DNA from: Paeniglutamicibacter sp. Y32M11
GTDB lineage: Bacteria > Actinomycetota > Actinomycetes > Actinomycetales > Micrococcaceae
DNA length: 64,000 bases
Direction: 5' to 3'
Assembly: GCF_019285735.1 (NCBI RefSeq)
Contig: NZ_CP079107.1
Location: 2,790,001 to 2,854,000, forward strand
Each line of letters opens with the position of its first letter. Position 1 is the first letter of the stretch. Below, piece by piece: positions 1 through 64,000 of the stretch. A model generated the notes under the pieces. It ran no database searches. It had not been told where the DNA came from and saw nothing but the letters and a program-made list of their open reading frames with translations. Made by a program: the position numbers and the translations under genes.

Positions 1-623
1 TTTCCCCAGTTGATGTTCGACTGCTCGGCGTTTCCGACCTCGCCGACGGTTGCGCGGCAGCGCACGTCAACGTTGCGGATTTCGCCGGACGGCAAACGCA
101 GCTGAGCGAAGCGACCCTCACGGGCCACCAGCTGAACCGAGGCACCTGCGGAACGAGCCATCTTGGCACCGCCACCGGGACGCAATTCCACGGCGTGGAT
201 AACAGTACCCACTGGAATGTTGCGCAACGGAAGGTTGTTGCCAGGCTTGATGTCGGCGTTAGCGCCGGCTTCAATGGCATCGCCCTGGGCGAGCTTGTTC
301 GGTGCAATGATGTAACGCTTGGTTCCATCAATGTAGTGAAGAAGCGCAATGCGGGCAGTACGGTTCGGGTCATACTCGATGTGAGCGACCTTCGCCGGCA
401 CGCCGTCCTTGTCGTGACGACGGAAGTCGATCAGACGGTACTGGCGCTTGTGTCCGCCACCCTTGTGACGAGTGGTGATCTTACCGGTGTTGTTACGTCC
501 GCCAGTTTTGTGCAACGGGCGAAGCAACGACTTTTCCGGAGTCGATCGCGTGATTTCTGCGAAGTCGGCTACGCTCGAGCCGCGAAGGCCCGGGGTAGTC
601 GGCTTGTATTTACGGATTCCCAT
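1..623 (-). CDS. rplB: 50S ribosomal protein L2 (partial, C-terminus off the window)
   Basis: Large-subunit protein L2, needed for subunit association and the peptidyl-transferase centre. The reading frame begins [20 protein letters not shown], the standard L2 N-terminus, and runs without a stop to the window edge at base 1. It still contains the late L2 motif [17 protein letters not shown], so about 207 of the usual ~278 residues are present. The start ATG is at 621-623 and is preceded by GAGGA eight bases upstream. It follows rplW after 30 bases in the S10 operon. The missing C-terminus is a window-edge effect, not a truncation. Confidence 0.97.
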
Positions 624-653
624 AGTTTAATTCCTCGTTAAAGTGGTCTCCGC

Positions 654-956
654 TTAAGAAAGCGGACCGCCGAAGATGTCAATCGAGCCTTCCTTCAGGG
701 AGACGATTGCACGCTTAGTAGCCTTGCGCGTCCCCCATCCGAATTTGGTGCGCTTGCGCTTGCCGGCACGATTGAGGGTGTTTACGGAATCAACCTTGAC
801 CGAGAAGATGGCTTCCACGGCGTTCTTGATTTCCGTCTTGTTTGAACGCGGGTCAACGAGGAAGGTGTACTTACCTTCGTCGATCAGACCGTAGCTCTTT
901 TCCGAGACGACGGGTGCAATGACCACGTCGTGCGGAGCCTTGGAGAAGTCGCTCAT
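654..956 (-). CDS. rplW: 50S ribosomal protein L23
   Basis: Ribosomal protein L23, which sits at the peptide exit tunnel and docks trigger factor and SRP. The 100-residue product has the family's length and motifs ([15 protein letters not shown] near the N-terminus, the basic [19 protein letters not shown] loop, and the ending GSIDIFGG). Its ATG overlaps the rplD stop as ATGA, so translation is probably coupled to rplD. Fourth gene of the leftward S10 cluster. Confidence 0.98.
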
Positions 957-1555
957 TTGGCTTCCTCTTTCTGGACCAGGGCATCAAAAGCGGCCTTGGT
1001 GAAGACAACGTCGTCGGAAACCAGCACATCGTAAGTGTTGAGCTGATCTACGTACAGAACGTGTACTTCAGCGAGGTTGCGTGCCGAAAGGGCTGCAACA
1101 TCGTTGGCGCGCTCGATGACTACGAGCAGGTTCTTGCGCTCGGAAAGAGCGCGCAGGGTAGCCATAGCTTCCTTGGTGGACGGCGCAGTGCCGGTAACCA
1201 GGGATTCAATGACGTGAACGCGGTTGTTGCGAGCGCGGTCAGACAGGGCGCCGCGCAATGCAGCAGCCTTCATCTTCTTGGGGGTGCGCTGGCTGTAATC
1301 GCGAGGTGTCGGTCCGTGGACAACGCCACCACCGGTCATGTGAGGAGCACGGATTGAACCCTGACGGGCGCGGCCGGTGCCCTTCTGTGCGAAAGGCTTA
1401 CGACCGGCACCGGAAACTTCGGCGCGGTTCTTGACCTTGTGCGTACCCTGACGAGCAGCTGCGAGCTGGGCCACAACGACCTGGTGCAGCAGCGGAACGT
1501 TAGTCTGAACGTCGAAGATCTCCGAAGGGAGTTCTACGTTAAGTGCCTTAGACAT
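953..1555 (-). CDS. rplD: 50S ribosomal protein L4
   Basis: L4, a 23S rRNA-binding protein lining the exit tunnel and, in E. coli, the autogenous repressor of the S10 operon. The 200-residue product carries the conserved stretch [19 protein letters not shown] followed by [19 protein letters not shown] and the [15 protein letters not shown] loop. It starts four bases after the rplC stop and shares an ATGA overlap with rplW. Whether L4 regulates this operon here cannot be told from the sequence, because L4 control is best documented in Gammaproteobacteria. Confidence 0.98.
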
Positions 1556-1559
1556 TTAG

Positions 1560-2210
1560 TTATGCTCCCTTCACAGCGGTGCGTACGAGAACGACGCGTC
1601 CGCGGGCGCCGGGAACGGCACCCTTGATCAGCAGGAGGTTCTTCTCTGCGTCCACAGCGTGAACCGTGAGGTTCTGCGTGGTGACGCGGTCAACACCCAT
1701 ACGACCAGCCATCTTCTGACCCTGGAACACGCGTCCCGGAGTCGAAGCGCCGCCGATGGAGCCCGGCTTACGGTGGTTCTTGTGAGCACCGTGCGATGCC
1801 GGAGCACCGTGGAAGCCGTGGCGCTTCATGACGCCAGCAAAGCCCTTACCCTTGGAAGTACCTACGACGTCGACCTTCTGGCCAGCGGCGAAGATTTCGA
1901 CGGAGAGTTCCTGGCCTGCGGCGTAGGACTCGGCGTCTGCAGTGCGCAGCTCAACAACGTGGCGGCGCGGGGTAACCCCTGCTGCCTCGAAGTGGCCGGC
2001 GAGCGGCTTGGTGACCTTGCGCGGGTCGATCTGGCCGTAGCCGATCTGAACCGCGGTGTAGCCATCGCGCTCGGCGTTGCGCAGCTGAGTGACGACATTG
2101 CTGTCAGCCTGTACAACGGTTACAGGAATGAGATTGTTGTTTTCATCCCAAACCTGGGTCATGCCGAGCTTCGTGCCCAGCAGGCCCTTTACATTACGGG
2201 TTGCGGTCAT
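1560..2210 (-). CDS. rplC: 50S ribosomal protein L3
   Basis: L3, an early 23S rRNA assembly protein that contacts the peptidyl-transferase centre. The 216-residue product begins [20 protein letters not shown] and contains the signature [17 protein letters not shown] followed by [20 protein letters not shown] and the loop [17 protein letters not shown], the expected order for L3. Start ATG at 2208-2210, 20 bases after the rpsJ stop. Second gene of the S10 operon. Confidence 0.98.
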
Positions 2211-2230
2211 AGTTTTCTCGCCACCTCCCC

Positions 2231-2539
2231 TTAGAGCTTGATTTCGATGTTGACATCCGCCGGCAGGTCGAGACGCATCAGCGAATCTACGGCCTTCGGG
2301 GTCGGATCGATGATGTCGATCAGACGCTTGTGCGTGCGCATTTCAAAGTGCTCACGGCTGTCTTTGTACTTGTGAGGCGAACGGATAACGCAGTAAACGT
2401 TCTTCTCCGTCGGCAGTGGCACTGGGCCAACTACGGTTGCGCCAGCGCGCGTTACCGTCTCAACGATCTTCCGGGCAGAAACGTCAATGACCTCGTGGTC
2501 ATACGACTTCAGCCGGATGCGGATTTTTTGTCCCGCCAT
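2231..2539 (-). CDS. rpsJ: 30S ribosomal protein S10
   Basis: S10 of the small-subunit head and, as NusE, a partner of NusB/NusG in antitermination. The frame could open 27 bases further upstream, but the family starts at [16 protein letters not shown]. That ATG (2537-2539) has an AAGAGG ribosome-binding site nine bases upstream, so I chose it; the product is then 102 residues, the normal length. First gene of the leftward S10 operon, with a long leader upstream. Confidence 0.97.
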
Positions 2540-2566
2540 GGCTTGATGCCTCTTTCTAATTAGCAC

Positions 2567-2760
2567 TCTCTGTACAGTTACTGTGCCCTACGGGCCCCTT
2601 ACGGGACCGGCACGCCTCGCATCGAACTGAATCCGGATAAAATCCGGGTTCCTCAATCCGCCGAGGCCGACCCCCGCGGTCGGGCGTGTCGCTTTTGAAA
2701 GCGATACTAAACCTTATAAATCCGTGGGGGACATTGCTCGTGGTTTCAAAAAAATCTGTC
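2567..2760 (-). promoter_or_regulatory. S10 operon leader and probable promoter zone
   Basis: Upstream of rpsJ, reading leftward, lies an AT-rich patch (about 2700-2756) in otherwise GC-rich DNA, then a leader with several small perfect hairpins: TCGCTTT/AAAGCGA at 2689-2704, CCGACC/GGTCGG around 2667-2682, CCGGAT/ATCCGG around 2633-2647 and ACAGT/ACTGT around 2574-2584. A TAGTAT box sits near 2705-2710 on the minus strand, but no convincing -35 pairs with it, so the exact promoter is unresolved. The run of hairpins is compatible with leader-based control of the S10 operon, which is an inference. Confidence 0.35.
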
Positions 2761-3116
2761 GTACCGCTCCCTAGCCCCGGGCATTATCCCGAGTGAGACA
2801 CGATCTCAGTTGAAAACCCTTACCCCGGTCTCGGTTTCCCGATCAGCAGGCATGAGCCATTGAAATTCTCACGAACAACTTGTCTAGTCTGGCAGGTTTC
2901 GGGCCAAAACACCAAATCACCTGTTTCCAGCAATTCTCCCGGCAGCGCGGCACTCCCCCGCGCCCCGGCCATCAGCCCATCCTCCGAGCGGGAAAAAGCC
3001 GGGATTTCGGGCCTGATTTCTCGCGCGTTCTCGGGCGACCTGTCCACAGGCTGCTTGTCCAGAACTCTTCGCGTGAGTAAAGCCACAGTTGGAGGGGCCG
3101 TGGTTGTTGATCGCGG
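2761..3116. other. Intergenic stretch with no supported gene
   Basis: Between the S10 leader and the 42-residue ORF there are about 350 bases. Open frames exist on both strands, but none has a ribosome-binding site, family resemblance or sensible composition. I see no tRNA, repeat or terminator here. Confidence 0.4.
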
Positions 3117-3245
3117 CTACAGATCCTCTTGGTTGGAGCGTTTGATGTTCTTCGCCCGGTCAATCTCATGGGAGAACTGCTTGCGCAGGCGCACGATAAC
3201 AACTACGACAACGATAACGATCAGCATAACTATCAAGAACTTCAT
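3117..3245 (-). CDS. Small single-pass membrane protein, 42 residues
   Basis: A short frame beginning MKFLIVMLIVIVVVVVIV, which is one uninterrupted hydrophobic helix (residues 3-18) of almost only Val, Ile and Leu, followed by a basic/amphipathic tail RLRKQFSHEIDRAKNIKR and ending at TAG. The architecture, a hydrophobic N-terminal anchor with a charged cytoplasmic tail, is that of a small membrane protein. It lies 81 bases downstream of the giant membrane protein on the same strand and may be co-transcribed. The ribosome-binding site is weak (AGG/GGG within 14 bases). No function recognised. Confidence 0.45.
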   Translation of the reverse strand: MKFLIVMLIVIVVVVVIVRLRKQFSHEIDRAKNIKRSNQEDL

Positions 3246-3326
3246 GAGCCCAGCCTAGCGCCCGCACAAGAGAGGTCACGGCCCACCCGGGATGAACGAA
3301 ATGCTCAGAGCCATCCCCCAACGGGA

Positions 3327-6300
3327 TTAGCGCTGATCTTCCGGCTTCCTGCCGGGATCCGTGGTCGTTGCCGGCGGGCTCTGCGGCAGGGGCGGATTTC
3401 CGTTGGGTTCTGGTGCCGGCCCGCTCACCTCTCCGCTGTTCCCCGACGGACGCGGCTCCGTTGGCGCGGGGAGTTGGTTGCTCTGCACCTGCCATGGCAT
3501 CGGAATCGGGGCAACTTGCGGTTGCTGGAGGATGGGTTCGTTTTCTGGGGCTACCGCACTGCGGTTCATTTTGCCCAGACGCCACAGTGCCAAGACAATC
3601 AAGCCCACGGCGATGAGCAGCAGAAGCAGGAAGGTGTACCCACGCAAGAACCACAACACCGCCACGGCAATCCCAACAGCACCCCAAATCGTAAAGATCT
3701 TCCGATTCGTCAGCAGCCCAAAAACGAGTAGTGCGGTGAATCCCATGAGCAGCACCAATTGCTGGGTCAGCGTCGAGGTGAGGAACGTTCCGACTCCCGT
3801 CAGCGAAAGCAATAACGCGGCTGCTCCCATGACCAGGGTCCCGCGCTGCTCGCGTTTGCGTGAGAACTCGTAGCCAGCCAGTACGCCCAGAACCACAACC
3901 CAGTACGTGCAAGCCGTAAAGATGCTCGTTCCGTCAACGGCAACCCACCAACAGCGGTGGATGACCGCGGCTGCAACCAGAGCCGCAATCTCGTAGGCAC
4001 TTTCACGCCAACGCAACGGCACTTCGAGTGCTGCCGCGGAGAAGACCGCCACCAGCACAGCCATTCCCCCAGTAAACACGTAGGCCGATGCGTCGTGCGT
4101 CAGTCCAAGCAATCCGGTCATGGTCAACGCCAGCAGCGCCGCGGCGAAAACTACGCGGCTATGAGCTGGGCTCCAGCCCTGCGTCCGCTTGGTCAATTCA
4201 CCGAATCGCGCGGGTTCTGCTCCGAATCGACCGCCAACCACCGCAACGATTGACAAGATCATGACCGTCAAGACAAGAGCGAGCATGGTGTCCATGGGTT
4301 CACTCCCCCGCTGTCCGGCCAATGAGCGTACCGCTTCGATTCCACTATGCGAGGCCAGAGCCACCAAGGCCGAAGCACCTAGCATCAGTAAAGGAATCCC
4401 CCACGTGATGGCAAAGACACCTGTACCCGCTGCACCAAGTACCCCGGCAACAATCTCCCACTCCGAGTCGAAACGGGAAGCAATACCCAACAACGCCACC
4501 CAGTACAAGAGTGCAACAGCAGCCCTGACCCACCGTTGAGCTCTTCCGCCTAGGCCACGGAGTTCAGCGACGATACAGCCGGCCAACAACACCGAAATCA
4601 GCGTACCGGCAACATGTTCGCCCCATAACGGGCTCGGCAGCCAGCCACCTGTCCGCAATGCATCACCCAGTGTCGGTGTTAATACCAACCCCAAAAGACC
4701 CAGGGCCCCGGGAATGGCAATGTAGCGGGAAAGCTCGGTGTTCTGCGATGTCGTGGTGAAAACGACGGTGCAAAAGACCAGCAGGCAGAGGTTTTGAATG
4801 AGCAAACTGGCCTGATCAAGGCCACCGGCAATACCGCTGAGGTAGGTTATCGGCAAGAGCAGCAGCACCGCGAGTGCCACATACGTCAGTAGATGTCCCG
4901 CGCCGAGGGACTTTGTCTCATGGCGACGTCGGCTCATGATGGCGCGGGCAGATTGAGCCGAGGCAACCGTAAACGCCAGCAGCGCGTACTGCCCGTGAGA
5001 ATCCATATCAAATCTGTCGGCAATGTGCCATGCCATCCCCGAGAAGAGCAGCTGCGCCAAGATCCCGTAGCTCACCCGGATACTGCGCGTTGTTGCGCTC
5101 GTTGCTCTGGCTCCCACGTAAATGAGCCCGAAAGCCGCCACAATTTCCACTAGCCAGGATGGTGAATGGCCCGCGCTGATCCCCAGAGCGCCAGCCAAGG
5201 CCGTTAATCCGCCCAGGTGCACGAGTGTTGCAGAAACACCGCTCAGGTTTGCTTGCTGAGCTGATGTTCGGAAGCCCAACACCATTGTCGTCCCTACCAA
5301 ACCCACCACCAGCAAGAGCCACATCAGGATGATGTCCCATTGATAGCCGACCCACAGCACCGTACCGAAATTCGGCGTGGCACCGGCTAACGCGGCAACG
5401 GATGCGCTGCTGTCGCTGGCCAACAATACGCGCAGCGACCACGTGATGAGGGAGGCGCCCAACAGTCCCCCGGCGAAGAACGAGGCTTCGCCCAGTACCG
5501 GCAAGCCGGAAGCATCAAAATCGTCATTTCCCGCAGTTCGCCGGGTGTGGTGGAGCAGCTGGCGCACGGCAATAGCTACCTGGACCAGTAGTGCCAGCCC
5601 AATGCCCACGAGCGTTGCCACATCAACAACCACATCGGGGAGCTGTTCGTTGATACTTCCGCCGGATAAGGACTGCGAAGGATGAGCCGACCGCACGGGA
5701 TTCAGCGTCCATCCCGATGCCGCTAGGGAGAAGAACGCGCCCACGCCGGCTATAAAAAGCACTCGTGCTGCCCAGCCCAGCAGCAAGCTGTCCTTGGGCA
5801 ACGCCGAACGTGAAAGCCACCAGGTAGCCAGCAAAGCCCCCACGAAGATGAATGCCTGGCGGCCCAGGTTCCCGTTACTGGGTTCGATGAGCACCAAAAT
5901 CGCCGCACCCACGGGAATCCATCGGAAGTAGCCACCCCGTTTGATCCCCACCACCAAACCGGTCACAACCAGCAACACCAGCGCCCAGTTTAGGTCCAGT
6001 TCACCGTCTCCGGCAGTGATCCGCCCATCAGTCAGCAGGCCTTCGGCACCCAAGAGGGTGCTGATAGCGGCGGTGCCGACCAGGATCCAACTCTCGATGG
6101 TGACTCGCCCCTGGTGGACCCGAAGTTTGGACATGTAGCTGTGGCTCAGTTGGGCCAGTACGACCAGTTGGATCATCAGTGCCACGGCCAGAACCCTGAA
6201 GACGATTGTTAATGGGACCTCGGCTGCGTGGAGGAATGCGGCAAGGGCAACCATTCCGCTGAGCCGCGCGGCGGCGAGATGCCAGAAACGTTCGGCCGGT

Positions 6301-7331
6301 GGAACGGCAAAAAGCGCTACAACGTAGTAGGTGCAAGCTGCGGCAAAAAGCCAACCATAATCGCTGGCCCGTAGGACGGCTGCCGAACATAGTCCTGCAG
6401 CTAACGTGGCGGGAACCAAGTATCGATGTGCCACGGTGAAGGACTGAAGATAAATATTCGAGACCCAACGTGGCTTCTTAAATCCGACGAGCGTGATAAT
6501 CGTGGCCAGCAACATGCTGAAGAAGAAGTAGAAGATCAACCCGCGGTTGAGCACTGCGCCGCCGGAGTATGCGGTCGAAACCAGGAATGTGGTGGCAAGT
6601 CCCGCGACGACTCTGGACTGCAGCTTCCCTGCGGCGTAGACAAATGCGGCGGTGCCAACGATGGAGGTCACGAACCAGCTCGCGCCGGGAGTTGTGGACA
6701 GGAGCACAAAATGCGCCAGGCCGGTCATGGGAATCAGGGCGAGGCCGGTGGCGGTGAATGCCGCAGCGGCCGGACGCAACCGTTCACTGCGCGCGTGCAT
6801 GACGAGACCAACAACGTAGAATCCGGCCGCGACAATGGCCAAACCTACCACCTTGGCAGCGGCGGGTAGCGCCAGTGCGATAAACAAGGACGCGGCGGCA
6901 ACGAGCAGAAGAGCCGCAACGTACAAGGTGATGTTGATATTTCGCAGGGCGCGCACACGTGGGTCCACTGGCACGGGAGGTGCTGGGGCCGGTGCTACCG
7001 GGGCCTGTGTCTGGCCCGCCCACGCGATAATGGGTACGCGTTGTTGCGCGATGGACTGAGCGATGGTTGGCTGTGCGACGCCAGCATCAAACGCACTTGG
7101 CGGTGTGGCCGGTTGGCCCTCCCCCACCGGAGGCAGCAAATTCTTGGCTCCAGTAACTTCGGTTTGCACCCGAGAAGCTGCGTCGAAACCTTGTTGCCAG
7201 GCCGCTGCCTGAGCTTTCCGAGCAGATTCGCCGAGGGCGGCCTGGAGTTTAACCGTGGCCCGGTGTCGGCCCAGATAGTATCCGACAATAAAAAGCCCAA
7301 TCGCGACTACCACTAGTGCAAACTCGCCCAT
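3327..7331 (-). CDS. Giant polytopic membrane protein of unknown function
   Basis: A 1334-residue protein that I do not recognise beyond actinobacterial multi-spanning proteins of unknown function. It opens with one hydrophobic helix (residues about 4-20), then a soluble Ala/Gln-rich segment and a Pro-rich linker (PVAPAPAPPVPVDPRVRALR, about 110-130). After that there are some thirty or more predicted membrane helices up to about residue 1250. The C-terminal 70 residues are a Pro/Gly-rich, probably disordered cytoplasmic tail. No transporter, transferase or nucleotide-binding motif is visible. The start ATG at 7329-7331 has a GGAGAG ribosome-binding site. It sits between tuf and the S10 operon, two clusters often adjacent in other bacteria. 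The frame is unbroken, so it is under selection. Confidence 0.85.
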   Translation of the reverse strand: MGEFALVVVAIGLFIVGYYLGRHRATVKLQAALGESARKAQAAAWQQGFDAASRVQTEVTGAKNLLPPVGEGQPATPPSAFDAGVAQPTIAQSIAQQRVPIIAWAGQTQAPVAPAPAPPVPVDPRVRALRNINITLYVAALLLVAAASLFIALALPAAAKVVGLAIVAAGFYVVGLVMHARSERLRPAAAAFTATGLALIPMTGLAHFVLLSTTPGASWFVTSIVGTAAFVYAAGKLQSRVVAGLATTFLVSTAYSGGAVLNRGLIFYFFFSMLLATIITLVGFKKPRWVSNIYLQSFTVAHRYLVPATLAAGLCSAAVLRASDYGWLFAAACTYYVVALFAVPPAERFWHLAAARLSGMVALAAFLHAAEVPLTIVFRVLAVALMIQLVVLAQLSHSYMSKLRVHQGRVTIESWILVGTAAISTLLGAEGLLTDGRITAGDGELDLNWALVLLVVTGLVVGIKRGGYFRWIPVGAAILVLIEPSNGNLGRQAFIFVGALLATWWLSRSALPKDSLLLGWAARVLFIAGVGAFFSLAASGWTLNPVRSAHPSQSLSGGSINEQLPDVVVDVATLVGIGLALLVQVAIAVRQLLHHTRRTAGNDDFDASGLPVLGEASFFAGGLLGASLITWSLRVLLASDSSASVAALAGATPNFGTVLWVGYQWDIILMWLLLVVGLVGTTMVLGFRTSAQQANLSGVSATLVHLGGLTALAGALGISAGHSPSWLVEIVAAFGLIYVGARATSATTRSIRVSYGILAQLLFSGMAWHIADRFDMDSHGQYALLAFTVASAQSARAIMSRRRHETKSLGAGHLLTYVALAVLLLLPITYLSGIAGGLDQASLLIQNLCLLVFCTVVFTTTSQNTELSRYIAIPGALGLLGLVLTPTLGDALRTGGWLPSPLWGEHVAGTLISVLLAGCIVAELRGLGGRAQRWVRAAVALLYWVALLGIASRFDSEWEIVAGVLGAAGTGVFAITWGIPLLMLGASALVALASHSGIEAVRSLAGQRGSEPMDTMLALVLTVMILSIVAVVGGRFGAEPARFGELTKRTQGWSPAHSRVVFAAALLALTMTGLLGLTHDASAYVFTGGMAVLVAVFSAAALEVPLRWRESAYEIAALVAAAVIHRCWWVAVDGTSIFTACTYWVVVLGVLAGYEFSRKREQRGTLVMGAAALLLSLTGVGTFLTSTLTQQLVLLMGFTALLVFGLLTNRKIFTIWGAVGIAVAVLWFLRGYTFLLLLLIAVGLIVLALWRLGKMNRSAVAPENEPILQQPQVAPIPMPWQVQSNQLPAPTEPRPSGNSGEVSGPAPEPNGNPPLPQSPPATTTDPGRKPEDQR

Positions 7332-7463
7332 GGTTTCTTCTCTCCACCCCTTTTACGCGTCAGCCGTCAGCGACGACAATACCCAGTGACCTAACCTTAC
7401 CCCATTCAGGCTAATCGTTTGATAAAAGAAGTGGGTGAAACATGAAACCGCTCGAGGGCAACG

Positions 7464-7508
7464 AAAAAGGCCCTTGTTGCATCGTCGAAACGATGCAACA
7501 AGGGCCTT
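7464..7508 (-). terminator. Rho-independent terminator of tuf
   Basis: A perfect 19-bp inverted repeat with arms AAGGCCCTTGTTGCATCGT and its complement around a four-base loop. On the minus strand it is followed by a run of T, 36 bases past the tuf stop. It ends the leftward str operon and separates it from the giant membrane-protein gene. Confidence 0.93.
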
Positions 7509-7543
7509 CTCTAGGCTGTTAGGCCAAGATCAGCGAAGTAAAC

Positions 7544-8734
7544 TTACGCGGTGATCTTGGTGACCTTGCCTGAACCAACGGTGCGGCCGCCTTCGCGAAT
7601 TGCGAAGCCGAGGCCCTCTTCCATGGCGATCGGCTGGATCAGCACGACAGACATTTCGGTGTTGTCGCCAGGCATAACCATTTCCGTGCCTTCCGGCAGG
7701 GTGATAACGCCGGTAACGTCCGTGGTGCGGAAGTAGAACTGCGGGCGGTAGTTCGAGTAGAACGGGTTGTGACGTCCGCCTTCATCCTTGGACAGGATGT
7801 AGACGTTAGCCTCAAAGTCGGTGTGCGGGGTAATGGAACCCGGCTTCACGATGACCTGGCCACGCTCTACGTCTTCGCGCTTGATGCCGCGAAGAAGCAG
7901 ACCACAGTTCTCGCCGGCCCATGCCTCGTCGAGCTGCTTGTGGAACATCTCGATACCGGTAACCGTGGTCTTCTGGACCGGGCGGATACCAACAATTTCG
8001 ATTTCCGAGTTGATCTTCAGGGTTCCACGCTCGGCGCGGCCCGTAACAACGGTGCCACGACCGGTGATGGTGAAGACATCTTCAACCGGCATCAAGAACG
8101 GCTTGTCCTTGTCGCGGATCGGATCCGGAACGTGGTTATCCACGGCTTCCATGAGCTCTTCGATGGTCTTGACCCAAACCGGGTCGCCTTCGAGTGCCTT
8201 CAGGCCGGAAACGCGGACAACAGGTGCCTCGTCGCCGTCGAAGCCCTGCGAGGAAAGAAGTTCGCGAACTTCCATTTCCACAAGGTCAAGAAGCTCTTCG
8301 TCGTCAACCATGTCGGACTTGTTCAGTGCGACCAGCAGGTAGGGAACGCCAACCTGGCGGGCGAGCAGAACGTGCTCGCGGGTCTGAGCCATCGGGCCGT
8401 CAGTGGCGGCAACCACGAGGATTGCACCGTCCATCTGTGCAGCGCCGGTGATCATGTTCTTGATGTAGTCAGCGTGACCCGGTGCATCAACGTGCGCGTA
8501 GTGGCGCTTCTCGGTCTGGTACTCGACGTGAGAGATGTTGATGGTAATGCCGCGCTGGCGCTCTTCCGGTGCAGAGTCAATCTGCGAGAAGTCGCGCTGC
8601 TCGTTCAAATCCGGGTACTTGTCAGCAAGCACCTTCGAAATGGCGGCCGTCAACGTGGTCTTACCGTGGTCAACGTGACCGATGGTGCCGATGTTGACGT
8701 GCGGCTTGTTCCGCTCGAACTTTGCCTTTGCCAC
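7544..8734 (-). CDS. tuf: Elongation factor Tu
   Basis: EF-Tu, the GTPase that delivers aminoacyl-tRNA to the ribosome. The 396-residue protein shows all G motifs: GHVDHGKT (19-26), DAPGHADY (about 83-90) and NKSD (about 138), then domains II and III ending [12 protein letters not shown]. Length and sequence are standard. ATG start with AGGAGG-like AGGAACC upstream. It closes the str operon but also has its own promoter in the 238-base fusA-tuf interval and a strong terminator, as expected for a gene needed in excess over fusA. Confidence 0.99.
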
Positions 8735-8802
8735 AGGTTCCTCCTAGAAACGATTACAGAAGACGTACCTCGTCCACACGGTTCGCGGACGAAACTTGTA
8801 CA

Positions 8803-8831
8803 AGTCTACTGGGGGCTTAGTGAAATGTTAA
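8803..8831 (-). promoter_or_regulatory. Probable tuf promoter
   Basis: In the fusA-tuf interval the minus strand reads TTAACA, 17 bases, TAGACT, a good match to a vegetative (RpoD/HrdB-type) promoter with ideal spacing. Transcription would start near 8796 and give a leader of about 60 bases before the tuf ATG. This is an inference from sequence, but it fits the extra expression of tuf relative to fusA. Confidence 0.7.
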
Positions 8832-8972
8832 AATCATGGTTAGCTGCGGGTTCCGGCAAAGGATCCGTTAGCTGGCCTGGCGGGGCCGGATTGAATTTCT
8901 TCGCACCGGCCCCAGCCTGCGGCCGCTCACCCGAGAATCGGGTTCACGGCCAATTTTTGGTCCTAAACGAGA

Positions 8973-11087
8973 TTACTCGCCGCGGGACTTCTGGATGATC
9001 TCGTCGGCAACTGCCTTCGGGACCTCGGAGTAGCTGGAGAACGTCATCGAGTACACGGCACGGCCCTGAGTCTTCGAACGCAGGTCACCAATGTAACCGA
9101 ACATTTCAGACAGCGGAACCGTTGCACGAATAACCTTCACGCCTGCAGCGTCTTCCATCGAAGCGATGGAACCACGGCGGGAGTTCAAGTCACCAATGAC
9201 ATCGCCCATGTACTCCTCAGGAGTACGGACTTCGACATCCATAACCGGCTCAAGAATGATCGGCTGGGCGCGGCGTGCGCCTTCCTTGAACACCTGTGAA
9301 CCAGCAATCTTGAATGCCATTTCCGAGGAGTCAACGTCGTGGTAGGCACCATCAAGGAGGATAGCCTTCACGCCAACCATCGGGTAGCCGGCCAGGATAC
9401 CGAACTGCATGGCGTCCTGGATACCAGCGTCAATCGACGGGATGTATTCGCGAGGAATACGGCCACCGGTAACGCTGTTCTTGAATTCGTAGATGACACC
9501 GTCAACAACTTCCAAGGGCTCGAACGAGACCTGGACCTTTGCGAACTGACCCGAACCACCGGTCTGCTTCTTGTGGGTGAAGTCAACCTTCTCCACAGAC
9601 TTCTTGATGGTTTCGCGGTATGCAACCTGCGGCTTGCCAACGTTAGCTTCAACGCGGAATTCGCGACGCATGCGGTCCACCAGGATATCCAGGTGAAGCT
9701 CGCCCATGCCGCCAATTTCGGTCTGGCCAGTGTCTTCGTTGAGGGAGACGGTGAACGTCGGGTCCTCGGCAGAAAGCTTCTGGATAGCCGTTGACAGCTT
9801 CTCCTGATCACCCTTGGTCTTGGGCTCAATGGCCACGAAGATCACGGGATCAGGGAAGGACATCGACTCAAGAACGATCGGGTTTGCCGGATCGCACAAG
9901 GTATCACCGGTGGTGGTGTCCTTGAGGCCGATCACTGCGTAGATGTGGCCGGCGTGGACCTCGTCTACTGGCATTTCCTTATTGGCGTGCATCTGGAAGA
10001 GCTTGCCAATACGTTCTTTCTTCTGCTTCGTCGAGTTCAGCAGCTGAGTACCCGGAGTTGCCTTACCGGAGTACACGCGGATGAAGTTCAACTGACCGAA
10101 GAACGGGTGAGTCGCGATCTTGAAGGCCAGAGCCGAGAACGGCTCAGTCTCGTTCGGCTCGCGGCGGATCTCGATCTCTTCGTTCTTCGGATCGGTACCG
10201 ATCGTCGCGCCAACATCCATAGGATTCGGCAGGAAGTCGATAACAGCATCCAGCATCGGCTGAACGCCACGGTTCTTGAAAGCAGAACCACAGAAGACCG
10301 GGTAGATCTCGGAGTTAACAACCATCTTACGAATTCCGGCCTTGAGCTCAGCAACGCTGATCTCTTCGCCTTCGAGGAACTTCTCCATGAGCTCGTCAGA
10401 GCCCTCGGCAACGTCCTCAACCAGCTTGGCGCGGTATTCCTCGGCCTTTTCCAGCATGTCTGCCGGAATTTCGCGAGTTTCGTATGCTGCACCCATGGTG
10501 ACGTCGCCCTTGGCGTCGCCTTCCCAAACGAGTGCCTTCATGGTGAGCAGATCAACGACGCCGACGAAGTCGGACTCGGAACCGATCGGAAGCTGCATAA
10601 CCAACGGCTTAGCACCAAGGCGCTTGATGATGGTGTCGACGGTGAAGTAGAAGTCTGCACCCATCTTGTCCATCTTGTTGACGAAGCAGATACGCGGAAC
10701 GTTGTACTTGTCAGCCTGGCGCCAAACAGTCTCAGACTGCGGCTCCACGCCTTCCTTGCCATCGAACACGGCAACGGCACCATCGAGGACGCGCAGTGAG
10801 CGCTCAACCTCGACTGTGAAGTCAACGTGGCCCGGGGTGTCAATGATGTTGATCTGGTTTTTGTTCCAGAAGCAGGTCACGGCGGCAGACGTGATAGTAA
10901 TGCCGCGCTCCTTTTCCTGCTCCATCCAGTCAGTCGTCGAGGCACCATCGTGCGTCTCGCCGAGCTTGTGGTTCACACCCGTGTAGAACAGGATGCGTTC
11001 CGTAGTAGTGGTCTTACCGGCGTCGATGTGAGCCATGATGCCGATATTGCGGACCTTATTAAGGTCGGTAAGCACTTCCTGTGCCAC
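8973..11087 (-). CDS. fusA: Elongation factor G
   Basis: EF-G, the translocase GTPase. The 704-residue protein begins [20 protein letters not shown] and carries AHIDAGKT (19-26), the switch region [21 protein letters not shown] and [10 protein letters not shown], and ends in domain V ([18 protein letters not shown]). The start is GTG at 11085-11087 with GGGAG six bases upstream. It follows rpsG after 81 bases that form a large hairpin. Third gene of the leftward str operon. Confidence 0.99.
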
Positions 11088-11117
11088 AATGTCTCCCTAA
11101 GTCGGTGATGCCCGAAA

Positions 11118-11154
11118 CGCTGGTGGAACCGATCAAAGATCAATTCCACCAGCG
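11118..11154 (-). promoter_or_regulatory. Hairpin between rpsG and fusA
   Basis: A perfect 11-bp inverted repeat (CGCTGGTGGAA and TTCCACCAGCG) encloses a second small one (GATC, three bases, GATC), giving a long stem with an internal bulge in the mRNA between the rpsG stop and the fusA GTG. No T-run follows, so it is not a classical terminator. It could be a processing site, a stabiliser of the upstream message, or a binding site for S7. Confidence 0.55.
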
Positions 11155-11168
11155 AAACAGAACGCTTT

Positions 11169-11639
11169 TTACCAGCGGTAGTGGGCGAAGGCCTTGTTGG
11201 ACTCTGCCATCTTGTGGGTATCTTCGCGACGCTTTACAGCAGCGCCAAGACCGTTGGAAGCGTCGAGGATCTCGTTCATGAGACGCTCGATCATGGTCTT
11301 CTCGCGGCGAGCCTTCGAGTAACCAACGAGCCAGCGAAGTGCAAGAGCGGTCGAACGACCGGGCTTGACCTCAACGGGAACCTGGTACGTTGCGCCACCA
11401 ACACGGCGGGAACGAACTTCGAGGGCCGGGCGGATGTTATCCATGGCCTTCTTCAAGGTAACAACCGGGTCAGCAGCGTTCTTGGCTGCAACACCTGCGA
11501 GTGCACCGTAAACGATACGCTCGGCTGTGGACTTCTTACCATCGACCAAAACCTTATTGATCAGCTGGGTAACAAGCGGGGAACCGTGTACCGGATCCGA
11601 GACGAGTGGGCGCGCGGGCGCCGGACCCTTACGAGGCAT
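11169..11639 (-). CDS. rpsG: 30S ribosomal protein S7
   Basis: S7, the primary 16S rRNA-binding protein of the small-subunit head, and in E. coli the repressor of the str operon. The 156-residue product begins [20 protein letters not shown] and contains [20 protein letters not shown] and [20 protein letters not shown], the standard S7 motifs, ending KAFAHYRW. Its ATG overlaps the rpsL TAA by one base (TAATG), so there is no intercistronic space for an E. coli-type S7 target between the two genes. Confidence 0.98.
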
Positions 11640-12013
11640 TACTTACCTTCCTTCTTGGCACCGTAGCGCGAGCGAGCTTGCTTACGGTTCTTCACACCCT
11701 GGGTATCGAGGGCACCACGTACGATCTTGTAGCGCACACCCGGAAGGTCCTTCACACGACCACCGCGAACGAGCACGATGGAGTGTTCCTGAAGGTTGTG
11801 ACCAACACCAGGAATGTAAGCGGTAACTTCAACGCCACCGGCAAGACGCACACGTGCGACCTTACGAAGTGCGGAGTTAGGCTTCTTCGGGGTCGTGGTG
11901 TACACACGGGTGCAAACGCCACGACGCATCGGGTTGCCCTTAAGGGCTGGGGCCTTGGTCTTTTTGACCTTCGGCGAGCGGCCCTTACGGACCAGCTGCT
12001 GAATAGTAGGCAC
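11639..12013 (-). CDS. rpsL: 30S ribosomal protein S12
   Basis: S12, which monitors decoding in the A site and is the streptomycin target. The 124-residue product begins [18 protein letters not shown] and has the two loops that carry resistance mutations: [12 protein letters not shown] and [13 protein letters not shown]. Both key lysines (E. coli K42/K87 equivalents) are present, so the sequence predicts the streptomycin-sensitive ribosomal form. First gene of the str operon; its stop overlaps the rpsG start. Confidence 0.98.
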
Positions 12014-12047
12014 TTTCGTGTCCTTCCATTGTCTAAGTTTGTCGGCA

Positions 12048-12079
12048 CCATAATCAGACTCTAAAGTTCCAGATTATGG
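12048..12079 (-). promoter_or_regulatory. Inverted repeat in the rpsL leader
   Basis: Arms CCATAATC and GATTATGG (8 bp, perfect) flank 16 bases that include a shorter ACT/AGT pairing. It lies 35 bases upstream of the rpsL ATG. AT-rich in GC-rich DNA, it could be a -10 region, an operator or a leader hairpin of the str operon. I could not pair it with a good -35 box. Confidence 0.4.
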
Positions 12080-12520
12080 AGCTAGCTGCTTGCTTTACCG
12101 AACACCGGAACGAAAATGCTCTAGGCGTGCGAAAGTGTGGCATCTGTTGCGCAACCTACCCGCAACCCGGACCGTGTCCATTTGCCACACATGAAAAACA
12201 ATTACCACTAGTTTAGCACGCCGTAGGCACGGAACCGGACGGGGTGGCGGCCCCGGCCTCCACGTGCATTCGCACCTTGCCGCCATCTCGCGAACGACTC
12301 CACGAGATTTACCGGGATTCGGGCACTTTTACCTGCATTCGGCGATGAGTGCTGTTCGTTGATGCAGGGCAGGTCACTTAATTTTTCCTCTTGCGCCGCG
12401 CATCATTCGGCACGAGTTCATACGTGGCTCACCTTCTGGGCAGTTCTCCTGCGTCAAAAGTTATCCACCATCCCGCGGCATGCCAATCGGCAAAGTCCTC
12501 TACGGGGTCATGCTGGGTTT
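12080..12520. other. Divergent intergenic region between rpsL and the HNH gene
   Basis: About 440 bases separating the leftward str operon from the rightward DUF222/HNH gene. The str promoter must lie here or in the rpsL leader, but no strong -35/-10 pair stands out. An in-frame extension of the HNH gene (from 12359) is open here, but its composition (many Ser, His, Arg) is unlike the family's N-terminus, so I treat it as non-coding. Confidence 0.4.
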
Positions 12521-14281
12521 ATGAATTCCATGGCGGCACTCACCACCGCCGGACTGGCTGAATTGCAGCACGTCTTGGCACCGTCCATAGAGAGCCCGGA
12601 TGAGTCTATCTCCGAGGTACCTGTGGACGACAAGCTGCGTCTGCTTGCCCTACTGAATCCAGTACTCAAGCGGCTTGTTGATGACATCGCCGCCCAACTT
12701 GGAAGTTCGGCCGTACGGTCGCTGCTTCTGGCAATGCTGACCGAAGACCTATCAAGAACCACTGGACGCGCTCAAATTGTGGCCGCCGGCAAGGTAGACG
12801 AAACCAATGCTCACACCATGGCCCAGGAACCTCTGAGCGAACTTATTGAGCTCCATAACCATCTCGAAGATTTCATCGGCGGCGCGTCGATTCTGCCCAC
12901 GGACCATTACCACTCCCCGGGCACAAAAATGCTTTTCCGAGATTCCACCGATCTACTCAAAGATCGCCTGCACCTCTCCTATATGGCGGCCAAGCATCGA
13001 CTTCTCACCCGAGACCTCCTGCTCCCACACACAGGCTTTAACGGGGCACCCATTTCCCCTCGTTATAAGGAACTCGGAAGGGTATTCAACGACGGCACGG
13101 CCGATCCGTTGGAAGCCGCAGGTACCGCACGGCGGCTCCTAGCCCTGCAACCGGGCATTGATGCCCAGCCGGACCCTGCCACAGCAGCGGAACGCATTGA
13201 AAAGCAGGTGGCCGAGTCCCTGACATCACGGAATCAGAGCGGTACCGGTCAGCTACTCAAGCTCATTTCTTCACAGCTAGACGGCACTGCCCTCGAACGC
13301 TCCGAGAAACAAATGGAGGACCATTTTGGCCTCGAGTTCAAAGGCAAACGACCCCACGGGTTCATCTGGGAACTATGCACCGGGACATCCGGTCATGAAT
13401 TACTCACAACACTCTCTGACGAGCTGAGTAACCCGCGGTCCAAATTCGGAAGCGTACCCGAAGCCCCAGAAGCACTCGGGCAACCGGCGCTTTTGGGGAT
13501 GGACGGTTCCCCACAGCTCTCCCCCGAACCGACTATTATCCCAGCTTGGGCAGTCAGCCCAGATATGCCGATGGATGAGCGACCCCGTGCCGAGTTCTCT
13601 GATCTGGGTCAGGTGCCACCGGCCGATATTCAAGGTACCCAGATCCCGATGCTTCCCGGTGAGACTTTGGCTGCGGCTCAATCGCGATCCAAGGCCAGGA
13701 ACCTACTTCAGGCATTCTTTGACGCCATTCGTTGCACCATGAACCAAGATCCATATCCCACGGAAAATCTCCCCATGAAACCCAATATCGATTTGATCGT
13801 CACGATTTCGTGGGATTCGCTGATTGGAAAGCTCAACGATCCGGGAATCTCCAATCACGGACATCTGGTGTCTGCTGCCTACGCTCGACGGCTGGCGTGC
13901 GTCGCCAACGTTCTGCCCGCGGTACTCGGCACCGAATCGCAGCCCTTGGATCTAGGCCGAACCCAGCGTTTCTTCAGTCGGGCGCAACGTCGGGCCATGG
14001 CACTGCGGGACCGCGGATGCATCAACCCAGGTTGCACCATGGCCGCACACCGTTGCGAAGCGAACCATATCCAACCGTGGTACCTCGGCGGTGAGACAGA
14101 TTTGTCCAATGGGGCCCTCTTGTGTCCGATCTGCCACGCGTCCTTCCACGCCGGACACTTCAAGATTGTTGTCCTCAAGTCGATCCCTTATGTTCTACAA
14201 AACAAGGCCGTTGACCCCGAACAACGACTCAGGCGCAATTGGTTCTTTCACCCTCAAAGTGACTCCGTCCAGGAGCCCTAA
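12521..14281 (+). CDS. DUF222 / HNH endonuclease-domain protein (13E12 repeat family type)
   Basis: An actinobacterial DUF222 protein with a C-terminal HNH nuclease domain. The C-terminus has the zinc/HNH pattern CINPGC, then EANHIQPWYLGG with the metal-binding His, then NGALLCPICHASFH with the second CxxC pair. The N-terminal ~400 residues are the long helical DUF222 region. The frame is open further upstream, but I start at ATG 12521 (MNSMAALTTAGLAELQH), where family-like sequence begins; ATG 12530 is equally possible. About 586 residues. Such genes occur in many copies in actinobacterial genomes and their role is unproven. It stands alone, against the direction of its neighbours, which suggests a separate insertion between two core operons. 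Confidence 0.8.
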   Translation: MNSMAALTTAGLAELQHVLAPSIESPDESISEVPVDDKLRLLALLNPVLKRLVDDIAAQLGSSAVRSLLLAMLTEDLSRTTGRAQIVAAGKVDETNAHTMAQEPLSELIELHNHLEDFIGGASILPTDHYHSPGTKMLFRDSTDLLKDRLHLSYMAAKHRLLTRDLLLPHTGFNGAPISPRYKELGRVFNDGTADPLEAAGTARRLLALQPGIDAQPDPATAAERIEKQVAESLTSRNQSGTGQLLKLISSQLDGTALERSEKQMEDHFGLEFKGKRPHGFIWELCTGTSGHELLTTLSDELSNPRSKFGSVPEAPEALGQPALLGMDGSPQLSPEPTIIPAWAVSPDMPMDERPRAEFSDLGQVPPADIQGTQIPMLPGETLAAAQSRSKARNLLQAFFDAIRCTMNQDPYPTENLPMKPNIDLIVTISWDSLIGKLNDPGISNHGHLVSAAYARRLACVANVLPAVLGTESQPLDLGRTQRFFSRAQRRAMALRDRGCINPGCTMAAHRCEANHIQPWYLGGETDLSNGALLCPICHASFHAGHFKIVVLKSIPYVLQNKAVDPEQRLRRNWFFHPQSDSVQEP

Positions 14282-14541
14282 GGCAACGGACCATCGCCTC
14301 CTTGCGGACCTCAACTAGACAACATATCTACTAGAACCTTAAGCCTCTATGTGCCGCGAACGCCTGGAAATCATGGGCAATGGTGCCCCTCTGATATCAA
14401 CGGCGACTCTACGTTCGAGCGATCCAATAGATGAGCAATCACCCGGTATCAGTAAGTGATTGTCCGTAGACAGGGGTGTTGGATTTTTGGTTCTCACTGT
14501 GTGTTCGGGTCTTCCGTAAGCAGCGACCACATTTCGAGCAC

Positions 14542-14613
14542 AAAAAAGATCGGCCCGTGCTGCGTTCCCCCATTCCCCTTTCGAGGTTGCGAGACGCTGC
14601 ACGGGCCGATCTT
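14542..14613 (-). terminator. Rho-independent terminator of rpoBC
   Basis: Arms GCACGGGCCGATCTT and its complement form a 15-bp stem with a long loop, followed on the minus strand by six T. It lies about 50 bases beyond the rpoC stop and downstream of a second hairpin (14624-14650). The rest of the 378-base gap between the HNH gene and rpoC (14282-14541) holds nothing I can support. Confidence 0.85.
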
Positions 14614-14623
14614 GTTACGCGGT

Positions 14624-14650
14624 CTTCTCCCCGGTCAAGCCGGGGAGAAG
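14624..14650 (-). terminator. Hairpin immediately after rpoC
   Basis: A perfect 11-bp stem, CTTCTCCCCGG and CCGGGGAGAAG with a five-base loop, ten bases after the rpoC stop. It lacks a T-run, so it may pause polymerase or protect the 3' end ahead of the true terminator at 14542-14613. Confidence 0.55.
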
Positions 14651-14659
14651 AATTACGCC

Positions 14660-18553
<3,894 letters not shown>

Positions 18554-18594
18554 ATGGTCCTTATCTCTCTTCTAAGTTCTCTGAAGTCTAAATT

Positions 18595-18633
18595 GGTGAG
18601 GTGTTCGTTGAACCCGTAGGTTCAACGCTCACC
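18595..18633 (-). promoter_or_regulatory. Large hairpin in the rpoB-rpoC interval
   Basis: Two stacked perfect stems, GGTGAG/CTCACC (6 bp) and CGTTGAACC/GGTTCAACG (9 bp), are separated by a one-sided five-base bulge and capped by a four-base loop. There is no T-run. It lies in the 189-base spacer upstream of the rpoC ATG on the rpoBC transcript, so RNase processing or translational control of rpoC is the likely role. Confidence 0.55.
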
Positions 18634-18742
18634 GTGGGTCTGGAAGATATCCAGCTCCGCAATCGTGTCTTGGCGGTCGAAGGAGCGCTGCGCTGGTGTT
18701 GCCACCGGCACCGCTCCCCCAACCACAAGGCACCTATTGGAA

Positions 18743-21700
18743 CTAAACCTCTTCGACGGAGTTCGGTTCAGACCGGGAAAGGTCGATACCGAGTTCTTCC
18801 GCTGCCCGGAAGACTTCTTCGTCCGAGTCTCGCATTTCGATGGTCTGCCCGTCGGTTCCGAGGACCTCGACGTTCAAGCACAACGACTGCATTTCCTTGA
18901 TCAGAACCTTGAACGATTCCGGAACGCCAGGTTCCGGGATGTTCTCGCCCTTAACGATTGCTTCGTAGACCTTCACGCGACCGTGAATATCATCCGACTT
19001 AATCGTGAGCAGTTCCTGCAAGGTGTAAGCGGCACCGTAGGCCTCCAGGGCCCACACTTCCATCTCACCAAAGCGCTGGCCACCGAACTGTGCCTTACCA
19101 CCCAGCGGCTGCTGCGTGATCATGGAGTACGGACCGGTCGAGCGTGCGTGGATCTTGTCGTCCACCAGGTGGTGAAGCTTCAAGATGTACATGTAACCAA
19201 CGGATACCGGATCCGGGAAGGGCTGACCGGAGCGGCCGTCATACAGACGAGCCTTACCGGAGTTGCCGATCAGACGAACGCCGTCGCGGGTCACGTTGGT
19301 GTGATCCAACAGGCCGCGGACTTCGTCTTCCGACGCGCCATCGAATACCGGGGAGGAGACCAGCGTGGAAGGAGATTCGCGCGGCAGATCCGGCAGGTTC
19401 TTCACCCAAGCCGGTTCGCCCTCGATCTTCCAACCCTGCTTGGCTGCCCAACCGAGGTGGATTTCCAGAACCTGGCCGACGTTCATTCGACCCGGAACAC
19501 CCAAGGGGTTCAGGACGATGTCAACCGGAGTTCCATCTTCCAGGAACGGCATATCTTCGATCGGCAGGATCTTGGAAATGACGCCCTTGTTACCGTGACG
19601 GCCAGCGAGCTTGTCACCATTGGTGATCTTGCGCTTCTGAGCCACGTAAACGCGAACCAGCTGGTTCACGCCCGGAGGCAGGTCATCGTCGTTGTCGCGG
19701 TCGAAGATGCGAACACCAATGACCACGCCGGACTCGCCGTGCGGCACCTTCAAGGAGGTGTCGCGCACTTCGCGGGACTTCTCACCGAAGATGGCGCGCA
19801 GCAGGCGCTCTTCCGGAGTCAGCTCGGTCTCGCCCTTAGGCGTGACTCGGCCAACGAGGATGTCGCCAGCTTCAACCTCGGCACCGATGTGGATGATGCC
19901 GCGCTCGTCGAGCTGCGCCAGGATCTCTTCGGAGACGTTCGGGATGTCGCGGGTGATTTCCTCGGCACCAAGCTTGGTGTCGCGGGCATCAACTTCGTGC
20001 TCTTCGATGTGAATCGAGGTCAGCACATCGTCGGAGACCATGCGCTGGGAGAGGATGATCGCATCCTCGAAGTTGTGACCCTGCCATGACATGAAGGCAA
20101 CCAGCAGGTTCTTACCCAGGGCGAGCTCGCCCTTGTCGGTGGAGGGACCGTCGGCGATGATCGAGTTGTAGTCAACTCGGTCGCCTTCGGAAACCATCAC
20201 GCGCTGGTTGTATGCGTTGCCCTGGTTAGAGCGTGCAAACTTCATGATCGGGTAGGCCGATTCGGTGCCATCATCGTTCATGACGGTGACGAGGTCAGCC
20301 GACACCTCGGAGACAACGCCTCCGGTGGATGCGATAACCGAGTCGCCGGCGTCAACGGCCGCGAACTTCTCCATACCGGTACCCACGAATGGGGACTCGG
20401 AGGCCAGCAACGGCACAGCCTGACGCTGCATGTTGGCACCCATAAGTGCGCGGTTAGCATCGTCGTGCTCGAGGAACGGAATCAGGGCGGTTGCCACAGA
20501 CACCATCTGGCGCGGGGAAACGTCCATGTAGGCGATCTCGTTGGGCTCAACGATGACGGGCTCGCCGCCACCACCCTTTTCACGAACGAGTACGCCGTCT
20601 TCGATGAAGTGACCGTCTTCGCTCAACGGCGCGTTGGCCTGTGCGATGAAGTGGTCAAGCTCGTCATCAGCTGTCAGGTAATCGATCTGACCGGTGACCC
20701 GACCATCAACGACCTGGCGGTACGGAGTTTCGATGAAGCCGAAGGCGTTGATGCGACCGTAGGTAGCCAACGAACCGATCAGACCAATGTTCGGGCCTTC
20801 GGGGGTTTCAATCGGGCACATACGTCCGTAGTGGGACGGGTGAACGTCTCGAACTTCCATGCCTGCACGGTCACGGGACAGACCACCCGGGCCCAGCGCG
20901 GAAAGACGACGCTTGTGCGTCAGACCGGCGAGCGGGTTGTTCTGGTCCATGAACTGCGAGAGCTGGGAGGTACCGAAGAACTCCTTGATCGCTGCAACAA
21001 CCGGACGGATGTTGATCAGCGTCTGCGGAGTGATGGCCTCGACGTCCTGGGTGGTCATGCGTTCACGCACAACACGCTCCATGCGGGAAAGACCCGTACG
21101 GACCTGGTTCTCGATCAATTCGCCAACGGCGCGGATGCGACGGTTGCCGAAGTGGTCGATGTCATCGACACTCACGGTCAAAGCGACAGGCTTGCCGTCG
21201 CGGATACCCGGGGTGGTCTTCTCGCCGGCGTGCAGCGCGACGAGGAACTTGATCATCGCGACAATGTCGTCGATGTTCAGGACCGATGCATCGGGGCTGT
21301 TCAGCGGGGTGTCAACACCGAGCTTGCGGTTGATCTTGTAACGACCAACCTTTGCCAGGTCGTAGCGCTTGGCCTCGAAGTAGAGGTTCTTGAGCAACGC
21401 CTGAGCAGCATCGACCGTCGGCGGCTCGCCCGGGCGAAGCTTGCGGTAGATATCCAGGAGGGCTTCTTCCTGGGTATCGGTGGTGTCCTTCTCAAGGGTG
21501 GCGCGGATCGAGTCGTACTGTCCGAACTCCTCGAGGATACGACCTTCGGTCCAGCCAAGAGCCTTGAGCAGAACCGTAACCGACTGCTTGCGCTTACGGT
21601 CAAGGCGAACGCCGACCTGATCACGCTTGTCGATTTCGAGTTCAAACCAAGCACCACGCGACGGGATGATCTTCGCGGTGAAGATGTCCTTGTCACTGGT

Positions 21701-22249
21701 CTTGTCTGGGGTGCGTTCGAAGTAAGCGCCCGGGGAACGAACGAGCTGGGACACCACGACACGCTCGGTGCCGTTGATGATGAAGGTGCCCTTGTCGGTC
21801 ATCAGCGGGAAGTCGCCCATGAACACGGTCTGCTGCTTGATTTCGCCCGTGTTGTTGTTCATGAACTCGGCCTTAACGTACAACGGAGCCGCGTACGTAG
21901 CGTCGCGGTCCTTGCACTCGGCCATGGTGTACTTCGGGTCAGCAAATTCAGGCTCAGAGAAGCTCAGGGACATAGTCTCCTGGAAGTCTTCAATGGGGGA
22001 GATCTCTTCAAAGATCTCGGCAAGGCCCGAAGTGCTGGCTACACTGGTGTCACCAATGGTCTGGGCGTAGGCCAGACGGTTCTTCCAGCGCTCATTGCCG
22101 ATGAGCCAATCAAAGCTCTCGGTCTGCAGCGCCAAGAGGTTTGGAACATCCAGTGGTTCGTGAATCTTTGCAAAAGAAAGTCGGCCAGCATATTCCGCGG
22201 TGCGGGCCGAACTAGCGGTTTGGTTGTTAGAGGTGCTCGAGGCGACCAA
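18743..22249 (-). CDS. rpoB: DNA-directed RNA polymerase subunit beta
   Basis: The beta subunit of RNA polymerase, target of rifamycins. About 1168 residues with the standard N-terminus ([20 protein letters not shown]), the rifampicin pocket ([20 protein letters not shown] followed by [10 protein letters not shown]) and the C-terminal [19 protein letters not shown]. The residues usually mutated in rifampicin resistance (Asp, His and Ser of the pocket) are wild type. The frame is open to a GTG at 22264, but the TTG at 22247-22249 has GGAAGG seven bases upstream and gives MVASSTSNN, a start typical of relatives, so I chose it. Confidence 0.97.
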
Positions 22250-22742
22250 GATGGATCCTTCCACAGACCGTCAGGTTTCCGGCGTCGTCTCTCTGCGAAG
22301 AGTTTCACTGTTCACAGCACCGCTGAGCAGGCCTACCGCTATATGAAGGCCGGAGATGAAAAGAGAAGACGCAAATCTCAACGTTACACCATCGGACCTA
22401 CCATGTCTACCGTCCGGCATGCAACCCAGCAGCCCAGGCCCGGTTTTTGCTGAGATTTACATCACGCGCAAGATGGTGGGGGTGTTGGTGCAAACCAGAG
22501 GCACTAGCCTAGAAACACTCAGCTTAACCTCGAGTGTTCCCAGAAAGTGAGTTTCTGAACGTGAACTTAGCCAAAGACAACACGGTGATTGCTCATGCAT
22601 CTAGAGATGCCCTATCTCCCGCTATCGGAATTCGTGCACGAAATTCACGGCCACTCCACCCATTACGGGTCCACGCCGCAGTAGGCACCAATGTTCACAA
22701 TGCTTACGGTATTTCGCACGTGAGATTCGGGGCCTAATCGCC
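22250..22742. other. Divergent region upstream of rpoB and the YbaK-like gene
   Basis: About 490 bases that must hold the rpoBC promoter. I see two perfect inverted repeats: AACACTC/GAGTGTT at 22514-22538, and CAGAAA/TTTCTG at 22541-22557. They are good candidates for an operator or for structured RNA. On the minus strand a TAGGCT box lies next to the first repeat, without a convincing -35. A 67-codon frame at 22534 has no family features and is not called. Confidence 0.4.
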
Positions 22743-23234
22743 ATGGACATCATATTGCCGCCAGGGCTCGAACGCATGAAACTCGATGCCGCACAGCGCG
22801 GTCTTGACATCGAGGTGGTGACTCGGGGCCAGGCATCGAGTCTCGCGGAGGCTGCGGCTGCATTGGGCATTCTTCCCGAAAAGATTGTGAAATCCTTGGT
22901 CGTAAAACACAAGGACGGCAGTTTTCTCTTTGTCCTGATTCCCGGTGACCGCGTGATCTCATGGCCCAAACTTCGCGCGCTGCTGGGGGTCAATAAGTTG
23001 TCCCTGCCGCCCGCCGACGTCGCTTACGCGGCCACAGGGTATGAACGAGGCACCATCACGCCCCTGGGCTCAACAACGCCATGGCCCGTTTATGCAGATC
23101 TAGGCATCGACAGCGGTCAAATCTGCCTCGGCGCCGGAGCCCATGGCCAATCAGCCTTCGTGGATTCAACGAAGTTGATCCGCGCACTGAAGGCAACCGT
23201 GGCAGATATTAGCGACCCAGAACCGGCTCGTTAG
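22743..23234 (+). CDS. YbaK/ProX-type aminoacyl-tRNA deacylase
   Basis: A 163-residue protein of the YbaK / prolyl-tRNA editing fold, which hydrolyses mischarged tRNA in trans. The conserved pattern is present: an N-terminal segment, then LGILPEKIVKSLVVKHKDG with the catalytic-site lysine (IVKSL), then the FVLIPGDR strand, the basic LLGVNKLSL loop, and the GYERGTITPLG motif typical of the family's substrate pocket. Which amino acid it edits cannot be read from sequence. It points at the acyltransferase gene and its last 26 bases overlap that gene's 3' end. Confidence 0.85.
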   Translation: MDIILPPGLERMKLDAAQRGLDIEVVTRGQASSLAEAAAALGILPEKIVKSLVVKHKDGSFLFVLIPGDRVISWPKLRALLGVNKLSLPPADVAYAATGYERGTITPLGSTTPWPVYADLGIDSGQICLGAGAHGQSAFVDSTKLIRALKATVADISDPEPAR

Positions 23235-24402
23235 ACTTCTTCAGATCCCTGATTTTCGAACCAATACGGCTCAGCGCGTTGGTGGTGGCCGTTGCAAGTG
23301 GTTTAGCCAGTGGACGTTCGATGAAGCGTTGAACTAGGTACGCGGCGGCAAATACCGTAGCGATCACCAGCGGGAGCGTGACGTACTTTCCGAGTACCGG
23401 ATTCAAATGGTCAATCAGCCACCAGCCCCACACCTGATGCAGGAGGTAAACGGGGTAGGTAAGGGAGCCCAAGAGCGCCAGAAACTTCCACTGGATATTT
23501 CGTAGTGGGCTCAGGGTCAGAAGTGCGATGACGGTGAACAACCCCACCACAATGACCCAGTAGTTCCAGACAGGAATGGCGTATCCAACCAGTTCCATGG
23601 CCTCTGCGGGGCCCTTCAATCCAGTGAAATAGGCGGCGATGCCGACGTTCATGACCAGCAGGGACCAGCGAAGAAGACTGTGCCCAAAACGGTGAATGAG
23701 GAAGATCAGGATTCCTCCGCAAAACAGCGGCGCATAGTCACTCATCAGGTTCGTTGCGACCTGGGTATTACCGCCGAGATGGGCAGCCAGTCCAAGGACG
23801 GACCAGGTAGCGGCAAGAATCGTGATCCCACGAATGGTCAACAGGCGCAAAACCATAAGAACGAGAATTAGCAGGTAGAAACGCATTTCCACCCAGAGCG
23901 TCCAGTAGACGCCGTCAATATGTCGCAGCTCCATAGCTGGGTGGAACATGGTCAGGTTGGCCAGTAGTTCTTTCACCCCTAGCCCCGCACCCACCTGCGG
24001 CCACATGACTATTACCAGATATCCAGTGGCCAACACCGCTACCCAATAGGCAGGATATAGACGTCCGATACGGGATCCCACAAATTTTCCGGCGCCCTTG
24101 CCATAGGCGGAGAGCAGGATGACGAATCCGCTGATAATGAAGAAGAGCTGGACGCCCATGTTCCCATACACGCTGATTCGCGATAGCACCGGCCATGCAT
24201 CCTTGGCCTCGGGGGTCCCCCAATATCCATGGTGCCATGCGGTGTAGTGGAAAAGGAGCACCAATAAGGCTGCTGCAAAGCGTAACGCATCAAGTAGCCC
24301 CAGCCGCGGCGCCTTCTTGGCGACAACTGGGTGATCTACCGGGTTGGCGATCCGGTCGGTTTCAAGTACGGAGGCAAGTACCGCCGTGCCATTTCCCGCC
24401 AT
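23209..24402 (-). CDS. Acyltransferase family 3 membrane protein (OafA/YrhL type)
   Basis: A 397-residue membrane protein of the Acyltransferase_3 family, which O-acylates surface polysaccharides or other envelope molecules. It opens with the family motif LGLLDALRFAAALLVLLFHY, containing the conserved Arg and the catalytic-type His, and has about ten membrane helices. The ATG at 24400-24402 is preceded by AGGGG at good distance; the in-frame ATG six codons upstream is poorer. Substrate unknown. It lies between rpoB and rplL, which interrupts the usual rplJL-rpoBC order, and overlaps the convergent YbaK-like gene by 26 bases. Confidence 0.88.
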   Translation of the reverse strand: MAGNGTAVLASVLETDRIANPVDHPVVAKKAPRLGLLDALRFAAALLVLLFHYTAWHHGYWGTPEAKDAWPVLSRISVYGNMGVQLFFIISGFVILLSAYGKGAGKFVGSRIGRLYPAYWVAVLATGYLVIVMWPQVGAGLGVKELLANLTMFHPAMELRHIDGVYWTLWVEMRFYLLILVLMVLRLLTIRGITILAATWSVLGLAAHLGGNTQVATNLMSDYAPLFCGGILIFLIHRFGHSLLRWSLLVMNVGIAAYFTGLKGPAEAMELVGYAIPVWNYWVIVVGLFTVIALLTLSPLRNIQWKFLALLGSLTYPVYLLHQVWGWWLIDHLNPVLGKYVTLPLVIATVFAAAYLVQRFIERPLAKPLATATTNALSRIGSKIRDLKKSNEPVLGR

Positions 24403-24529
24403 GCGTTGACCCCTAACCATGTTCGCATTCGTTATCTATCTGTTATCAACGATAGCAAGGAACATTGGATAAGTTCAGTCGAGAGGCGTTAAGTCATGAA
24501 ACACACAGCGAATCATAAGATTGAAATTA

Positions 24530-24579
24530 AAGTTAAAGACCGCTGGCCCGCAAAACCAAACGGTTTTGCGGGCCAGCGG
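24530..24579 (-). terminator. Rho-independent terminator of rplJL
   Basis: An 18-bp perfect stem (CCGCTGGCCCGCAAAACC and its complement) with a four-base loop, followed on the minus strand by a T-rich tail. It starts about 15 bases past the rplL stop and separates rplJL from the acyltransferase gene. Confidence 0.92.
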
Positions 24580-24594
24580 CTAAGAAGCGAAGAG

Positions 24595-24966
24595 TTACTT
24601 GACAGTAACGGTAGCGCCGGCAGCCTCGAGGGCTTCCTTTGCCTTCTCTGCGGCTTCCTTGGTGGCGCCTTCCAGGACAGCCTTAGGAGCCGAATCAACG
24701 ACCTCCTTGGCTTCCTTCAGACCCAACGAAGTCAGGGCGCGAACTTCCTTGATAACTGCGATCTTCTTGTCGCCGGCTGCTTCGAGGATAACGTCGAATT
24801 CAGTCTGCTCTTCGGCTTCAGCGGCACCAGCGGCCGGGCCGGCAACTGCAACAGCAGCTGCGGAGACCTCGAAGGTCTCCTCGAAGGTCTTTACGAACTC
24901 AGAGAGTTCGATGATGGTCATTTCCTTGAAGGCTTCCAAGAGCTCTTCGGTGGACAGCTTAGCCAT
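24595..24966 (-). CDS. rplL: 50S ribosomal protein L7/L12
   Basis: The stalk protein L7/L12 that recruits translational GTPases. The product begins [16 protein letters not shown], has the Ala-rich hinge ([20 protein letters not shown]) and the C-terminal domain [20 protein letters not shown], with the GTPase-contact helix, ending ATVTVK. About 123 residues, normal. The frame is open nine codons upstream, but the family start is ATG 24966. It follows rplJ. Confidence 0.98.
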
Positions 24967-25034
24967 GATGGGCAGCCTTTCCGTCGGCGGCACTTACGTG
25001 CCGCAAGTTACTTGAGTGAGGGTTTGAAGAAAGC

Positions 25035-25589
25035 TTAGGCTTCTTCGGTGGCGGCTTCGGCAGCAGGTGCCTCGGCCTCGGCAGGTGCTTCAGCAGCGCC
25101 ACCGTTTGCTTCTTCGAGCTTGACGCGCAGTGCTTCGATGGTGCGGACAGCGGCGGATGCCGGAGCCTGCAGCACACCGGCAACACGTGCCAGCTGGAAC
25201 TCACGCGATTCAAGGGCAGCCAGGGCGGCAACCTCGGTTGCGTCAAGGGCCTTGCCCTCGAAGTAACCGGTCTTGATGATGAGCTGCTTGTTGTCCTTAG
25301 CGAAATCCGTGAGGCTCTTAGCGGCAGCAACTGCGTCGCCCTTAATAAAGGCGATTGCAGTCGGGCCAGCAAGCTGGCCTTCGAATGCTTCGATGCCGGC
25401 TTCCTTTGCTGCGAGACCAGTCAAGGTGTTCTTCACAACCGCGTACTTGGTATCTGCACCAAGTGAACGGCGAAGCTGCTTGAGCTGCGCAACAGTAAGC
25501 CCACGGTATTCGGTCAGGACAGCGGCGGTCGACTCCTTGAAGTCGGCGGTGATTTCCTCTACTGCGGAAACCTTAGTCGGCGTTGCCAT
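25035..25589 (-). CDS. rplJ: 50S ribosomal protein L10
   Basis: L10, the base of the L7/L12 stalk and autogenous repressor of its own operon. The 184-residue product begins MATPTKVSAVEEITADFKES and includes EYRGLTVAQLKQLRRSLG and the KNTLTGLAAKEAG helix, then an Ala/Glu-rich C-terminus that binds L12 dimers. ATG at 25587-25589 with GGAAGGAG upstream. It is preceded by an L10-type leader, attenuator and promoter, the best defined regulatory unit in the window. Confidence 0.98.
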   Translation of the reverse strand: MATPTKVSAVEEITADFKESTAAVLTEYRGLTVAQLKQLRRSLGADTKYAVVKNTLTGLAAKEAGIEAFEGQLAGPTAIAFIKGDAVAAAKSLTDFAKDNKQLIIKTGYFEGKALDATEVAALAALESREFQLARVAGVLQAPASAAVRTIEALRVKLEEANGGAAEAPAEAEAPAAEAATEEA

Positions 25590-25653
25590 AACACTCCTTC
25601 CGGGGTATAGATCTGATAACCAGTCGATCCAGCCCGGCCAGGAGTACTGACAT

Positions 25654-25684
25654 AAAAAACGCCCCATGCAGATGCACGGGGCGG
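25654..25684 (-). terminator. Attenuator in the rplJL leader
   Basis: A stem formed by CGCCCCGTGCA and TGCATGGGGCG (one G-T pair) is followed on the minus strand by six T. It is a complete intrinsic terminator placed between the L10 leader structure and the rplJ start. It is 65 bases upstream of the ATG, which fits transcription attenuation when L10/L12 binds the leader. Confidence 0.8.
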
Positions 25685-25799
25685 AAAGCACGCAAATATT
25701 TGCGAGAAATTCACTTCGTTCACCTGCGCAGGTCGTCCTTTGTGGGACTTTCAGAGTCTCACCGCATAAGCAGCAATTCTCGACCGACGGTCTTCGGTA
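25685..25799 (-). promoter_or_regulatory. L10 leader (autoregulatory mRNA structure)
   Basis: The transcript upstream of rplJ shows features of the conserved L10 leader: CTGAAAGTCCCACAAAGGAC followed by GACCTGCGCAGGTGAACGAA, forming the hairpin and kink recognised by the L10-(L12)4 complex. A separate hairpin at the 3' end is the attenuator. It sits directly between a strong promoter and rplJ, which is the known arrangement in actinobacteria and firmicutes. The fold was read by eye. Confidence 0.75.
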
Positions 25800-25805
25800 T
25801 TCACA

Positions 25806-25834
25806 ATCCTAGCAGTGCGCCAGCGACGGAACAA
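25806..25834 (-). promoter_or_regulatory. Probable rplJL promoter
   Basis: On the minus strand TTGTTC, 17 bases, TAGGAT: a good vegetative promoter with ideal spacing, giving a start near 25799 at the head of the L10 leader. Confidence 0.7.
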
Positions 25835-26714
25835 ATCGGTTAGAGGTGTTCCGCGTTACCCCTCACGGAACTCATCGTTAAAAGCGGTAGGCCCCTCGGG
25901 TTCCGCAACTTGGGGGATAGCGGAAGGGAGGAGCCTACCTGTGCAGCAATGCAACTTGGGGGAACGCATTGCTGCGGTAATGTGCTCGGGGCGGGGCTTG
26001 GGGTCTCCGCCATGGAGCACATGGTGAACGAATCACCCGTCACGATCAAATCGCGACGAACTAACTCTACCATTCACGGGCCGCCGCACAAGCACCTCGG
26101 CGGAAAAGCATGGACATAGACGGCGGTGAAGAAGCCTCACCACTCCCCCGGAGCAAGCCAGCGCACGGGCATTTCAGGAAGCCTTTCAGGAAACTGAGCA
26201 GCCCTCTGGTGATAGACCGAACCAACAGGTCAACCCAGACATTCTTGGTCGCCTGAGCGTAGGTAACCCGTGAGAGCCGATGCGGATCTTCGCCGTTGCT
26301 GGCACTGGCCGATACGATACCGCTGGCCAGCACAGATTCACTACGATCACGTCCTGAAGGCACGTGCCAAGGCTTGGAACATCACGTGCGCTGACTTCGT
26401 TCCGCGATTCGGTCGTGACCAGCACTGCCCACTTGTAAGGCGCCGGTGGCCACCGCTCAGCATCACGCTGCGACGTGAGGCGGTGCGTTGGCACGATGCG
26501 CGGTAGCGGCGGATGCACTATGGAGGCAATGCGCGGTAGCCGTGACTTATGGATCTACCTGGAGCGCTACAGCAACGGCACGTGTTGCTCGTGGTGGTAC
26601 ACAACCAGCATGCGGGCCATTCGGGCTATGGGATACGGCCAGCGAACACCGGGGATATGTCGGGCACACGAGTCAGTGCCCGCAAACTGACGCCGATTCG
26701 GTGGTTAAACGACC
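25835..26714. other. 880-base stretch between rplA and rplJ with no recognisable gene
   Basis: Short open frames (60-124 codons) exist in several frames on both strands, but none resembles a known family or has a good ribosome-binding site, and no single frame dominates. A short direct repeat (ATGCGCGGTAGC, near 26494 and 26530) is the only clear pattern. It may be a decayed gene or an insertion remnant between two ribosomal operons that are normally adjacent. Confidence 0.4.
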
Positions 26715-26759
26715 GAACCCGGTACCAATCCCCCCAAGGGAGGTTGGTACCGGGTTCGA
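26715..26759 (-). terminator. Terminator hairpin after rplA
   Basis: A 15-bp perfect stem (CGAACCCGGTACCAA and its complement) with a 15-base loop that has its own partial pairing, 16 bases past the rplA stop. The T-run on the minus strand is weak (GTCGTTTAACC), but position and stem length support a terminator for the rplKA operon. Confidence 0.75.
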
Positions 26760-26774
26760 AACGATGAGGCGTTA

Positions 26775-27482
26775 TTATGCCTCGGAAAGAACGCGGGTTA
26801 CGTTCGAATCGACCGGGATGCCCGGGCCGAAGGTGGAAGCAACGGTAGCCTTGGAGATGTAGCGGCCCTTGGAAGAGGAAGGCTTCAAACGAAGCACCTC
26901 GTCCAGTGCTGCTGCGTAGTTCTCTGCAAGCTTCTGAGCATCGAAGGAAACCTTGCCGATGATGAAGTGCAGGTTCGAGTGCTTGTCGACGCGGAAGTCG
27001 ATCTTGCCACCCTTGATCTCGTTGACGGCCTTGGCGACGTCCATGGTCACAGTACCGGTCTTCGGGTTCGGCATCAGGTTACGAGGACCCAAGACCTTAC
27101 CCAAACGGCCAACCTTGCCCATGAGGTCAGGGGTAGCAACTGCTGCGTCGAAGTCGGTCCAGCCGCCAGCGATCTTAGCGATCAGGTCGTCCGAGCCAAC
27201 GAAGTCGGCGCCGGCTGCAATTGCAGCTTCTGCCTTTTCGCCGTTTGCGAAGACAACCACGCGGGCGGTCTTGCCGGTGCCGTGCGGAAGGATTACGGTA
27301 CCGCGAACCATCTGATCGGCCTTGCGGGGATCAACGCTGAGGCGGAATGCAACCTCAACGGTCTCGTCAGCCTTCGAGAAGGCGATCTCCTTGGCCAGGG
27401 CAACTGCCTCGGCCGGAGCGTAGAACTTATCTTCTTCGATCTTAGCCGCGGCGGCTACGAATGCTTTACTGCGCTTTGCCAT
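26775..27482 (-). CDS. rplA: 50S ribosomal protein L1
   Basis: L1 of the mobile L1 stalk, which helps deacylated tRNA leave the E site. The 235-residue product begins [20 protein letters not shown] and has the family core [20 protein letters not shown], then [17 protein letters not shown], then [18 protein letters not shown]. Length is typical. It follows rplK after 160 bases that include a hairpin, and precedes a terminator. Confidence 0.98.
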
Positions 27483-27601
27483 CTGCTTTTTCTCCTTATG
27501 CAGTCGTGGTCATCATTGGATCGCGCTGGACCCTGCCACTTGCGATGAGGGGCACCGGATGATTCCGGATGATTCCACATCGTCTTCTTTGTCATGGGGT
27601 T

Positions 27602-27625
27602 GCGTTGCTAGAAAACTAGCGACGC
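27602..27625 (-). promoter_or_regulatory. Hairpin between rplK and rplA
   Basis: GCGTCGCTAG and CTAGCAACGC (one wobble pair) form a 10-bp stem with a TTTT loop, just after the rplK stop. No T-run follows. It could be an RNA processing or L1-binding element. Nearby (about 27558-27577) is a tandem GGATGATTCC pair. Confidence 0.4.
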
Positions 27626-27642
27626 GGGTGTAAAAGGCGGAA

Positions 27643-28074
27643 TTAGCCTTCTACGGTGATGCCCATCGAGCGGGCGGTGCCGGCGATGATCAAGGCTGCA
27701 GCCTTGATGTCGTTGGCGTTAAGATCTTCCATCTTCACAGCGGCGATCTCTTCGGCCTGAGCCTGAGTCAGCTTGGCAACCTTGACGGTGTGCGGGGTAG
27801 CTGAACCCTTGGTGACGCCTGCAGCCTTTTTGATGAGCTCGGCTGCCGGAGGAGTCTTGGTGACGAAGGTGAAGGAACGGTCTTCGTAGACAGTAATTTC
27901 AACCGGAACCACGTTGCCGCGCTGCGACTCGGTGGCGGCGTTGTACGCCTTGCAGAATTCCATGATGTTGACGCCGTGCTGACCAAGCGCCGGACCAATC
28001 GGCGGTGCCGGGTTGGCGGCGCCTGCCTGGATCTGCAGCTTGATGAGTCCGGTGACCTTTTTCTTGGGGGCCAT
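27643..28074 (-). CDS. rplK: 50S ribosomal protein L11
   Basis: L11 of the GTPase-associated centre, needed for RelA activation and target of thiopeptides. The product begins [20 protein letters not shown] and has [19 protein letters not shown], then [18 protein letters not shown], then [11 protein letters not shown] at the end. The annotated frame opens 12 codons earlier, but the family start is ATG 28074, which has AAGGA upstream, giving 143 residues. Confidence 0.98.
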
Positions 28075-28131
28075 GTCGGGTCCTTCTTCTATTGCGTGGC
28101 CCCGTTGCACAGGAGCGTGCCTCGGGGGGTT

Positions 28132-28202
28132 GATCGCCGTGGCGCGGCGATCAGAACCGTGTCATACCCCGGTAAAGCATCCGGGGATAGGCACGAAGTA
28201 TA
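28132..28202 (-). promoter_or_regulatory. Putative rplKA promoter and leader hairpins
   Basis: In the 132 bases between nusG and rplK, reading leftward, a TATACT box (28197-28202) is followed by CCCCGG/CCGGGG (28167-28186) and the perfect stem GATCGCCG/CGGCGATC (28132-28152). The -35 is poor, so the promoter is uncertain. The hairpins may alternatively end nusG transcription or control rplKA. Confidence 0.35.
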
Positions 28203-28206
28203 AATG

Positions 28207-28962
28207 TTACGCGATCTTGGTGACCTGGCTGAACGACAGGGTCACGGGGGTCTCACGTTCGAAGATCGACACCAGAACGACCATCGTGGAGGATTCGAGC
28301 TTGATCTCGCTGATCGTTGCCGGCAGCGTTTCAAACGGACCGTCGTTGACGATGACGGATTCGCCAACCTCAAAGTCGACGTTGACCTCGGTGATCGGGG
28401 CGCGGCCCGCCTTCGAGTGCTCGCCTTCTTCTTCGGTCACAATGGTGTGAGCCAGCATCGAGAAGACTTCCTCGAGGCGCAGCGGATCCGGGTTGTGAGC
28501 GTTGCCCACGAAGCCGGTAACACCCGGAGTGTGTCGAACGGCACCCCATGAGGCGTCGGTCAGTTCCATACGGACCAAAACGTAGCCGGGGATACGAACA
28601 CGGCGCACGATCTTGCGTGTGGTGTTCTTGATCTCCACAACCTCTTCCATGGGGACCTGAATTTCATAAATGAATTCGTCCATGCCCAGGGTCTGGATGC
28701 GGGTTTCAAGGTTGACCTTGACGCGGTTTTCGTAACCTGCGTAAGAGTGGATGACGTACCAGTCGCCGGGCTGACGGCGAAGCTGTGTACGGAATTCTTC
28801 GATGGGATCCACGGCCGGGGTTTCCTCGGCTGCTTCAACCTCGGGAGCCTGCTCGGCGTCCTCGGAAACGACGGAATCGATCGACACCTCGTCGGTATCA
28901 ACCTCTACGGCCTGGCCTTCGAGATTCTCGGTGGCCTGCGGTTCGAGTTCCTGCTCGGACAC
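28207..28962 (-). CDS. nusG: Transcription termination/antitermination factor NusG
   Basis: NusG, which binds beta' to modulate pausing and couples to S10 or Rho. The 251-residue protein has an acidic N-terminal extension (about residues 1-65, rich in Glu/Asp) typical of actinobacteria, then the NGN domain ([48 protein letters not shown]), then the KOW domain ([18 protein letters not shown]) at the C-terminus. It is 57 bases downstream of secE, as in most bacteria. Confidence 0.97.
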
Positions 28963-29019
28963 TGCGGTTCCTGCTTTCTGTTACTGGTTCACCAGAAGTT
29001 TGGAGCGAATGCTCGCGCG

Positions 29020-29286
29020 TTACTGTTCGGGCGAATTGGTGAAGATCAAAATCGATCCGTTACCGAACACGAAGTCCAGAGCGGAAATGATCACCATCAT
29101 CAACACCACGAAGCCGATGACAACCAACGTGTAGTTGACTAGCTCGCTGCGGGTCGGGGTGACGACCTTCTTCAGTTCAGAAATCATCTGTCGGAAGAAG
29201 AGAGCAAGACCCGCAAAGAAACCGGCCTTGGACGGCTTCTTATTGTGTCCAGCGCCATGCGAATCGCTCGCAGTCGTTTCGGTCAC
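29020..29286 (-). CDS. secE: Protein translocase subunit SecE
   Basis: SecE, the small essential clamp of SecYEG. Single-helix form: a charged N-terminal tail (KKPSKAGFFAGLALFFRQM), the conserved ISELKKVVTPTRSELVNYT amphipathic motif, one membrane helix (TLVVIGFVVLMMVIISALDF) and a short exterior end. The longer open frame starts 21 codons upstream, but GTG at 29284-29286 follows a GAGG site and matches usual SecE length, giving 88 residues. Followed by nusG. Confidence 0.95.
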   Translation of the reverse strand: MTETTASDSHGAGHNKKPSKAGFFAGLALFFRQMISELKKVVTPTRSELVNYTLVVIGFVVLMMVIISALDFVFGNGSILIFTNSPEQ

Positions 29287-29402
29287 GGTTCCTCGTTTCA
29301 GATTATCCCACTTGAAACAGCCACGGTGCGCTGCAGCCGTATCGACCACAACACACCGTGACGTGAATATTCGCCGAGCAACCGTAGATGATTGCTACTG
29401 CG

Positions 29403-29475
29403 CAGGGCAGACAGGACTCGAACCTGCAACCTGCGGTTTTGGAGACCGCTGCGCTACCAATTGCGCCACTACCCT
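29403..29475 (-). tRNA. tRNA-Trp (CCA)
   Basis: A 73-nt cloverleaf read on the minus strand: acceptor AGGGTAG/CTGCCCT, D-arm GGCGCAATTGGTAGCGC, anticodon loop CTCCAAA with CCA, T-arm GCAGGTTCGAGTCCTGT, and discriminator G. CCA is not encoded. It lies upstream of secE, the conserved place of tRNA-Trp in many bacteria. Confidence 0.95.
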
Positions 29476-29648
29476 TCGAGCGAGATGCTCGTGGACCACT
29501 AAAATCCTTAGCGGACTTGGTGATCCAGATGTTTTCCAACACCGAGGAACAAGTCTACTCAAAGAATGTGCTGATTGTCGAACCGAGGTGTTCAAGCACT
29601 AAATCTCGGTCTTTTTTACAGCCTCGCACTGACTGTTAGGTTGAGTGC

Positions 29649-30227
29649 ATGCTCCCCACCAAATCACGGGCCCTCGGTCCTGGCCAGTCGATAGCCATGA
29701 TTACTTTTACCTTTGCGGGCGGTTCGGTGCTTGATGCCATCTTGCGAATCACGGCCCGCTACTCCAGCGCAGATCCATTGTTGCCGCACCTTCTATTGGC
29801 CGCCGTCCCGCTGCTGATCGCCGCCGGTCTGTGGGTGGCTCTGCGCGGACGCAAGGAACTGCGCGGGATCATGGTCTTGCAATTGTTACTGGCAGCGAGC
29901 ATCTCGGTCATCTCCTTCCGATCCGCCCTTCCACTGTCCTGGTACCTGGGCATCGGACTGATCATCTGGGCCATGCGCCTGAGCACCAACCTGCTGATGT
30001 GGGTGGGAACCAGCCTGCTGGTGCTCACCGCAGGGGCCCAATTCGGCATGATCGCCTATGACGGAGTGCTCTTCCTACCCTTTGTCATCACCCCGGTGGT
30101 ATTCCTGATTTCCGCAGCCTATTTCCAGTGGCACCAGGTGAAAAACCAGCAACCCGAACGCGATTCGGCGCTCACCGCGGCCAACGAGCTATATCGCTCG
30201 CGCTATGGCAAGGAAATCGGTCAGTAG
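29649..30227 (+). CDS. Small polytopic membrane protein of unknown function
   Basis: A 192-residue protein with about five hydrophobic helices (for example [37 protein letters not shown] and [19 protein letters not shown]) and a basic C-terminal tail. No recognisable domain. ATG start at 29649 has a weak ribosome-binding site. It is on the plus strand ahead of the aminotransferase, which begins 140 bases later. Confidence 0.65.
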
Positions 30228-30367
30228 CGTCCGTCGCGGACCCCGTGCCGCGCCACTTCATACTCCCGGCTGTTACAACCATTAATCGCGCTGCCACCTC
30301 GCTGCCGACTAAGCTGAGTCCATACGTATTTCCACCACCTTTCCTCATCCCTTCAGGAAGCGACGAC

Positions 30368-31567
30368 ATGGCACGCATTTCCCGACGTATCGGGTCCATT
30401 GCAGAATCCGCAACTCTGGCCGTAGACGCCAAGGCCAAGGCACTGAAGGCGGCGGGGCGTCCCGTCATCGGCTTTGGTGCCGGTGAGCCGGATTTCCCCA
30501 CCCCCGATTACATCGTTGAGGCAGCAGTTGCCGCGGCCCGTAACCCCAAGTACCACCGCTACTCCCCCGCGGCAGGGCTGCCGGAGCTACGTGCCGCCAT
30601 TGCCGAAAAAACCATGCGTGACTCTGGCTACCAGCTTGATCCGTCCCAGGTAATGGTGACCAATGGTGGCAAGCAGGCCGTGTACAACGCGTTTGCCACC
30701 CTGCTGGATCCGGGAGACGAAGTCATTCTGCCGGCCCCGTATTGGACCACCTACCCGGAGGCTATCCGCTTGGCCGGCGGCGTGCCCGTTGAGGTATTTG
30801 CCGGGCCGGAGCAGGGTTACAAGGTCACCATCGAGCAGCTTGAGGCCGCGGTGACCCCGAAGTCCAAGGTGTTGCTCTTTGTTTCGCCGTCAAACCCGAC
30901 CGGTGCGGTGTACTCGCCCGAGCAGGTTGCAGAAATTGGCCGCTGGGCAGCATCGAAGGATCTCTGGGTGATTACCGATGAGATTTACGAGCACCTGACC
31001 TATGACGATGCGGTCTTCACCTCGATCGCTACGGCAGCACCGGAGCTGGGTGACAAGGTCATCATCCTCAACGGTGTGGCGAAGACCTACGCCATGACCG
31101 GCTGGCGCGTGGGATGGATGGCCGGGCCACTTGATGTCATCAAGGCCGCCACCAACCTGCAGTCACATGCCACCTCCAACGTCTCGAACGTCTCGCAGAT
31201 CGCAGCCCTGGCCGCCGTCTCGGGTCCGTTGGACGCCGTGGCGCAGATGCGCACCGCTTTTGACCGTCGTCGCAAGGCCATGGTTTCGGCCCTGAACGCC
31301 ATCGACGGAGTGAATTGCCCGGTGCCCGAGGGCGCGTTTTACGCCTACTCGGATGTCCGCGGCCTGCTGGGTCGCGAAATCCGTGGCATCGTTCCGGCCA
31401 CCAGCGCCGAGCTTGCCGCGCTGATCCTGGAACAGGCCGAGGTTGCGGTGGTCCCGGGCGAGGCGTTTGGCCCCTCCGGCTACATCCGCATGTCCTACGC
31501 ACTCGGTGACGAAGATCTAGCCGAGGGTGTGGGCCGACTGGCAGCACTGCTGGGCGAAGCCAAGTAG
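30368..31567 (+). CDS. aspB: Class I pyridoxal-phosphate aminotransferase, AspB type
   Basis: Aspartate/aromatic-type aminotransferase of the class I fold, likely making aspartate from oxaloacetate with glutamate as donor. Motifs: [19 protein letters not shown] near the N-terminus, [46 protein letters not shown], and the PLP-binding region [19 protein letters not shown] with the Schiff-base Lys. About 399 residues. The frame is open upstream, but ATG 30368 has AGGAAG at good distance. Substrate range among class I enzymes is not certain. Confidence 0.9.
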
Positions 31568-31580
31568 TTTCGGCACCCAA

Positions 31581-31631
31581 GGTCGGTGTGGTGGGGCTCC
31601 GTTGACGGAGCCCCACCACCCCGACCTTTTT
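31581..31631 (+). terminator. Rho-independent terminator after aspB
   Basis: GGTCGG/CCGACC outer and TGGTGGGGCTCCGT/ACGGAGCCCCACCA inner stems with a two-base loop, followed by TTTTTG on the plus strand. It lies between the aspB stop and the convergent response-regulator gene. Confidence 0.92.
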
Positions 31632-31650
31632 GTTACCCGGAGGCTGGGGC

Positions 31651-32325
31651 TCAGAGGATCCGGCGGTCCACTGCCCACCGGGTGAGTTCGTGACGATTCG
31701 AGAGCTGGAGCTTGCGCAGCACGGAGGAAACGTGCGTTTCCACGGTTTTCACCGAGATGAACAGGTCCTTCGCGACCTCCTTATAGCTGTATCCGCGCGC
31801 AATCAGGCGCATGACCTCCAGCTCCCTGGCACTGAGCAAATCCAGTTCCTCATCGGCGCTGATCGCCGCCTGAGTCCCGAAGGCATCCAGCACAAAACCG
31901 GCCAAGCGTGGAGAGAACACGGCGTCTCCCCCGGCAACCCGCAGCACGGCATCGGAAATCTCCTGACCGGAAATTGACTTGGTCACATACCCCCTGGCAC
32001 CTGCGCGGATCACCGTGACCACGTCCTCCGCGGCATCCGAGACACTCAGGGCCAGGAACTTCACGCTCGAAAAAACGTCGGCACAGCCGGCCAGCACCTC
32101 TGCCCCGCCACCTCCGCGCCCACCGGGCAGATGCACATCCAGCAGCACCACGTCGGGAAGCTGGCTGTGCACCACGGCGATGGCGCTCTCCACGCTGGCG
32201 GCCTCACCGACCACGCTCAGGCGCTCGTCGAGGTCTGCCTTGAGCCCGGAACGGAAGATCCCGTGGTCATCAACCACCACCACGCGCACCGGGGTACCGG
32301 CGGGGGCGTTGTCACTGCTCGTCAT
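31651..32325 (-). CDS. NarL/LuxR-type response regulator
   Basis: A 224-residue two-component regulator. The receiver domain has the acidic pair DD (19-20), the phospho-acceptor D63 in PDVVLLDVHLPGG, and the KSISGQE lysine region. The C-terminal LuxR-type helix-turn-helix is LSARELEVMRLIARGYSYKE followed by VKTVETHVSSVLRKL. The ATG at 32323-32325 lies inside the end of the upstream kinase gene (14-base overlap), so the two are translationally coupled. It is the output partner of the PspC-kinase and probably controls the divergent PspC/LiaF genes. Confidence 0.92.
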   Translation of the reverse strand: MTSSDNAPAGTPVRVVVVDDHGIFRSGLKADLDERLSVVGEAASVESAIAVVHSQLPDVVLLDVHLPGGRGGGGAEVLAGCADVFSSVKFLALSVSDAAEDVVTVIRAGARGYVTKSISGQEISDAVLRVAGGDAVFSPRLAGFVLDAFGTQAAISADEELDLLSARELEVMRLIARGYSYKEVAKDLFISVKTVETHVSSVLRKLQLSNRHELTRWAVDRRIL

Positions 32326-33589
32326 GCTCTTCTCCAATTTTTGCCTCCATGAACAGCTGCACCTCGGTGCCATCCTGATCACTCTTGATCGTAGCCGTGC
32401 CACCGTTGCGGTTGATGCGCCCGATGATCGATTCGCGCACCCCGTGCCGATCCGCCGAGACGGCGCCCGGGTCAAAGCCGGAACCGCGGTCACGGACAAA
32501 TACTTCGATGCCGGCCGAGTCCGCCTCGACGTACACCGAGATGGTGCCCCCCGCATGCTTGGCCGCATTGGTCATGGCCTCACGGGTCGCCTGCAAGAGG
32601 GCGTCGTGCCCGGGCACCCCGATCCGCTCACCGACGGCCACCACATTGATGGACACCAGATACAGCTCCTCAATTTCCTCCGCCGCGGCACGTATCGCGG
32701 CACTGATCCCGTCTTGGCTGGGTTCGGGCTCGGCATACAGCCAGGTGCGCAGCTCTCGTTCCTGGGCGCGGGCCAGCGTCAGCACCATGGCCGGGTCGGT
32801 CGAGCGTTTCTGGATCAGTGCCAGGGTCTGGAGGACCGAGTCGTGGAGGTGAGCGGCGATGTCTGCTCGTTCGGCCGCGCGCTCACGGTTGCTGCGTTCG
32901 GAGACAAAATCGCGCCAGAAGCGCAGCGCCCAGGGCAATAACACCAGTACCAGCCCGGCAATCACGGCCAGCGCGACCACCAGCCCGGAAAGCAGCGCGC
33001 TAATGCCCACGGTTCCGCTAAGCAGCAACAACAAGCCGAGTACAACCAGCAAAACGCCCAGCAACAGCCGGGTGATGCCGGCAGCCCCGATGGTTCCGCT
33101 GCTCTTGCGCAGCCCCGCACGGCCGCCCTCATCCAGCTGCATCCAGGCGATTACCGCCCCGCCTATCACCGCGGCGAGCGGCCAAATCACGTTCCAGCGG
33201 ATCGCGAAGGCACCGGCGAGTTGTGCCGCGCCCAGCCCGGCAATGAGCAACAGCCCGATCCCCACCACGATCTGGCGCCACAGTCCCTGCCGTGAGCTGC
33301 CTCTAACATCGGCGGACGGCTCGGGATTGGCCAATTGTTCGGCCAGTGAGAAGCGTCGGGTTCCGGTACTGCGTTCGGCATCCCGCCGTGCGTCGCGCGC
33401 GCTGGGAACAAAGATCCACAGCCAGGCGTAAAGCACCACCCCTGCCCCGAGCAACGCGGTGGCCAGCACAAAACCGATGCGCACCCGCCGTACGCTCAGC
33501 CCCAGGTGGCGCGCCAACCCGGCGGCGACGCCGGCAATGATGCGGTCATCTCCGCGCGTCAGCTCGGGGCGTGGTGCTGTTTGGTTCAT
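32312..33589 (-). CDS. PspC-domain sensor histidine kinase
   Basis: A 425-residue membrane kinase. N-terminal PspC domain (DDRIIAGVAAGLARHLGLSV, then a helix near 40-62), a variable cytoplasmic stretch, further membrane helices at about 105-130, 135-150, 170-190 and 197-222, then a HisKA_3 dimerisation helix with phospho-acceptor H249 in AAHLHDSVLQTLALIQ, and an HATPase_c domain (TNAAKHA, DRGSGFDPGAV). Start ATG 33589 chosen over one 15 codons upstream because the PspC sequence begins there. It overlaps the response-regulator start. Family knowledge: such PspC-kinases sense envelope stress; the signal here is unknown. Confidence 0.9.
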   Translation of the reverse strand: MNQTAPRPELTRGDDRIIAGVAAGLARHLGLSVRRVRIGFVLATALLGAGVVLYAWLWIFVPSARDARRDAERSTGTRRFSLAEQLANPEPSADVRGSSRQGLWRQIVVGIGLLLIAGLGAAQLAGAFAIRWNVIWPLAAVIGGAVIAWMQLDEGGRAGLRKSSGTIGAAGITRLLLGVLLVVLGLLLLLSGTVGISALLSGLVVALAVIAGLVLVLLPWALRFWRDFVSERSNRERAAERADIAAHLHDSVLQTLALIQKRSTDPAMVLTLARAQERELRTWLYAEPEPSQDGISAAIRAAAEEIEELYLVSINVVAVGERIGVPGHDALLQATREAMTNAAKHAGGTISVYVEADSAGIEVFVRDRGSGFDPGAVSADRHGVRESIIGRINRNGGTATIKSDQDGTEVQLFMEAKIGEEHDEQ

Positions 33590-33715
33590 GTATCCATCCA
33601 AGCACGCCCACGCGGGCTTTGCTTCCGGTTCCACGAGATCCCGGGGTACGGTTCAGGGTTCAATCAGGGGTGACCCCCATAGCGGGCGTGCCTCCCCAGC
33701 GACGAGGATAGAAGC

Positions 33716-35041
33716 ATGAACGAAGCAACTAAGGAACACGGGTTTTTCCGCTGGGTACGAGAGCTGGGTCTGCAACGCAGTTCCGAGAGCTGGGTCGGCG
33801 GCGTCGCCGGCGGAGTGGCACGACGTTTTGGGCTCGCCCCCATCTTGGTGCGCGGCATTGGCGTGGCGCTATGTTTTGTTGGCGGCATCGGCGTGCTGGC
33901 CTACGGTCTGGCCTGGGCGGTACTTCCCGATGAGGATGGTCGAATTCATCTACAGGAGGCCATCGCCGGGCGGTGGAGCAGTGGCATGAGCGGCGCGCTG
34001 ATCCTGAGCATCATCGGGGCGGTGAGCTCCCCATCCCTCTTTGGTTGGTGGGACGGCGGCTTCTGGACCCTGCTGGTGATCCTGGCCATCGGCTTCTTGA
34101 TCTTCTCCCGCCGTGGCAGCGTGGCTGCCCGCACCCCCGGAACCTCCGAGGTGTCCGAGCGTGAAGCTGCCACCGCCTACCCCGACGGATTTATTGGGCC
34201 GCGACCGATGAGCACCAACGATTCTTCGCCCGTGGCTCCGGCCGCCTTCACCGCTAGCACCGCGGTACCGCCCGACGCGTTGGCCGTCGATGCGCCCACG
34301 ACTCCCCTTTCCCACCATTTCACGGAGGGCACCATGCCGATTCCCACTCCCGGTTCCCCGTCCCCGTCCGCGGGGTTCACCCCGCCACCACCCTTGATCA
34401 GCAAATCCCGAGCGCCGCGCAATAAGTCGGTACCCGGGTATGTGGCCACCATCGTCCTGGGACTGGCCGTACTGGCCTTTGCCATGGTGGTGGGGTTGGC
34501 GCAGCTGAACATGCTGCAAATCAATGTGAATGCCGCCGCGGTGGGCTTTGCCATCGCGCTGATCATCATTGCGCTGGGGATCATCGCAGCGGCGCTGAAG
34601 CACCGCACCGGCGGCGCCCTGGTGGGTTTCGGCATCGTTGCGCTGATCTTCGCGTTGATCTGGGGAGGTAATTCACTGCGCGATACGCAGGGCGCGATGA
34701 TCATCCCGGGGATCGTATCTACGGATTCGGGCGGACGGGAGAACGTTTTTAGCTCCGGTGCCATGGATCTGCGCTCGTACTCGAACATCACCGAGGACAC
34801 CGAGGTGCAGATCGATAACGTCTTTTCCTCGATGACGCTCACCGTCCCGGACAATATCCCGGTCGCCATCAATACCGACGGGGTCTTCTCCTCGCTCACC
34901 ATCGATGGGCAGTCCGCCTCGATGGGCGAGGGGCAAAGAATCCTCAATGCCGACGCCGTCGGTCCCACCCTGGAATTGCAGCTGGATGGCGTCTTCAGCA
35001 GCCTCACAATCAACGTAGCGAAAGCGGAGGTGGCACCATGA
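33716..35041 (+). CDS. PspC-LiaF-like membrane protein
   Basis: A 441-residue protein encoded divergently from the kinase. N-terminal PspC motif (SWVGGVAGGVARRFGLAPI then VRGIGVALCFVGGIGVLAYG), a second hydrophobic stretch near 85-125, a Pro/Ser/Thr-rich linker, further helices (about 245-315), and a C-terminal beta-repeat domain of LiaF type with four copies of a VFSS motif (NVFSSG, NVFSSMTL, GVFSSLTI, GVFSSLTI). LiaF-like proteins repress the partner kinase or sense cell-wall damage. ATG with AGGA upstream. It overlaps the next gene by ATGA, so the unit is co-transcribed. Confidence 0.88.
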   Translation: MNEATKEHGFFRWVRELGLQRSSESWVGGVAGGVARRFGLAPILVRGIGVALCFVGGIGVLAYGLAWAVLPDEDGRIHLQEAIAGRWSSGMSGALILSIIGAVSSPSLFGWWDGGFWTLLVILAIGFLIFSRRGSVAARTPGTSEVSEREAATAYPDGFIGPRPMSTNDSSPVAPAAFTASTAVPPDALAVDAPTTPLSHHFTEGTMPIPTPGSPSPSAGFTPPPPLISKSRAPRNKSVPGYVATIVLGLAVLAFAMVVGLAQLNMLQINVNAAAVGFAIALIIIALGIIAAALKHRTGGALVGFGIVALIFALIWGGNSLRDTQGAMIIPGIVSTDSGGRENVFSSGAMDLRSYSNITEDTEVQIDNVFSSMTLTVPDNIPVAINTDGVFSSLTIDGQSASMGEGQRILNADAVGPTLELQLDGVFSSLTINVAKAEVAP

Positions 35042-35265
35042 GCCAGCACACCGAAGAACACCACGATTCACCGATTCCCAGCGCAAACTTCCCCACCGGG
35101 ACCCTGGTCTTCGGACTGATCCTGTTGGCCATCGGGTTGGCGCTCCTGGCCTCGCTGCTCTTGGCCTTCCAGATCAGCGCACCGTTGCTCTTCATTTCCT
35201 TACTCGGAGGTGCCGGCGTAATCCTGATCATTTCCGGGATCGCCGCGGCACGTCGCTCCGACTGA
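35038..35265 (+). CDS. Small two-helix membrane protein
   Basis: A 75-residue protein with two hydrophobic helices (TLVFGLILLAIGLALLASLL and LFISLLGGAGVILIISGIAA) and a basic end. The ATG overlaps the upstream stop as ATGA, so it belongs to the PspC/LiaF transcription unit. No family recognised. Confidence 0.7.
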   Translation: MSQHTEEHHDSPIPSANFPTGTLVFGLILLAIGLALLASLLLAFQISAPLLFISLLGGAGVILIISGIAAARRSD

Positions 35266-35346
35266 ATCGCACGCACTCAATCACTCGCTCCCGGTGAATT
35301 CACCGGGAATCGGCAGAGGGCGCATAGCCCCATCAGCTCCTAGAAC

Positions 35347-35613
35347 ATGAAAGACTTTGACACCATGGACACCTTTTTTAATTCCTTGCGATCGATCCCC
35401 TTCCGCCGCGGCCCCAAGCGTTTGGTCGGCGGCGTCGCCGGCGGCATCTCCGATAAGTTCGGCTGGGATGTCACGCTCGTGCGCATCGGCCTGCTGCTCA
35501 GCTTCCTGCTTCCGGTTCTTGGCATCGGTGCCTACGTGGTGGCCTGGCTGTTACTGCCGGCCCAAGATGATTCGATTCCGCTGCAGAAGATGATCCGCGG
35601 CCTGAACAAGTAA
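35347..35613 (+). CDS. Stand-alone PspC-domain protein
   Basis: An 88-residue PspC protein: RGPKRLVGGVAGGISDKFGW followed by VTLVRIGLLLSFLLPVLGIG and AYVVAWLLLPAQDD. The same domain begins the kinase and the LiaF-like protein, so three PspC copies lie within 2.7 kb. Likely a membrane partner of the stress module; its short length has no other domain. Confidence 0.85.
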   Translation: MKDFDTMDTFFNSLRSIPFRRGPKRLVGGVAGGISDKFGWDVTLVRIGLLLSFLLPVLGIGAYVVAWLLLPAQDDSIPLQKMIRGLNK

Positions 35614-35884
35614 TAGCTCCCCTGCAGCCGGTACCTAACGACTGCTCAGGATCCGGATGATTTTGGCCGCGTTCCGCGGCGCACCGGCTCAACCGGTGCG
35701 GCGCGGGATGCGGCCCTTTTTATGGCAGAACTTCGTCACCATGGACGACGTGTTGGTCATCACAGCATGGGCGTGGCTAAACTGGATGTTGGCGAGCCCA
35801 ATGTCGCGCTCCGATATCACCATCACGGCCGTACTCGCTCTCGCGGGCTCGGCCGATCGAGCAGCGAAAAGGAATTGAGCGAGC
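35614..35884. other. Gap between the PspC gene and pfkA
   Basis: About 270 bases containing the terminator at 35665-35721. A 73-codon frame (35657-35878) has no ribosome-binding site and overlaps that terminator, so it is not called. The AGGA-like site just before the pfkA ATG is the only other clear signal. Confidence 0.5.
35665..35721 (+). terminator. Rho-independent terminator after the PspC gene
   Basis: Nested stems GGCCGC/GCGGCC, CCGCG/CGCGG and CGCACCGG/CCGGTGCG with a five-base loop, followed by CTTTTT on the plus strand. It ends the PspC/LiaF unit. Confidence 0.85.
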
Positions 35885-36913
35885 ATGCGCATTGGGATCA
35901 TGACCAGCGGCGGAGACTGCCCTGGGTTAAATGCCGTCATCCGTGGGGCCGTCCTGAACGGTATCAAGAGCTACGACCACGAGTTTGTTGGCTTCCGCGA
36001 TGGCTGGCGCGGGGTCAAGGACGGCGACACCGTGGAGCTGTCGCGCACCGCCGTCCGCGGCATCTCCAAGCAGGGCGGCACCATTCTGGGCACCTCACGC
36101 ACCAACGCGTTTGAGGGGGAGAACGGTGGAGCAGCAAACATTGCCGCGACGCTCAAGCGTGTGGGAGTGGACGCGATGATCGCCATCGGTGGCGAGGGGA
36201 CCCTGGCCGGGGCCAAACGGCTCACCGATGCCGGACTGAAGATCGTCGGAGTCCCCAAGACCATCGACAACGATCTGGATGCCACCGACTACACCTTCGG
36301 TTTTGATACGGCCAATCAGATTGCCGTGGAAGCCATCGACCGGCTGCGCACCACCGGGGAATCCCACCATCGTTGCATGATCGCCGAGGTCATGGGCCGA
36401 CACGTGGGCTGGCTGGCGCTGCATGCGGGCATGGCCACCGGCGCGCACGCCATCCTCATTCCCGAGCAATCAACCACCATGGAACAGATCTACGCGTGGG
36501 TCTCCGAGGCCCACGACCGCGGGCGTGCCCCGCTGGTGGTCGTGGCCGAGGGTTTTGTCCCCGAGGGAGCCGAGGGAGCCTTCTCCGAGCGCGGCCTAGA
36601 CGCCTTCGGCCGTCCCCGCCTCGGTGGCATCGGAGAGCAGTTGGCCCCGTTCATCGAGGACGCCACGGGGATCGAGACCCGGGCGACGGTACTCGGGCAC
36701 ATTCAGCGTGGCGGGGTGCCCAGCGCCTTTGACCGCGTCTTGGCCACTCGCCTGGGCATGGCCGCGGTCGATTCGGTGGCCGATCAGGCCTGGGGCACGA
36801 TGGTCTCGCTGCGCGGCACCAAGATCAACCGGGTACCGTTCCAGGCGGCGCTGAATAACCTCAAGGCCGTCCCGCAGGACCGTTACGACGAGGCCAAGGT
36901 GCTCTTCGGCTAG
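35885..36913 (+). CDS. pfkA: 6-phosphofructokinase (ATP type predicted)
   Basis: Phosphofructokinase, forming fructose-1,6-bisphosphate in glycolysis. The 342-residue protein has GGDCPGLN (9-16), GGEGTLAGA (102-110), and PKTIDNDLDATD (124-135) with the catalytic Asp D128. The donor-determining pair is mixed: Gly105 matches ATP enzymes, whereas Lys125 (in PKTIDND) is the residue of PPi enzymes. Known actinobacterial PFKs with this combination, as in Streptomyces, use ATP. ATG with AGGA upstream. Confidence 0.92.
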   Translation: MRIGIMTSGGDCPGLNAVIRGAVLNGIKSYDHEFVGFRDGWRGVKDGDTVELSRTAVRGISKQGGTILGTSRTNAFEGENGGAANIAATLKRVGVDAMIAIGGEGTLAGAKRLTDAGLKIVGVPKTIDNDLDATDYTFGFDTANQIAVEAIDRLRTTGESHHRCMIAEVMGRHVGWLALHAGMATGAHAILIPEQSTTMEQIYAWVSEAHDRGRAPLVVVAEGFVPEGAEGAFSERGLDAFGRPRLGGIGEQLAPFIEDATGIETRATVLGHIQRGGVPSAFDRVLATRLGMAAVDSVADQAWGTMVSLRGTKINRVPFQAALNNLKAVPQDRYDEAKVLFG

Positions 36914-36979
36914 GCCATGACCCTATCCCGGGTGCCGCCGGCGTGCGGTGGCACCGCCGACCTGCACTAGGCTCAATAC

Positions 36980-37708
36980 GTGAATCTAGAATTTGGCACG
37001 CGCGCCATCATCGCGCTGGCGTGGGCCCGTGAATTTTCCGTCCCCGACACCGCGTTGCAGCCCGATCGGGAGGGCGCAAGCTTCTTTGTCCCGTCCCCGG
37101 GCAGCAACCGAGTTGAGGTATTGCGCCTGGGTGAGCATCAGGTGGTGCGTGCGCCGGCAGATATTTTGCCGCTGCTCAGTGATGATCCCCAGGCACGTTT
37201 CCTTGATGACCGGTCGCTGCTGGGGCTCCTGCGTACCAGCGGATTGGCACCTTCGGTCCGCTCGCTGGGTGTTGACGCCCTGACGTATCTGGACTCACCC
37301 TTTGAGATCGTGGACTCCGAGGCCATCACCGTTTCGACCGATGTGGATGATTTGGCCGAGCTGCGCGAGAATTCTCCGCATGACGATGCAGCAAGCACCA
37401 CGCTCGATGGCTGCGATCAATGTTTTGTACTCTTTTCCGACGCCGGGTCGGACCCGGTGGCGGGTGCCGGATATTGGGCTCCGGGCGGCCTGCTGGCAGA
37501 GACCACCGTGCTCACGCATCCGGGCTTACGTCGCCACGGGCTGGGCCGATATGCGGCGGCGCTGGCCGTGGATGACGCGCTGAGCGAGGGACTGATTCCG
37601 CAGGCACGTATCCGCGAAGGGCAGGATGGTGCCGGCGCCTTGGCCACCTCGCTGGGCTTCGAACGCATCGGCTCACTGCTGACGCTGAAGCTGCACGACG
37701 GACTCTAA
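36980..37708 (+). CDS. GNAT-fold acetyltransferase domain protein
   Basis: A 242-residue protein starting GTG. The C-terminal third resembles the GNAT fold: VAGAGYWAPGGLLAETTVLT, then HPGLRRHGLGRYAAALAVDD with the RxxGxG/A acetyl-CoA loop (RHGLGR), then a C-terminal strand. The N-terminal half has no recognised domain. Substrate unknown. Convergent with ygfZ. Confidence 0.75.
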   Translation: MNLEFGTRAIIALAWAREFSVPDTALQPDREGASFFVPSPGSNRVEVLRLGEHQVVRAPADILPLLSDDPQARFLDDRSLLGLLRTSGLAPSVRSLGVDALTYLDSPFEIVDSEAITVSTDVDDLAELRENSPHDDAASTTLDGCDQCFVLFSDAGSDPVAGAGYWAPGGLLAETTVLTHPGLRRHGLGRYAAALAVDDALSEGLIPQARIREGQDGAGALATSLGFERIGSLLTLKLHDGL

Positions 37709-37714
37709 GCCCGA

Positions 37715-37739
37715 CGCGCTAACTTGTGTGCTTAGCGCG
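37715..37739. repeat. Inverted repeat between convergent genes
   Basis: Arms CGCGCTAA and TTAGCGCG (8 bp, perfect) with a nine-base loop. A second, longer-looped copy of the same motif (CCGCTAA near 37755 and TTAGCGCGG near 37789) overlaps the ygfZ stop. No T-run. Probably a bidirectional terminator. Confidence 0.5.
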
Positions 37740-37788
37740 ACTGACCGAGCGCCGCTAACTTGGCACGGGCTGGCCAAACACGGCTGGC

Positions 37789-38859
37789 TTAGCGCGGTGG
37801 GCGGATGAATCCGGTAAAGCGCCCAGCGGTCTGCCCCGCATCGGTGCTGACGATGACCTCTTGCTTGGCCGCGTAGCGCTCGGCGCCATCAACAACCTCC
37901 AGCTCGAGCTCCGGGTCGATGTTGCGCTTGATCAGGGCCAGCCCGATGGGTCCCGCCTCGAAGTGCGATGCCACCGAGGTGAGGGTACCGAGCACCTTCT
38001 CCCCCACGCAGATGGCGGAGCCGAGCGCCGGAAGGGTGTGCATCGAACCGTCAAGCTGCAGGAACACCAGGCGCCGCGGCGGGCGACCGACGTTGTGCAC
38101 GCGGGCCACGGTTTCCTGGCCCTTGTAGCAGCCCTTGTCCAGGTGAACGGCGGTGCGCACCAAATCGAGCTCGTGCGGAATGGTTTTATCATCGGTCTCA
38201 AAACCGAAACGTGGACGCCATGCGGCGATGCGCAATGCCTCCACCGCCAGCATGCCGGCGAGGTCCAGCGACGCTACCGCGTCCTGCAGTTCGGTCACGG
38301 GAACGATGTATTCAAACCACGGGCGTTCAACACCGGGGTGCTCCGGTGCCGAGTAGGCGTAGCCGCCACCGATGATCTGGGGCCACGGATCGATCCACAC
38401 GGGGTAGGCCTCAAGGGCCGGCTGCGGGGCGCAGGCGCCCACCAGCGCGAAGTCCGCCGAGACATCGGTGATCTCAACACGCAGCATAAAGCGCATGCGT
38501 TGGAGCCATGCGGTCAGCGGAGCTCCCTGGCCCGGTTCCACCAAGAGCCACAACATCTCGGGGGCAGCGAGCACGCGGATGTCAAAATCGATGCGACCCT
38601 GAACGCTCAGCAGCAGGGTTTGGGTACTTTGACCCGGGCGCAGGTCGGTCAATGCCTGACTGGAAAGAGTATTCAGCCAGGAGATCCGGTCCTCGCCGGC
38701 AAGCGTCACCACATCAAAGTGGGACATATCTGCCACGGCGGTGCCGTTGAGCAGGGTGCGTTGCTCCTTGGCCAACTCGCCGTAGTGGGCAGCAACGCCC
38801 TCATCGATACCTGCCCCGGCGACTGCGCCGGGTCGTGTCAATAGTGGCGAAAGCGCCAT
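37789..38859 (-). CDS. ygfZ: Folate-binding protein YgfZ/GcvT family
   Basis: The 356-residue YgfZ (COG0354) protein, a GcvT-fold, tetrahydrofolate-binding factor needed for Fe-S cluster enzyme maintenance. It has the signature HLDKGCYKGQETVARVHN (about residue 245-262), with the invariant Cys of KGCYKGQE, and the aminomethyltransferase fold core (AVADMSHFDVVTLAGEDRIS). It lies three bases downstream of the heme-binding-barrel gene, with which it shares an operon. Confidence 0.93.
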   Translation of the reverse strand: MALSPLLTRPGAVAGAGIDEGVAAHYGELAKEQRTLLNGTAVADMSHFDVVTLAGEDRISWLNTLSSQALTDLRPGQSTQTLLLSVQGRIDFDIRVLAAPEMLWLLVEPGQGAPLTAWLQRMRFMLRVEITDVSADFALVGACAPQPALEAYPVWIDPWPQIIGGGYAYSAPEHPGVERPWFEYIVPVTELQDAVASLDLAGMLAVEALRIAAWRPRFGFETDDKTIPHELDLVRTAVHLDKGCYKGQETVARVHNVGRPPRRLVFLQLDGSMHTLPALGSAICVGEKVLGTLTSVASHFEAGPIGLALIKRNIDPELELEVVDGAERYAAKQEVIVSTDAGQTAGRFTGFIRPPR

Positions 38860-38862
38860 GAC

Positions 38863-39462
38863 TCAGTCCTGTTTCTTGAGGGCGGCCGAGGCGTGAGCCT
38901 TCAGGTCGTTGTCGCCGGTGGAGACATCCCAGCGCCAGTAGAGCTCACCGTTGACCAGACCATAGATGCGGGTCGCGGAGGCGTAGGCCTTGGCGTTGGT
39001 GCCGCGCATGACCAGGTCGGTGGCGAGCTGGATCTGTGGGCCGGTGATGACACCATAGTAAAGTTCGGAGATCGCCCCGGGATGCGCGATGTTGGCCTGA
39101 ATTTTGAAGCCGCCTTCTGCGGTGCGCAGGTCTTCAACGTCCTGTGCCGAGCGTAGGGCCGGAACAATGTCGCCGGGAGTCATCCCCGGGCCAAGATCCG
39201 CATCCTCCATGGGGCGCTCTAAGGACCAGAAACCGGATTCGCAGGTGAGTGGGCGCAACTTCACGCCGTTCTCGTCGGTGATCCACGTTTCTGACCGGTA
39301 TTCCAAAAACGGCAAGCCGTTCTGGGTGAAGCTCACGTGTTGCCAGAAGAATTCGTCATCGGCTTCGCCTTCGCCGAGGCGACCGGCGCCTTCCCATGAA
39401 CCGATCAGCCATGACAGCGGCACCAGTTCTGGGGTCAGATCCGTGGGAATTTCGATTGGCAT
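38863..39462 (-). CDS. Nitrobindin-like (FABP family, heme-binding beta-barrel) protein
   Basis: A 199-residue protein of the DUF1794/nitrobindin family, with the diagnostic LSWLIGSWEGAGRLGEGEAD near the N-terminus, then EFFWQHVSFTQNGLPFLEYR and PLTCESGFWSLERP. These are ten-stranded barrels that bind heme or ligands and, in characterised members, isomerise peroxynitrite. The stop is three bases from the ygfZ start. ATG at 39460-39462. Confidence 0.88.
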   Translation of the reverse strand: MPIEIPTDLTPELVPLSWLIGSWEGAGRLGEGEADDEFFWQHVSFTQNGLPFLEYRSETWITDENGVKLRPLTCESGFWSLERPMEDADLGPGMTPGDIVPALRSAQDVEDLRTAEGGFKIQANIAHPGAISELYYGVITGPQIQLATDLVMRGTNAKAYASATRIYGLVNGELYWRWDVSTGDNDLKAHASAALKKQD

Positions 39463-39487
39463 AACGTGTGCTTCCTAGAGTCGTTCT

Positions 39488-39604
39488 TTACTTCTGGCCC
39501 TTGAAAAGCCGTGCGACAACAAGTCCGGCGAAGCCGGCCATGCCCAGGCCCGCGAGGGTCAGCAGCGAGAGGAAGAAGATTTCGAGTCCAAGGTATTCGT
39601 TCAT
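39488..39604 (-). CDS. Small single-pass membrane protein, 38 residues
   Basis: A short frame beginning MNEYLGLEIFFLSLLTLA, with a single hydrophobic helix (about residues 8-31) and the basic tail ARLFKGQK. It lies 25 bases upstream of the nitrobindin-like gene on the same strand, in a position that would make it the first gene of the ygfZ operon. An acceptable GGTGG-like ribosome-binding site precedes the ATG. Function unknown. Confidence 0.5.
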   Translation of the reverse strand: MNEYLGLEIFFLSLLTLAGLGMAGFAGLVVARLFKGQK

Positions 39605-39693
39605 GCCACCATCCTAACCGCATTTGCGAGCCCAAAAGCTCTTTCATGACGCCGACCACTCTCGTGCCCCGGCCGGTAGCACCGGCCGCGGAT

Positions 39694-40440
39694 CTAGAGC
39701 AGCAGGAGCAGCGCGTACCAGGTGACCGAGCCCGCCACCAGCAGGGGGGCCAGTGCCGCGGCCAGAATTTGGGTGAAGCTCTTGGGCCCACCCAGCGAGG
39801 TGATCATGGCGCGCGCACCAACCACCACGAGTCCGCACAGGGCTCCAACTACCATCGCCACCAGCAGCGATACCTCGTCGCTGAGCAGGCTGGCGGCACC
39901 ACCGGCGAGCACGGCCACAATAAAGCCCAGCGGGAAGACGATCCGGTCCGGCAAACGTGTAGCGGCAGGGATCGCTGCACCCATGATTCCAATGCCGGCC
40001 ATGAGCGCCAGCGTCGGGCCACCGGGCTGGGCACCCAGTACTGCCCATCCGGCGCCGCAGGAAGCGATAAACATTCCGGCGCTACCAACGGCCACGGAGT
40101 CCAGGCGCTTTTGCGCATCCGTGCCGCGGACCAATTGGGTGAGAAACATCAGGATGATACCCACCCCAAGACCCGGAGCTACCCAGAGCAGGCTGGGACC
40201 GCCCGGCCCCCAAAGTCCCAACAGCGTGGCGGCCGTCGAAACAACAAAAATCACCAACGACACCGGCAGCGGTGCGGGCAGTGCCAAGAGTCGCGGCCAC
40301 CCCAGGGCAAAAATCGCTAGCAGGACCACCGTCACCGATGGCATCAGCCACGCACCGGCGCCGGAGAGGAAGCCGGCACCTATCAACAGGGCCAGGGTTA
40401 TGGTTCCGGTGCTCAAAACTTTAAGTCTCACGGGTTCCAT
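39694..40440 (-). CDS. Polytopic membrane protein of unknown function
   Basis: A 248-residue protein with about eight membrane helices and no soluble domain: for example TGTITLALLIGAGFLSGAGA, then helices at VVLLAIFALGWPRLL, LVIFVVSTAATLLGLWG and VGIILMFLTQLV. The loop TDAQKRLD before the fifth helix is charged. I do not recognise a transport motif. It is upstream (leftward) of the small 38-residue ORF. Confidence 0.65.
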   Translation of the reverse strand: MEPVRLKVLSTGTITLALLIGAGFLSGAGAWLMPSVTVVLLAIFALGWPRLLALPAPLPVSLVIFVVSTAATLLGLWGPGGPSLLWVAPGLGVGIILMFLTQLVRGTDAQKRLDSVAVGSAGMFIASCGAGWAVLGAQPGGPTLALMAGIGIMGAAIPAATRLPDRIVFPLGFIVAVLAGGAASLLSDEVSLLVAMVVGALCGLVVVGARAMITSLGGPKSFTQILAAALAPLLVAGSVTWYALLLLL

Positions 40441-40575
40441 CCTGCCTCATTACGAACATTGCGCCACTCTCGCCCCGCCCGCTTCGCCCCGTTGTACCGG
40501 GCAGAAACGCTGTTACCTTGGCGCGAGTGCGGCCCGCGTCACGTGCCGGAAATGTGATCGAAACCCACGGCAATC

Positions 40576-40581
40576 TATACT
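40576..40581 (+). promoter_or_regulatory. Possible -10 box upstream of glnR
   Basis: TATACT lies 84 bases upstream of the glnR GTG in an otherwise GC-rich interval (40441-40665). No good -35 stands 17 bases before it (TGTGAT), so this is a tentative promoter. The remainder of the 225-base interval shows nothing else. Confidence 0.3.
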
Positions 40582-40665
40582 TTCAACGTACGCATCGATT
40601 CAATGCATCGTTCCCCACACCGGGAATGCGGCCGTGAATCGGCAAATCAAACAAGAAGAAGATGG

Positions 40666-41376
40666 GTGAAGTTCTCGATGGCCATCATCGCGCTGTTGAC
40701 CAACACCCCTGGCCCCGAGGGCGATATCCTGCCCTCCTTGGGCCTGCTCTCCCACGAGGTGCGTGTCCTTCCCGCACAGGGAAACGCCATGCTGGCTGCC
40801 GACGGTGCCCAGCTGGTGCTCGTGGATGGACGCAAAGACTTAGCCGCATCACGCACCTTGTGCCAGCTACTACGCACCACCGGAGTCTCCAGCCCCCTGT
40901 TGCTGGTGCTCACCGAGGGCGGGATGGCCGCGATCAGCGCCTCCTGGCAGGTTGATGACGTCATCCTTGATACCGCGGGACCCGCGGAGGTCGAAGCCCG
41001 CCTGCGCCTGGCGCTGGCTCGTTCCTCTCACACCGAGGCCGATACCAGCGCACCGATCCGGGCAGCCGGTGTGCTGATCGACGAGGCCAGCTACACCGCC
41101 AAGGTGCACGGCGAACCGTTGAACCTGACCTACAAGGAATTTGAGCTGCTGAAGTACCTCGCGCAGCATCCCGGACGGGTTTTCACCCGTGAGCAATTGC
41201 TGCACGAGGTCTGGGGCTACGACTACTACGGAGGCACCCGGACCGTGGACGTCCACGTGCGTCGTCTGCGTGCCAAGCTGGGCACCGACCATGAGCAGCT
41301 GATCGGCACCGTGCGTAACGTCGGCTACCGTTTCGCCTCACAACGCAACGAAAACCCCGAGGTCGTCGACGCTTAG
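40666..41376 (+). CDS. glnR: GlnR-type orphan response regulator (nitrogen control)
   Basis: A winged-helix OmpR-family regulator matching actinobacterial GlnR. The N-terminal receiver-like domain is [20 protein letters not shown] with VLVDGRKDL, where the usual phospho-acceptor Asp lies, but the family is known as an orphan regulator without a kinase. The C-terminal DNA-binding domain, [20 protein letters not shown] followed by [20 protein letters not shown] and [13 protein letters not shown], is nearly identical to GlnR. GlnR activates ammonium uptake and assimilation. Start uncertain: GTG 40666 follows AGAAGAAG; ATG 40678 is the next in frame and aligns with homologues. mshD follows. Confidence 0.85.
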
Positions 41377-41402
41377 GTGCCGCTGCGGCTATCTTTGGGA
41401 GT

Positions 41403-42371
41403 ATGAGCGCTGCGACGAATCCCGAAGTCAGAATTGAGATCAACCACGGTTCTCCGGAACCCGATGCCTTGCGCGCGCTGCGCGAATTGGCCAGCACCGC
41501 GGAGGAAGCCGACGGCAACCCGCCATTAAGCGAGCAGACGCTCGTGGAGTTGCGCAGCACCGCGGACCCGGACGCGGTGCTCGGTGCCTACGCTTACCTC
41601 GTTCAGGGGCCGGCAACAAATTCGGGTGAGCTGGTGGGCGTTGTCATCGCCGTGCTCGGGGACCCGGGAACCTTGGAAATGGTGGTGGACCCGGCCTTCC
41701 GCGATTCGGGTGTCGCCGGTGCCCTGCTTGAGGCGCTGGGACAGCACACCGAATTGGGCAAGCTGCGGGCGTGGGCCCACGGCAACCACGAGGCCGCCGC
41801 CCGGCTGGCCGAGACCTACGGCTTTGCCCCGGTGCGTGAGCTCTGGCGCATGCGTATGATCACCGGCACCCCGGTGCCCGCCGCCGTCGTGCCGGAGGGC
41901 ATCAGCATCCGCGCCTTTAATCCGGACAGTGATGGCCCGGGCTGGATTGCTGCCAATGCCGCGGCCTTTGCTCATCACCCCGAACAGGGTTCCATGACGC
42001 TTGATGACTTGGAAGCGCGCATGGCCGAAGACTGGTTTGACCCCGCCGGCTTCCTGTTGGCTGTTAATGCGCAGGAACAGATTGTGGGCTTCCACTGGAC
42101 CAAGGTGCACCCGGCGCTCTCCTCCCCCGTGACCGGGGAACATCAGCGCATTGGCGAGATCTACGTGGTGGGCGTGATCCCCGAGGCCCAGGGCACCGGG
42201 CTGGGCAAGGTGCTCACCCTAGCGGGTATCACGCACCTCAATTCCCTGGGGTTGCCGGCTCTGATGCTCTACGTGGACGCCGACAATGTGGCGGCCGTCT
42301 CGCTGTACCGAAAATTGGGCTTCACCAAGTGGGATGTCGACGTCATGTACGCCCCGGTTTCGGTAAGGTAG
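41403..42371 (+). CDS. mshD: Mycothiol synthase
   Basis: MshD acetylates the cysteine amine in the last step of mycothiol synthesis. The 322-residue protein is two GNAT domains: the first contains MVVDPAFRDSGVAGALLEAL and AWAHGNHEAAARLAETYGF; the second contains NAAAFAHHPEQGSMTLDDLE, then GEIYVVGVIPEAQGTGLGKV with the acetyl-CoA loop, then HLNSLGLPALMLYVDADN. The combination is characteristic of MshD and points to a mycothiol-using actinobacterium. It is 26 bases after the GlnR gene. Confidence 0.93.
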   Translation: MSAATNPEVRIEINHGSPEPDALRALRELASTAEEADGNPPLSEQTLVELRSTADPDAVLGAYAYLVQGPATNSGELVGVVIAVLGDPGTLEMVVDPAFRDSGVAGALLEALGQHTELGKLRAWAHGNHEAAARLAETYGFAPVRELWRMRMITGTPVPAAVVPEGISIRAFNPDSDGPGWIAANAAAFAHHPEQGSMTLDDLEARMAEDWFDPAGFLLAVNAQEQIVGFHWTKVHPALSSPVTGEHQRIGEIYVVGVIPEAQGTGLGKVLTLAGITHLNSLGLPALMLYVDADNVAAVSLYRKLGFTKWDVDVMYAPVSVR

Positions 42372-42454
42372 TAAGCAACGCGATGCCGCGCCCTGACGGC
42401 CTGCCGTGAGCGCTCGGCATATGAACCTCACCATCCACGCTAGGGGCAACAGCC

Positions 42455-44668
42455 ATGGAACCGCACCCAGTCACATCAGCATTGGGCATCACCGATGTGC
42501 CCGCTGCCCGGGCCACCCAGGACCGGATCGAGCTGCCCGAGTTTGCGCCGTCGCTGCTTCCCGAGGGCGACTTCGCTGACGATCGTTTTCTGGATCGGGA
42601 ACTGAGCTGGCTGCACTTTAACGCTCGTGTCTTGGAGCTGGCCGAGGATCCGGAATTGCACCTGCTGGAGCGGGTCAACTTCCTCTCGATCTTCGCCTCC
42701 AACCTTGACGAGTTCTTCATGGTGCGCGTCGCTGGCCTCAAGCGTCGTATTGCCACGGGATTAGCCGTGCCTTCGGCCACCGGCATCAGCCCCATCGATC
42801 AGCTGGAGCGTCTGCTGTCCGATGCCCACGCCCTGCAAGTGCGTCATGCTGAGGTTTTTGCGCACCAGGTTCGTCCGGCCCTGGAGGAAGAACAGATCCT
42901 GTTGGTGGGCTGGAAGGACCTCGATGAGCGAGCGCGTGAGGAACTGCGCCGCTGGTTCATCGACCAGGTCTTCCCGATCCTCACCCCATTGGCCGTGGAC
43001 CCCGCCCACCCCTTCCCCTACATTTCCGGGCTCTCGCTGAACCTGGCGGTAGTGGTGCGCAACCCGGTCAGCGGCAAGGAGCTCTTCGCCCGGCTGAAGG
43101 TACCGGACATGATGGCCCGGTTGATCTCCGTGGATGGACCGCGCGCCGGAAATTCCGCCGGACGCATCGCCCGCTTCATCACGCTCGAAGATGTCATCGC
43201 CGTACACCTGGAACTCTTGTTCCCGGGCATGGACATCGTTGAACACCACTTCTTCCGGGTCACCCGCAACGAGGACCTCGAGGTGGAGGAGGACGACGCG
43301 GAGAACCTGCTCAAGGCCCTGGAGCAGGAGCTGCTGCGCCGCCGTTTCGGTCCCCCCGTGCGCCTTGAGGTCGTTGAAGACATCAGCCCGAACATTCTCG
43401 CCCTGCTGGTACGCGAGCTGGGCATCGAAGAGGACGAGGTATTTGCCCTCCCCGCCCCGCTGGATCTGCGCGGAATGGGAGTTATTGCCGGCATTGACCG
43501 AGCAGACTTGCACTACCCCAAGCAGCTGGCCCACACCTCGCGCTTCCTCAACGAGTCCGAGACCTCCAAGGCCGCGAACGTCTTTGCCGCGATGCGCCGC
43601 CGGGACATCCTGCTGCACCACCCGTACGACTCCTTCTCCACCTCCGTTCAGGCGTTCTTGGAGCAGGCGGCCAATGATCCCAAGGTCATGGCCATCAAGC
43701 AGACCCTGTACCGCACGTCGGGCGACTCCCCCATCGTGGATGCGCTCATTGATGCCGCCGAGTCCGGCAAGCAGGTGCTGGCGCTGGTGGAAATCAAGGC
43801 ACGCTTTGATGAGCAGGCCAACATCACCTGGGCCCGGAAGTTGGAGCAGGCCGGTGTTCACGTGGTCTACGGCATCGTTGGCCTCAAGACCCACTCCAAG
43901 CTCTCCCTGGTGGTCCGCCGCGAGGGCGATAAGCTGCGGCGCTATTGCCACATTGGCACCGGCAACTACCACCCGCGTACCGCTCGTTACTACGAGGACT
44001 TGGGGCTCCTCACCAGCGACGACGCCGTGGGCGAGGACCTTTCGCGCCTGTTCAACCAGCTTTCCGGCTTTGCTCCGCGCTCAACCTTCAAGCGGTTGTT
44101 GGTCGCCCCGCGCTCGCTGCGCAGCGGGCTGATCGACCGCATTGAGGCGGAGATCGCCAATCGCAAGGCAGGTCTTGCGGCCCGGGTGGTCATCAAGGTT
44201 AACTCCATGGTCGATGAGGCCATCATCGATGCGCTGTACCGCGCTTCACAGGCCGGGGTTCAGGTCGATGTCATTGTCCGCGGCATCTGCTCGTTGCGTC
44301 CCGGTGTGCCGGGGCTGAGCGAAAACATTCGGGTTCGCTCCGTCTTGGGCAGGTTCCTGGAGCACTCCCGCGTCTTCTGCTTCGCCAATGCCGGGGAGCC
44401 GGTGATCTTCATCGGTTCCGCCGACATGATGCACCGCAACCTCGATCGACGCGTCGAGGCACTGGTATCGCTGAGCAGCCGTGAGGACATTAGCGAATTA
44501 GTGGCACTGCTGGATCGGTACATGGATCCCGGAACGGCCAGCTGGCATCTGGACTCCGACGGCAACTGGACCCGACACCACACGGACGAAAATGGTCAAC
44601 GGCTCCTGGACATCCAGTCGTGGCTGATCGAATCACGCACCCGCCAGCGAACCGCGGTCAGGCGCTAG
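42455..44668 (+). CDS. ppk: Polyphosphate kinase 1
   Basis: PPK1 polymerises the gamma-phosphate of ATP into polyphosphate, reversibly, at the membrane. The 737-residue protein has the N-terminal [19 protein letters not shown] motif, the [19 protein letters not shown] segment, and the catalytic pair of His: [15 protein letters not shown] and [20 protein letters not shown]. The C-terminal PLD-like motif [13 protein letters not shown] is present. Complete length. It is followed after three bases by a NUDIX/phosphatase gene, the usual neighbour in actinobacteria. Confidence 0.97.
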
Positions 44669-44671
44669 GGC

Positions 44672-45637
44672 GTGCAGTTAGTTCGTTCTAGTGATTCGGA
44701 AGTCATCCGAAGTGCAGATTTTGCCGTTCGCGCGGCCGGTGCTTTGGTGTGGCGGGTCAACGGTGCAGGGCTCGAGGTGTTGATGATTCACCGCGAACGT
44801 TATGACGATTGGTCATGGCCCAAGGGCAAAATCAATCCAGGGGAAACCATGCCCGAGTGCGCCACCCGGGAAGTCCTTGAAGAGATCGGTCTGGACATCA
44901 CCTTGGGCATTCCTTTGCCCGCGATGAGATATGAGGTCAACTCCGGGCCCAAGGTTGTCTACTATTGGGCCGCCCGCTCCCCCGGCACCACGCCGGTGCC
45001 AGATGGCAAGGAAGTTGATGCGGTGCGTTGGGCCACCCCAGAATTGGCGCGCACGTGGCTGACTAATCCGGGGGATCTGGAACCGCTGGATGCACTGGTG
45101 GCCGCCCACCATGCCGGCGAATTGTTCACCGTGCCCTTTGTGGTTATCCGCCATGCCAAGGCAAAGCCGCGTTCCAATTGGACACGGGAGGAGGGCAAAC
45201 GCCCCCTGGCTGCCACCGGACAACGGCAGGCGCTCGCCGTCTCACGGTTAGTGACATCGTGGCGTCCGACGCGCGTCGCCTCCAGCCCGTGGATTCGTTG
45301 TGTGCAGACGGTGACGCCCTACCTCAAGGAACAGCAGCTGCCGTTGAAGCTGCTCGGCTCGATCACCGAGCACGAGGCAAAGCGTCACCCGGCCAAGGCG
45401 ATGCGCGCCGTGGCCAAATTGCTGAATAAGCATCGTTCCCAGGCAGTGTGCACGCATCGGCCGGTGATGCCGCTGGTGCTGGAGGAATTACGCAAACGCA
45501 TGAGTTCTCGGCTCAGGGCATTCTTGCCGGCTGAGGATCCTTTCCTGCGACCTGGTTCGATCATCGTGGTTCACCAACCGGTATCTGGCAAGGGAAAACT
45601 TGTCTCGGTTGAAGTTTACGAAGCATTTGAGGACTAG
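44672..45637 (+). CDS. NUDIX hydrolase fused to a histidine phosphatase (MutT1 type)
   Basis: A 321-residue protein of two domains. The first is NUDIX, with box GKINPGETMPECATREVLEE followed by IGLDI. The second is a histidine phosphatase-like domain beginning VVIRHAKAKPRSNW, which keeps the RHA of the RHG/RHA family. This architecture is MutT1 of mycobacteria, which removes 8-oxo-dGTP and its diphosphates or acts on dinucleotide polyphosphates. The GTG start is four bases after the ppk stop. Phosphatase signature later: VCTHRPVMP. Substrate not determined. Confidence 0.9.
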   Translation: MQLVRSSDSEVIRSADFAVRAAGALVWRVNGAGLEVLMIHRERYDDWSWPKGKINPGETMPECATREVLEEIGLDITLGIPLPAMRYEVNSGPKVVYYWAARSPGTTPVPDGKEVDAVRWATPELARTWLTNPGDLEPLDALVAAHHAGELFTVPFVVIRHAKAKPRSNWTREEGKRPLAATGQRQALAVSRLVTSWRPTRVASSPWIRCVQTVTPYLKEQQLPLKLLGSITEHEAKRHPAKAMRAVAKLLNKHRSQAVCTHRPVMPLVLEELRKRMSSRLRAFLPAEDPFLRPGSIIVVHQPVSGKGKLVSVEVYEAFED

Positions 45638-45721
45638 CACGTACTCTTCGCTGTAGTCTCTTGGTAGGTGAGCAGACACGCGGCACCACAAGAGATTTCG
45701 AGCCTCGACAAGGAGTGCATC

Positions 45722-46045
45722 ATGATCCAGAAGAATCACGGCACGGCCCCGGAAAAGATTGCGCACCAGGGTCTGCGCTTGGACCATGACGAGGATCGCG
45801 GCCGCTACTCCCTGTGGCACGGGGCGACGTACGTGGGTTTCCTGGGCTACAGCGTTGAGGGGAATGTTGCCACACTGCAGCACACCATCATCAACGAGGA
45901 ATATGGGCGACACGGCTACGCCCGTGCACTGGTGACCTTGGTCTTGGAGCAGATGCGCCAACGCCAGCTGAAGATCGTCCCCGAGTGCTCCTACGTTCAG
46001 GATTACCTTCGGCGCTACCCGGAGTACAACGACCTAGTCGTCTAA
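45722..46045 (+). CDS. GNAT-like YjdJ-type acetyltransferase
   Basis: A 107-residue single-domain protein of the short GNAT-like (Gcn5-related, YjdJ) type. Motifs: GFLGYSVEGNVATLQHTIIN, EEYGRHGYARALVTLVLEQM with the acetyl-CoA loop, and PECSYVQDYLRRYPEY at the end, where the family's conserved Cys lies. ATG at 45722 follows AAGGAG seven bases upstream, so the open frame from 45668 is not used. Substrate unknown. Confidence 0.85.
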   Translation: MIQKNHGTAPEKIAHQGLRLDHDEDRGRYSLWHGATYVGFLGYSVEGNVATLQHTIINEEYGRHGYARALVTLVLEQMRQRQLKIVPECSYVQDYLRRYPEYNDLVV

Positions 46046-46083
46046 TAACAATTCGGCACTTTTTCGCTTCATGTGCCGATCCC

Positions 46084-46131
46084 CCTCGAACTTTGTCTCA
46101 AAGACTTGATACATTGATACAAAGTTCGAGG
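46084..46131 (+). promoter_or_regulatory. Operator/promoter of the GntR-controlled membrane-protein operon
   Basis: A perfect 13-bp inverted repeat, CCTCGAACTTTGT and ACAAAGTTCGAGG, flanks 22 bases. Inside and overlapping the right arm are two tandem TTGATACA repeats (46106-46121). The promoter may be TTGTCT, 16 bases, TGATAC, both inside the palindrome, so a bound repressor would block RNA polymerase. The downstream genes encode a membrane protein and a GntR/YtrA-type regulator, so autoregulation is the simplest reading. Confidence 0.7.
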
Positions 46132-46148
46132 TTTGGGAGCACCACTTC

Positions 46149-47972
46149 ATGATCAATGCACTGACATCCGTCGGTTTCGGCTTGGCGATATCCGCCGCGC
46201 TGATCTATGTCCTCTTGCGCTTTTTCGTGGCAGCACCAAACGCGACCAACACCACCGAAGCCATTTCACGCCATGCCTTCTGGACGGCACTGATAGCGTT
46301 TTTGGCCTCGGGAACCTCCGGCCTGTCGAATCTGTGGGCCATCGACCCCGAAACCCACACCGGGATCATCGTCGATGGCCAACCCGTTTTGCTGATGCAT
46401 GCCGCAGCACCCGGCCTGTGGCTGACGCTTGTTTACATCCTGGGCCAATTCACCTGGCCCCGGCATTTAAAACCGGTGCGCAGCGCCTCGCTAGAGGTAC
46501 GCAGCGTCAAGACGTTGGTGCCTAAATTCTTGGCAGGCCTGCTCCTGGTCTGCACAGTCATCAGCACGGTGGCCATTATTTTTGCCTGGAATGACCCCGG
46601 CGCTCCGCACCGGGAGGGTAACGACTCGAGCTCGCAGGAGATGAGCTACAACGGAGAGACCGATGACTTCGGGAACCCCGTTGACGACGACGGAAACCCG
46701 ATAGATCTCGATTCCACCGACGCCGAGGGCAATGTCCCCTACATTTCTTCCATCACCGGAACTCGATCCGGCAACGAGGTGGGGCCCTACCTCATGGGCG
46801 GCCTGGCCTTGGCCCTTCTGGGGAGCGCCGGAGCAGCGGCAGTCATTGTCCGGCGACCTCCATTAGATGCACTGGACGCCGGGGAGAATTCCATCCTGCG
46901 TTCGGTGTGGATCAATCGGCTCTTGCGTACCGCGTCGATAGTTGTTGCCGGCTTTGGCGCCGCCTCCGCGTCGTATCTCGCCGAAGGCATCCGAGCTCGG
47001 GGCGACTGGGCCGTCCCGATCGCGGCCGGCGGCCCCTTCTTTAGCGAGAGCGCACAAAACCATGCGAACGCCCTAAGCCTGATAAGCGGCTTCGGCTTCC
47101 TACTGCTGATCGTCGTGGTCGTGAGCTGCTCCCCTCCGAAACTTGTTGATGTTTCTCCCATCGCGCTCGCCGGAAGCTCGGCTCCGTCCCGTTCGTTTTC
47201 CACGGCACGAGACTTCCTGCTGCTGATCCACGGCATCGGACTATTCGTGATGTTCCTGGTTGTCATGTTCCTGGGGCTGCAGGCCGAGGGGGCCAGTTAC
47301 AGCACCACAACCTCCGCCGACGGGACCCAAACCTTCTCCTTTGACTCCACCGACCCCACCCGCCTGCAAACCATGGGGAACCTAGCCTTGGCCATTGCGC
47401 TGGCGGCGGGCAGCTATCTGCTGCTGAATCTGCTGGCCGCATGGGTGATCTCTCGCAGAGTCGGCGGACAGAGCCTCGAGACACCCCGCCGGGGTCTGCT
47501 TCCGGGGTGGTTCCTCACGGTGCTGGCTCTGGCAACAACGGTCGGAGTAACATCGGTCATCAACTTTGCGGTTGCCGGCCCGCCCGCTCTTCGCGAGATC
47601 GTGTGGTGGGCAGCCGCGGTGCTCGTCATCGTCGCGGCCCTTGCTGGTGCGCTTTACCGCAACGCGACCCACCGTGCACGGTTGGCTGACGCCAGTCGGA
47701 GCGAAGACACCAAGATCCGTTTATTGCTGGCTCAGCGCGGCGCCCGGATGGTCGGTGGCGTTTCCTTGCTGCTCACGTCGTTATTGGCAGATCCGACATT
47801 TTGGACACCCAGCGGACCTGGTTATGGCGAGGGTATGTACTACGACCAGGATCCGTCCGGCTTCCAGCTCATCACCTTGGCGCTGGGTATCATTCTGTGC
47901 CTGCTTCCGGCGGCCACTATTTATCGTGCACCGCGGCCAATTACGCAATATTCCACGCCGAGCAACCATTGA
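46149..47972 (+). CDS. Large polytopic membrane protein of unknown function
   Basis: A 607-residue membrane protein with about twelve hydrophobic helices. Between helix 4 and 5 it has a long, highly acidic loop (about residues 155-215) with NPVDDDGNPIDLDSTDAEGN, resembling a calcium-binding Asp-rich loop. No transporter or enzyme motif is recognisable. Promoter-operator at 46084-46131 precedes the ATG, and the downstream GntR gene starts inside its stop (TTGA overlap), so the two form one transcription unit. The loop suggests a protein exposed to the outside. Confidence 0.8.
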   Translation: MINALTSVGFGLAISAALIYVLLRFFVAAPNATNTTEAISRHAFWTALIAFLASGTSGLSNLWAIDPETHTGIIVDGQPVLLMHAAAPGLWLTLVYILGQFTWPRHLKPVRSASLEVRSVKTLVPKFLAGLLLVCTVISTVAIIFAWNDPGAPHREGNDSSSQEMSYNGETDDFGNPVDDDGNPIDLDSTDAEGNVPYISSITGTRSGNEVGPYLMGGLALALLGSAGAAAVIVRRPPLDALDAGENSILRSVWINRLLRTASIVVAGFGAASASYLAEGIRARGDWAVPIAAGGPFFSESAQNHANALSLISGFGFLLLIVVVVSCSPPKLVDVSPIALAGSSAPSRSFSTARDFLLLIHGIGLFVMFLVVMFLGLQAEGASYSTTTSADGTQTFSFDSTDPTRLQTMGNLALAIALAAGSYLLLNLLAAWVISRRVGGQSLETPRRGLLPGWFLTVLALATTVGVTSVINFAVAGPPALREIVWWAAAVLVIVAALAGALYRNATHRARLADASRSEDTKIRLLLAQRGARMVGGVSLLLTSLLADPTFWTPSGPGYGEGMYYDQDPSGFQLITLALGIILCLLPAATIYRAPRPITQYSTPSNH

Positions 47973-48349
47973 GTATCCAAATTGCCGTTGACCTTCGTGA
48001 TGCAACGCCCCCGTTTGAGCAGATCCGCACGCAGATCGCTTCCCTCATCGCCGTTGGTCGGCTGGCCGACGGGGCACGTCTACCCACCGTTCGGGCGCTA
48101 GCCACCGACCTTGGTGTGGCCACCGGGACCGTGGCTCGAGCGTACAAGGAGCTTGAGGCCGCGGGTTTGATTCAGAGCAGGCGACGGCTGGGGACCATGG
48201 TGACCCATGCACCGGCGGACTCTACCCGTGCGGCGGATGAACACCTTCAGGTTAAAATCGCTGATCTGATCGCCGCCTCCCGGCAAGCGGGAATCAGCGA
48301 TGAGACATTAGTGTCACTGCTTCAGGGCCGACTGAGGAACACCGACTAG
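47969..48349 (+). CDS. GntR/YtrA-type transcriptional regulator
   Basis: A 126-residue member of the small YtrA subfamily of GntR regulators: PFEQIRTQIASLIAVGRLAD, then GARLPTVRALATDLGVATGT with the winged-helix recognition helix, then VARAYKELEAAGLIQSRRRL, then GTMVTHAP. There is only a short C-terminal dimer region and no large effector domain. YtrA proteins repress ABC-transporter or membrane-protein operons in response to envelope stress. The TTG start (47969) overlaps the TGA of the membrane-protein gene. It is the likely reader of the operator at 46084-46131. Confidence 0.88.
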   Translation: MSIQIAVDLRDATPPFEQIRTQIASLIAVGRLADGARLPTVRALATDLGVATGTVARAYKELEAAGLIQSRRRLGTMVTHAPADSTRAADEHLQVKIADLIAASRQAGISDETLVSLLQGRLRNTD

Positions 48350-48764
48350 GTTCACTCGCCGAGCACGGGTCCTGTGGGACAAGGCCGATGCCATCGAGGC
48401 GCCCCGTGGGATGCACGTCGTTCCTCTTGCGTCTAATTTCGGGGTGCCGCACTGCCACCACCCACTTCCTGGTGTGGATTGAGATTCGACTCGCCGCAGG
48501 CTTGTTCCCGAGCTTGGGATCACACCGCGTGCTGCCGCGACGTTTTGCGGCAGCTCATCGTCGGCAGGATTTCTGACCACCGAGGCCCCACGCCCACACC
48601 GAATTGCGCCCGTAGATGAGGGAAAGGCGCCGGGAAGCCACGCGGCACGCCCAGCAATCTTGAGGTGTCCACTGGGCATCACTTGGCAGCCGGCCCAAGG
48701 AGTCGGTGCCCACGCGAGGACTTCCCCAGCAGGCGATCGCGCGGCCAGCGTTTAGACTGGTTCA
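48350..48764. other. 415-base gap between the GntR gene and thyA
   Basis: Short open frames exist on both strands (a 122-codon minus frame overlaps the GntR gene's 3' end), but they have low-complexity, repeat-poor composition and no family resemblance or ribosome-binding site. I see no terminator or repeat. I make no gene call. Confidence 0.4.
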
Positions 48765-49568
48765 GTGACGATTCCAACCCCTTACGAAGACCTACTCCGC
48801 GACGTTCTTGCCCATGGCACTGCCAAGGGTGATCGAACCGGAACCGGCACCTCGAGTGTTTTTGGCCGCCAGATTCGCTTTGACTTGGCGGAATCCTTTC
48901 CGCTGATCACCACCAAGCGCGTCCATTTTAAGTCTGTCGCCGTGGAGCTTCTCTGGTTCCTACGCGGGGACTCCAATACCTCATACTTGCGCGAGAATGG
49001 CGTGAAGATCTGGGATGAATGGGCAGATGACGATGGCGAGCTGGGCCCGGTCTACGGCGTGCAGTGGCGCTCCTGGCCCACGGCCGATGGCCGCCATATC
49101 GACCAAATCTCACAGGTCATGGACTCCTTGCGAGAAAATCCGGATTCGCGCCGCCATATCGTTTCGGCCTGGAACGTCGCGGAGATCCAGAACATGGCGC
49201 TGCCTCCCTGCCACGCGTTCTTCCAGTTCTACGTCGCCGACGGCAAACTCTCCTGCCAGCTCTACCAGCGCAGCGCCGACATGTTCTTAGGGGTCCCGTT
49301 CAACATTGCCTCCTACGCGTTGCTGACCGCCATGATGGCCGACCAGCTCGGCCTAGAGCTCGGTGAGTTCATCTGGACCGGCGGGGACACCCACATTTAC
49401 GACAACCACGTGGAGCAGGTCACCGAACAGCTGACCCGCGAGCCCTACCCGTATCCACGCCTGCGCATCACGCGCACCCCCGATTCGATCTTCGACTACA
49501 CGATTGATGATTTCGTGATCGAGGACTACCAACACCACCCGACGATTAAGGCCCCCATCGCCGTATGA
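48765..49568 (+). CDS. thyA: Thymidylate synthase
   Basis: ThyA methylates dUMP to dTMP with methylene-THF, giving DHF. The 267-residue protein has the folate/dUMP motifs, with the catalytic Cys in [19 protein letters not shown] and [20 protein letters not shown], then GDTHIYDNH. The GTG-type start with the sequence [18 protein letters not shown] is normal. Its stop overlaps the dihydrofolate reductase ATG as ATGA, which couples both steps of the folate cycle. Confidence 0.97.
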
Positions 49569-50137
49569 GCAACCCGCAGCAGAGCGCCGGACACCGCGCC
49601 GAAACCACCATCACCGAGCGCATCGGCATGATCTGGGCCGAAGCGGCCGACGGCGTCATTGGCGCCAACGGCTCCATGCCGTGGTCCCTTCCCGAGGACC
49701 TGGCCCACTTCAAGCGCACCACGAACGGTCACCCGGTCATTATGGGGCGCAAGACCTGGGAATCATTCCCGGAAAAGTACCGACCGTTGCCCGGACGCAC
49801 CAACATCGTGATTACCCGCGATACGAATCGCCATGAGGCCTTGCGTACCGCCGGCGCCGTGCCGGTGGCCAGCACCGCCGCAGCCCTGAGCGCAGCTCGC
49901 ACGGCTGCCGGTGCCGAGGAGATCTGGGTCATCGGCGGCGGAGAGATCTACGCCGCCCTCACCCCCCAGGCTCACCTAGCCATCAAAACCGTCATCAATG
50001 CCTCGCCGAAGGGTGACACCACGGCACCGAAACTGGATGGATCGTGGACCAAGTCCCTGTCCGATCCCGAGATCGGGTGGGCCACCGGTGCCAACGGCAC
50101 CCAGTACCGCGTCGAAGCATGGGAGCAAAAGGCATGA
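49565..50137 (+). CDS. folA: Dihydrofolate reductase
   Basis: DHFR regenerates THF after thymidylate synthesis. The 190-residue protein carries [20 protein letters not shown], the [20 protein letters not shown] core, GRKTWESFP, and the [11 protein letters not shown] nucleotide-binding motif. ATG overlaps the thyA TGA. The stop overlaps the next ATG (ATGA). Trimethoprim target, no obvious resistance substitution was judged. Confidence 0.96.
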
Positions 50138-50379
50138 AGGACGCTATCAAGGCACTGAAGACCAGCCCCGAGGGACTCTTTGTCCTCGGCTACATGCTCT
50201 TTCCGCTCTTCGCGCTAATCTTTGCCGGCCTGGGCCTGTTTATGGTCCTGACCGGGTCGAAGATCATGGGACTGGTGCTGCTGCTGGTCTTCACCCAGAT
50301 CTTCGCGTTTGGCTCGCTCAAACTGGTGGGCATGCGCAAGGCGCTGCTGGCCGGACAGGGCGAAAAGCCGGGCAAATAA
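50134..50379 (+). CDS. Small two-helix membrane protein
   Basis: An 81-residue protein with two hydrophobic helices (LFVLGYMLFPLFALIFAGLG and MGLVLLLVFTQIFAFGSL). It starts within the folA stop (ATGA). A basic C-terminus (KPGK) ends the product. No family recognised, but the tight overlap puts it in the folate operon. Confidence 0.7.
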   Translation: MKDAIKALKTSPEGLFVLGYMLFPLFALIFAGLGLFMVLTGSKIMGLVLLLVFTQIFAFGSLKLVGMRKALLAGQGEKPGK

Positions 50380-50381
50380 GA

Positions 50382-50873
50382 ATGACTCCCCCGGTGCCGC
50401 CCAAACCTAAGCCCAAAAAGAGCATGTTCAATCATTACGATCCAGAACGTGACAAACGCGACATGATTGTCATGCTGGCCCATAAAGAAGCCGTCGATGC
50501 GGGTGAAAAGCGACTACTGGTGCGCACTGTTCAGGGTGAACTGTTCAGCTACAAACGAGAAGAAATCGGCTTCATCACCGGCGGCGTCGGTGCCAAAATC
50601 ACCACCGGCGCGGGCATGCTCTTCGTCGGCACGCTGTGCTGGATCGCCGTCCTGGCGCTGTTCGTCTACATGTTTTTTATCCACGACGCCACCGCAGGCG
50701 AATGGGCGGGACTGGTTTTTGTCGAGCTGCTCTTCGCCGCCATCGCTTGGTATTTCATGCATCTGGGGCTGGCCGAGCACCGGGCCCGGAAACTGCGCAA
50801 GGCCCGCGGGCTGCCCAAGCCAAATCTGCTGTGGCACAATTCTTGGCCGACGAAAAACAAAGACATCGTGTGA
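50382..50873 (+). CDS. Small membrane protein following folA
   Basis: A 163-residue protein. A Pro/Lys-rich basic start (PPVPPKPKPKK), a soluble segment with LLVRTVQGELFSYKREEIGF, two hydrophobic helices (TGAGMLFVGTLCWIAVLALF and WAGLVFVELLFAAIAWYFMH), then a basic tail. No recognised domain. ATG two bases after the upstream stop. Confidence 0.7.
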   Translation: MTPPVPPKPKPKKSMFNHYDPERDKRDMIVMLAHKEAVDAGEKRLLVRTVQGELFSYKREEIGFITGGVGAKITTGAGMLFVGTLCWIAVLALFVYMFFIHDATAGEWAGLVFVELLFAAIAWYFMHLGLAEHRARKLRKARGLPKPNLLWHNSWPTKNKDIV

Positions 50874-50931
50874 TCAAGCACGGCGCGTAACCGACTCCCC
50901 TGACGGGGCGCCGACCCCTTAAGCTTGAACC

Positions 50932-52050
50932 ATGACTTCTTCCGTTGGCTTTGTGGGTTACCGCGGCATGGTCGGCTCCGTCCTGATGCAACGCATGCAG
51001 GACGAGGGCGACTTCGCGAACCTCGACCCCGTGTTCTTTTCCACCTCCAATGCAGGAGGTGCCGCCCCGGCCTTTGCCGAGGGTGCCGGCGCCCTGCAGG
51101 ACGCCTACGACATTGATACCTTGGCCAAGTTGCCGATCATCGTCACGGCCCAGGGTGGGGACTACACCACCGCGGTGCACTCGCAACTGCGCTCGCGCGG
51201 CTGGGATGGCCTGTGGATCGACGCGGCCTCCACGCTGCGCATGAACGATGATTCGGTGATCGTGCTTGACCCGATCAACCGCAACGTCATCGATGGCTCT
51301 CTGGCCTCCGGCACCAAGGACTTCGTGGGCGGCAACTGCACCGTCTCCTGCATGCTCATGGGCCTGGGCGGGCTGTTCAAGAACGGTCTGGTCGAGTGGG
51401 GCACCTCGATGACCTACCAGGCCGCCTCCGGCGGCGGCGCGCGGCATATGCGCGAACTGTTGACCCAGTTCGGTGACATCAACAGCCATGTCTCCTCCGA
51501 GCTCGATGACCCGGCCTCCGCCATCCTGGAGATCGACCGCAAGGTCCTTGCCGCCCAGCGCGGCGGCCTGGATGCCACCCAGTTTGGCGTGCCACTGGCC
51601 GGCTCCCTGATTCCCTGGATCGACGCGGATCTGGGCAATGGACAGTCCAAGGAGGAGTGGAAGGCCGGGGTGGAGACCAACAAGATCCTGGGCAACACCG
51701 AGGCCAACAAGGTCGTCGTTGACGGGCTCTGTGTGCGCATCGGCGCCATGCGCTCGCACTCCCAGGCACTGACCCTCAAGCTCACCGAGGACCTGTCGGT
51801 GACCGAGATCGAGAAGCTGCTGGATGCGGACAATCAGTGGGCCAAGGTGGTTCCGAACACCAAGGAAGCCACCGTCGACGCGCTGACCCCGGTTGCCGCC
51901 TCCGGCACCTTGGACATCCCGGTGGGACGCATCCGCAAGCTGGAAATGGGCCCGCAGTACATTTCTGCCTTCACCGTGGGTGACCAGTTGCTCTGGGGTG
52001 CCGCCGAACCGCTGCGCCGCATGCTGGCCATCGCGCAGGGCCGCCTCTAA
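50932..52050 (+). CDS. asd: Aspartate-semialdehyde dehydrogenase, enteric type
   Basis: Asd reduces aspartyl phosphate to aspartate semialdehyde in lysine, threonine, methionine and diaminopimelate synthesis. The 372-residue sequence is unmistakably the Gammaproteobacterial (E. coli Asd) form: [14 protein letters not shown] (9-22), [11 protein letters not shown] with catalytic Cys136, [20 protein letters not shown] and [13 protein letters not shown]. Most actinobacteria use the other, Gram-positive form next to lysC, and there is no lysC here, so transfer from a proteobacterium is possible. ATG start. Confidence 0.96.
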
Positions 52051-52080
52051 CCCCATAAATTGATGGTCCTGCGGGACACG

Positions 52081-52126
52081 AGACAAGCCGGTCACCATCC
52101 CGTAGGGGTATGGTGGCCGGCTTGTG
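52081..52126 (+). terminator. Terminator hairpin after asd
   Basis: AAGCCGGTCACCAT pairs with ATGGTGGCCGGCTT (one G-T pair) around an 11-base loop, about 35 bases after the asd stop. The T-tract is weak (TTGTGTCTTG), so the call rests mainly on the stem. Confidence 0.6.
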
Positions 52127-52240
52127 TCTTGTGTCGGCCACCCCCGGAGCGCTGCTCGGTCCGTGCGAAGCGAGGTCTGCGCGGTGCTCAGCCCTCCTCG
52201 ACTTTTCTCTGCGCACTTCTCGGCGGAAGGGACACGTGTC

Positions 52241-53380
52241 CTAGGAGTCGCGGAACCTCAAGTAGTCGTTCATCCTAGATTCGATGGCGCCGTGGCGTGC
52301 GGCCGAAACCGTTATCCCGGAGAAGGGCACAAAACGGGCCACTCGAGTCATGCCCTTCGACTCCACCTCCCACGTGCCGATGGTTTCCCCACCGGCGGCA
52401 ACGGTCCGGCGGAAAAGTCCGTTCTTCCCCGGGGTCACGACCTCCGCAAATTCCGGGGCTAGGGTTGCCGTGCGATCCTTGTAGCCGAGGATGAACTCGT
52501 CAAATCCGGGTAGGGCAACCACGGAGCGGGCGCCGGGCGGTGTCTCCCAGCGATCTCGGTGACTTGGTGCGAAGAAGAAACGCCGAGAACCCAGCTCCAC
52601 ACTCGCCAGCGTGTCAGCGGCATGCTGTACCGCCAGCCGGACGGGTGTCAGCGGCAATCCGAGCCACCAGGCACAATCAGCGATGGTCGCCGGGCCGTGC
52701 GAGGCGAAGTAGATGCGCACCAACTCATCCAGCGCCTGATCCGGATCGAGGGTAGCGTCCGGTTCCTTCACCCATTCCGAGGCTTCCATGAAGAGCTGCC
52801 GGGTGCTACTTCCGGGTTCCATCGGTCCCTGGACAATGGCACCGCGCAGCGCCACGGCAACGATCAGGTGGTAGCCGCGCTGTCCGGCGATGCTTGATCC
52901 CGCGGCACCAAAGGCGGCGAGTAGCTGCGCGCGGGTTGCGCCCTCGCGCCCGCAGCGGGCGCGCGCAACATCGGCAAGGGCATCGATTTCGGCATCGGTG
53001 ATCGCTTCGGCGGCCCGTGTGGCGCGCATCTGGGATTCCATCCGCGCGCCGGTCACCGCAAGCAGGGTGCGGTACAGCCGGGGCACGATCAGCATCAAGG
53101 TGCCCCGGGCACCCCAGGTGCGAATGATGGATCCACGGGCCAGGGCGTCGTGAATCTCGGTGAGTCCGGCGCCGGGAAGCCGAGCACCGATGCCCCAGCA
53201 TCCCTGCGGCAGGTCTTGGGCCTGGATCATGCCCAGCGCGGCCACCACCTCGTCGGGGGTGCTGGCGCTGCGCGTCATGGTCGCGGGCCCGCATTCGGGT
53301 GCGAGCCCCTGCGCTCCCAGCCGCAGCCTGGAGATGGTGCTGCGCTGCCGGGGACTCAGGCCCGGAGTGGATGCCGCCAT
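52241..53380 (-). CDS. AlkZ-like winged-helix DNA-binding protein
   Basis: A 379-residue member of the HTH_42 / AlkZ-like family. AlkZ-type DNA glycosylases act through a QxQ motif, and the N-terminal LGMIQAQDLPQG contains exactly Q-A-Q. Then ARLPGAGLTEIHDALARGSI, IIRTWGARGTLMLIVPRLY, and the C-terminal winged-helix segments DCAWWLGLPLTPVRLAVQHA and VVALPGFDEFILGYKDR. The activity as a DNA glycosylase is an inference, as family members with QxQ but other roles exist. On the minus strand, ahead of murB in the same direction. Confidence 0.8.
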   Translation of the reverse strand: MAASTPGLSPRQRSTISRLRLGAQGLAPECGPATMTRSASTPDEVVAALGMIQAQDLPQGCWGIGARLPGAGLTEIHDALARGSIIRTWGARGTLMLIVPRLYRTLLAVTGARMESQMRATRAAEAITDAEIDALADVARARCGREGATRAQLLAAFGAAGSSIAGQRGYHLIVAVALRGAIVQGPMEPGSSTRQLFMEASEWVKEPDATLDPDQALDELVRIYFASHGPATIADCAWWLGLPLTPVRLAVQHAADTLASVELGSRRFFFAPSHRDRWETPPGARSVVALPGFDEFILGYKDRTATLAPEFAEVVTPGKNGLFRRTVAAGGETIGTWEVESKGMTRVARFVPFSGITVSAARHGAIESRMNDYLRFRDS

Positions 53381-53397
53381 GGTGTTTTGCTCCCGGG

Positions 53398-54474
53398 TTA
53401 GAGCTCGCAGCCGATCAGCAGCGGCTCATTGTGCAGTTCGATGCCAAAACGGTCCCTAACCCCGGCCCGTACGGCCCGGGCAATGGCCAGGATATCTGCG
53501 CTGCTGGCTTGCCCGCGATTGGTGATCGCCAGGGTGTGTTTGGTGGATAGCGACGCGCGCCCACCACCGAGTGATTCCCCGGCCGTGCCGGGCAATCCGA
53601 AGCCCTTGGCGAAGCCGGCCCGATCAATCAGCCAGGCGGCGGAGAGCTTGACCATCCCGGGGGTATCCACCGGGAAATTCGGAGCGTCGGCCGGTAATGA
53701 TGCCAAGGCGCTCGCGGGAACGATGGGGTTGGTGAAGAAGGAGCCGGTGGAGCAGCTGTCCCGGTCCGTCGGGTCAAACACCATGCCCTTGGAGGCGCGC
53801 AGGGCCAAGACCGTCTCCCGCACGGCGCGCGCAGCTGCCCGTTCGCCCACGCCAACGCCCAGCGAGCGGGCCAGTTCCGCATAACGGATCGGAGCCGATT
53901 GGCTACTGGCCTCCAGCGCGAAGGAGACGGAGAGCACCACAAATTCCGGGGATCCGTTGGTGGTGGTGCGCTTGAGCAGCGAGTCCCGGTAGCCGAAGCC
54001 CAGCGCTGCGGTACCGAAGTTACTCACGGTTCCGGTGCTGCGATCAAAGACGGTGGCTTCCAGGAAGGTGTGGGCGACCTCGGAGCCGTAGGCGCCGACG
54101 TTCTGCACCGGCGTTGCACCGGCCGATCCGGGGATCCCGGAGAGTGCCTCCAGGCCGCTGAGACCCGCGGCAAGGCTCTGGGCCACCACGTCGTCCCACG
54201 GGTGCCCCGCGGCAATTTCCACCCGGACGCGGCCATCGCTGAGCGTCTTGCCGATGTGCACTCCCTCGGTGGCGATCTGCAGGACGGTGCCCGGGTATCC
54301 GGCATCATCGATCAATAGATTTGAGCCTCCGGCCACCAGCAGGAGCGGGGTGCCGGTGGCATCGGCGGCGCGGATGGTGGTGATGATCTGCTCATCGGTG
54401 GTGGCTCGCACCAAGGAATGCGCGGCTCCGCCCACACCAGTGGTCGTCAGCTCTGCCAGCAAGGGGGTGTTCAC
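53398..54474 (-). CDS. murB: UDP-N-acetylmuramate dehydrogenase
   Basis: MurB reduces UDP-GlcNAc-enolpyruvate to UDP-MurNAc for peptidoglycan. The 358-residue FAD enzyme has LLLVAGGSNLLIDDAGYPG, the GIPGSAGATPVQNVGAYGSE motif, the GFGYRDSLLK segment of type I MurB, the SCSTGSFFTNPIV active-site strand with the catalytic Ser, and LIDRAGFAKGFGLPG. Standard length, ATG start. Leftward, 17 bases upstream of the AlkZ-like gene. Confidence 0.95.
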   Translation of the reverse strand: MNTPLLAELTTTGVGGAAHSLVRATTDEQIITTIRAADATGTPLLLVAGGSNLLIDDAGYPGTVLQIATEGVHIGKTLSDGRVRVEIAAGHPWDDVVAQSLAAGLSGLEALSGIPGSAGATPVQNVGAYGSEVAHTFLEATVFDRSTGTVSNFGTAALGFGYRDSLLKRTTTNGSPEFVVLSVSFALEASSQSAPIRYAELARSLGVGVGERAAARAVRETVLALRASKGMVFDPTDRDSCSTGSFFTNPIVPASALASLPADAPNFPVDTPGMVKLSAAWLIDRAGFAKGFGLPGTAGESLGGGRASLSTKHTLAITNRGQASSADILAIARAVRAGVRDRFGIELHNEPLLIGCEL

Positions 54475-54486
54475 GGGGAATCAGCC

Positions 54487-55653
54487 TTAGTTTTTGGGGG
54501 TGGATTTGACCGGCCCTGCGGCCGGGGAAAGGACAAAGGAGATCACAACGAGGATCCCGACAAAGGCGAGGGCGTTCAGCAGGCCCACCACATCGGCCAG
54601 CAGGCCCAGCAGTGGAGGTCCGCCCAGGAACGCACCGTAGCCGATGGTGGAGACCACCGAGACGCGTGCCGCGGCGCGCATGGGATCATCCGATGCGGCG
54701 GTCATCGCCACCGGGAAGCACATGGCCACGCCCAAGCCCCAGAAGACCAAGGCCGCAAAGGCGGTGGTCAGGGACGGACCGTAGACAAAAAGCAGCAGCC
54801 CAATCAACGTGCTGGCCGCGGAGAGGCGGATCACCGTGACGCGTCCACAACGTTCCAGGATGCGCCCTCCGCCGAGCCGGGCGATGGTCATCGCCGTGAC
54901 AAAAACGCCGTAGCCGATGGCGCCCAGGGAATTGATGGCGCCGTAGCCGTCGGCCAAGGCGAGCGCTACCCAGTCCCCCGCCGCGCCCTCGGCCAGCGCC
55001 ATACCTAGCACCAGCACGCCCAAAAGCACGGTGCGCGGTTCGCGCCAGGCTTCCGCGAGCAGCGCCTTGTTGGAGCTTCCACTGCCGGTGGATGAGGTGT
55101 CGGCCCGGAAGACGCGGGTCCCGGTGTGGATCAGAACCAGCACCACCGCCGAGACGAGCGCAAAATGCCAGGCGATGGACAGGTGCAGCGCCGCGCCCAG
55201 GGCGCCGGCTGCGGCCCCCACCACCGTGCCCACGGAGAAGAAACCATGAAGCGCCGGCATGATTGAGACACCGAGGGCGCGTTCCATCGCGGCGCCCTGC
55301 ACATTTGATGCAACATTCCAGGCCGCGGCCCCGGCACCCTGAAACGCCAGAGCCGCCCCGGTCACCGGCAGCGAGTGCAAACCCACCGCTCCCAGACCCA
55401 CCACGGCCAGCGAAATGGCCGCCAGTGAGGATCCCACGACCAGGGTGCGCTTGGAGCCCAGACGCATGACCAGGTATCCGGAGACGGAAACCGAGACGAA
55501 GGACCCCGCCGTCATGCAGAGCAACAACAACCCAATTTCTCCGTGCGTGAGTCCCAGCGCGTCGCGCAGTGACGGCAGCCGGGAAACCAACGCCGAGAGG
55601 ATCAGCCCGGAGGCAAAGTACAGGGCGATGACGCCGTTACGCCAGGGCAGCAC
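54487..55653 (-). CDS. Major facilitator superfamily transporter
   Basis: A 388-residue MFS protein with about twelve membrane helices. Motifs: ALYFASGLILSALVSRLPSL, GEIGLLLLCMTAGSFVSVSV with a GYLVMRLGSKR motif A-like turn, and ILVVISFVLSPAAG at the end. The start is GTG at 55653. Substrate unknown; the architecture resembles the efflux/sugar-like branch. It lies between murB and the MaoC gene, all on the minus strand. Confidence 0.8.
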   Translation of the reverse strand: MLPWRNGVIALYFASGLILSALVSRLPSLRDALGLTHGEIGLLLLCMTAGSFVSVSVSGYLVMRLGSKRTLVVGSSLAAISLAVVGLGAVGLHSLPVTGAALAFQGAGAAAWNVASNVQGAAMERALGVSIMPALHGFFSVGTVVGAAAGALGAALHLSIAWHFALVSAVVLVLIHTGTRVFRADTSSTGSGSSNKALLAEAWREPRTVLLGVLVLGMALAEGAAGDWVALALADGYGAINSLGAIGYGVFVTAMTIARLGGGRILERCGRVTVIRLSAASTLIGLLLFVYGPSLTTAFAALVFWGLGVAMCFPVAMTAASDDPMRAAARVSVVSTIGYGAFLGGPPLLGLLADVVGLLNALAFVGILVVISFVLSPAAGPVKSTPKN

Positions 55654-55694
55654 CTCGGCATTGGCACGGCGAGTGGGAAGACGTGGTCCCTTTT

Positions 55695-56135
55695 TCAGAG
55701 TTGCACCACGGCCTGGGCCTTCACCAGGACCTTGGTCCCGGCCACCAGAACGCTCAGATCGACCCGGGCGGTGCGAGCCTCGGCATCAAGTGCACCGATG
55801 GCACCAGTGATCTCGATGGCCGTGCCCGGGGTCTCGCCCGGGTTGCTGCCGGCCGGATCGTCCACGGGAACGGGCTTGGTGAAGCGCGTCTGGTAGTCGA
55901 TGACGGCCGAAGGGTCTCCGGCCCAGTCGCTCACCAGCTGTACCGCTGCACCCATGGTGAACATGCCGTGGGCGATAACGCCGGGCAGTCCGACCTCGGT
56001 GGCGAAGCGCTCGTTGAAGTGGATGGGGTTGAAGTCTCCGGAGGCTCCGGCGTAACGCACCAGATCCGCGCGGTTCACGTACACGGTGGTGGAGCCGATC
56101 TGTTGGCCCTTTTCGAGGGTGTCAAAGTCGATCAT
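55695..56135 (-). CDS. MaoC-family (R)-hydratase (HadB-like)
   Basis: A 146-residue hot-dog-fold hydratase. Catalytic region YAGASGDFNPIHFNERFA with the Asp-x-x-x-x-His dyad, then GLPGVIAHGMFTMGAAVQLV. In mycobacteria the HadA/HadB pair dehydrates 3-hydroxyacyl-ACP in type II fatty acid synthesis. Its ATG overlaps the upstream HadA-like stop by one base (TAATG). Organisms of this family lack mycolic acids, so the role is likely fatty-acid or another acyl-chain dehydration. Confidence 0.85.
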   Translation of the reverse strand: MIDFDTLEKGQQIGSTTVYVNRADLVRYAGASGDFNPIHFNERFATEVGLPGVIAHGMFTMGAAVQLVSDWAGDPSAVIDYQTRFTKPVPVDDPAGSNPGETPGTAIEITGAIGALDAEARTARVDLSVLVAGTKVLVKAQAVVQL

Positions 56136-56584
56136 TACTGGTCCTCTCCGCGTACCAAAATCGAGGAAACGGTGGTGGCAACCGGTTCGCCGGCCACCGT
56201 GGTGATTTCGGCGCGGGTACTGATCATCGCGCCAGAGCCCATGGCGCGCACGGTGTCCACGTGCAGCGTTGCTACTAATTCATCGCCCGCGATGATGGGG
56301 CGGTGATGGGTGAAGCGTTGGTCGGCGTGAACCACACGGGAGAAGTCGATGCCGCTGTCCGGATCGTTGACCAGCAGCGCATCCGCGCGCTGCGCCACGA
56401 TGATGGCGAAGGTCGGCGGAGCCAACAGATCATCGTGACCCAGCGACGCCGCGGCATCCAGATCGAAGTGGGCCCGGTGGGTGGCCTTGACTGCCGTGGC
56501 GAATTCGCGGATCTTCTCGCGTCCCACCACGTAGGGTTCCTGGGCCGGGTAGACCCGACCTGCCAGCTCGGGGTTAATGCTCAT
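56135..56584 (-). CDS. HadA-like FAS1-type dehydratase domain protein
   Basis: A 149-residue hot-dog protein that pairs with HadB-like proteins. It has PYVVGREKIREFATAVKAT, then LLAPPTFAIIVAQRADALLV, then ADQRFTHHRPIIAGDELVAT with the His-Arg region. It lacks the catalytic Asp-His dyad of HadB, as is usual for HadA. Start ATG 56584 chosen over the longer frame. It overlaps the HadB-like start by TAATG. Confidence 0.85.
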   Translation of the reverse strand: MSINPELAGRVYPAQEPYVVGREKIREFATAVKATHRAHFDLDAAASLGHDDLLAPPTFAIIVAQRADALLVNDPDSGIDFSRVVHADQRFTHHRPIIAGDELVATLHVDTVRAMGSGAMISTRAEITTVAGEPVATTVSSILVRGEDQ

Positions 56585-56673
56585 AACTGCTACCGCTCCT
56601 GTGGGGGACGAATGCTTGAAAAATGTGGTCTTAATCCGGGGGTGCAGCCCGGTGGAGCACCAAGGTACCGGTG

Positions 56674-56958
56674 TTAGAGGGTGTCCTTGGACGCGGATTT
56701 GCCCCGCTTGGGTGCCCGCGGTTTCACCAATCCTTGGGCGACGCGCCATGCCCTGGCGTCACGGGCACGCACGGCCATCCCGCCGAGGTGTCCCAGCAAC
56801 CCGATGCCGATCACGACCATCGCCGTATAGAGCAGTGCCATGTTCTGCGTGCTGGCACCGATCACGGCCATTACGATGCCGATGGCTTCAACGCCCATCG
56901 CAGAGAAGGTCAGTTTCTTATACAGTCCGGAAGAAGCTTCCCAGGGGGTATTGGTCAT
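56674..56958 (-). CDS. Small membrane protein, 94 residues
   Basis: A 94-residue protein with two hydrophobic helices (GVEAIGIVMAVIGASTQNMA and YTAMVVIGIGLLGHLGGMAV) and a basic C-terminal tail (RAPKRGKSASKDTL). It is leftward, 89 bases upstream of the HadA-like gene, with no recognised family. Confidence 0.65.
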   Translation of the reverse strand: MTNTPWEASSGLYKKLTFSAMGVEAIGIVMAVIGASTQNMALLYTAMVVIGIGLLGHLGGMAVRARDARAWRVAQGLVKPRAPKRGKSASKDTL

Positions 56959-56991
56959 GTCCCAATCCTATATTCAGTGGGGCGATTCGGC

Positions 56992-57927
56992 TTAGAACAG
57001 GGCACTTTGCACCGGTGGTGCCTTGGTCACATGAGGACCGAGTTCAAGCTTGCGACCCTTAAGCAGGGCTGCGTTGGCAACAAAGAGTCCCGATTGCCCC
57101 TCGATGCTCACGCCGATCACCTGTCCCAGCACGGAAATACTGGTGAATCCATGTTCGGCGGTCGTGAGATCCGCCGGATACGGTTGCAAACTCTTGGCAT
57201 TCAGTCCCACCAGCAATTCCACGCCGGGCTCCGGGACGTGCCAGCGTTCCTCCACGATGCGGGAGGTGGAACCGGAGGCGCCGAGATGTTCGGCCAGCAA
57301 GGAGCGCGCCGAAGTAGCCGCCTCGGCATTGACTCGATCCAGCTGCTCGGTTGACGCATGGCCCTCCAGCAGGCCACGAACCTTGGAATTTGCCCTCACC
57401 TGCTGGGTGATGCCTAATCCGCTGCTCAGCGCATCTTCGAGTCGACGCACACTGGCTCCATCGGGACACCAGGCAACGAAGCGTGCGACGATGGCGCCTT
57501 GCTCGGCAAGCCGACGCCATTTGCTGGGGTTCGCGGCGGTACCCACCTTGGTGACACCGTGAGCAAACGTGGCGATATAGAGCCAGTGTGGTTGATTCAA
57601 GTAGTCGCGGAGTCCGGGGCTGGCCCGATCGCTCCGGTGGAAGTCATGCATCGCTCGAGTCTGGTCCGCGGCTTCGCATAAATCACACTGGGTGCCGCTG
57701 GTGATCAGGGTCTGACGTGGGCATGGCACCAAAGTTCGATGGTCCTTGTCCGCCACGAGTTGGTGGCCTAGGCACCAGCGCCCGGGCAGCACCCGGAAGC
57801 CAATCCGGGTGCCCCTCGCCAGCTTTACGTCCCGACTGGCCTGCTGCGCGTCGTCCAGGCTCAGCTGTGGAGTTCCCGGGGACGCTGGCCAGCGGATGCC
57901 GCGGCAGAGCAAAGCTGAAGCCTCCAC
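56992..57927 (-). CDS. DUF2797 domain protein
   Basis: A 311-residue protein of the DUF2797 family. The N-terminal half has Cys pairs (RWCLGHQL, CDLCEAADQ) that look metal-binding, and the central part HWLYIATFAHGVTKVGTAAN followed by KWRRLAEQGAIVARFVAWCP matches the family's GIY-YIG-like core. Function unknown. Its start at 57927 lies against the end of the ParA-like gene at 57928, so both may be one transcription unit. Confidence 0.78.
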   Translation of the reverse strand: MEASALLCRGIRWPASPGTPQLSLDDAQQASRDVKLARGTRIGFRVLPGRWCLGHQLVADKDHRTLVPCPRQTLITSGTQCDLCEAADQTRAMHDFHRSDRASPGLRDYLNQPHWLYIATFAHGVTKVGTAANPSKWRRLAEQGAIVARFVAWCPDGASVRRLEDALSSGLGITQQVRANSKVRGLLEGHASTEQLDRVNAEAATSARSLLAEHLGASGSTSRIVEERWHVPEPGVELLVGLNAKSLQPYPADLTTAEHGFTSISVLGQVIGVSIEGQSGLFVANAALLKGRKLELGPHVTKAPPVQSALF

Positions 57928-60159
57928 TTAGTCGTGCAGGGCCTCGGCGACGGCTGCGGTCGCGTGCAACCAAGCTCGGCGGGTGGCCGGACGCAGCTGT
58001 TCGAGCCGAATCTGACCCTTGACCAAGGCCGCATCGTAGGGAACCGTGACTACCGAGCGGGCCAGACGGGAGAACCCGTGAGCGATGCGGTCCAACTGTT
58101 CCCTGTTGCCATGTGGCTGGTGCTGCGAGACGATCACAACGGCATTCTTGGCGAGTTCCGCATAGTGGCCGCCACGCTTGGCCAGAGCTTCGAGCAGCAG
58201 GGCTCCCGCTTCGGCGTGTTCCTCCACCGTGGTGCTGGCGATGACCAGCTGATCGGTGTGGTCGATCATGCGCATCCAGCGCTCGGCCGATTCGTCGTTA
58301 CCCGAGTCAACGATGGTCAGCGCGAAGAAGCGCGAAACGATCCCATGTAGTTCGTCGAAGTTTTCCGCGTTGATGAACTGCTCACTGGCCAGGAGTGTGG
58401 GGTCGGTGCGCAGCACGCTGTAGCAATCTTCGGGCTGGTAGTGCGTGTAGTTGTGGATGACCGGGTCACCGACCTTGACTTCCTTGAGCCGCGGCGCGGC
58501 AGCAAGCAGGTCCATGGAATGGGCGGCGTGCGGTCCCTGCACGGTGCGCCAACCTAGGGTTCCGCGGGTTCCATTGTTATCCCAGACCAGCACCGGGTCA
58601 CCGGAATTTCGGCCGAAGACCGCGGAGAGAAGAACTGCGGTGGGTGTCTTGTTGGCCCCACCCTTGCCATTGACCACGGAGATGGTTTTGGGTTCGTTCA
58701 GGCGTGTTCCCACGAGTCGGCGCCATTGGCGTTCTTCGACTTCCTCGGCCGAGGGTTCCATGTTAAAGCCCAGACGAGCCAGGAAGCCGCGGAATCCACG
58801 CTCAGCACGGAAGGTCGTCTCATCCTCCGGACGCAGGAAGGTGTCGCGGGTTCCTGCCGCCGGGTTCATTTCACGGAAGGCCTGACGTCGACCCTCGGGC
58901 GTCGTGAGGTCCTCGGAGGATCCCTCGTTGGACACCGCAGCAGGAGTCTGAGCAGCAGTCGAGGTGGATTCCGCCGGCTTGACCGTTGCTGCGTTGTTGG
59001 CCACGTCCTGTTTCGGTGCAGCTGGCTTGGGCGCAACCGGGGCTGGCTTAGCAGCTGGCTTTGCTGCGGCCACCGGGGTACTGGCTTTTGCTGCAGGAAC
59101 TGCGGGCTTAGCGACGACTGGTGCTGGCTTAGCGCTTGGTGCCGACGCAGCCTTGGAAGCGGGTGCAGGTGTAGCAGCGGGCTTCGCTGCGGGCGTTGGT
59201 ACCGGCTTGGCTGCTGGGGCTGGTGTTGCTGCGGGCTTCGCGGCTGGCGTTGCCGCTGGTGCAGGCTTTGCCGCAGGAGTTGGCTTTACCGATGGCTTGG
59301 CTGCCGGGGTTGGTGTTGCTGTTGGCTTTGCAGCCGGGGCCGCTGCTGGCTTTGCCGCAGGCGCTGGTGTTGCTGCTGGCTTCGCTGCGGGCGCTACCGC
59401 TGCCGCTGGGGCGGGCTTTGCAGCAGGAGTTGGCGTTGCTGCAGGCTTTGCTGCTGGTGCAGGTTTTGCGGCTGGCTTCGCCGCGGGCGCTGCCGCTGCC
59501 GCTGGTGCAGGCTTTGCAGCGGGTGTTGCTGCGGGTTTGGCCGCCGCTGGTGCAGGTGCCGCTGGTGCAGGCTTTGCAGCCTTTTCCACCGCGGGCTTTG
59601 TTACGGGAGCGGGCTTCGCTGCTGACGCTGGGGTCGCAGCGGGGGCCGGTTTTGCCGCCGGTGTCACAGCGGGCTTTGCAGCCTGAGCTGACGCAGGCTT
59701 GGCGGCCGGAGTCGGAGTCCCTCTATGGGCAGCTGCCGAAGACGCAGATTTTGCCGTCGGCGCCGATTTTGCGGCCGCGGGCTGAACCTCTGGCTTAGCA
59801 GTGGGTACCGGATGCGGCTTGGGAGTCGAGATGGACGGCTTAGCTTCGGCCGTTTTAGCTGCTTCGTGCGCGCCGCCAGCGGGGGAAGCTGCTGCGGTCT
59901 TGGTCTCGCTGCTTGCCGCTGGCTGATTAACGGCTGCGGGTACTCTGTTCACGGACGCTGGGCTCGGCTTGTTCGACAGCGGATTGGAACCGGCCGCCCT
60001 GCCTTCAGGGACGTCATCAAACTCGTCGGACTCCCCCGGCTTAGCCACGGTCTTCTTGGCATCAGCCTTGGCCTTTTGCTCAGCTTCCAGCTCGGCCTGA
60101 CGAGCGCGCCGCAACGAGGCGCGGGTAGGGAAGTCTTGGTTGAAGTCCGCCTTGGGCAT
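57928..60159 (-). CDS. ParA/MinD-like ATPase with a long Ala-Lys-Pro-rich N-terminal region
   Basis: A 743-residue protein. Residues 1-50 are basic (ARQAELEAEQKAKADAKK). From about 145 to 385 is a low-complexity Ala/Pro/Lys region (AAKPAATPAPAAKPA-type units). The C-terminal part, from about 490, is a P-loop ATPase with ISVVNGKGGANKTPTAVLLS, a Walker B-like TIVDSGND and ParA-type strands. The P-loop departs from the ParA/MinD consensus: the second Gly of KGG-x-G-K-T is Asn (KGGANKT). Similar architecture occurs in the mycobacterial ESX protein EspI. Start ATG 60159 has AGGAGAGG upstream. Partner DUF2797 gene follows. Confidence 0.8.
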   Translation of the reverse strand: MPKADFNQDFPTRASLRRARQAELEAEQKAKADAKKTVAKPGESDEFDDVPEGRAAGSNPLSNKPSPASVNRVPAAVNQPAASSETKTAAASPAGGAHEAAKTAEAKPSISTPKPHPVPTAKPEVQPAAAKSAPTAKSASSAAAHRGTPTPAAKPASAQAAKPAVTPAAKPAPAATPASAAKPAPVTKPAVEKAAKPAPAAPAPAAAKPAATPAAKPAPAAAAAPAAKPAAKPAPAAKPAATPTPAAKPAPAAAVAPAAKPAATPAPAAKPAAAPAAKPTATPTPAAKPSVKPTPAAKPAPAATPAAKPAATPAPAAKPVPTPAAKPAATPAPASKAASAPSAKPAPVVAKPAVPAAKASTPVAAAKPAAKPAPVAPKPAAPKQDVANNAATVKPAESTSTAAQTPAAVSNEGSSEDLTTPEGRRQAFREMNPAAGTRDTFLRPEDETTFRAERGFRGFLARLGFNMEPSAEEVEERQWRRLVGTRLNEPKTISVVNGKGGANKTPTAVLLSAVFGRNSGDPVLVWDNNGTRGTLGWRTVQGPHAAHSMDLLAAAPRLKEVKVGDPVIHNYTHYQPEDCYSVLRTDPTLLASEQFINAENFDELHGIVSRFFALTIVDSGNDESAERWMRMIDHTDQLVIASTTVEEHAEAGALLLEALAKRGGHYAELAKNAVVIVSQHQPHGNREQLDRIAHGFSRLARSVVTVPYDAALVKGQIRLEQLRPATRRAWLHATAAVAEALHD
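59010..59720 (-). repeat. Ala-Lys-Pro coding repeat region
   Basis: About 700 bases inside the ParA-like gene code repeating AAKPAP/AAKPAATP units with a short, imperfect period, so the DNA is a GCTGCTGGCTTTGCTGCGGG-like array on the plus strand. The reading frame is intact. Length probably varies among strains. Confidence 0.7.
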
Positions 60160-60418
60160 GGGCCTCGTCCTCTCCTGAAGGTTCGTGGTCAAAATCTGCG
60201 AATACCCTCAATACTTCCACCCCGAAGGGCAGGACTCGTAAGGTTGTGGTTTTCACACTTTCTTCAATCCTATCGGGCAACCCCATAAAATCGCCGGATT
60301 GAGTCGGTTTGATCACATCTCAAACCAAAGTAGGAAATGGTATTGGTCATGACTAGCCTTGAACCACAAGCCCATGTTTGTCGAGTTCGGCCGGGGCAAT
60401 GAACGAACAGGATCTCAC

Positions 60419-61048
60419 TTGGACTTTATATCCACCGCGTTGGACGCGCTGAGCAACTTTGTCCTCGCCGCAGCCGGGAACCCGATGTCGTATTTTGTGG
60501 TCTTCGCATTCTGCGCCATTGATGGATTCTTCCCACCCGTCCCAAGCGAATCCTTAGTTGTGGCGCTAGCTTCACTCATTCCAACTCAGGGAAATCCAAA
60601 TCCTTGGCTTTTGGGATTGGTTGCAGGACTTGGTGCCTTTGTGGGCGATAACGTTGCTTATCTACTGGGCCGCTCGATCGGTACCACTCGATTTGCTTGG
60701 ATGCGCCGCAAACGCCTTCAACACGCTTTCGCGTGGGCTGGCTATGAATTACGTCTTCGTCCGGTGTCATTGATCCTGGTGGCGCGTTTCGTTCCCATCG
60801 GACGCGTCGCAGTCAATCTGGTAGCTGGAGCTACGGGATTCTCGCACCGCACCTTCGTCATCCTGACGTGTTTTTCCAGCCTGGGGTGGGCCAGTTACTC
60901 GGTTCTGATCGGTGTGCTGGCGGGCCAATGGTTCAAGGAACACCACTTGCTCGGAATCGTGATTGCCGTGGCAGTTGCCATCGGCATCGGGGTCTTGATC
61001 GATCGCATCGTTTCCCGTGTCAGCGGCAATACATCACTTCGAAAATAG
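60419..61048 (+). CDS. DedA family membrane protein
   Basis: A 209-residue DedA/VTT-domain protein, the family of small polytopic membrane proteins that influence envelope homeostasis and proton gradient; some are lipid scramblases. Motifs: FCAIDGFFPPVPSESLVVAL, VGDNVAYLLGRSIG, RPVSLILVARFVPIGRVAVN (the conserved FxxxR/G region). Start: a longer frame opens at TTG 60359, but TTG 60419 follows AGGA six bases upstream and gives MDFISTAL. Transported or flipped lipid not determined. Confidence 0.85.
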   Translation: MDFISTALDALSNFVLAAAGNPMSYFVVFAFCAIDGFFPPVPSESLVVALASLIPTQGNPNPWLLGLVAGLGAFVGDNVAYLLGRSIGTTRFAWMRRKRLQHAFAWAGYELRLRPVSLILVARFVPIGRVAVNLVAGATGFSHRTFVILTCFSSLGWASYSVLIGVLAGQWFKEHHLLGIVIAVAVAIGIGVLIDRIVSRVSGNTSLRK

Positions 61049-61065
61049 CCGCTGAGTATTCAACG

Positions 61066-61116
61066 AAAAAGAACCGTGGTTGATCCCATTTCTGGGATCA
61101 ACCACGGTTCTTTTTT
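61066..61116 (+). terminator. Rho-independent terminator after the DedA gene
   Basis: GAACCGTGGTTGATCCCA and its complement, plus an A-run and six T, make an 18-bp perfect stem with a four-base loop. It follows the DedA gene and abuts tRNA-Thr on the other strand, so it can stop readthrough both ways. Confidence 0.94.
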
Positions 61117-61209
61117 CAGAGCCCCCCACCGGAATCGATCCGGTGACCTCGTTCTTACCAAGAACGCGCTCTACCACTGAGCTAGGGGGGCAACGAGAGA
61201 ATACTCTAC
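61117..61209 (-). repeat. 93-bp repeat copy 1 (tRNA-Thr)
   Basis: Matches 62348-62440 in 92 of 93 bases, the single difference being in the 5' flank of the tRNA (GAGAGAAT versus GAGAAAAT on the plus strand). The repeat includes the whole tRNA-Thr gene and about 18 bases upstream of it, with a shared TAGAGT that may be its -10. Confidence 0.9.
61120..61191 (-). tRNA. tRNA-Thr (GGT), copy 1
   Basis: 72 nt: acceptor GCCCCCC/GGGGGGC, D-arm, anticodon loop CTTGGTA with GGT, T-arm ACCGGATCGATTCCGGT, and discriminator T, no encoded CCA. Identical to the copy at 62351-62422. Confidence 0.94.
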
Positions 61210-61270
61210 ACAACAATTGACCCATATTGCACATCGAGGGGCAGTTTCATGACGAACACCACACTGAGAA

Positions 61271-61304
61271 CATGCCGCCAGCGCCAGAAGGCAGTGGCGG
61301 CATG
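61271..61304 (-). terminator. Hairpin after the second DedA gene
   Basis: CATGCCGCCA and TGGCGGCATG form a 10-bp perfect stem with a 14-base loop, 36 bases past the DedA stop. No T-run on either strand, so it is a possible terminator only. Confidence 0.4.
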
Positions 61305-61339
61305 CTTTCTGCGGGCAATTTAGAGCCGGTGAACTCGAG

Positions 61340-62044
61340 TCACGAGCGACCCTCGGTGGTCCTGCGGCTCCTGGCCTTCAGCAATTCAATTCCGACCGGG
61401 ATGACCGAAAGTAGGACAATCACGATGAAAATAAGGTCGATATTGTCTCCGACCCACGCGTATTGCCCCAACCAGAATCCAAGCATGGTCACGCCAACGC
61501 CCCATAGCAACGCACCCAACAAGTTGTAGAGCGCAAAGACGCGGTAACTCATATGAGCCACCCCTGCGATTACCGGCACAAAAGTCCTCACCACCGGGAC
61601 AAACCGTGCCAACACGACGGCACGTCCCCCGAAGCGTTCGAAAAAGCCGTGCGCCTTTTCAACATATTCTTGGCGGAAGAATCGGGAGTCAGGCTTGTTG
61701 AAGATCGCAGGTCCGGCTTTCCGCCCGATGAGATAGCCTGTCTGATCGCCAACAAAAGCCGCAATGAAGATCAGCGTGGCGAACAATGGCAGGCTCACGT
61801 CCAGTGCACCGGTGGCGACCAAGAGGCCGGCCGTGAACAACATGGAATCCCCTGGCAAGAAGAAGCCGACCAGCAGCCCTGTTTCAGCAAATACGATTCC
61901 GCAGATCAACAAAATGACCCACGGGCCCAACGCGGGATTGCGGAGAAAAACGTCCGGATTCAGCCAGTCCGGTAGGAAGCTGGCAGACACCGGACGTACT
62001 GCGATGGCAGCTATCGTCGTTTGCAAATTTAGAATAGAAATCAC
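61340..62044 (-). CDS. DedA family membrane protein
   Basis: A 234-residue DedA/VTT-domain protein, distinct from the one at 60419. Motifs: GIVFAETGLLVGFFLPGDSM, FVGDQTGYLIGRKAGPAIFN, GFFERFGGRAVVLARFVPVV, RTFVPVIAGVAHMSYR. Minus strand, between the two tRNA-Thr copies. ATG start. Role in envelope lipid handling is inferred from the family. Confidence 0.88.
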   Translation of the reverse strand: MISILNLQTTIAAIAVRPVSASFLPDWLNPDVFLRNPALGPWVILLICGIVFAETGLLVGFFLPGDSMLFTAGLLVATGALDVSLPLFATLIFIAAFVGDQTGYLIGRKAGPAIFNKPDSRFFRQEYVEKAHGFFERFGGRAVVLARFVPVVRTFVPVIAGVAHMSYRVFALYNLLGALLWGVGVTMLGFWLGQYAWVGDNIDLIFIVIVLLSVIPVGIELLKARSRRTTEGRS

Positions 62045-62164
62045 CGCATAACCTTACGACAGACGTCGTCGGCGCACTTGTCATCGCAGCACAATACCTA
62101 CAGATTCTCAGCGGACTCCCGGTGAGTGCCGGGCTAGGTCCCGCTCACTCGCATCTGGGCAAAC

Positions 62165-62196
62165 AAAAAAGTCCCCGCCTCCAAAGGAGACGGGGA
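62165..62196 (-). terminator. Terminator after tRNA-Met
   Basis: TCCCCGTCTCC pairs with GGAGGCGGGGA (one G-T pair), followed by CTTTTTTG on the minus strand, immediately downstream of the tRNA-Met gene. Confidence 0.85.
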
Positions 62197-62204
62197 TCAT
62201 TCTG

Positions 62205-62278
62205 TAGCGGCTCCGGGACTCGATCCCGGGACCTCACGATTATGAGTCGTGCGCTCTAACCAGCTGAGCTAAGCCGCC
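62205..62278 (-). tRNA. tRNA-Met (CAT)
   Basis: 74 nt: acceptor GGCGGCT/AGCCGCT, D-arm with GCTGGTTAGAGC, anticodon loop CTCATAA with CAT, T-arm TCCCGGGATCGAGTCCCGG, no CCA. It has the elongator form (paired 1-72 acceptor end, no initiator GGG anticodon stem). An Ile2 (lysidine) identity is unlikely but not excluded. Confidence 0.9.
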
Positions 62279-62347
62279 ACGAATGGTGAATACCCGCGTC
62301 CGCATCGGGATCTTTTTCAAGAAGATTCAGGCGCGGGTCATTCCATT

Positions 62348-62440
62348 CAGAGCCCCCCACCGGAATCGATCCGGTGACCTCGTTCTTACCAAGAACGCGC
62401 TCTACCACTGAGCTAGGGGGGCAACGAGAAAATACTCTAC
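62348..62440 (-). repeat. 93-bp repeat copy 2 (tRNA-Thr)
   Basis: The second copy of the 93-base segment found at 61117-61209, with one mismatch. The pair is in direct orientation and 1.2 kb apart, with a DedA gene and tRNA-Met between them. Confidence 0.9.
62351..62422 (-). tRNA. tRNA-Thr (GGT), copy 2
   Basis: Identical in all 72 bases to the tRNA-Thr at 61120-61191. Upstream flanks diverge beyond the 93-bp repeat, so the two likely use the same near core but different -35 DNA. Confidence 0.94.
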
Positions 62441-62935
62441 CAGCATTTTTGGGCCGCGTGAAATCGAGATGCACTTTTGTGGCGGACGGCACAAAATCCA
62501 CCGAAAGGTGCATGCCAGATGGTAGTTTCGCGGCTCCAACCGTGATGCAACTCACCGGAACTATTCGTTAGCTCAGACGATGAATCGCCACAGCATCACA
62601 GCCGAGAGCTCCGGAGCCGCTTGATATGGTCGCCGCAGAGTGGTCTCGAGAGAGCCGGGGCTCACTAAAGCAGCCGTCAACACCTTCTGGGCAGTCTTCC
62701 GAATACTCGACATGCGAGGCCACCTGATCCTTAGAAGCACCGGCAACCACGGCTAACGCGTGCGCAAGCGAGCAAAGCCGCTGGGCGCCGCGCTTCCGCC
62801 GCGCAGCGCTCTGTTGCACCCTCGGTGGGCCGTGCGTGGCACCAGGTCTTCCCACGGGAAAGATCACCTCTCATGGCACTCGTGGAGTACGGATCAATAG
62901 TCTCGCCGCGGCCGCGGCAGTAGCTGCTTCGGGTA
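62441..62935. other. Stretch upstream of tRNA-Thr with no supported gene
   Basis: About 500 bases with no convincing gene. A 99-codon minus-strand frame (62568-62867) has unusual composition (many Ser, Arg, Ala and His), no ribosome-binding site and no family resemblance. I make no call. A decayed coding remnant is possible. Confidence 0.4.
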
Positions 62936-62993
62936 AAACAAAACCCCCGGTGGTTGTCCTTCCTGTTTCCAGGATGAACAACCGCCGGGGGTT
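62936..62993 (-). terminator. Rho-independent terminator of the helicase gene
   Basis: AACCCCCGGCGGTTGT pairs with ACAACCACCGGGGGTT (one mismatched pair), and the inner bases pair further. The minus strand continues with TTTGTTTTACCC. It lies just after the DeaD-type helicase stop. Confidence 0.88.
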
Positions 62994-63008
62994 CGGTCTA
63001 TTTAGTGC

Positions 63009-64000
63009 TTAGTAATCGCGGCGGCGCGGGCCACCAGTCGTGCGAGGCTTGCGTGAGGAGCCGCCGAAGCTACGCTCTCCGCCACCTGCGTTGCCGCGGT
63101 AGCCGCCACCGGCGTTGCCGCCACGGTCGCGGTCGAAGCCGCCCTCGGTGGCACCGCCTTCACGACGATCGCTTGAGCCACGGTAACCGCCACGATCTCC
63201 GCCGCCGCTGTTGCCGCCACGGTAACCGCCACGGTCTCCGCCGCCGCTGTTGCCGCCACGGTAACCGCCGCCGCCGTTGCCACCGCGGTAGCCTCCGCCT
63301 TCGCGGCCACCTTCGCGGTCAGACTTCGGGCTGCGACCGTTGTCGAGCTCGAGGTGAATCAGCTCGCCACCGATGCGAGTGCGGGACAGCGAACGGAGCT
63401 GATCTGCCGAGAGATCTGCTGGCAGTTCCACTAGGGTGTGATCGGCACGGATGTCGATGCCACCGATCTGAGCGGAGGTCAGGCCACCTTCGTTGGCAAG
63501 TGCGCCAACGATGGAGCCGGGCATGACGCGCTGGCGACGGCCAACGGCGATGCGGTAGGTGGCGTTGCCTTCGGTCAGGGCGCGGGACGGGCCACGAGAG
63601 CCGAAGCCATCTTTGCCGCCGCCGGCAAGACGTGCCTGCTTGGCCGGAGCCGCTGGCATTTCCTGCATGAGCAGCGGGCGGCCGCCCTGTGCCATGTGTG
63701 CCAGTGCGGCAGCAATCTGAACTTCGTCGATGTCTTCGTGCTCAGCGGAGAACTTCTCGACCAAGTTACGGAAGATCGTCAGATCCTGAGAGGTGATGGT
63801 CTCACCGATCTGGTCGGCGAACTTCGCAAGGCGCTTGTCGTTCACTGCGTCAACGCTCGGCAGGTGCATATGCTCGACGGTCTGTCGGGTGGCCTTTTCG
63901 ATCGCACGCAGCAAGTACTTTTCGCGCGGGGTCATGAAGAGGATGGCGTCGCCCGAGCGGCCGGCACGGCCGGTGCGGCCAATGCGGTGAACGTAGGACT
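63009..64000 (-). CDS. deaD: DEAD-box RNA helicase, DeaD/CsdA type (N-terminal part off the window)
   Basis: An ATP-dependent RNA helicase for cold-adapted ribosome and mRNA remodelling. The window begins inside motif VI: SYVHRIGRTGRAGRSGDAIL, the diagnostic HRIGRTGRxGR. It then holds the DbpA-like RNA-binding domain (about 230 residues before the C-terminus; ATYRIAVGRRQRVMPGSIVG and TRIGGELIHLELD) and a Gly/Arg-rich C-terminal tail with GGYRGGNSGGGDR repeats. An internal ATG (63935) opens a 308-codon frame but is not the real start, because the helicase core continues to 64000. The 5' end is missing at the window edge. Confidence 0.92.
   Translation of the reverse strand, partial: SYVHRIGRTGRAGRSGDAILFMTPREKYLLRAIEKATRQTVEHMHLPSVDAVNDKRLAKFADQIGETITSQDLTIFRNLVEKFSAEHEDIDEVQIAAALAHMAQGGRPLLMQEMPAAPAKQARLAGGGKDGFGSRGPSRALTEGNATYRIAVGRRQRVMPGSIVGALANEGGLTSAQIGGIDIRADHTLVELPADLSADQLRSLSRTRIGGELIHLELDNGRSPKSDREGGREGGGYRGGNGGGGYRGGNSGGGDRGGYRGGNSGGGDRGGYRGSSDRREGGATEGGFDRDRGGNAGGGYRGNAGGGERSFGGSSRKPRTTGGPRRRDY
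63177..63267 (-). repeat. Tandem RGG-type coding repeats
   Basis: Within the helicase tail, 39-base units coding GGYRGGNSGGGDR are repeated in tandem, with a shorter GGGYRGGN version before them. On the plus strand they read as CCGCCACGG-rich repeats. They form an RNA-binding arginine-glycine region. Confidence 0.75.

Follow-up and report, generated by a model that had tools for sequence, protein, structure and literature searches.

What controls a polytopic membrane protein that belongs to no named family, when its gene is preceded by a long inverted repeat and followed by a gene for a YtrA-type GntR regulator? This arrangement is found in the window analysed here, a 64,000-nucleotide stretch of the genome of the soil bacterium Paeniglutamicibacter sp. 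Y32M11 (G000; 4.17 Mb, one contig). The order at the locus is a ppk-like gene, a NUDIX/histidine phosphatase, a small GNAT, the operator, the membrane protein, the regulator, and thyA-like and dfrA-like genes. The ppk-, thyA- and dfrA-like neighbours (polyphosphate kinase, thymidylate synthase and dihydrofolate reductase) were named by eye, and the NUDIX/histidine phosphatase and GNAT genes by Pfam. The inverted repeat ends 17 bp upstream of the membrane-protein gene (Table 1). A preliminary description of the locus had reported the length of the membrane protein, a regulator start inside its stop and no visible ABC transporter; the first two are as described, and inspection of the neighbouring ORFs by eye likewise revealed no gene for an ABC transporter.

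Table 1. Position of the operator elements and of the two genes in the window.
Feature	Position	Strand	Remarks
Extended inverted repeat	46084-46131		18-nt arms (46084-46101 and 46114-46131), 12-nt centre
Left flank CCTCGAAC	46084-46091		Complementary to 46124-46131; varies between species of the genus
Operator core TTTGTCTCAA-AGAC-TTGATACA, half-sites one and two	46092-46113	+	Identified by conservation over loci
Third half-site TTGATACAAA	46114-46123	+	Direct repeat of the second half-site, 8 bp on; perfect in 14/14 genus loci
Membrane-protein gene	46149-47972	+	607 aa, ATG start; polytopic, internally duplicated, below all family cut-offs
Acidic Asp-rich loop, codons 145-214	46581-46790	+	Predicted outside; long form confined to the genus within alignment A1
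YtrA-type GntR regulator gene	47969-48349	+	TTG start at 47969, 4-nt overlap with the membrane-protein stop (TGA, 47970-47972)

The 126-residue regulator matches the Pfam GntR domain (PF00392; E = 1.4e-14, 53.9 bits against a cut-off of 27), and the solved chains that it matches best are small proteins of the GntR type. Its winged helix is N-terminal, as in the YtrA subfamily, and the Pfam domain ends near residue 78, so that both the overall length and the C-terminal part agree with the approximately 120-130 and 50 residues given for YtrA proteins in the available parts of PMC6746942 and PMC4494728. The long palindromic operator with distant GT/AC half-sites that is typical of YtrA regulators is also found, before the regulator's own operon. 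The best NCBIfam match is the Rv1152 equivalog NF053730, but at 91.7 bits the score falls far under that family's cut-off of 170. A role in anti-phage defence was considered and rejected, the only matches being weak helix-turn-helix ones of the regulator.

With no ABC-transporter genes in the operon, the locus falls outside the class in which YtrA is paired with such a transporter. It has instead the layout of the SCO3812-like actinomycete group, in which a membrane protein replaces the ABC transporter (Tsypik et al. 2016, as reported in the available parts of PMC6746942). This corrects the earlier generalisation that most YtrA systems are paired with an ABC transporter, as a lone membrane-protein partner, and with it the arrangement of a YtrA and membrane-protein operon, is already described there. 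The likeness to the SCO3812 group is one of arrangement and does not imply homology with SCO3812's partner, and the window protein is duplicated and longer. In Sulfolobus acidocaldarius, YtrA(Sa) is likewise a small GntR/YtrA protein whose operon includes an uncharacterised membrane protein; it has a narrow regulon and recognises a palindrome with extra half-sites, which in that case covers the transcription start. It differs from the window system in that the regulator gene comes first, the core is 14 bp, there is a second target locus and the system is archaeal; this comparison, drawn from the available text of PMC6746942, rests on arrangement and operator and not on kinship of the membrane proteins. 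The B. subtilis YtrA also represses an operon with membrane proteins, ytrGABCDEF, which is reported to be induced by lipid II cycle inhibitors. This operon, in contrast to that in the window, has an ABC transporter, and the available parts of PMC12772383 report no consistent role for it in antibiotic survival.

What is new here is a duplicated protein family named by no library searched, together with an unusual operator. A membrane-protein family without name or domain, which a profile search detected in 134 of the 395 genomes examined in this taxonomic family, is thereby tied to one regulator and one defined operator. The link between regulator and operator gives a direct handle on the inducing signal and, through it, on the function of the membrane protein, a function that the YtrASa paper, in its available parts (PMC6746942), left open for its own membrane-protein targets.

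As judged by comparison of loci, the operator goes beyond a palindrome of two arms, with three half-sites in all and outer flanks that change in concert. The arms of the inverted repeat pair at 17 of 18 positions (94%), with the outer 13 bp perfect (46084-46096 with 46119-46131), and two TTGATACA units follow each other directly (46106-46113 and 46114-46121), the second of which extends into the right arm, just as the preliminary description had it. The core consensus across loci is TTTGTnTCAA-N4-TTGATACA, and 27 of 56 columns of the operator region are invariant, mostly within this core. Relatives such as L055 and L057 carry 24-bp sites of the form TTTGTnTCAA-N4-TTGATACAAA, and the window locus has three half-sites. 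The third half-site (TTGAnACA; TTGA[G/T]ACA in its genus form) is perfect in all 14 loci of the same genus (g1, taken as Paeniglutamicibacter) versus 9 of 56 others (4/19 and 5/37 by locus set, with one mismatch in 2 and 4 more). It has precedent, since weaker extra half-sites lie 7-12 nt from the centres of GntR-family sites (Suvorova et al., PMC4494728) and YtrASa has secondary half-sites (PMC6746942), as far as the available text of both papers goes. When first-order Markov shuffles of the window were searched for 18-nt inverted repeats that have 17 or more matches and enclose a loop of 3-20 nt, none turned up in 12 shuffles; the real window holds four besides that of the operator. These (7465-7510, 24539-24580, 31579-31628 and 61065-61116) are long inverted repeats that look terminator-like by eye, unlike the operator repeat, after which no U-tract is found.

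The preliminary description had made conservation of the palindrome with the regulator in relatives the point on which its reading would stand or fall. Two sets of loci bear on this. Of 148 genomes searched, 35 matched the membrane protein, counting the source genome, and all 35 loci (34 plus L001) make up set 1. In this set no membrane-protein hit was obtained at L064 and only partial ones at L062 and L065, and these three were kept as loci from the initial genome search. Set 2 consists of 40 loci from 40 of the 134 genomes, hand-picked for spread over genera. The core was scored as mismatches to TTTGTnTCAAnnnnTTGATACA, which has 18 fixed bases, within roughly 330 nt before the membrane-protein gene in set 1, and in set 2 in a longer stretch reaching up to the regulator, where a site with five mismatches is less telling. 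A regulator is adjacent in 33/35 and 37/40 loci, or 70/75 together with the window locus included. All of these (33/33 and 37/37) have an operator with 0-5 mismatches, whereas the five loci without an adjacent regulator (2/2 in set 1, 3/3 in set 2) show 7 (L061, L151 and L167) or 8 (L063 and L149), the regulator of L149, L151 and L167 being absent from the stretch fetched. In the genomes of L061 and L063 (G052 and G069) only weaker GntR matches are present, the best of which in G052 has other neighbours, among them an ABC-type gene recognised by eye. Since the mismatch counts divide in this way, operator and regulator go together across the loci compared, and the membrane protein can persist alone; the proposal thus held, with 70 loci keeping the operator and the five that lack the regulator lacking it too. 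In G008, a genus member with no membrane-protein match, there was no operator match at up to two mismatches. In 29 of 33 loci, the regulator gene begins within or immediately next to the stop of the gene before it. The five loci without a regulator provide natural versions of the membrane protein that lie outside control by an adjacent regulator and operator.

Outside the genus, a TTGAC motif stands 8-9 nt before the core in 9/18 and 16/37 loci (25/55), compared with 3 and 14 occurrences in all in 200 nt further upstream in those two sets. This position places the -10 box in the centre of the operator, where some of the hexamers are poor (e.g. GTAGAT, GAGACT). The motif is absent from this position in the remaining 30/55 loci outside the genus and is found there in 0/14 genus loci. 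For the window locus, where the TTGAC place is empty, only weak promoter candidates were seen by eye and none is claimed. Loci with more than four mismatches were left out of the promoter, flank-permutation and flank-energy tests of set 1 (32/35 used), and those with more than five out of the 70-locus hairpin, half-site and set-2 promoter tests (70/75 and 37/40 used).

In the source genome, the 22-bp operator pattern matches once perfectly and once, at 3950017, with two mismatches. Based on the single perfect site, the predicted regulon is this operon alone. A wider regulon was considered and rejected, as the matches to a looser pattern with up to three mismatches (24 and 15, giving 39) barely exceed those of the reversed control (17 and 17, giving 34).

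From the sequence comparisons, we consider it highly probable that the two genes form an autoregulated operon, in which the YtrA-type repressor silences both the membrane-protein gene and its own. The comparisons support the unit, the operator, their absence together, the promoter-like overlap outside the genus and the single perfect site in the genome, and we infer repression, the number of dimers, linked translation, the signal and the role of the membrane protein; repression rather than activation is taken by analogy from relatives (available parts of PMC6746942). A YtrA-type GntR dimer would bind TTTGTnTCAA-N4-TTGATACA over the operon promoter, with the third half-site probably recruiting a second dimer or strengthening binding, and the bound repressor would block transcription of both genes. 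A signal, most plausibly an envelope disturbance, would lower the occupancy of the repressor. Both proteins would then be made together and, given the overlap of the two genes at the membrane-protein stop, presumably in amounts that are linked. The sole effector would be the membrane protein; that it acts in the envelope is a tentative suggestion by analogy with the B. subtilis operon, possible rather than probable. Of the self-repressing stress unit envisaged in the preliminary description, the self-control of the YtrA and membrane-protein pair is supported by conservation, by the single site and by the TTGAC overlap, and its link to stress or cell-wall agents and the effector role of the membrane protein are conjectural.

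Around the core, the flanks of the genus loci differ between species yet stay largely self-complementary, a pattern that looks real within the genus. In permutations and shuffles that ignore relatedness, the genus flanks pair at 78 of 112 positions on a fixed axis versus 63.1 expected (0/10000 permutations as high; 74/112 when one locus was given another axis), the covariation score is 0.159 versus 0.083 in shuffles (0/500 as high), and 6 of 20 flank pairs have changed on both sides, as was reached by 7/500 shuffles. Further pair types number 12, and 49/500 shuffles had as many, so that this count is not exceptional. Measured by mean energy, folding is better with the real right flank than with a swapped one in the genus (14 loci), in a thinned genus sample (8) and outside the genus (18), with 0/300 permutations matching it in each case. 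Plain pairing outside the genus is by itself weak (51/144 versus 41.1; 653/20000 permutations as high).

It is quite possible, if somewhat short of probable, that this symmetry reflects no working hairpin at all. A site read by a homodimer, or template switching during replication that mends imperfect palindromes, would likewise yield flanks that change together, and a flank hairpin at z<-2 is missing from 43 of the 56 loci outside the genus, of which 37 do not reach even -1. Of these two routes, flank-specific reading by a homodimer is unlikely, because species of the genus share a very similar DNA-binding domain yet have different flanks.

We think it unlikely that the inverted repeat serves chiefly as an RNA hairpin, whether as a terminator for the upstream genes or as a shield for the ribosome site in read-through transcripts, with only the core as operator. 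Invariant columns lie mostly in the core, which is lost with the regulator as a protein site would be, and the repeat is without a U-tract downstream. The flank pairing, the covariation and the pairs changed on both sides are what such a hairpin would produce, as are the folding energies inside and outside the genus, but the further pair types are unexceptional, and with shorter flanks L041 and L038 are ordinary among shuffles (28% and 9% equally stable). With longer flanks, a hairpin at z<-2 is found in 14/14 genus loci, 13/49 other co-directional loci and 0/7 loci with a divergent upstream gene (70 loci; Fisher p=0.038 for 27/63 versus 0/7), a contrast that carries little weight because all seven divergent loci belong to genus g23. 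These seven were set by eye (the script mislabelled L040, L043 and L044), and the uncertain L064 was counted as co-directional. Flank mismatches of the G.U and A.C types stand at 9 to 4 in the genus and at 13 each in the remaining loci with z<-2, counted over related sequences; these numbers do not separate RNA from DNA symmetry.

Within the autoregulated operon that we favour, flank complementarity may form an extra hairpin layer. Such an operator would have two layers, a three-half-site core switch and an outer-arm RNA hairpin that arises only in transcripts from upstream genes, and the membrane protein would then be made solely from its own repressed promoter; we regard this fuller version as doubtful. 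The covarying flanks are in any event a separate, testable oddity. Literature searches returned nothing on point about read-through shielding by an operator hairpin, and nothing on topic about Arthrobacter YtrA/GntR regulators.

Turning to the membrane protein, no family match above cut-off was obtained in Pfam, NCBIfam, PHROGs or PADLOC, and the absence of a known domain noted earlier is borne out by Pfam and NCBIfam. Searches with the members of alignment A1 (33 sequences of the 35 loci, with L043 and L064 left out; mean column identity 28%) against Pfam and NCBIfam, with the A1 profile against PDB sequences (best E 0.012) and with five shorter or paralogous proteins against Pfam gave nothing convincing; a Ferric_reduct match at 5e-4 in one of the 33 members was taken as chance. 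An alignment of the N-terminal with the C-terminal half (hhalign 98.1%, E=9.6e-13, 231 columns) shows the protein to be an internal duplication, read as a unit of six helices, duplicated, plus one extra terminal helix; a plain hydropathy cut gives about ten peaks. Under the positive-inside rule, the distribution of charge predicts an inner position for the basic motif loops and an outer one for the acidic loop. This acidic loop (approximately residues 145-214, with 15 D/E and 2 K/R) had been noted before as exterior-like, and it is present and predicted outside. Its long form with GNP-D repeats is found in 13 genus rows of A1 and gapped in the 20 others, which makes it unlikely to be a general working part. 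The invariant residues of A1 are P104, R236, R251 and R260. In Paeniglutamicibacter terrestris, the only relative returned by one genome-collection scan, the membrane protein is 90% identical.

That the membrane protein is a sensor, which binds the regulator or lets it go through its conserved basic loops in the cytoplasm and so switches the small YtrA protein, is quite improbable: the frequent pairing and overlap or abutment with the regulator gene, invariant residues in or beside loops placed inside by charge and the small YtrA effector domain (available parts of PMC4494728) would suit it, but 5/75 loci retain the protein with neither regulator nor operator beside it, so that it has a use of its own, and in the available parts of the Sulfolobus study the membrane proteins are regarded as targets of regulation (PMC6746942).

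Single-unit relatives of the protein precede YtrA-like genes in other families, in genomes of 8-9 Mb from the class (ORFs read for L095). The L095 protein, which lies outside the alignment, matches the N-terminal half at 92.2% and not the C-terminal half, and the single-unit loci L094, L095 and L096 have two operator-like palindromes approximately 40-53 bp apart. The source genome itself has a second YtrA-type regulator (G000:C1:1038805-1040314; L100:2306-3815), which overlaps the end of a membrane-protein-like ORF of 370 aa and has two upstream palindromic sites of related but different sequence; kinship of this ORF with the family was considered and is not claimed (hhalign 19.9%). Tandem duplication of the membrane-protein gene is seen at G006:C1:500119-504220, G012:C49:83645-87689, G007:C1:2077039-2080669 and G733:C17:204754-208037, and in G006 and G012 the regulator sits between the copies. 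At L043 (G013:C1:200241-200879), the first membrane-protein copy has an in-frame stop and looks decayed, and the frame of the second copy is open.
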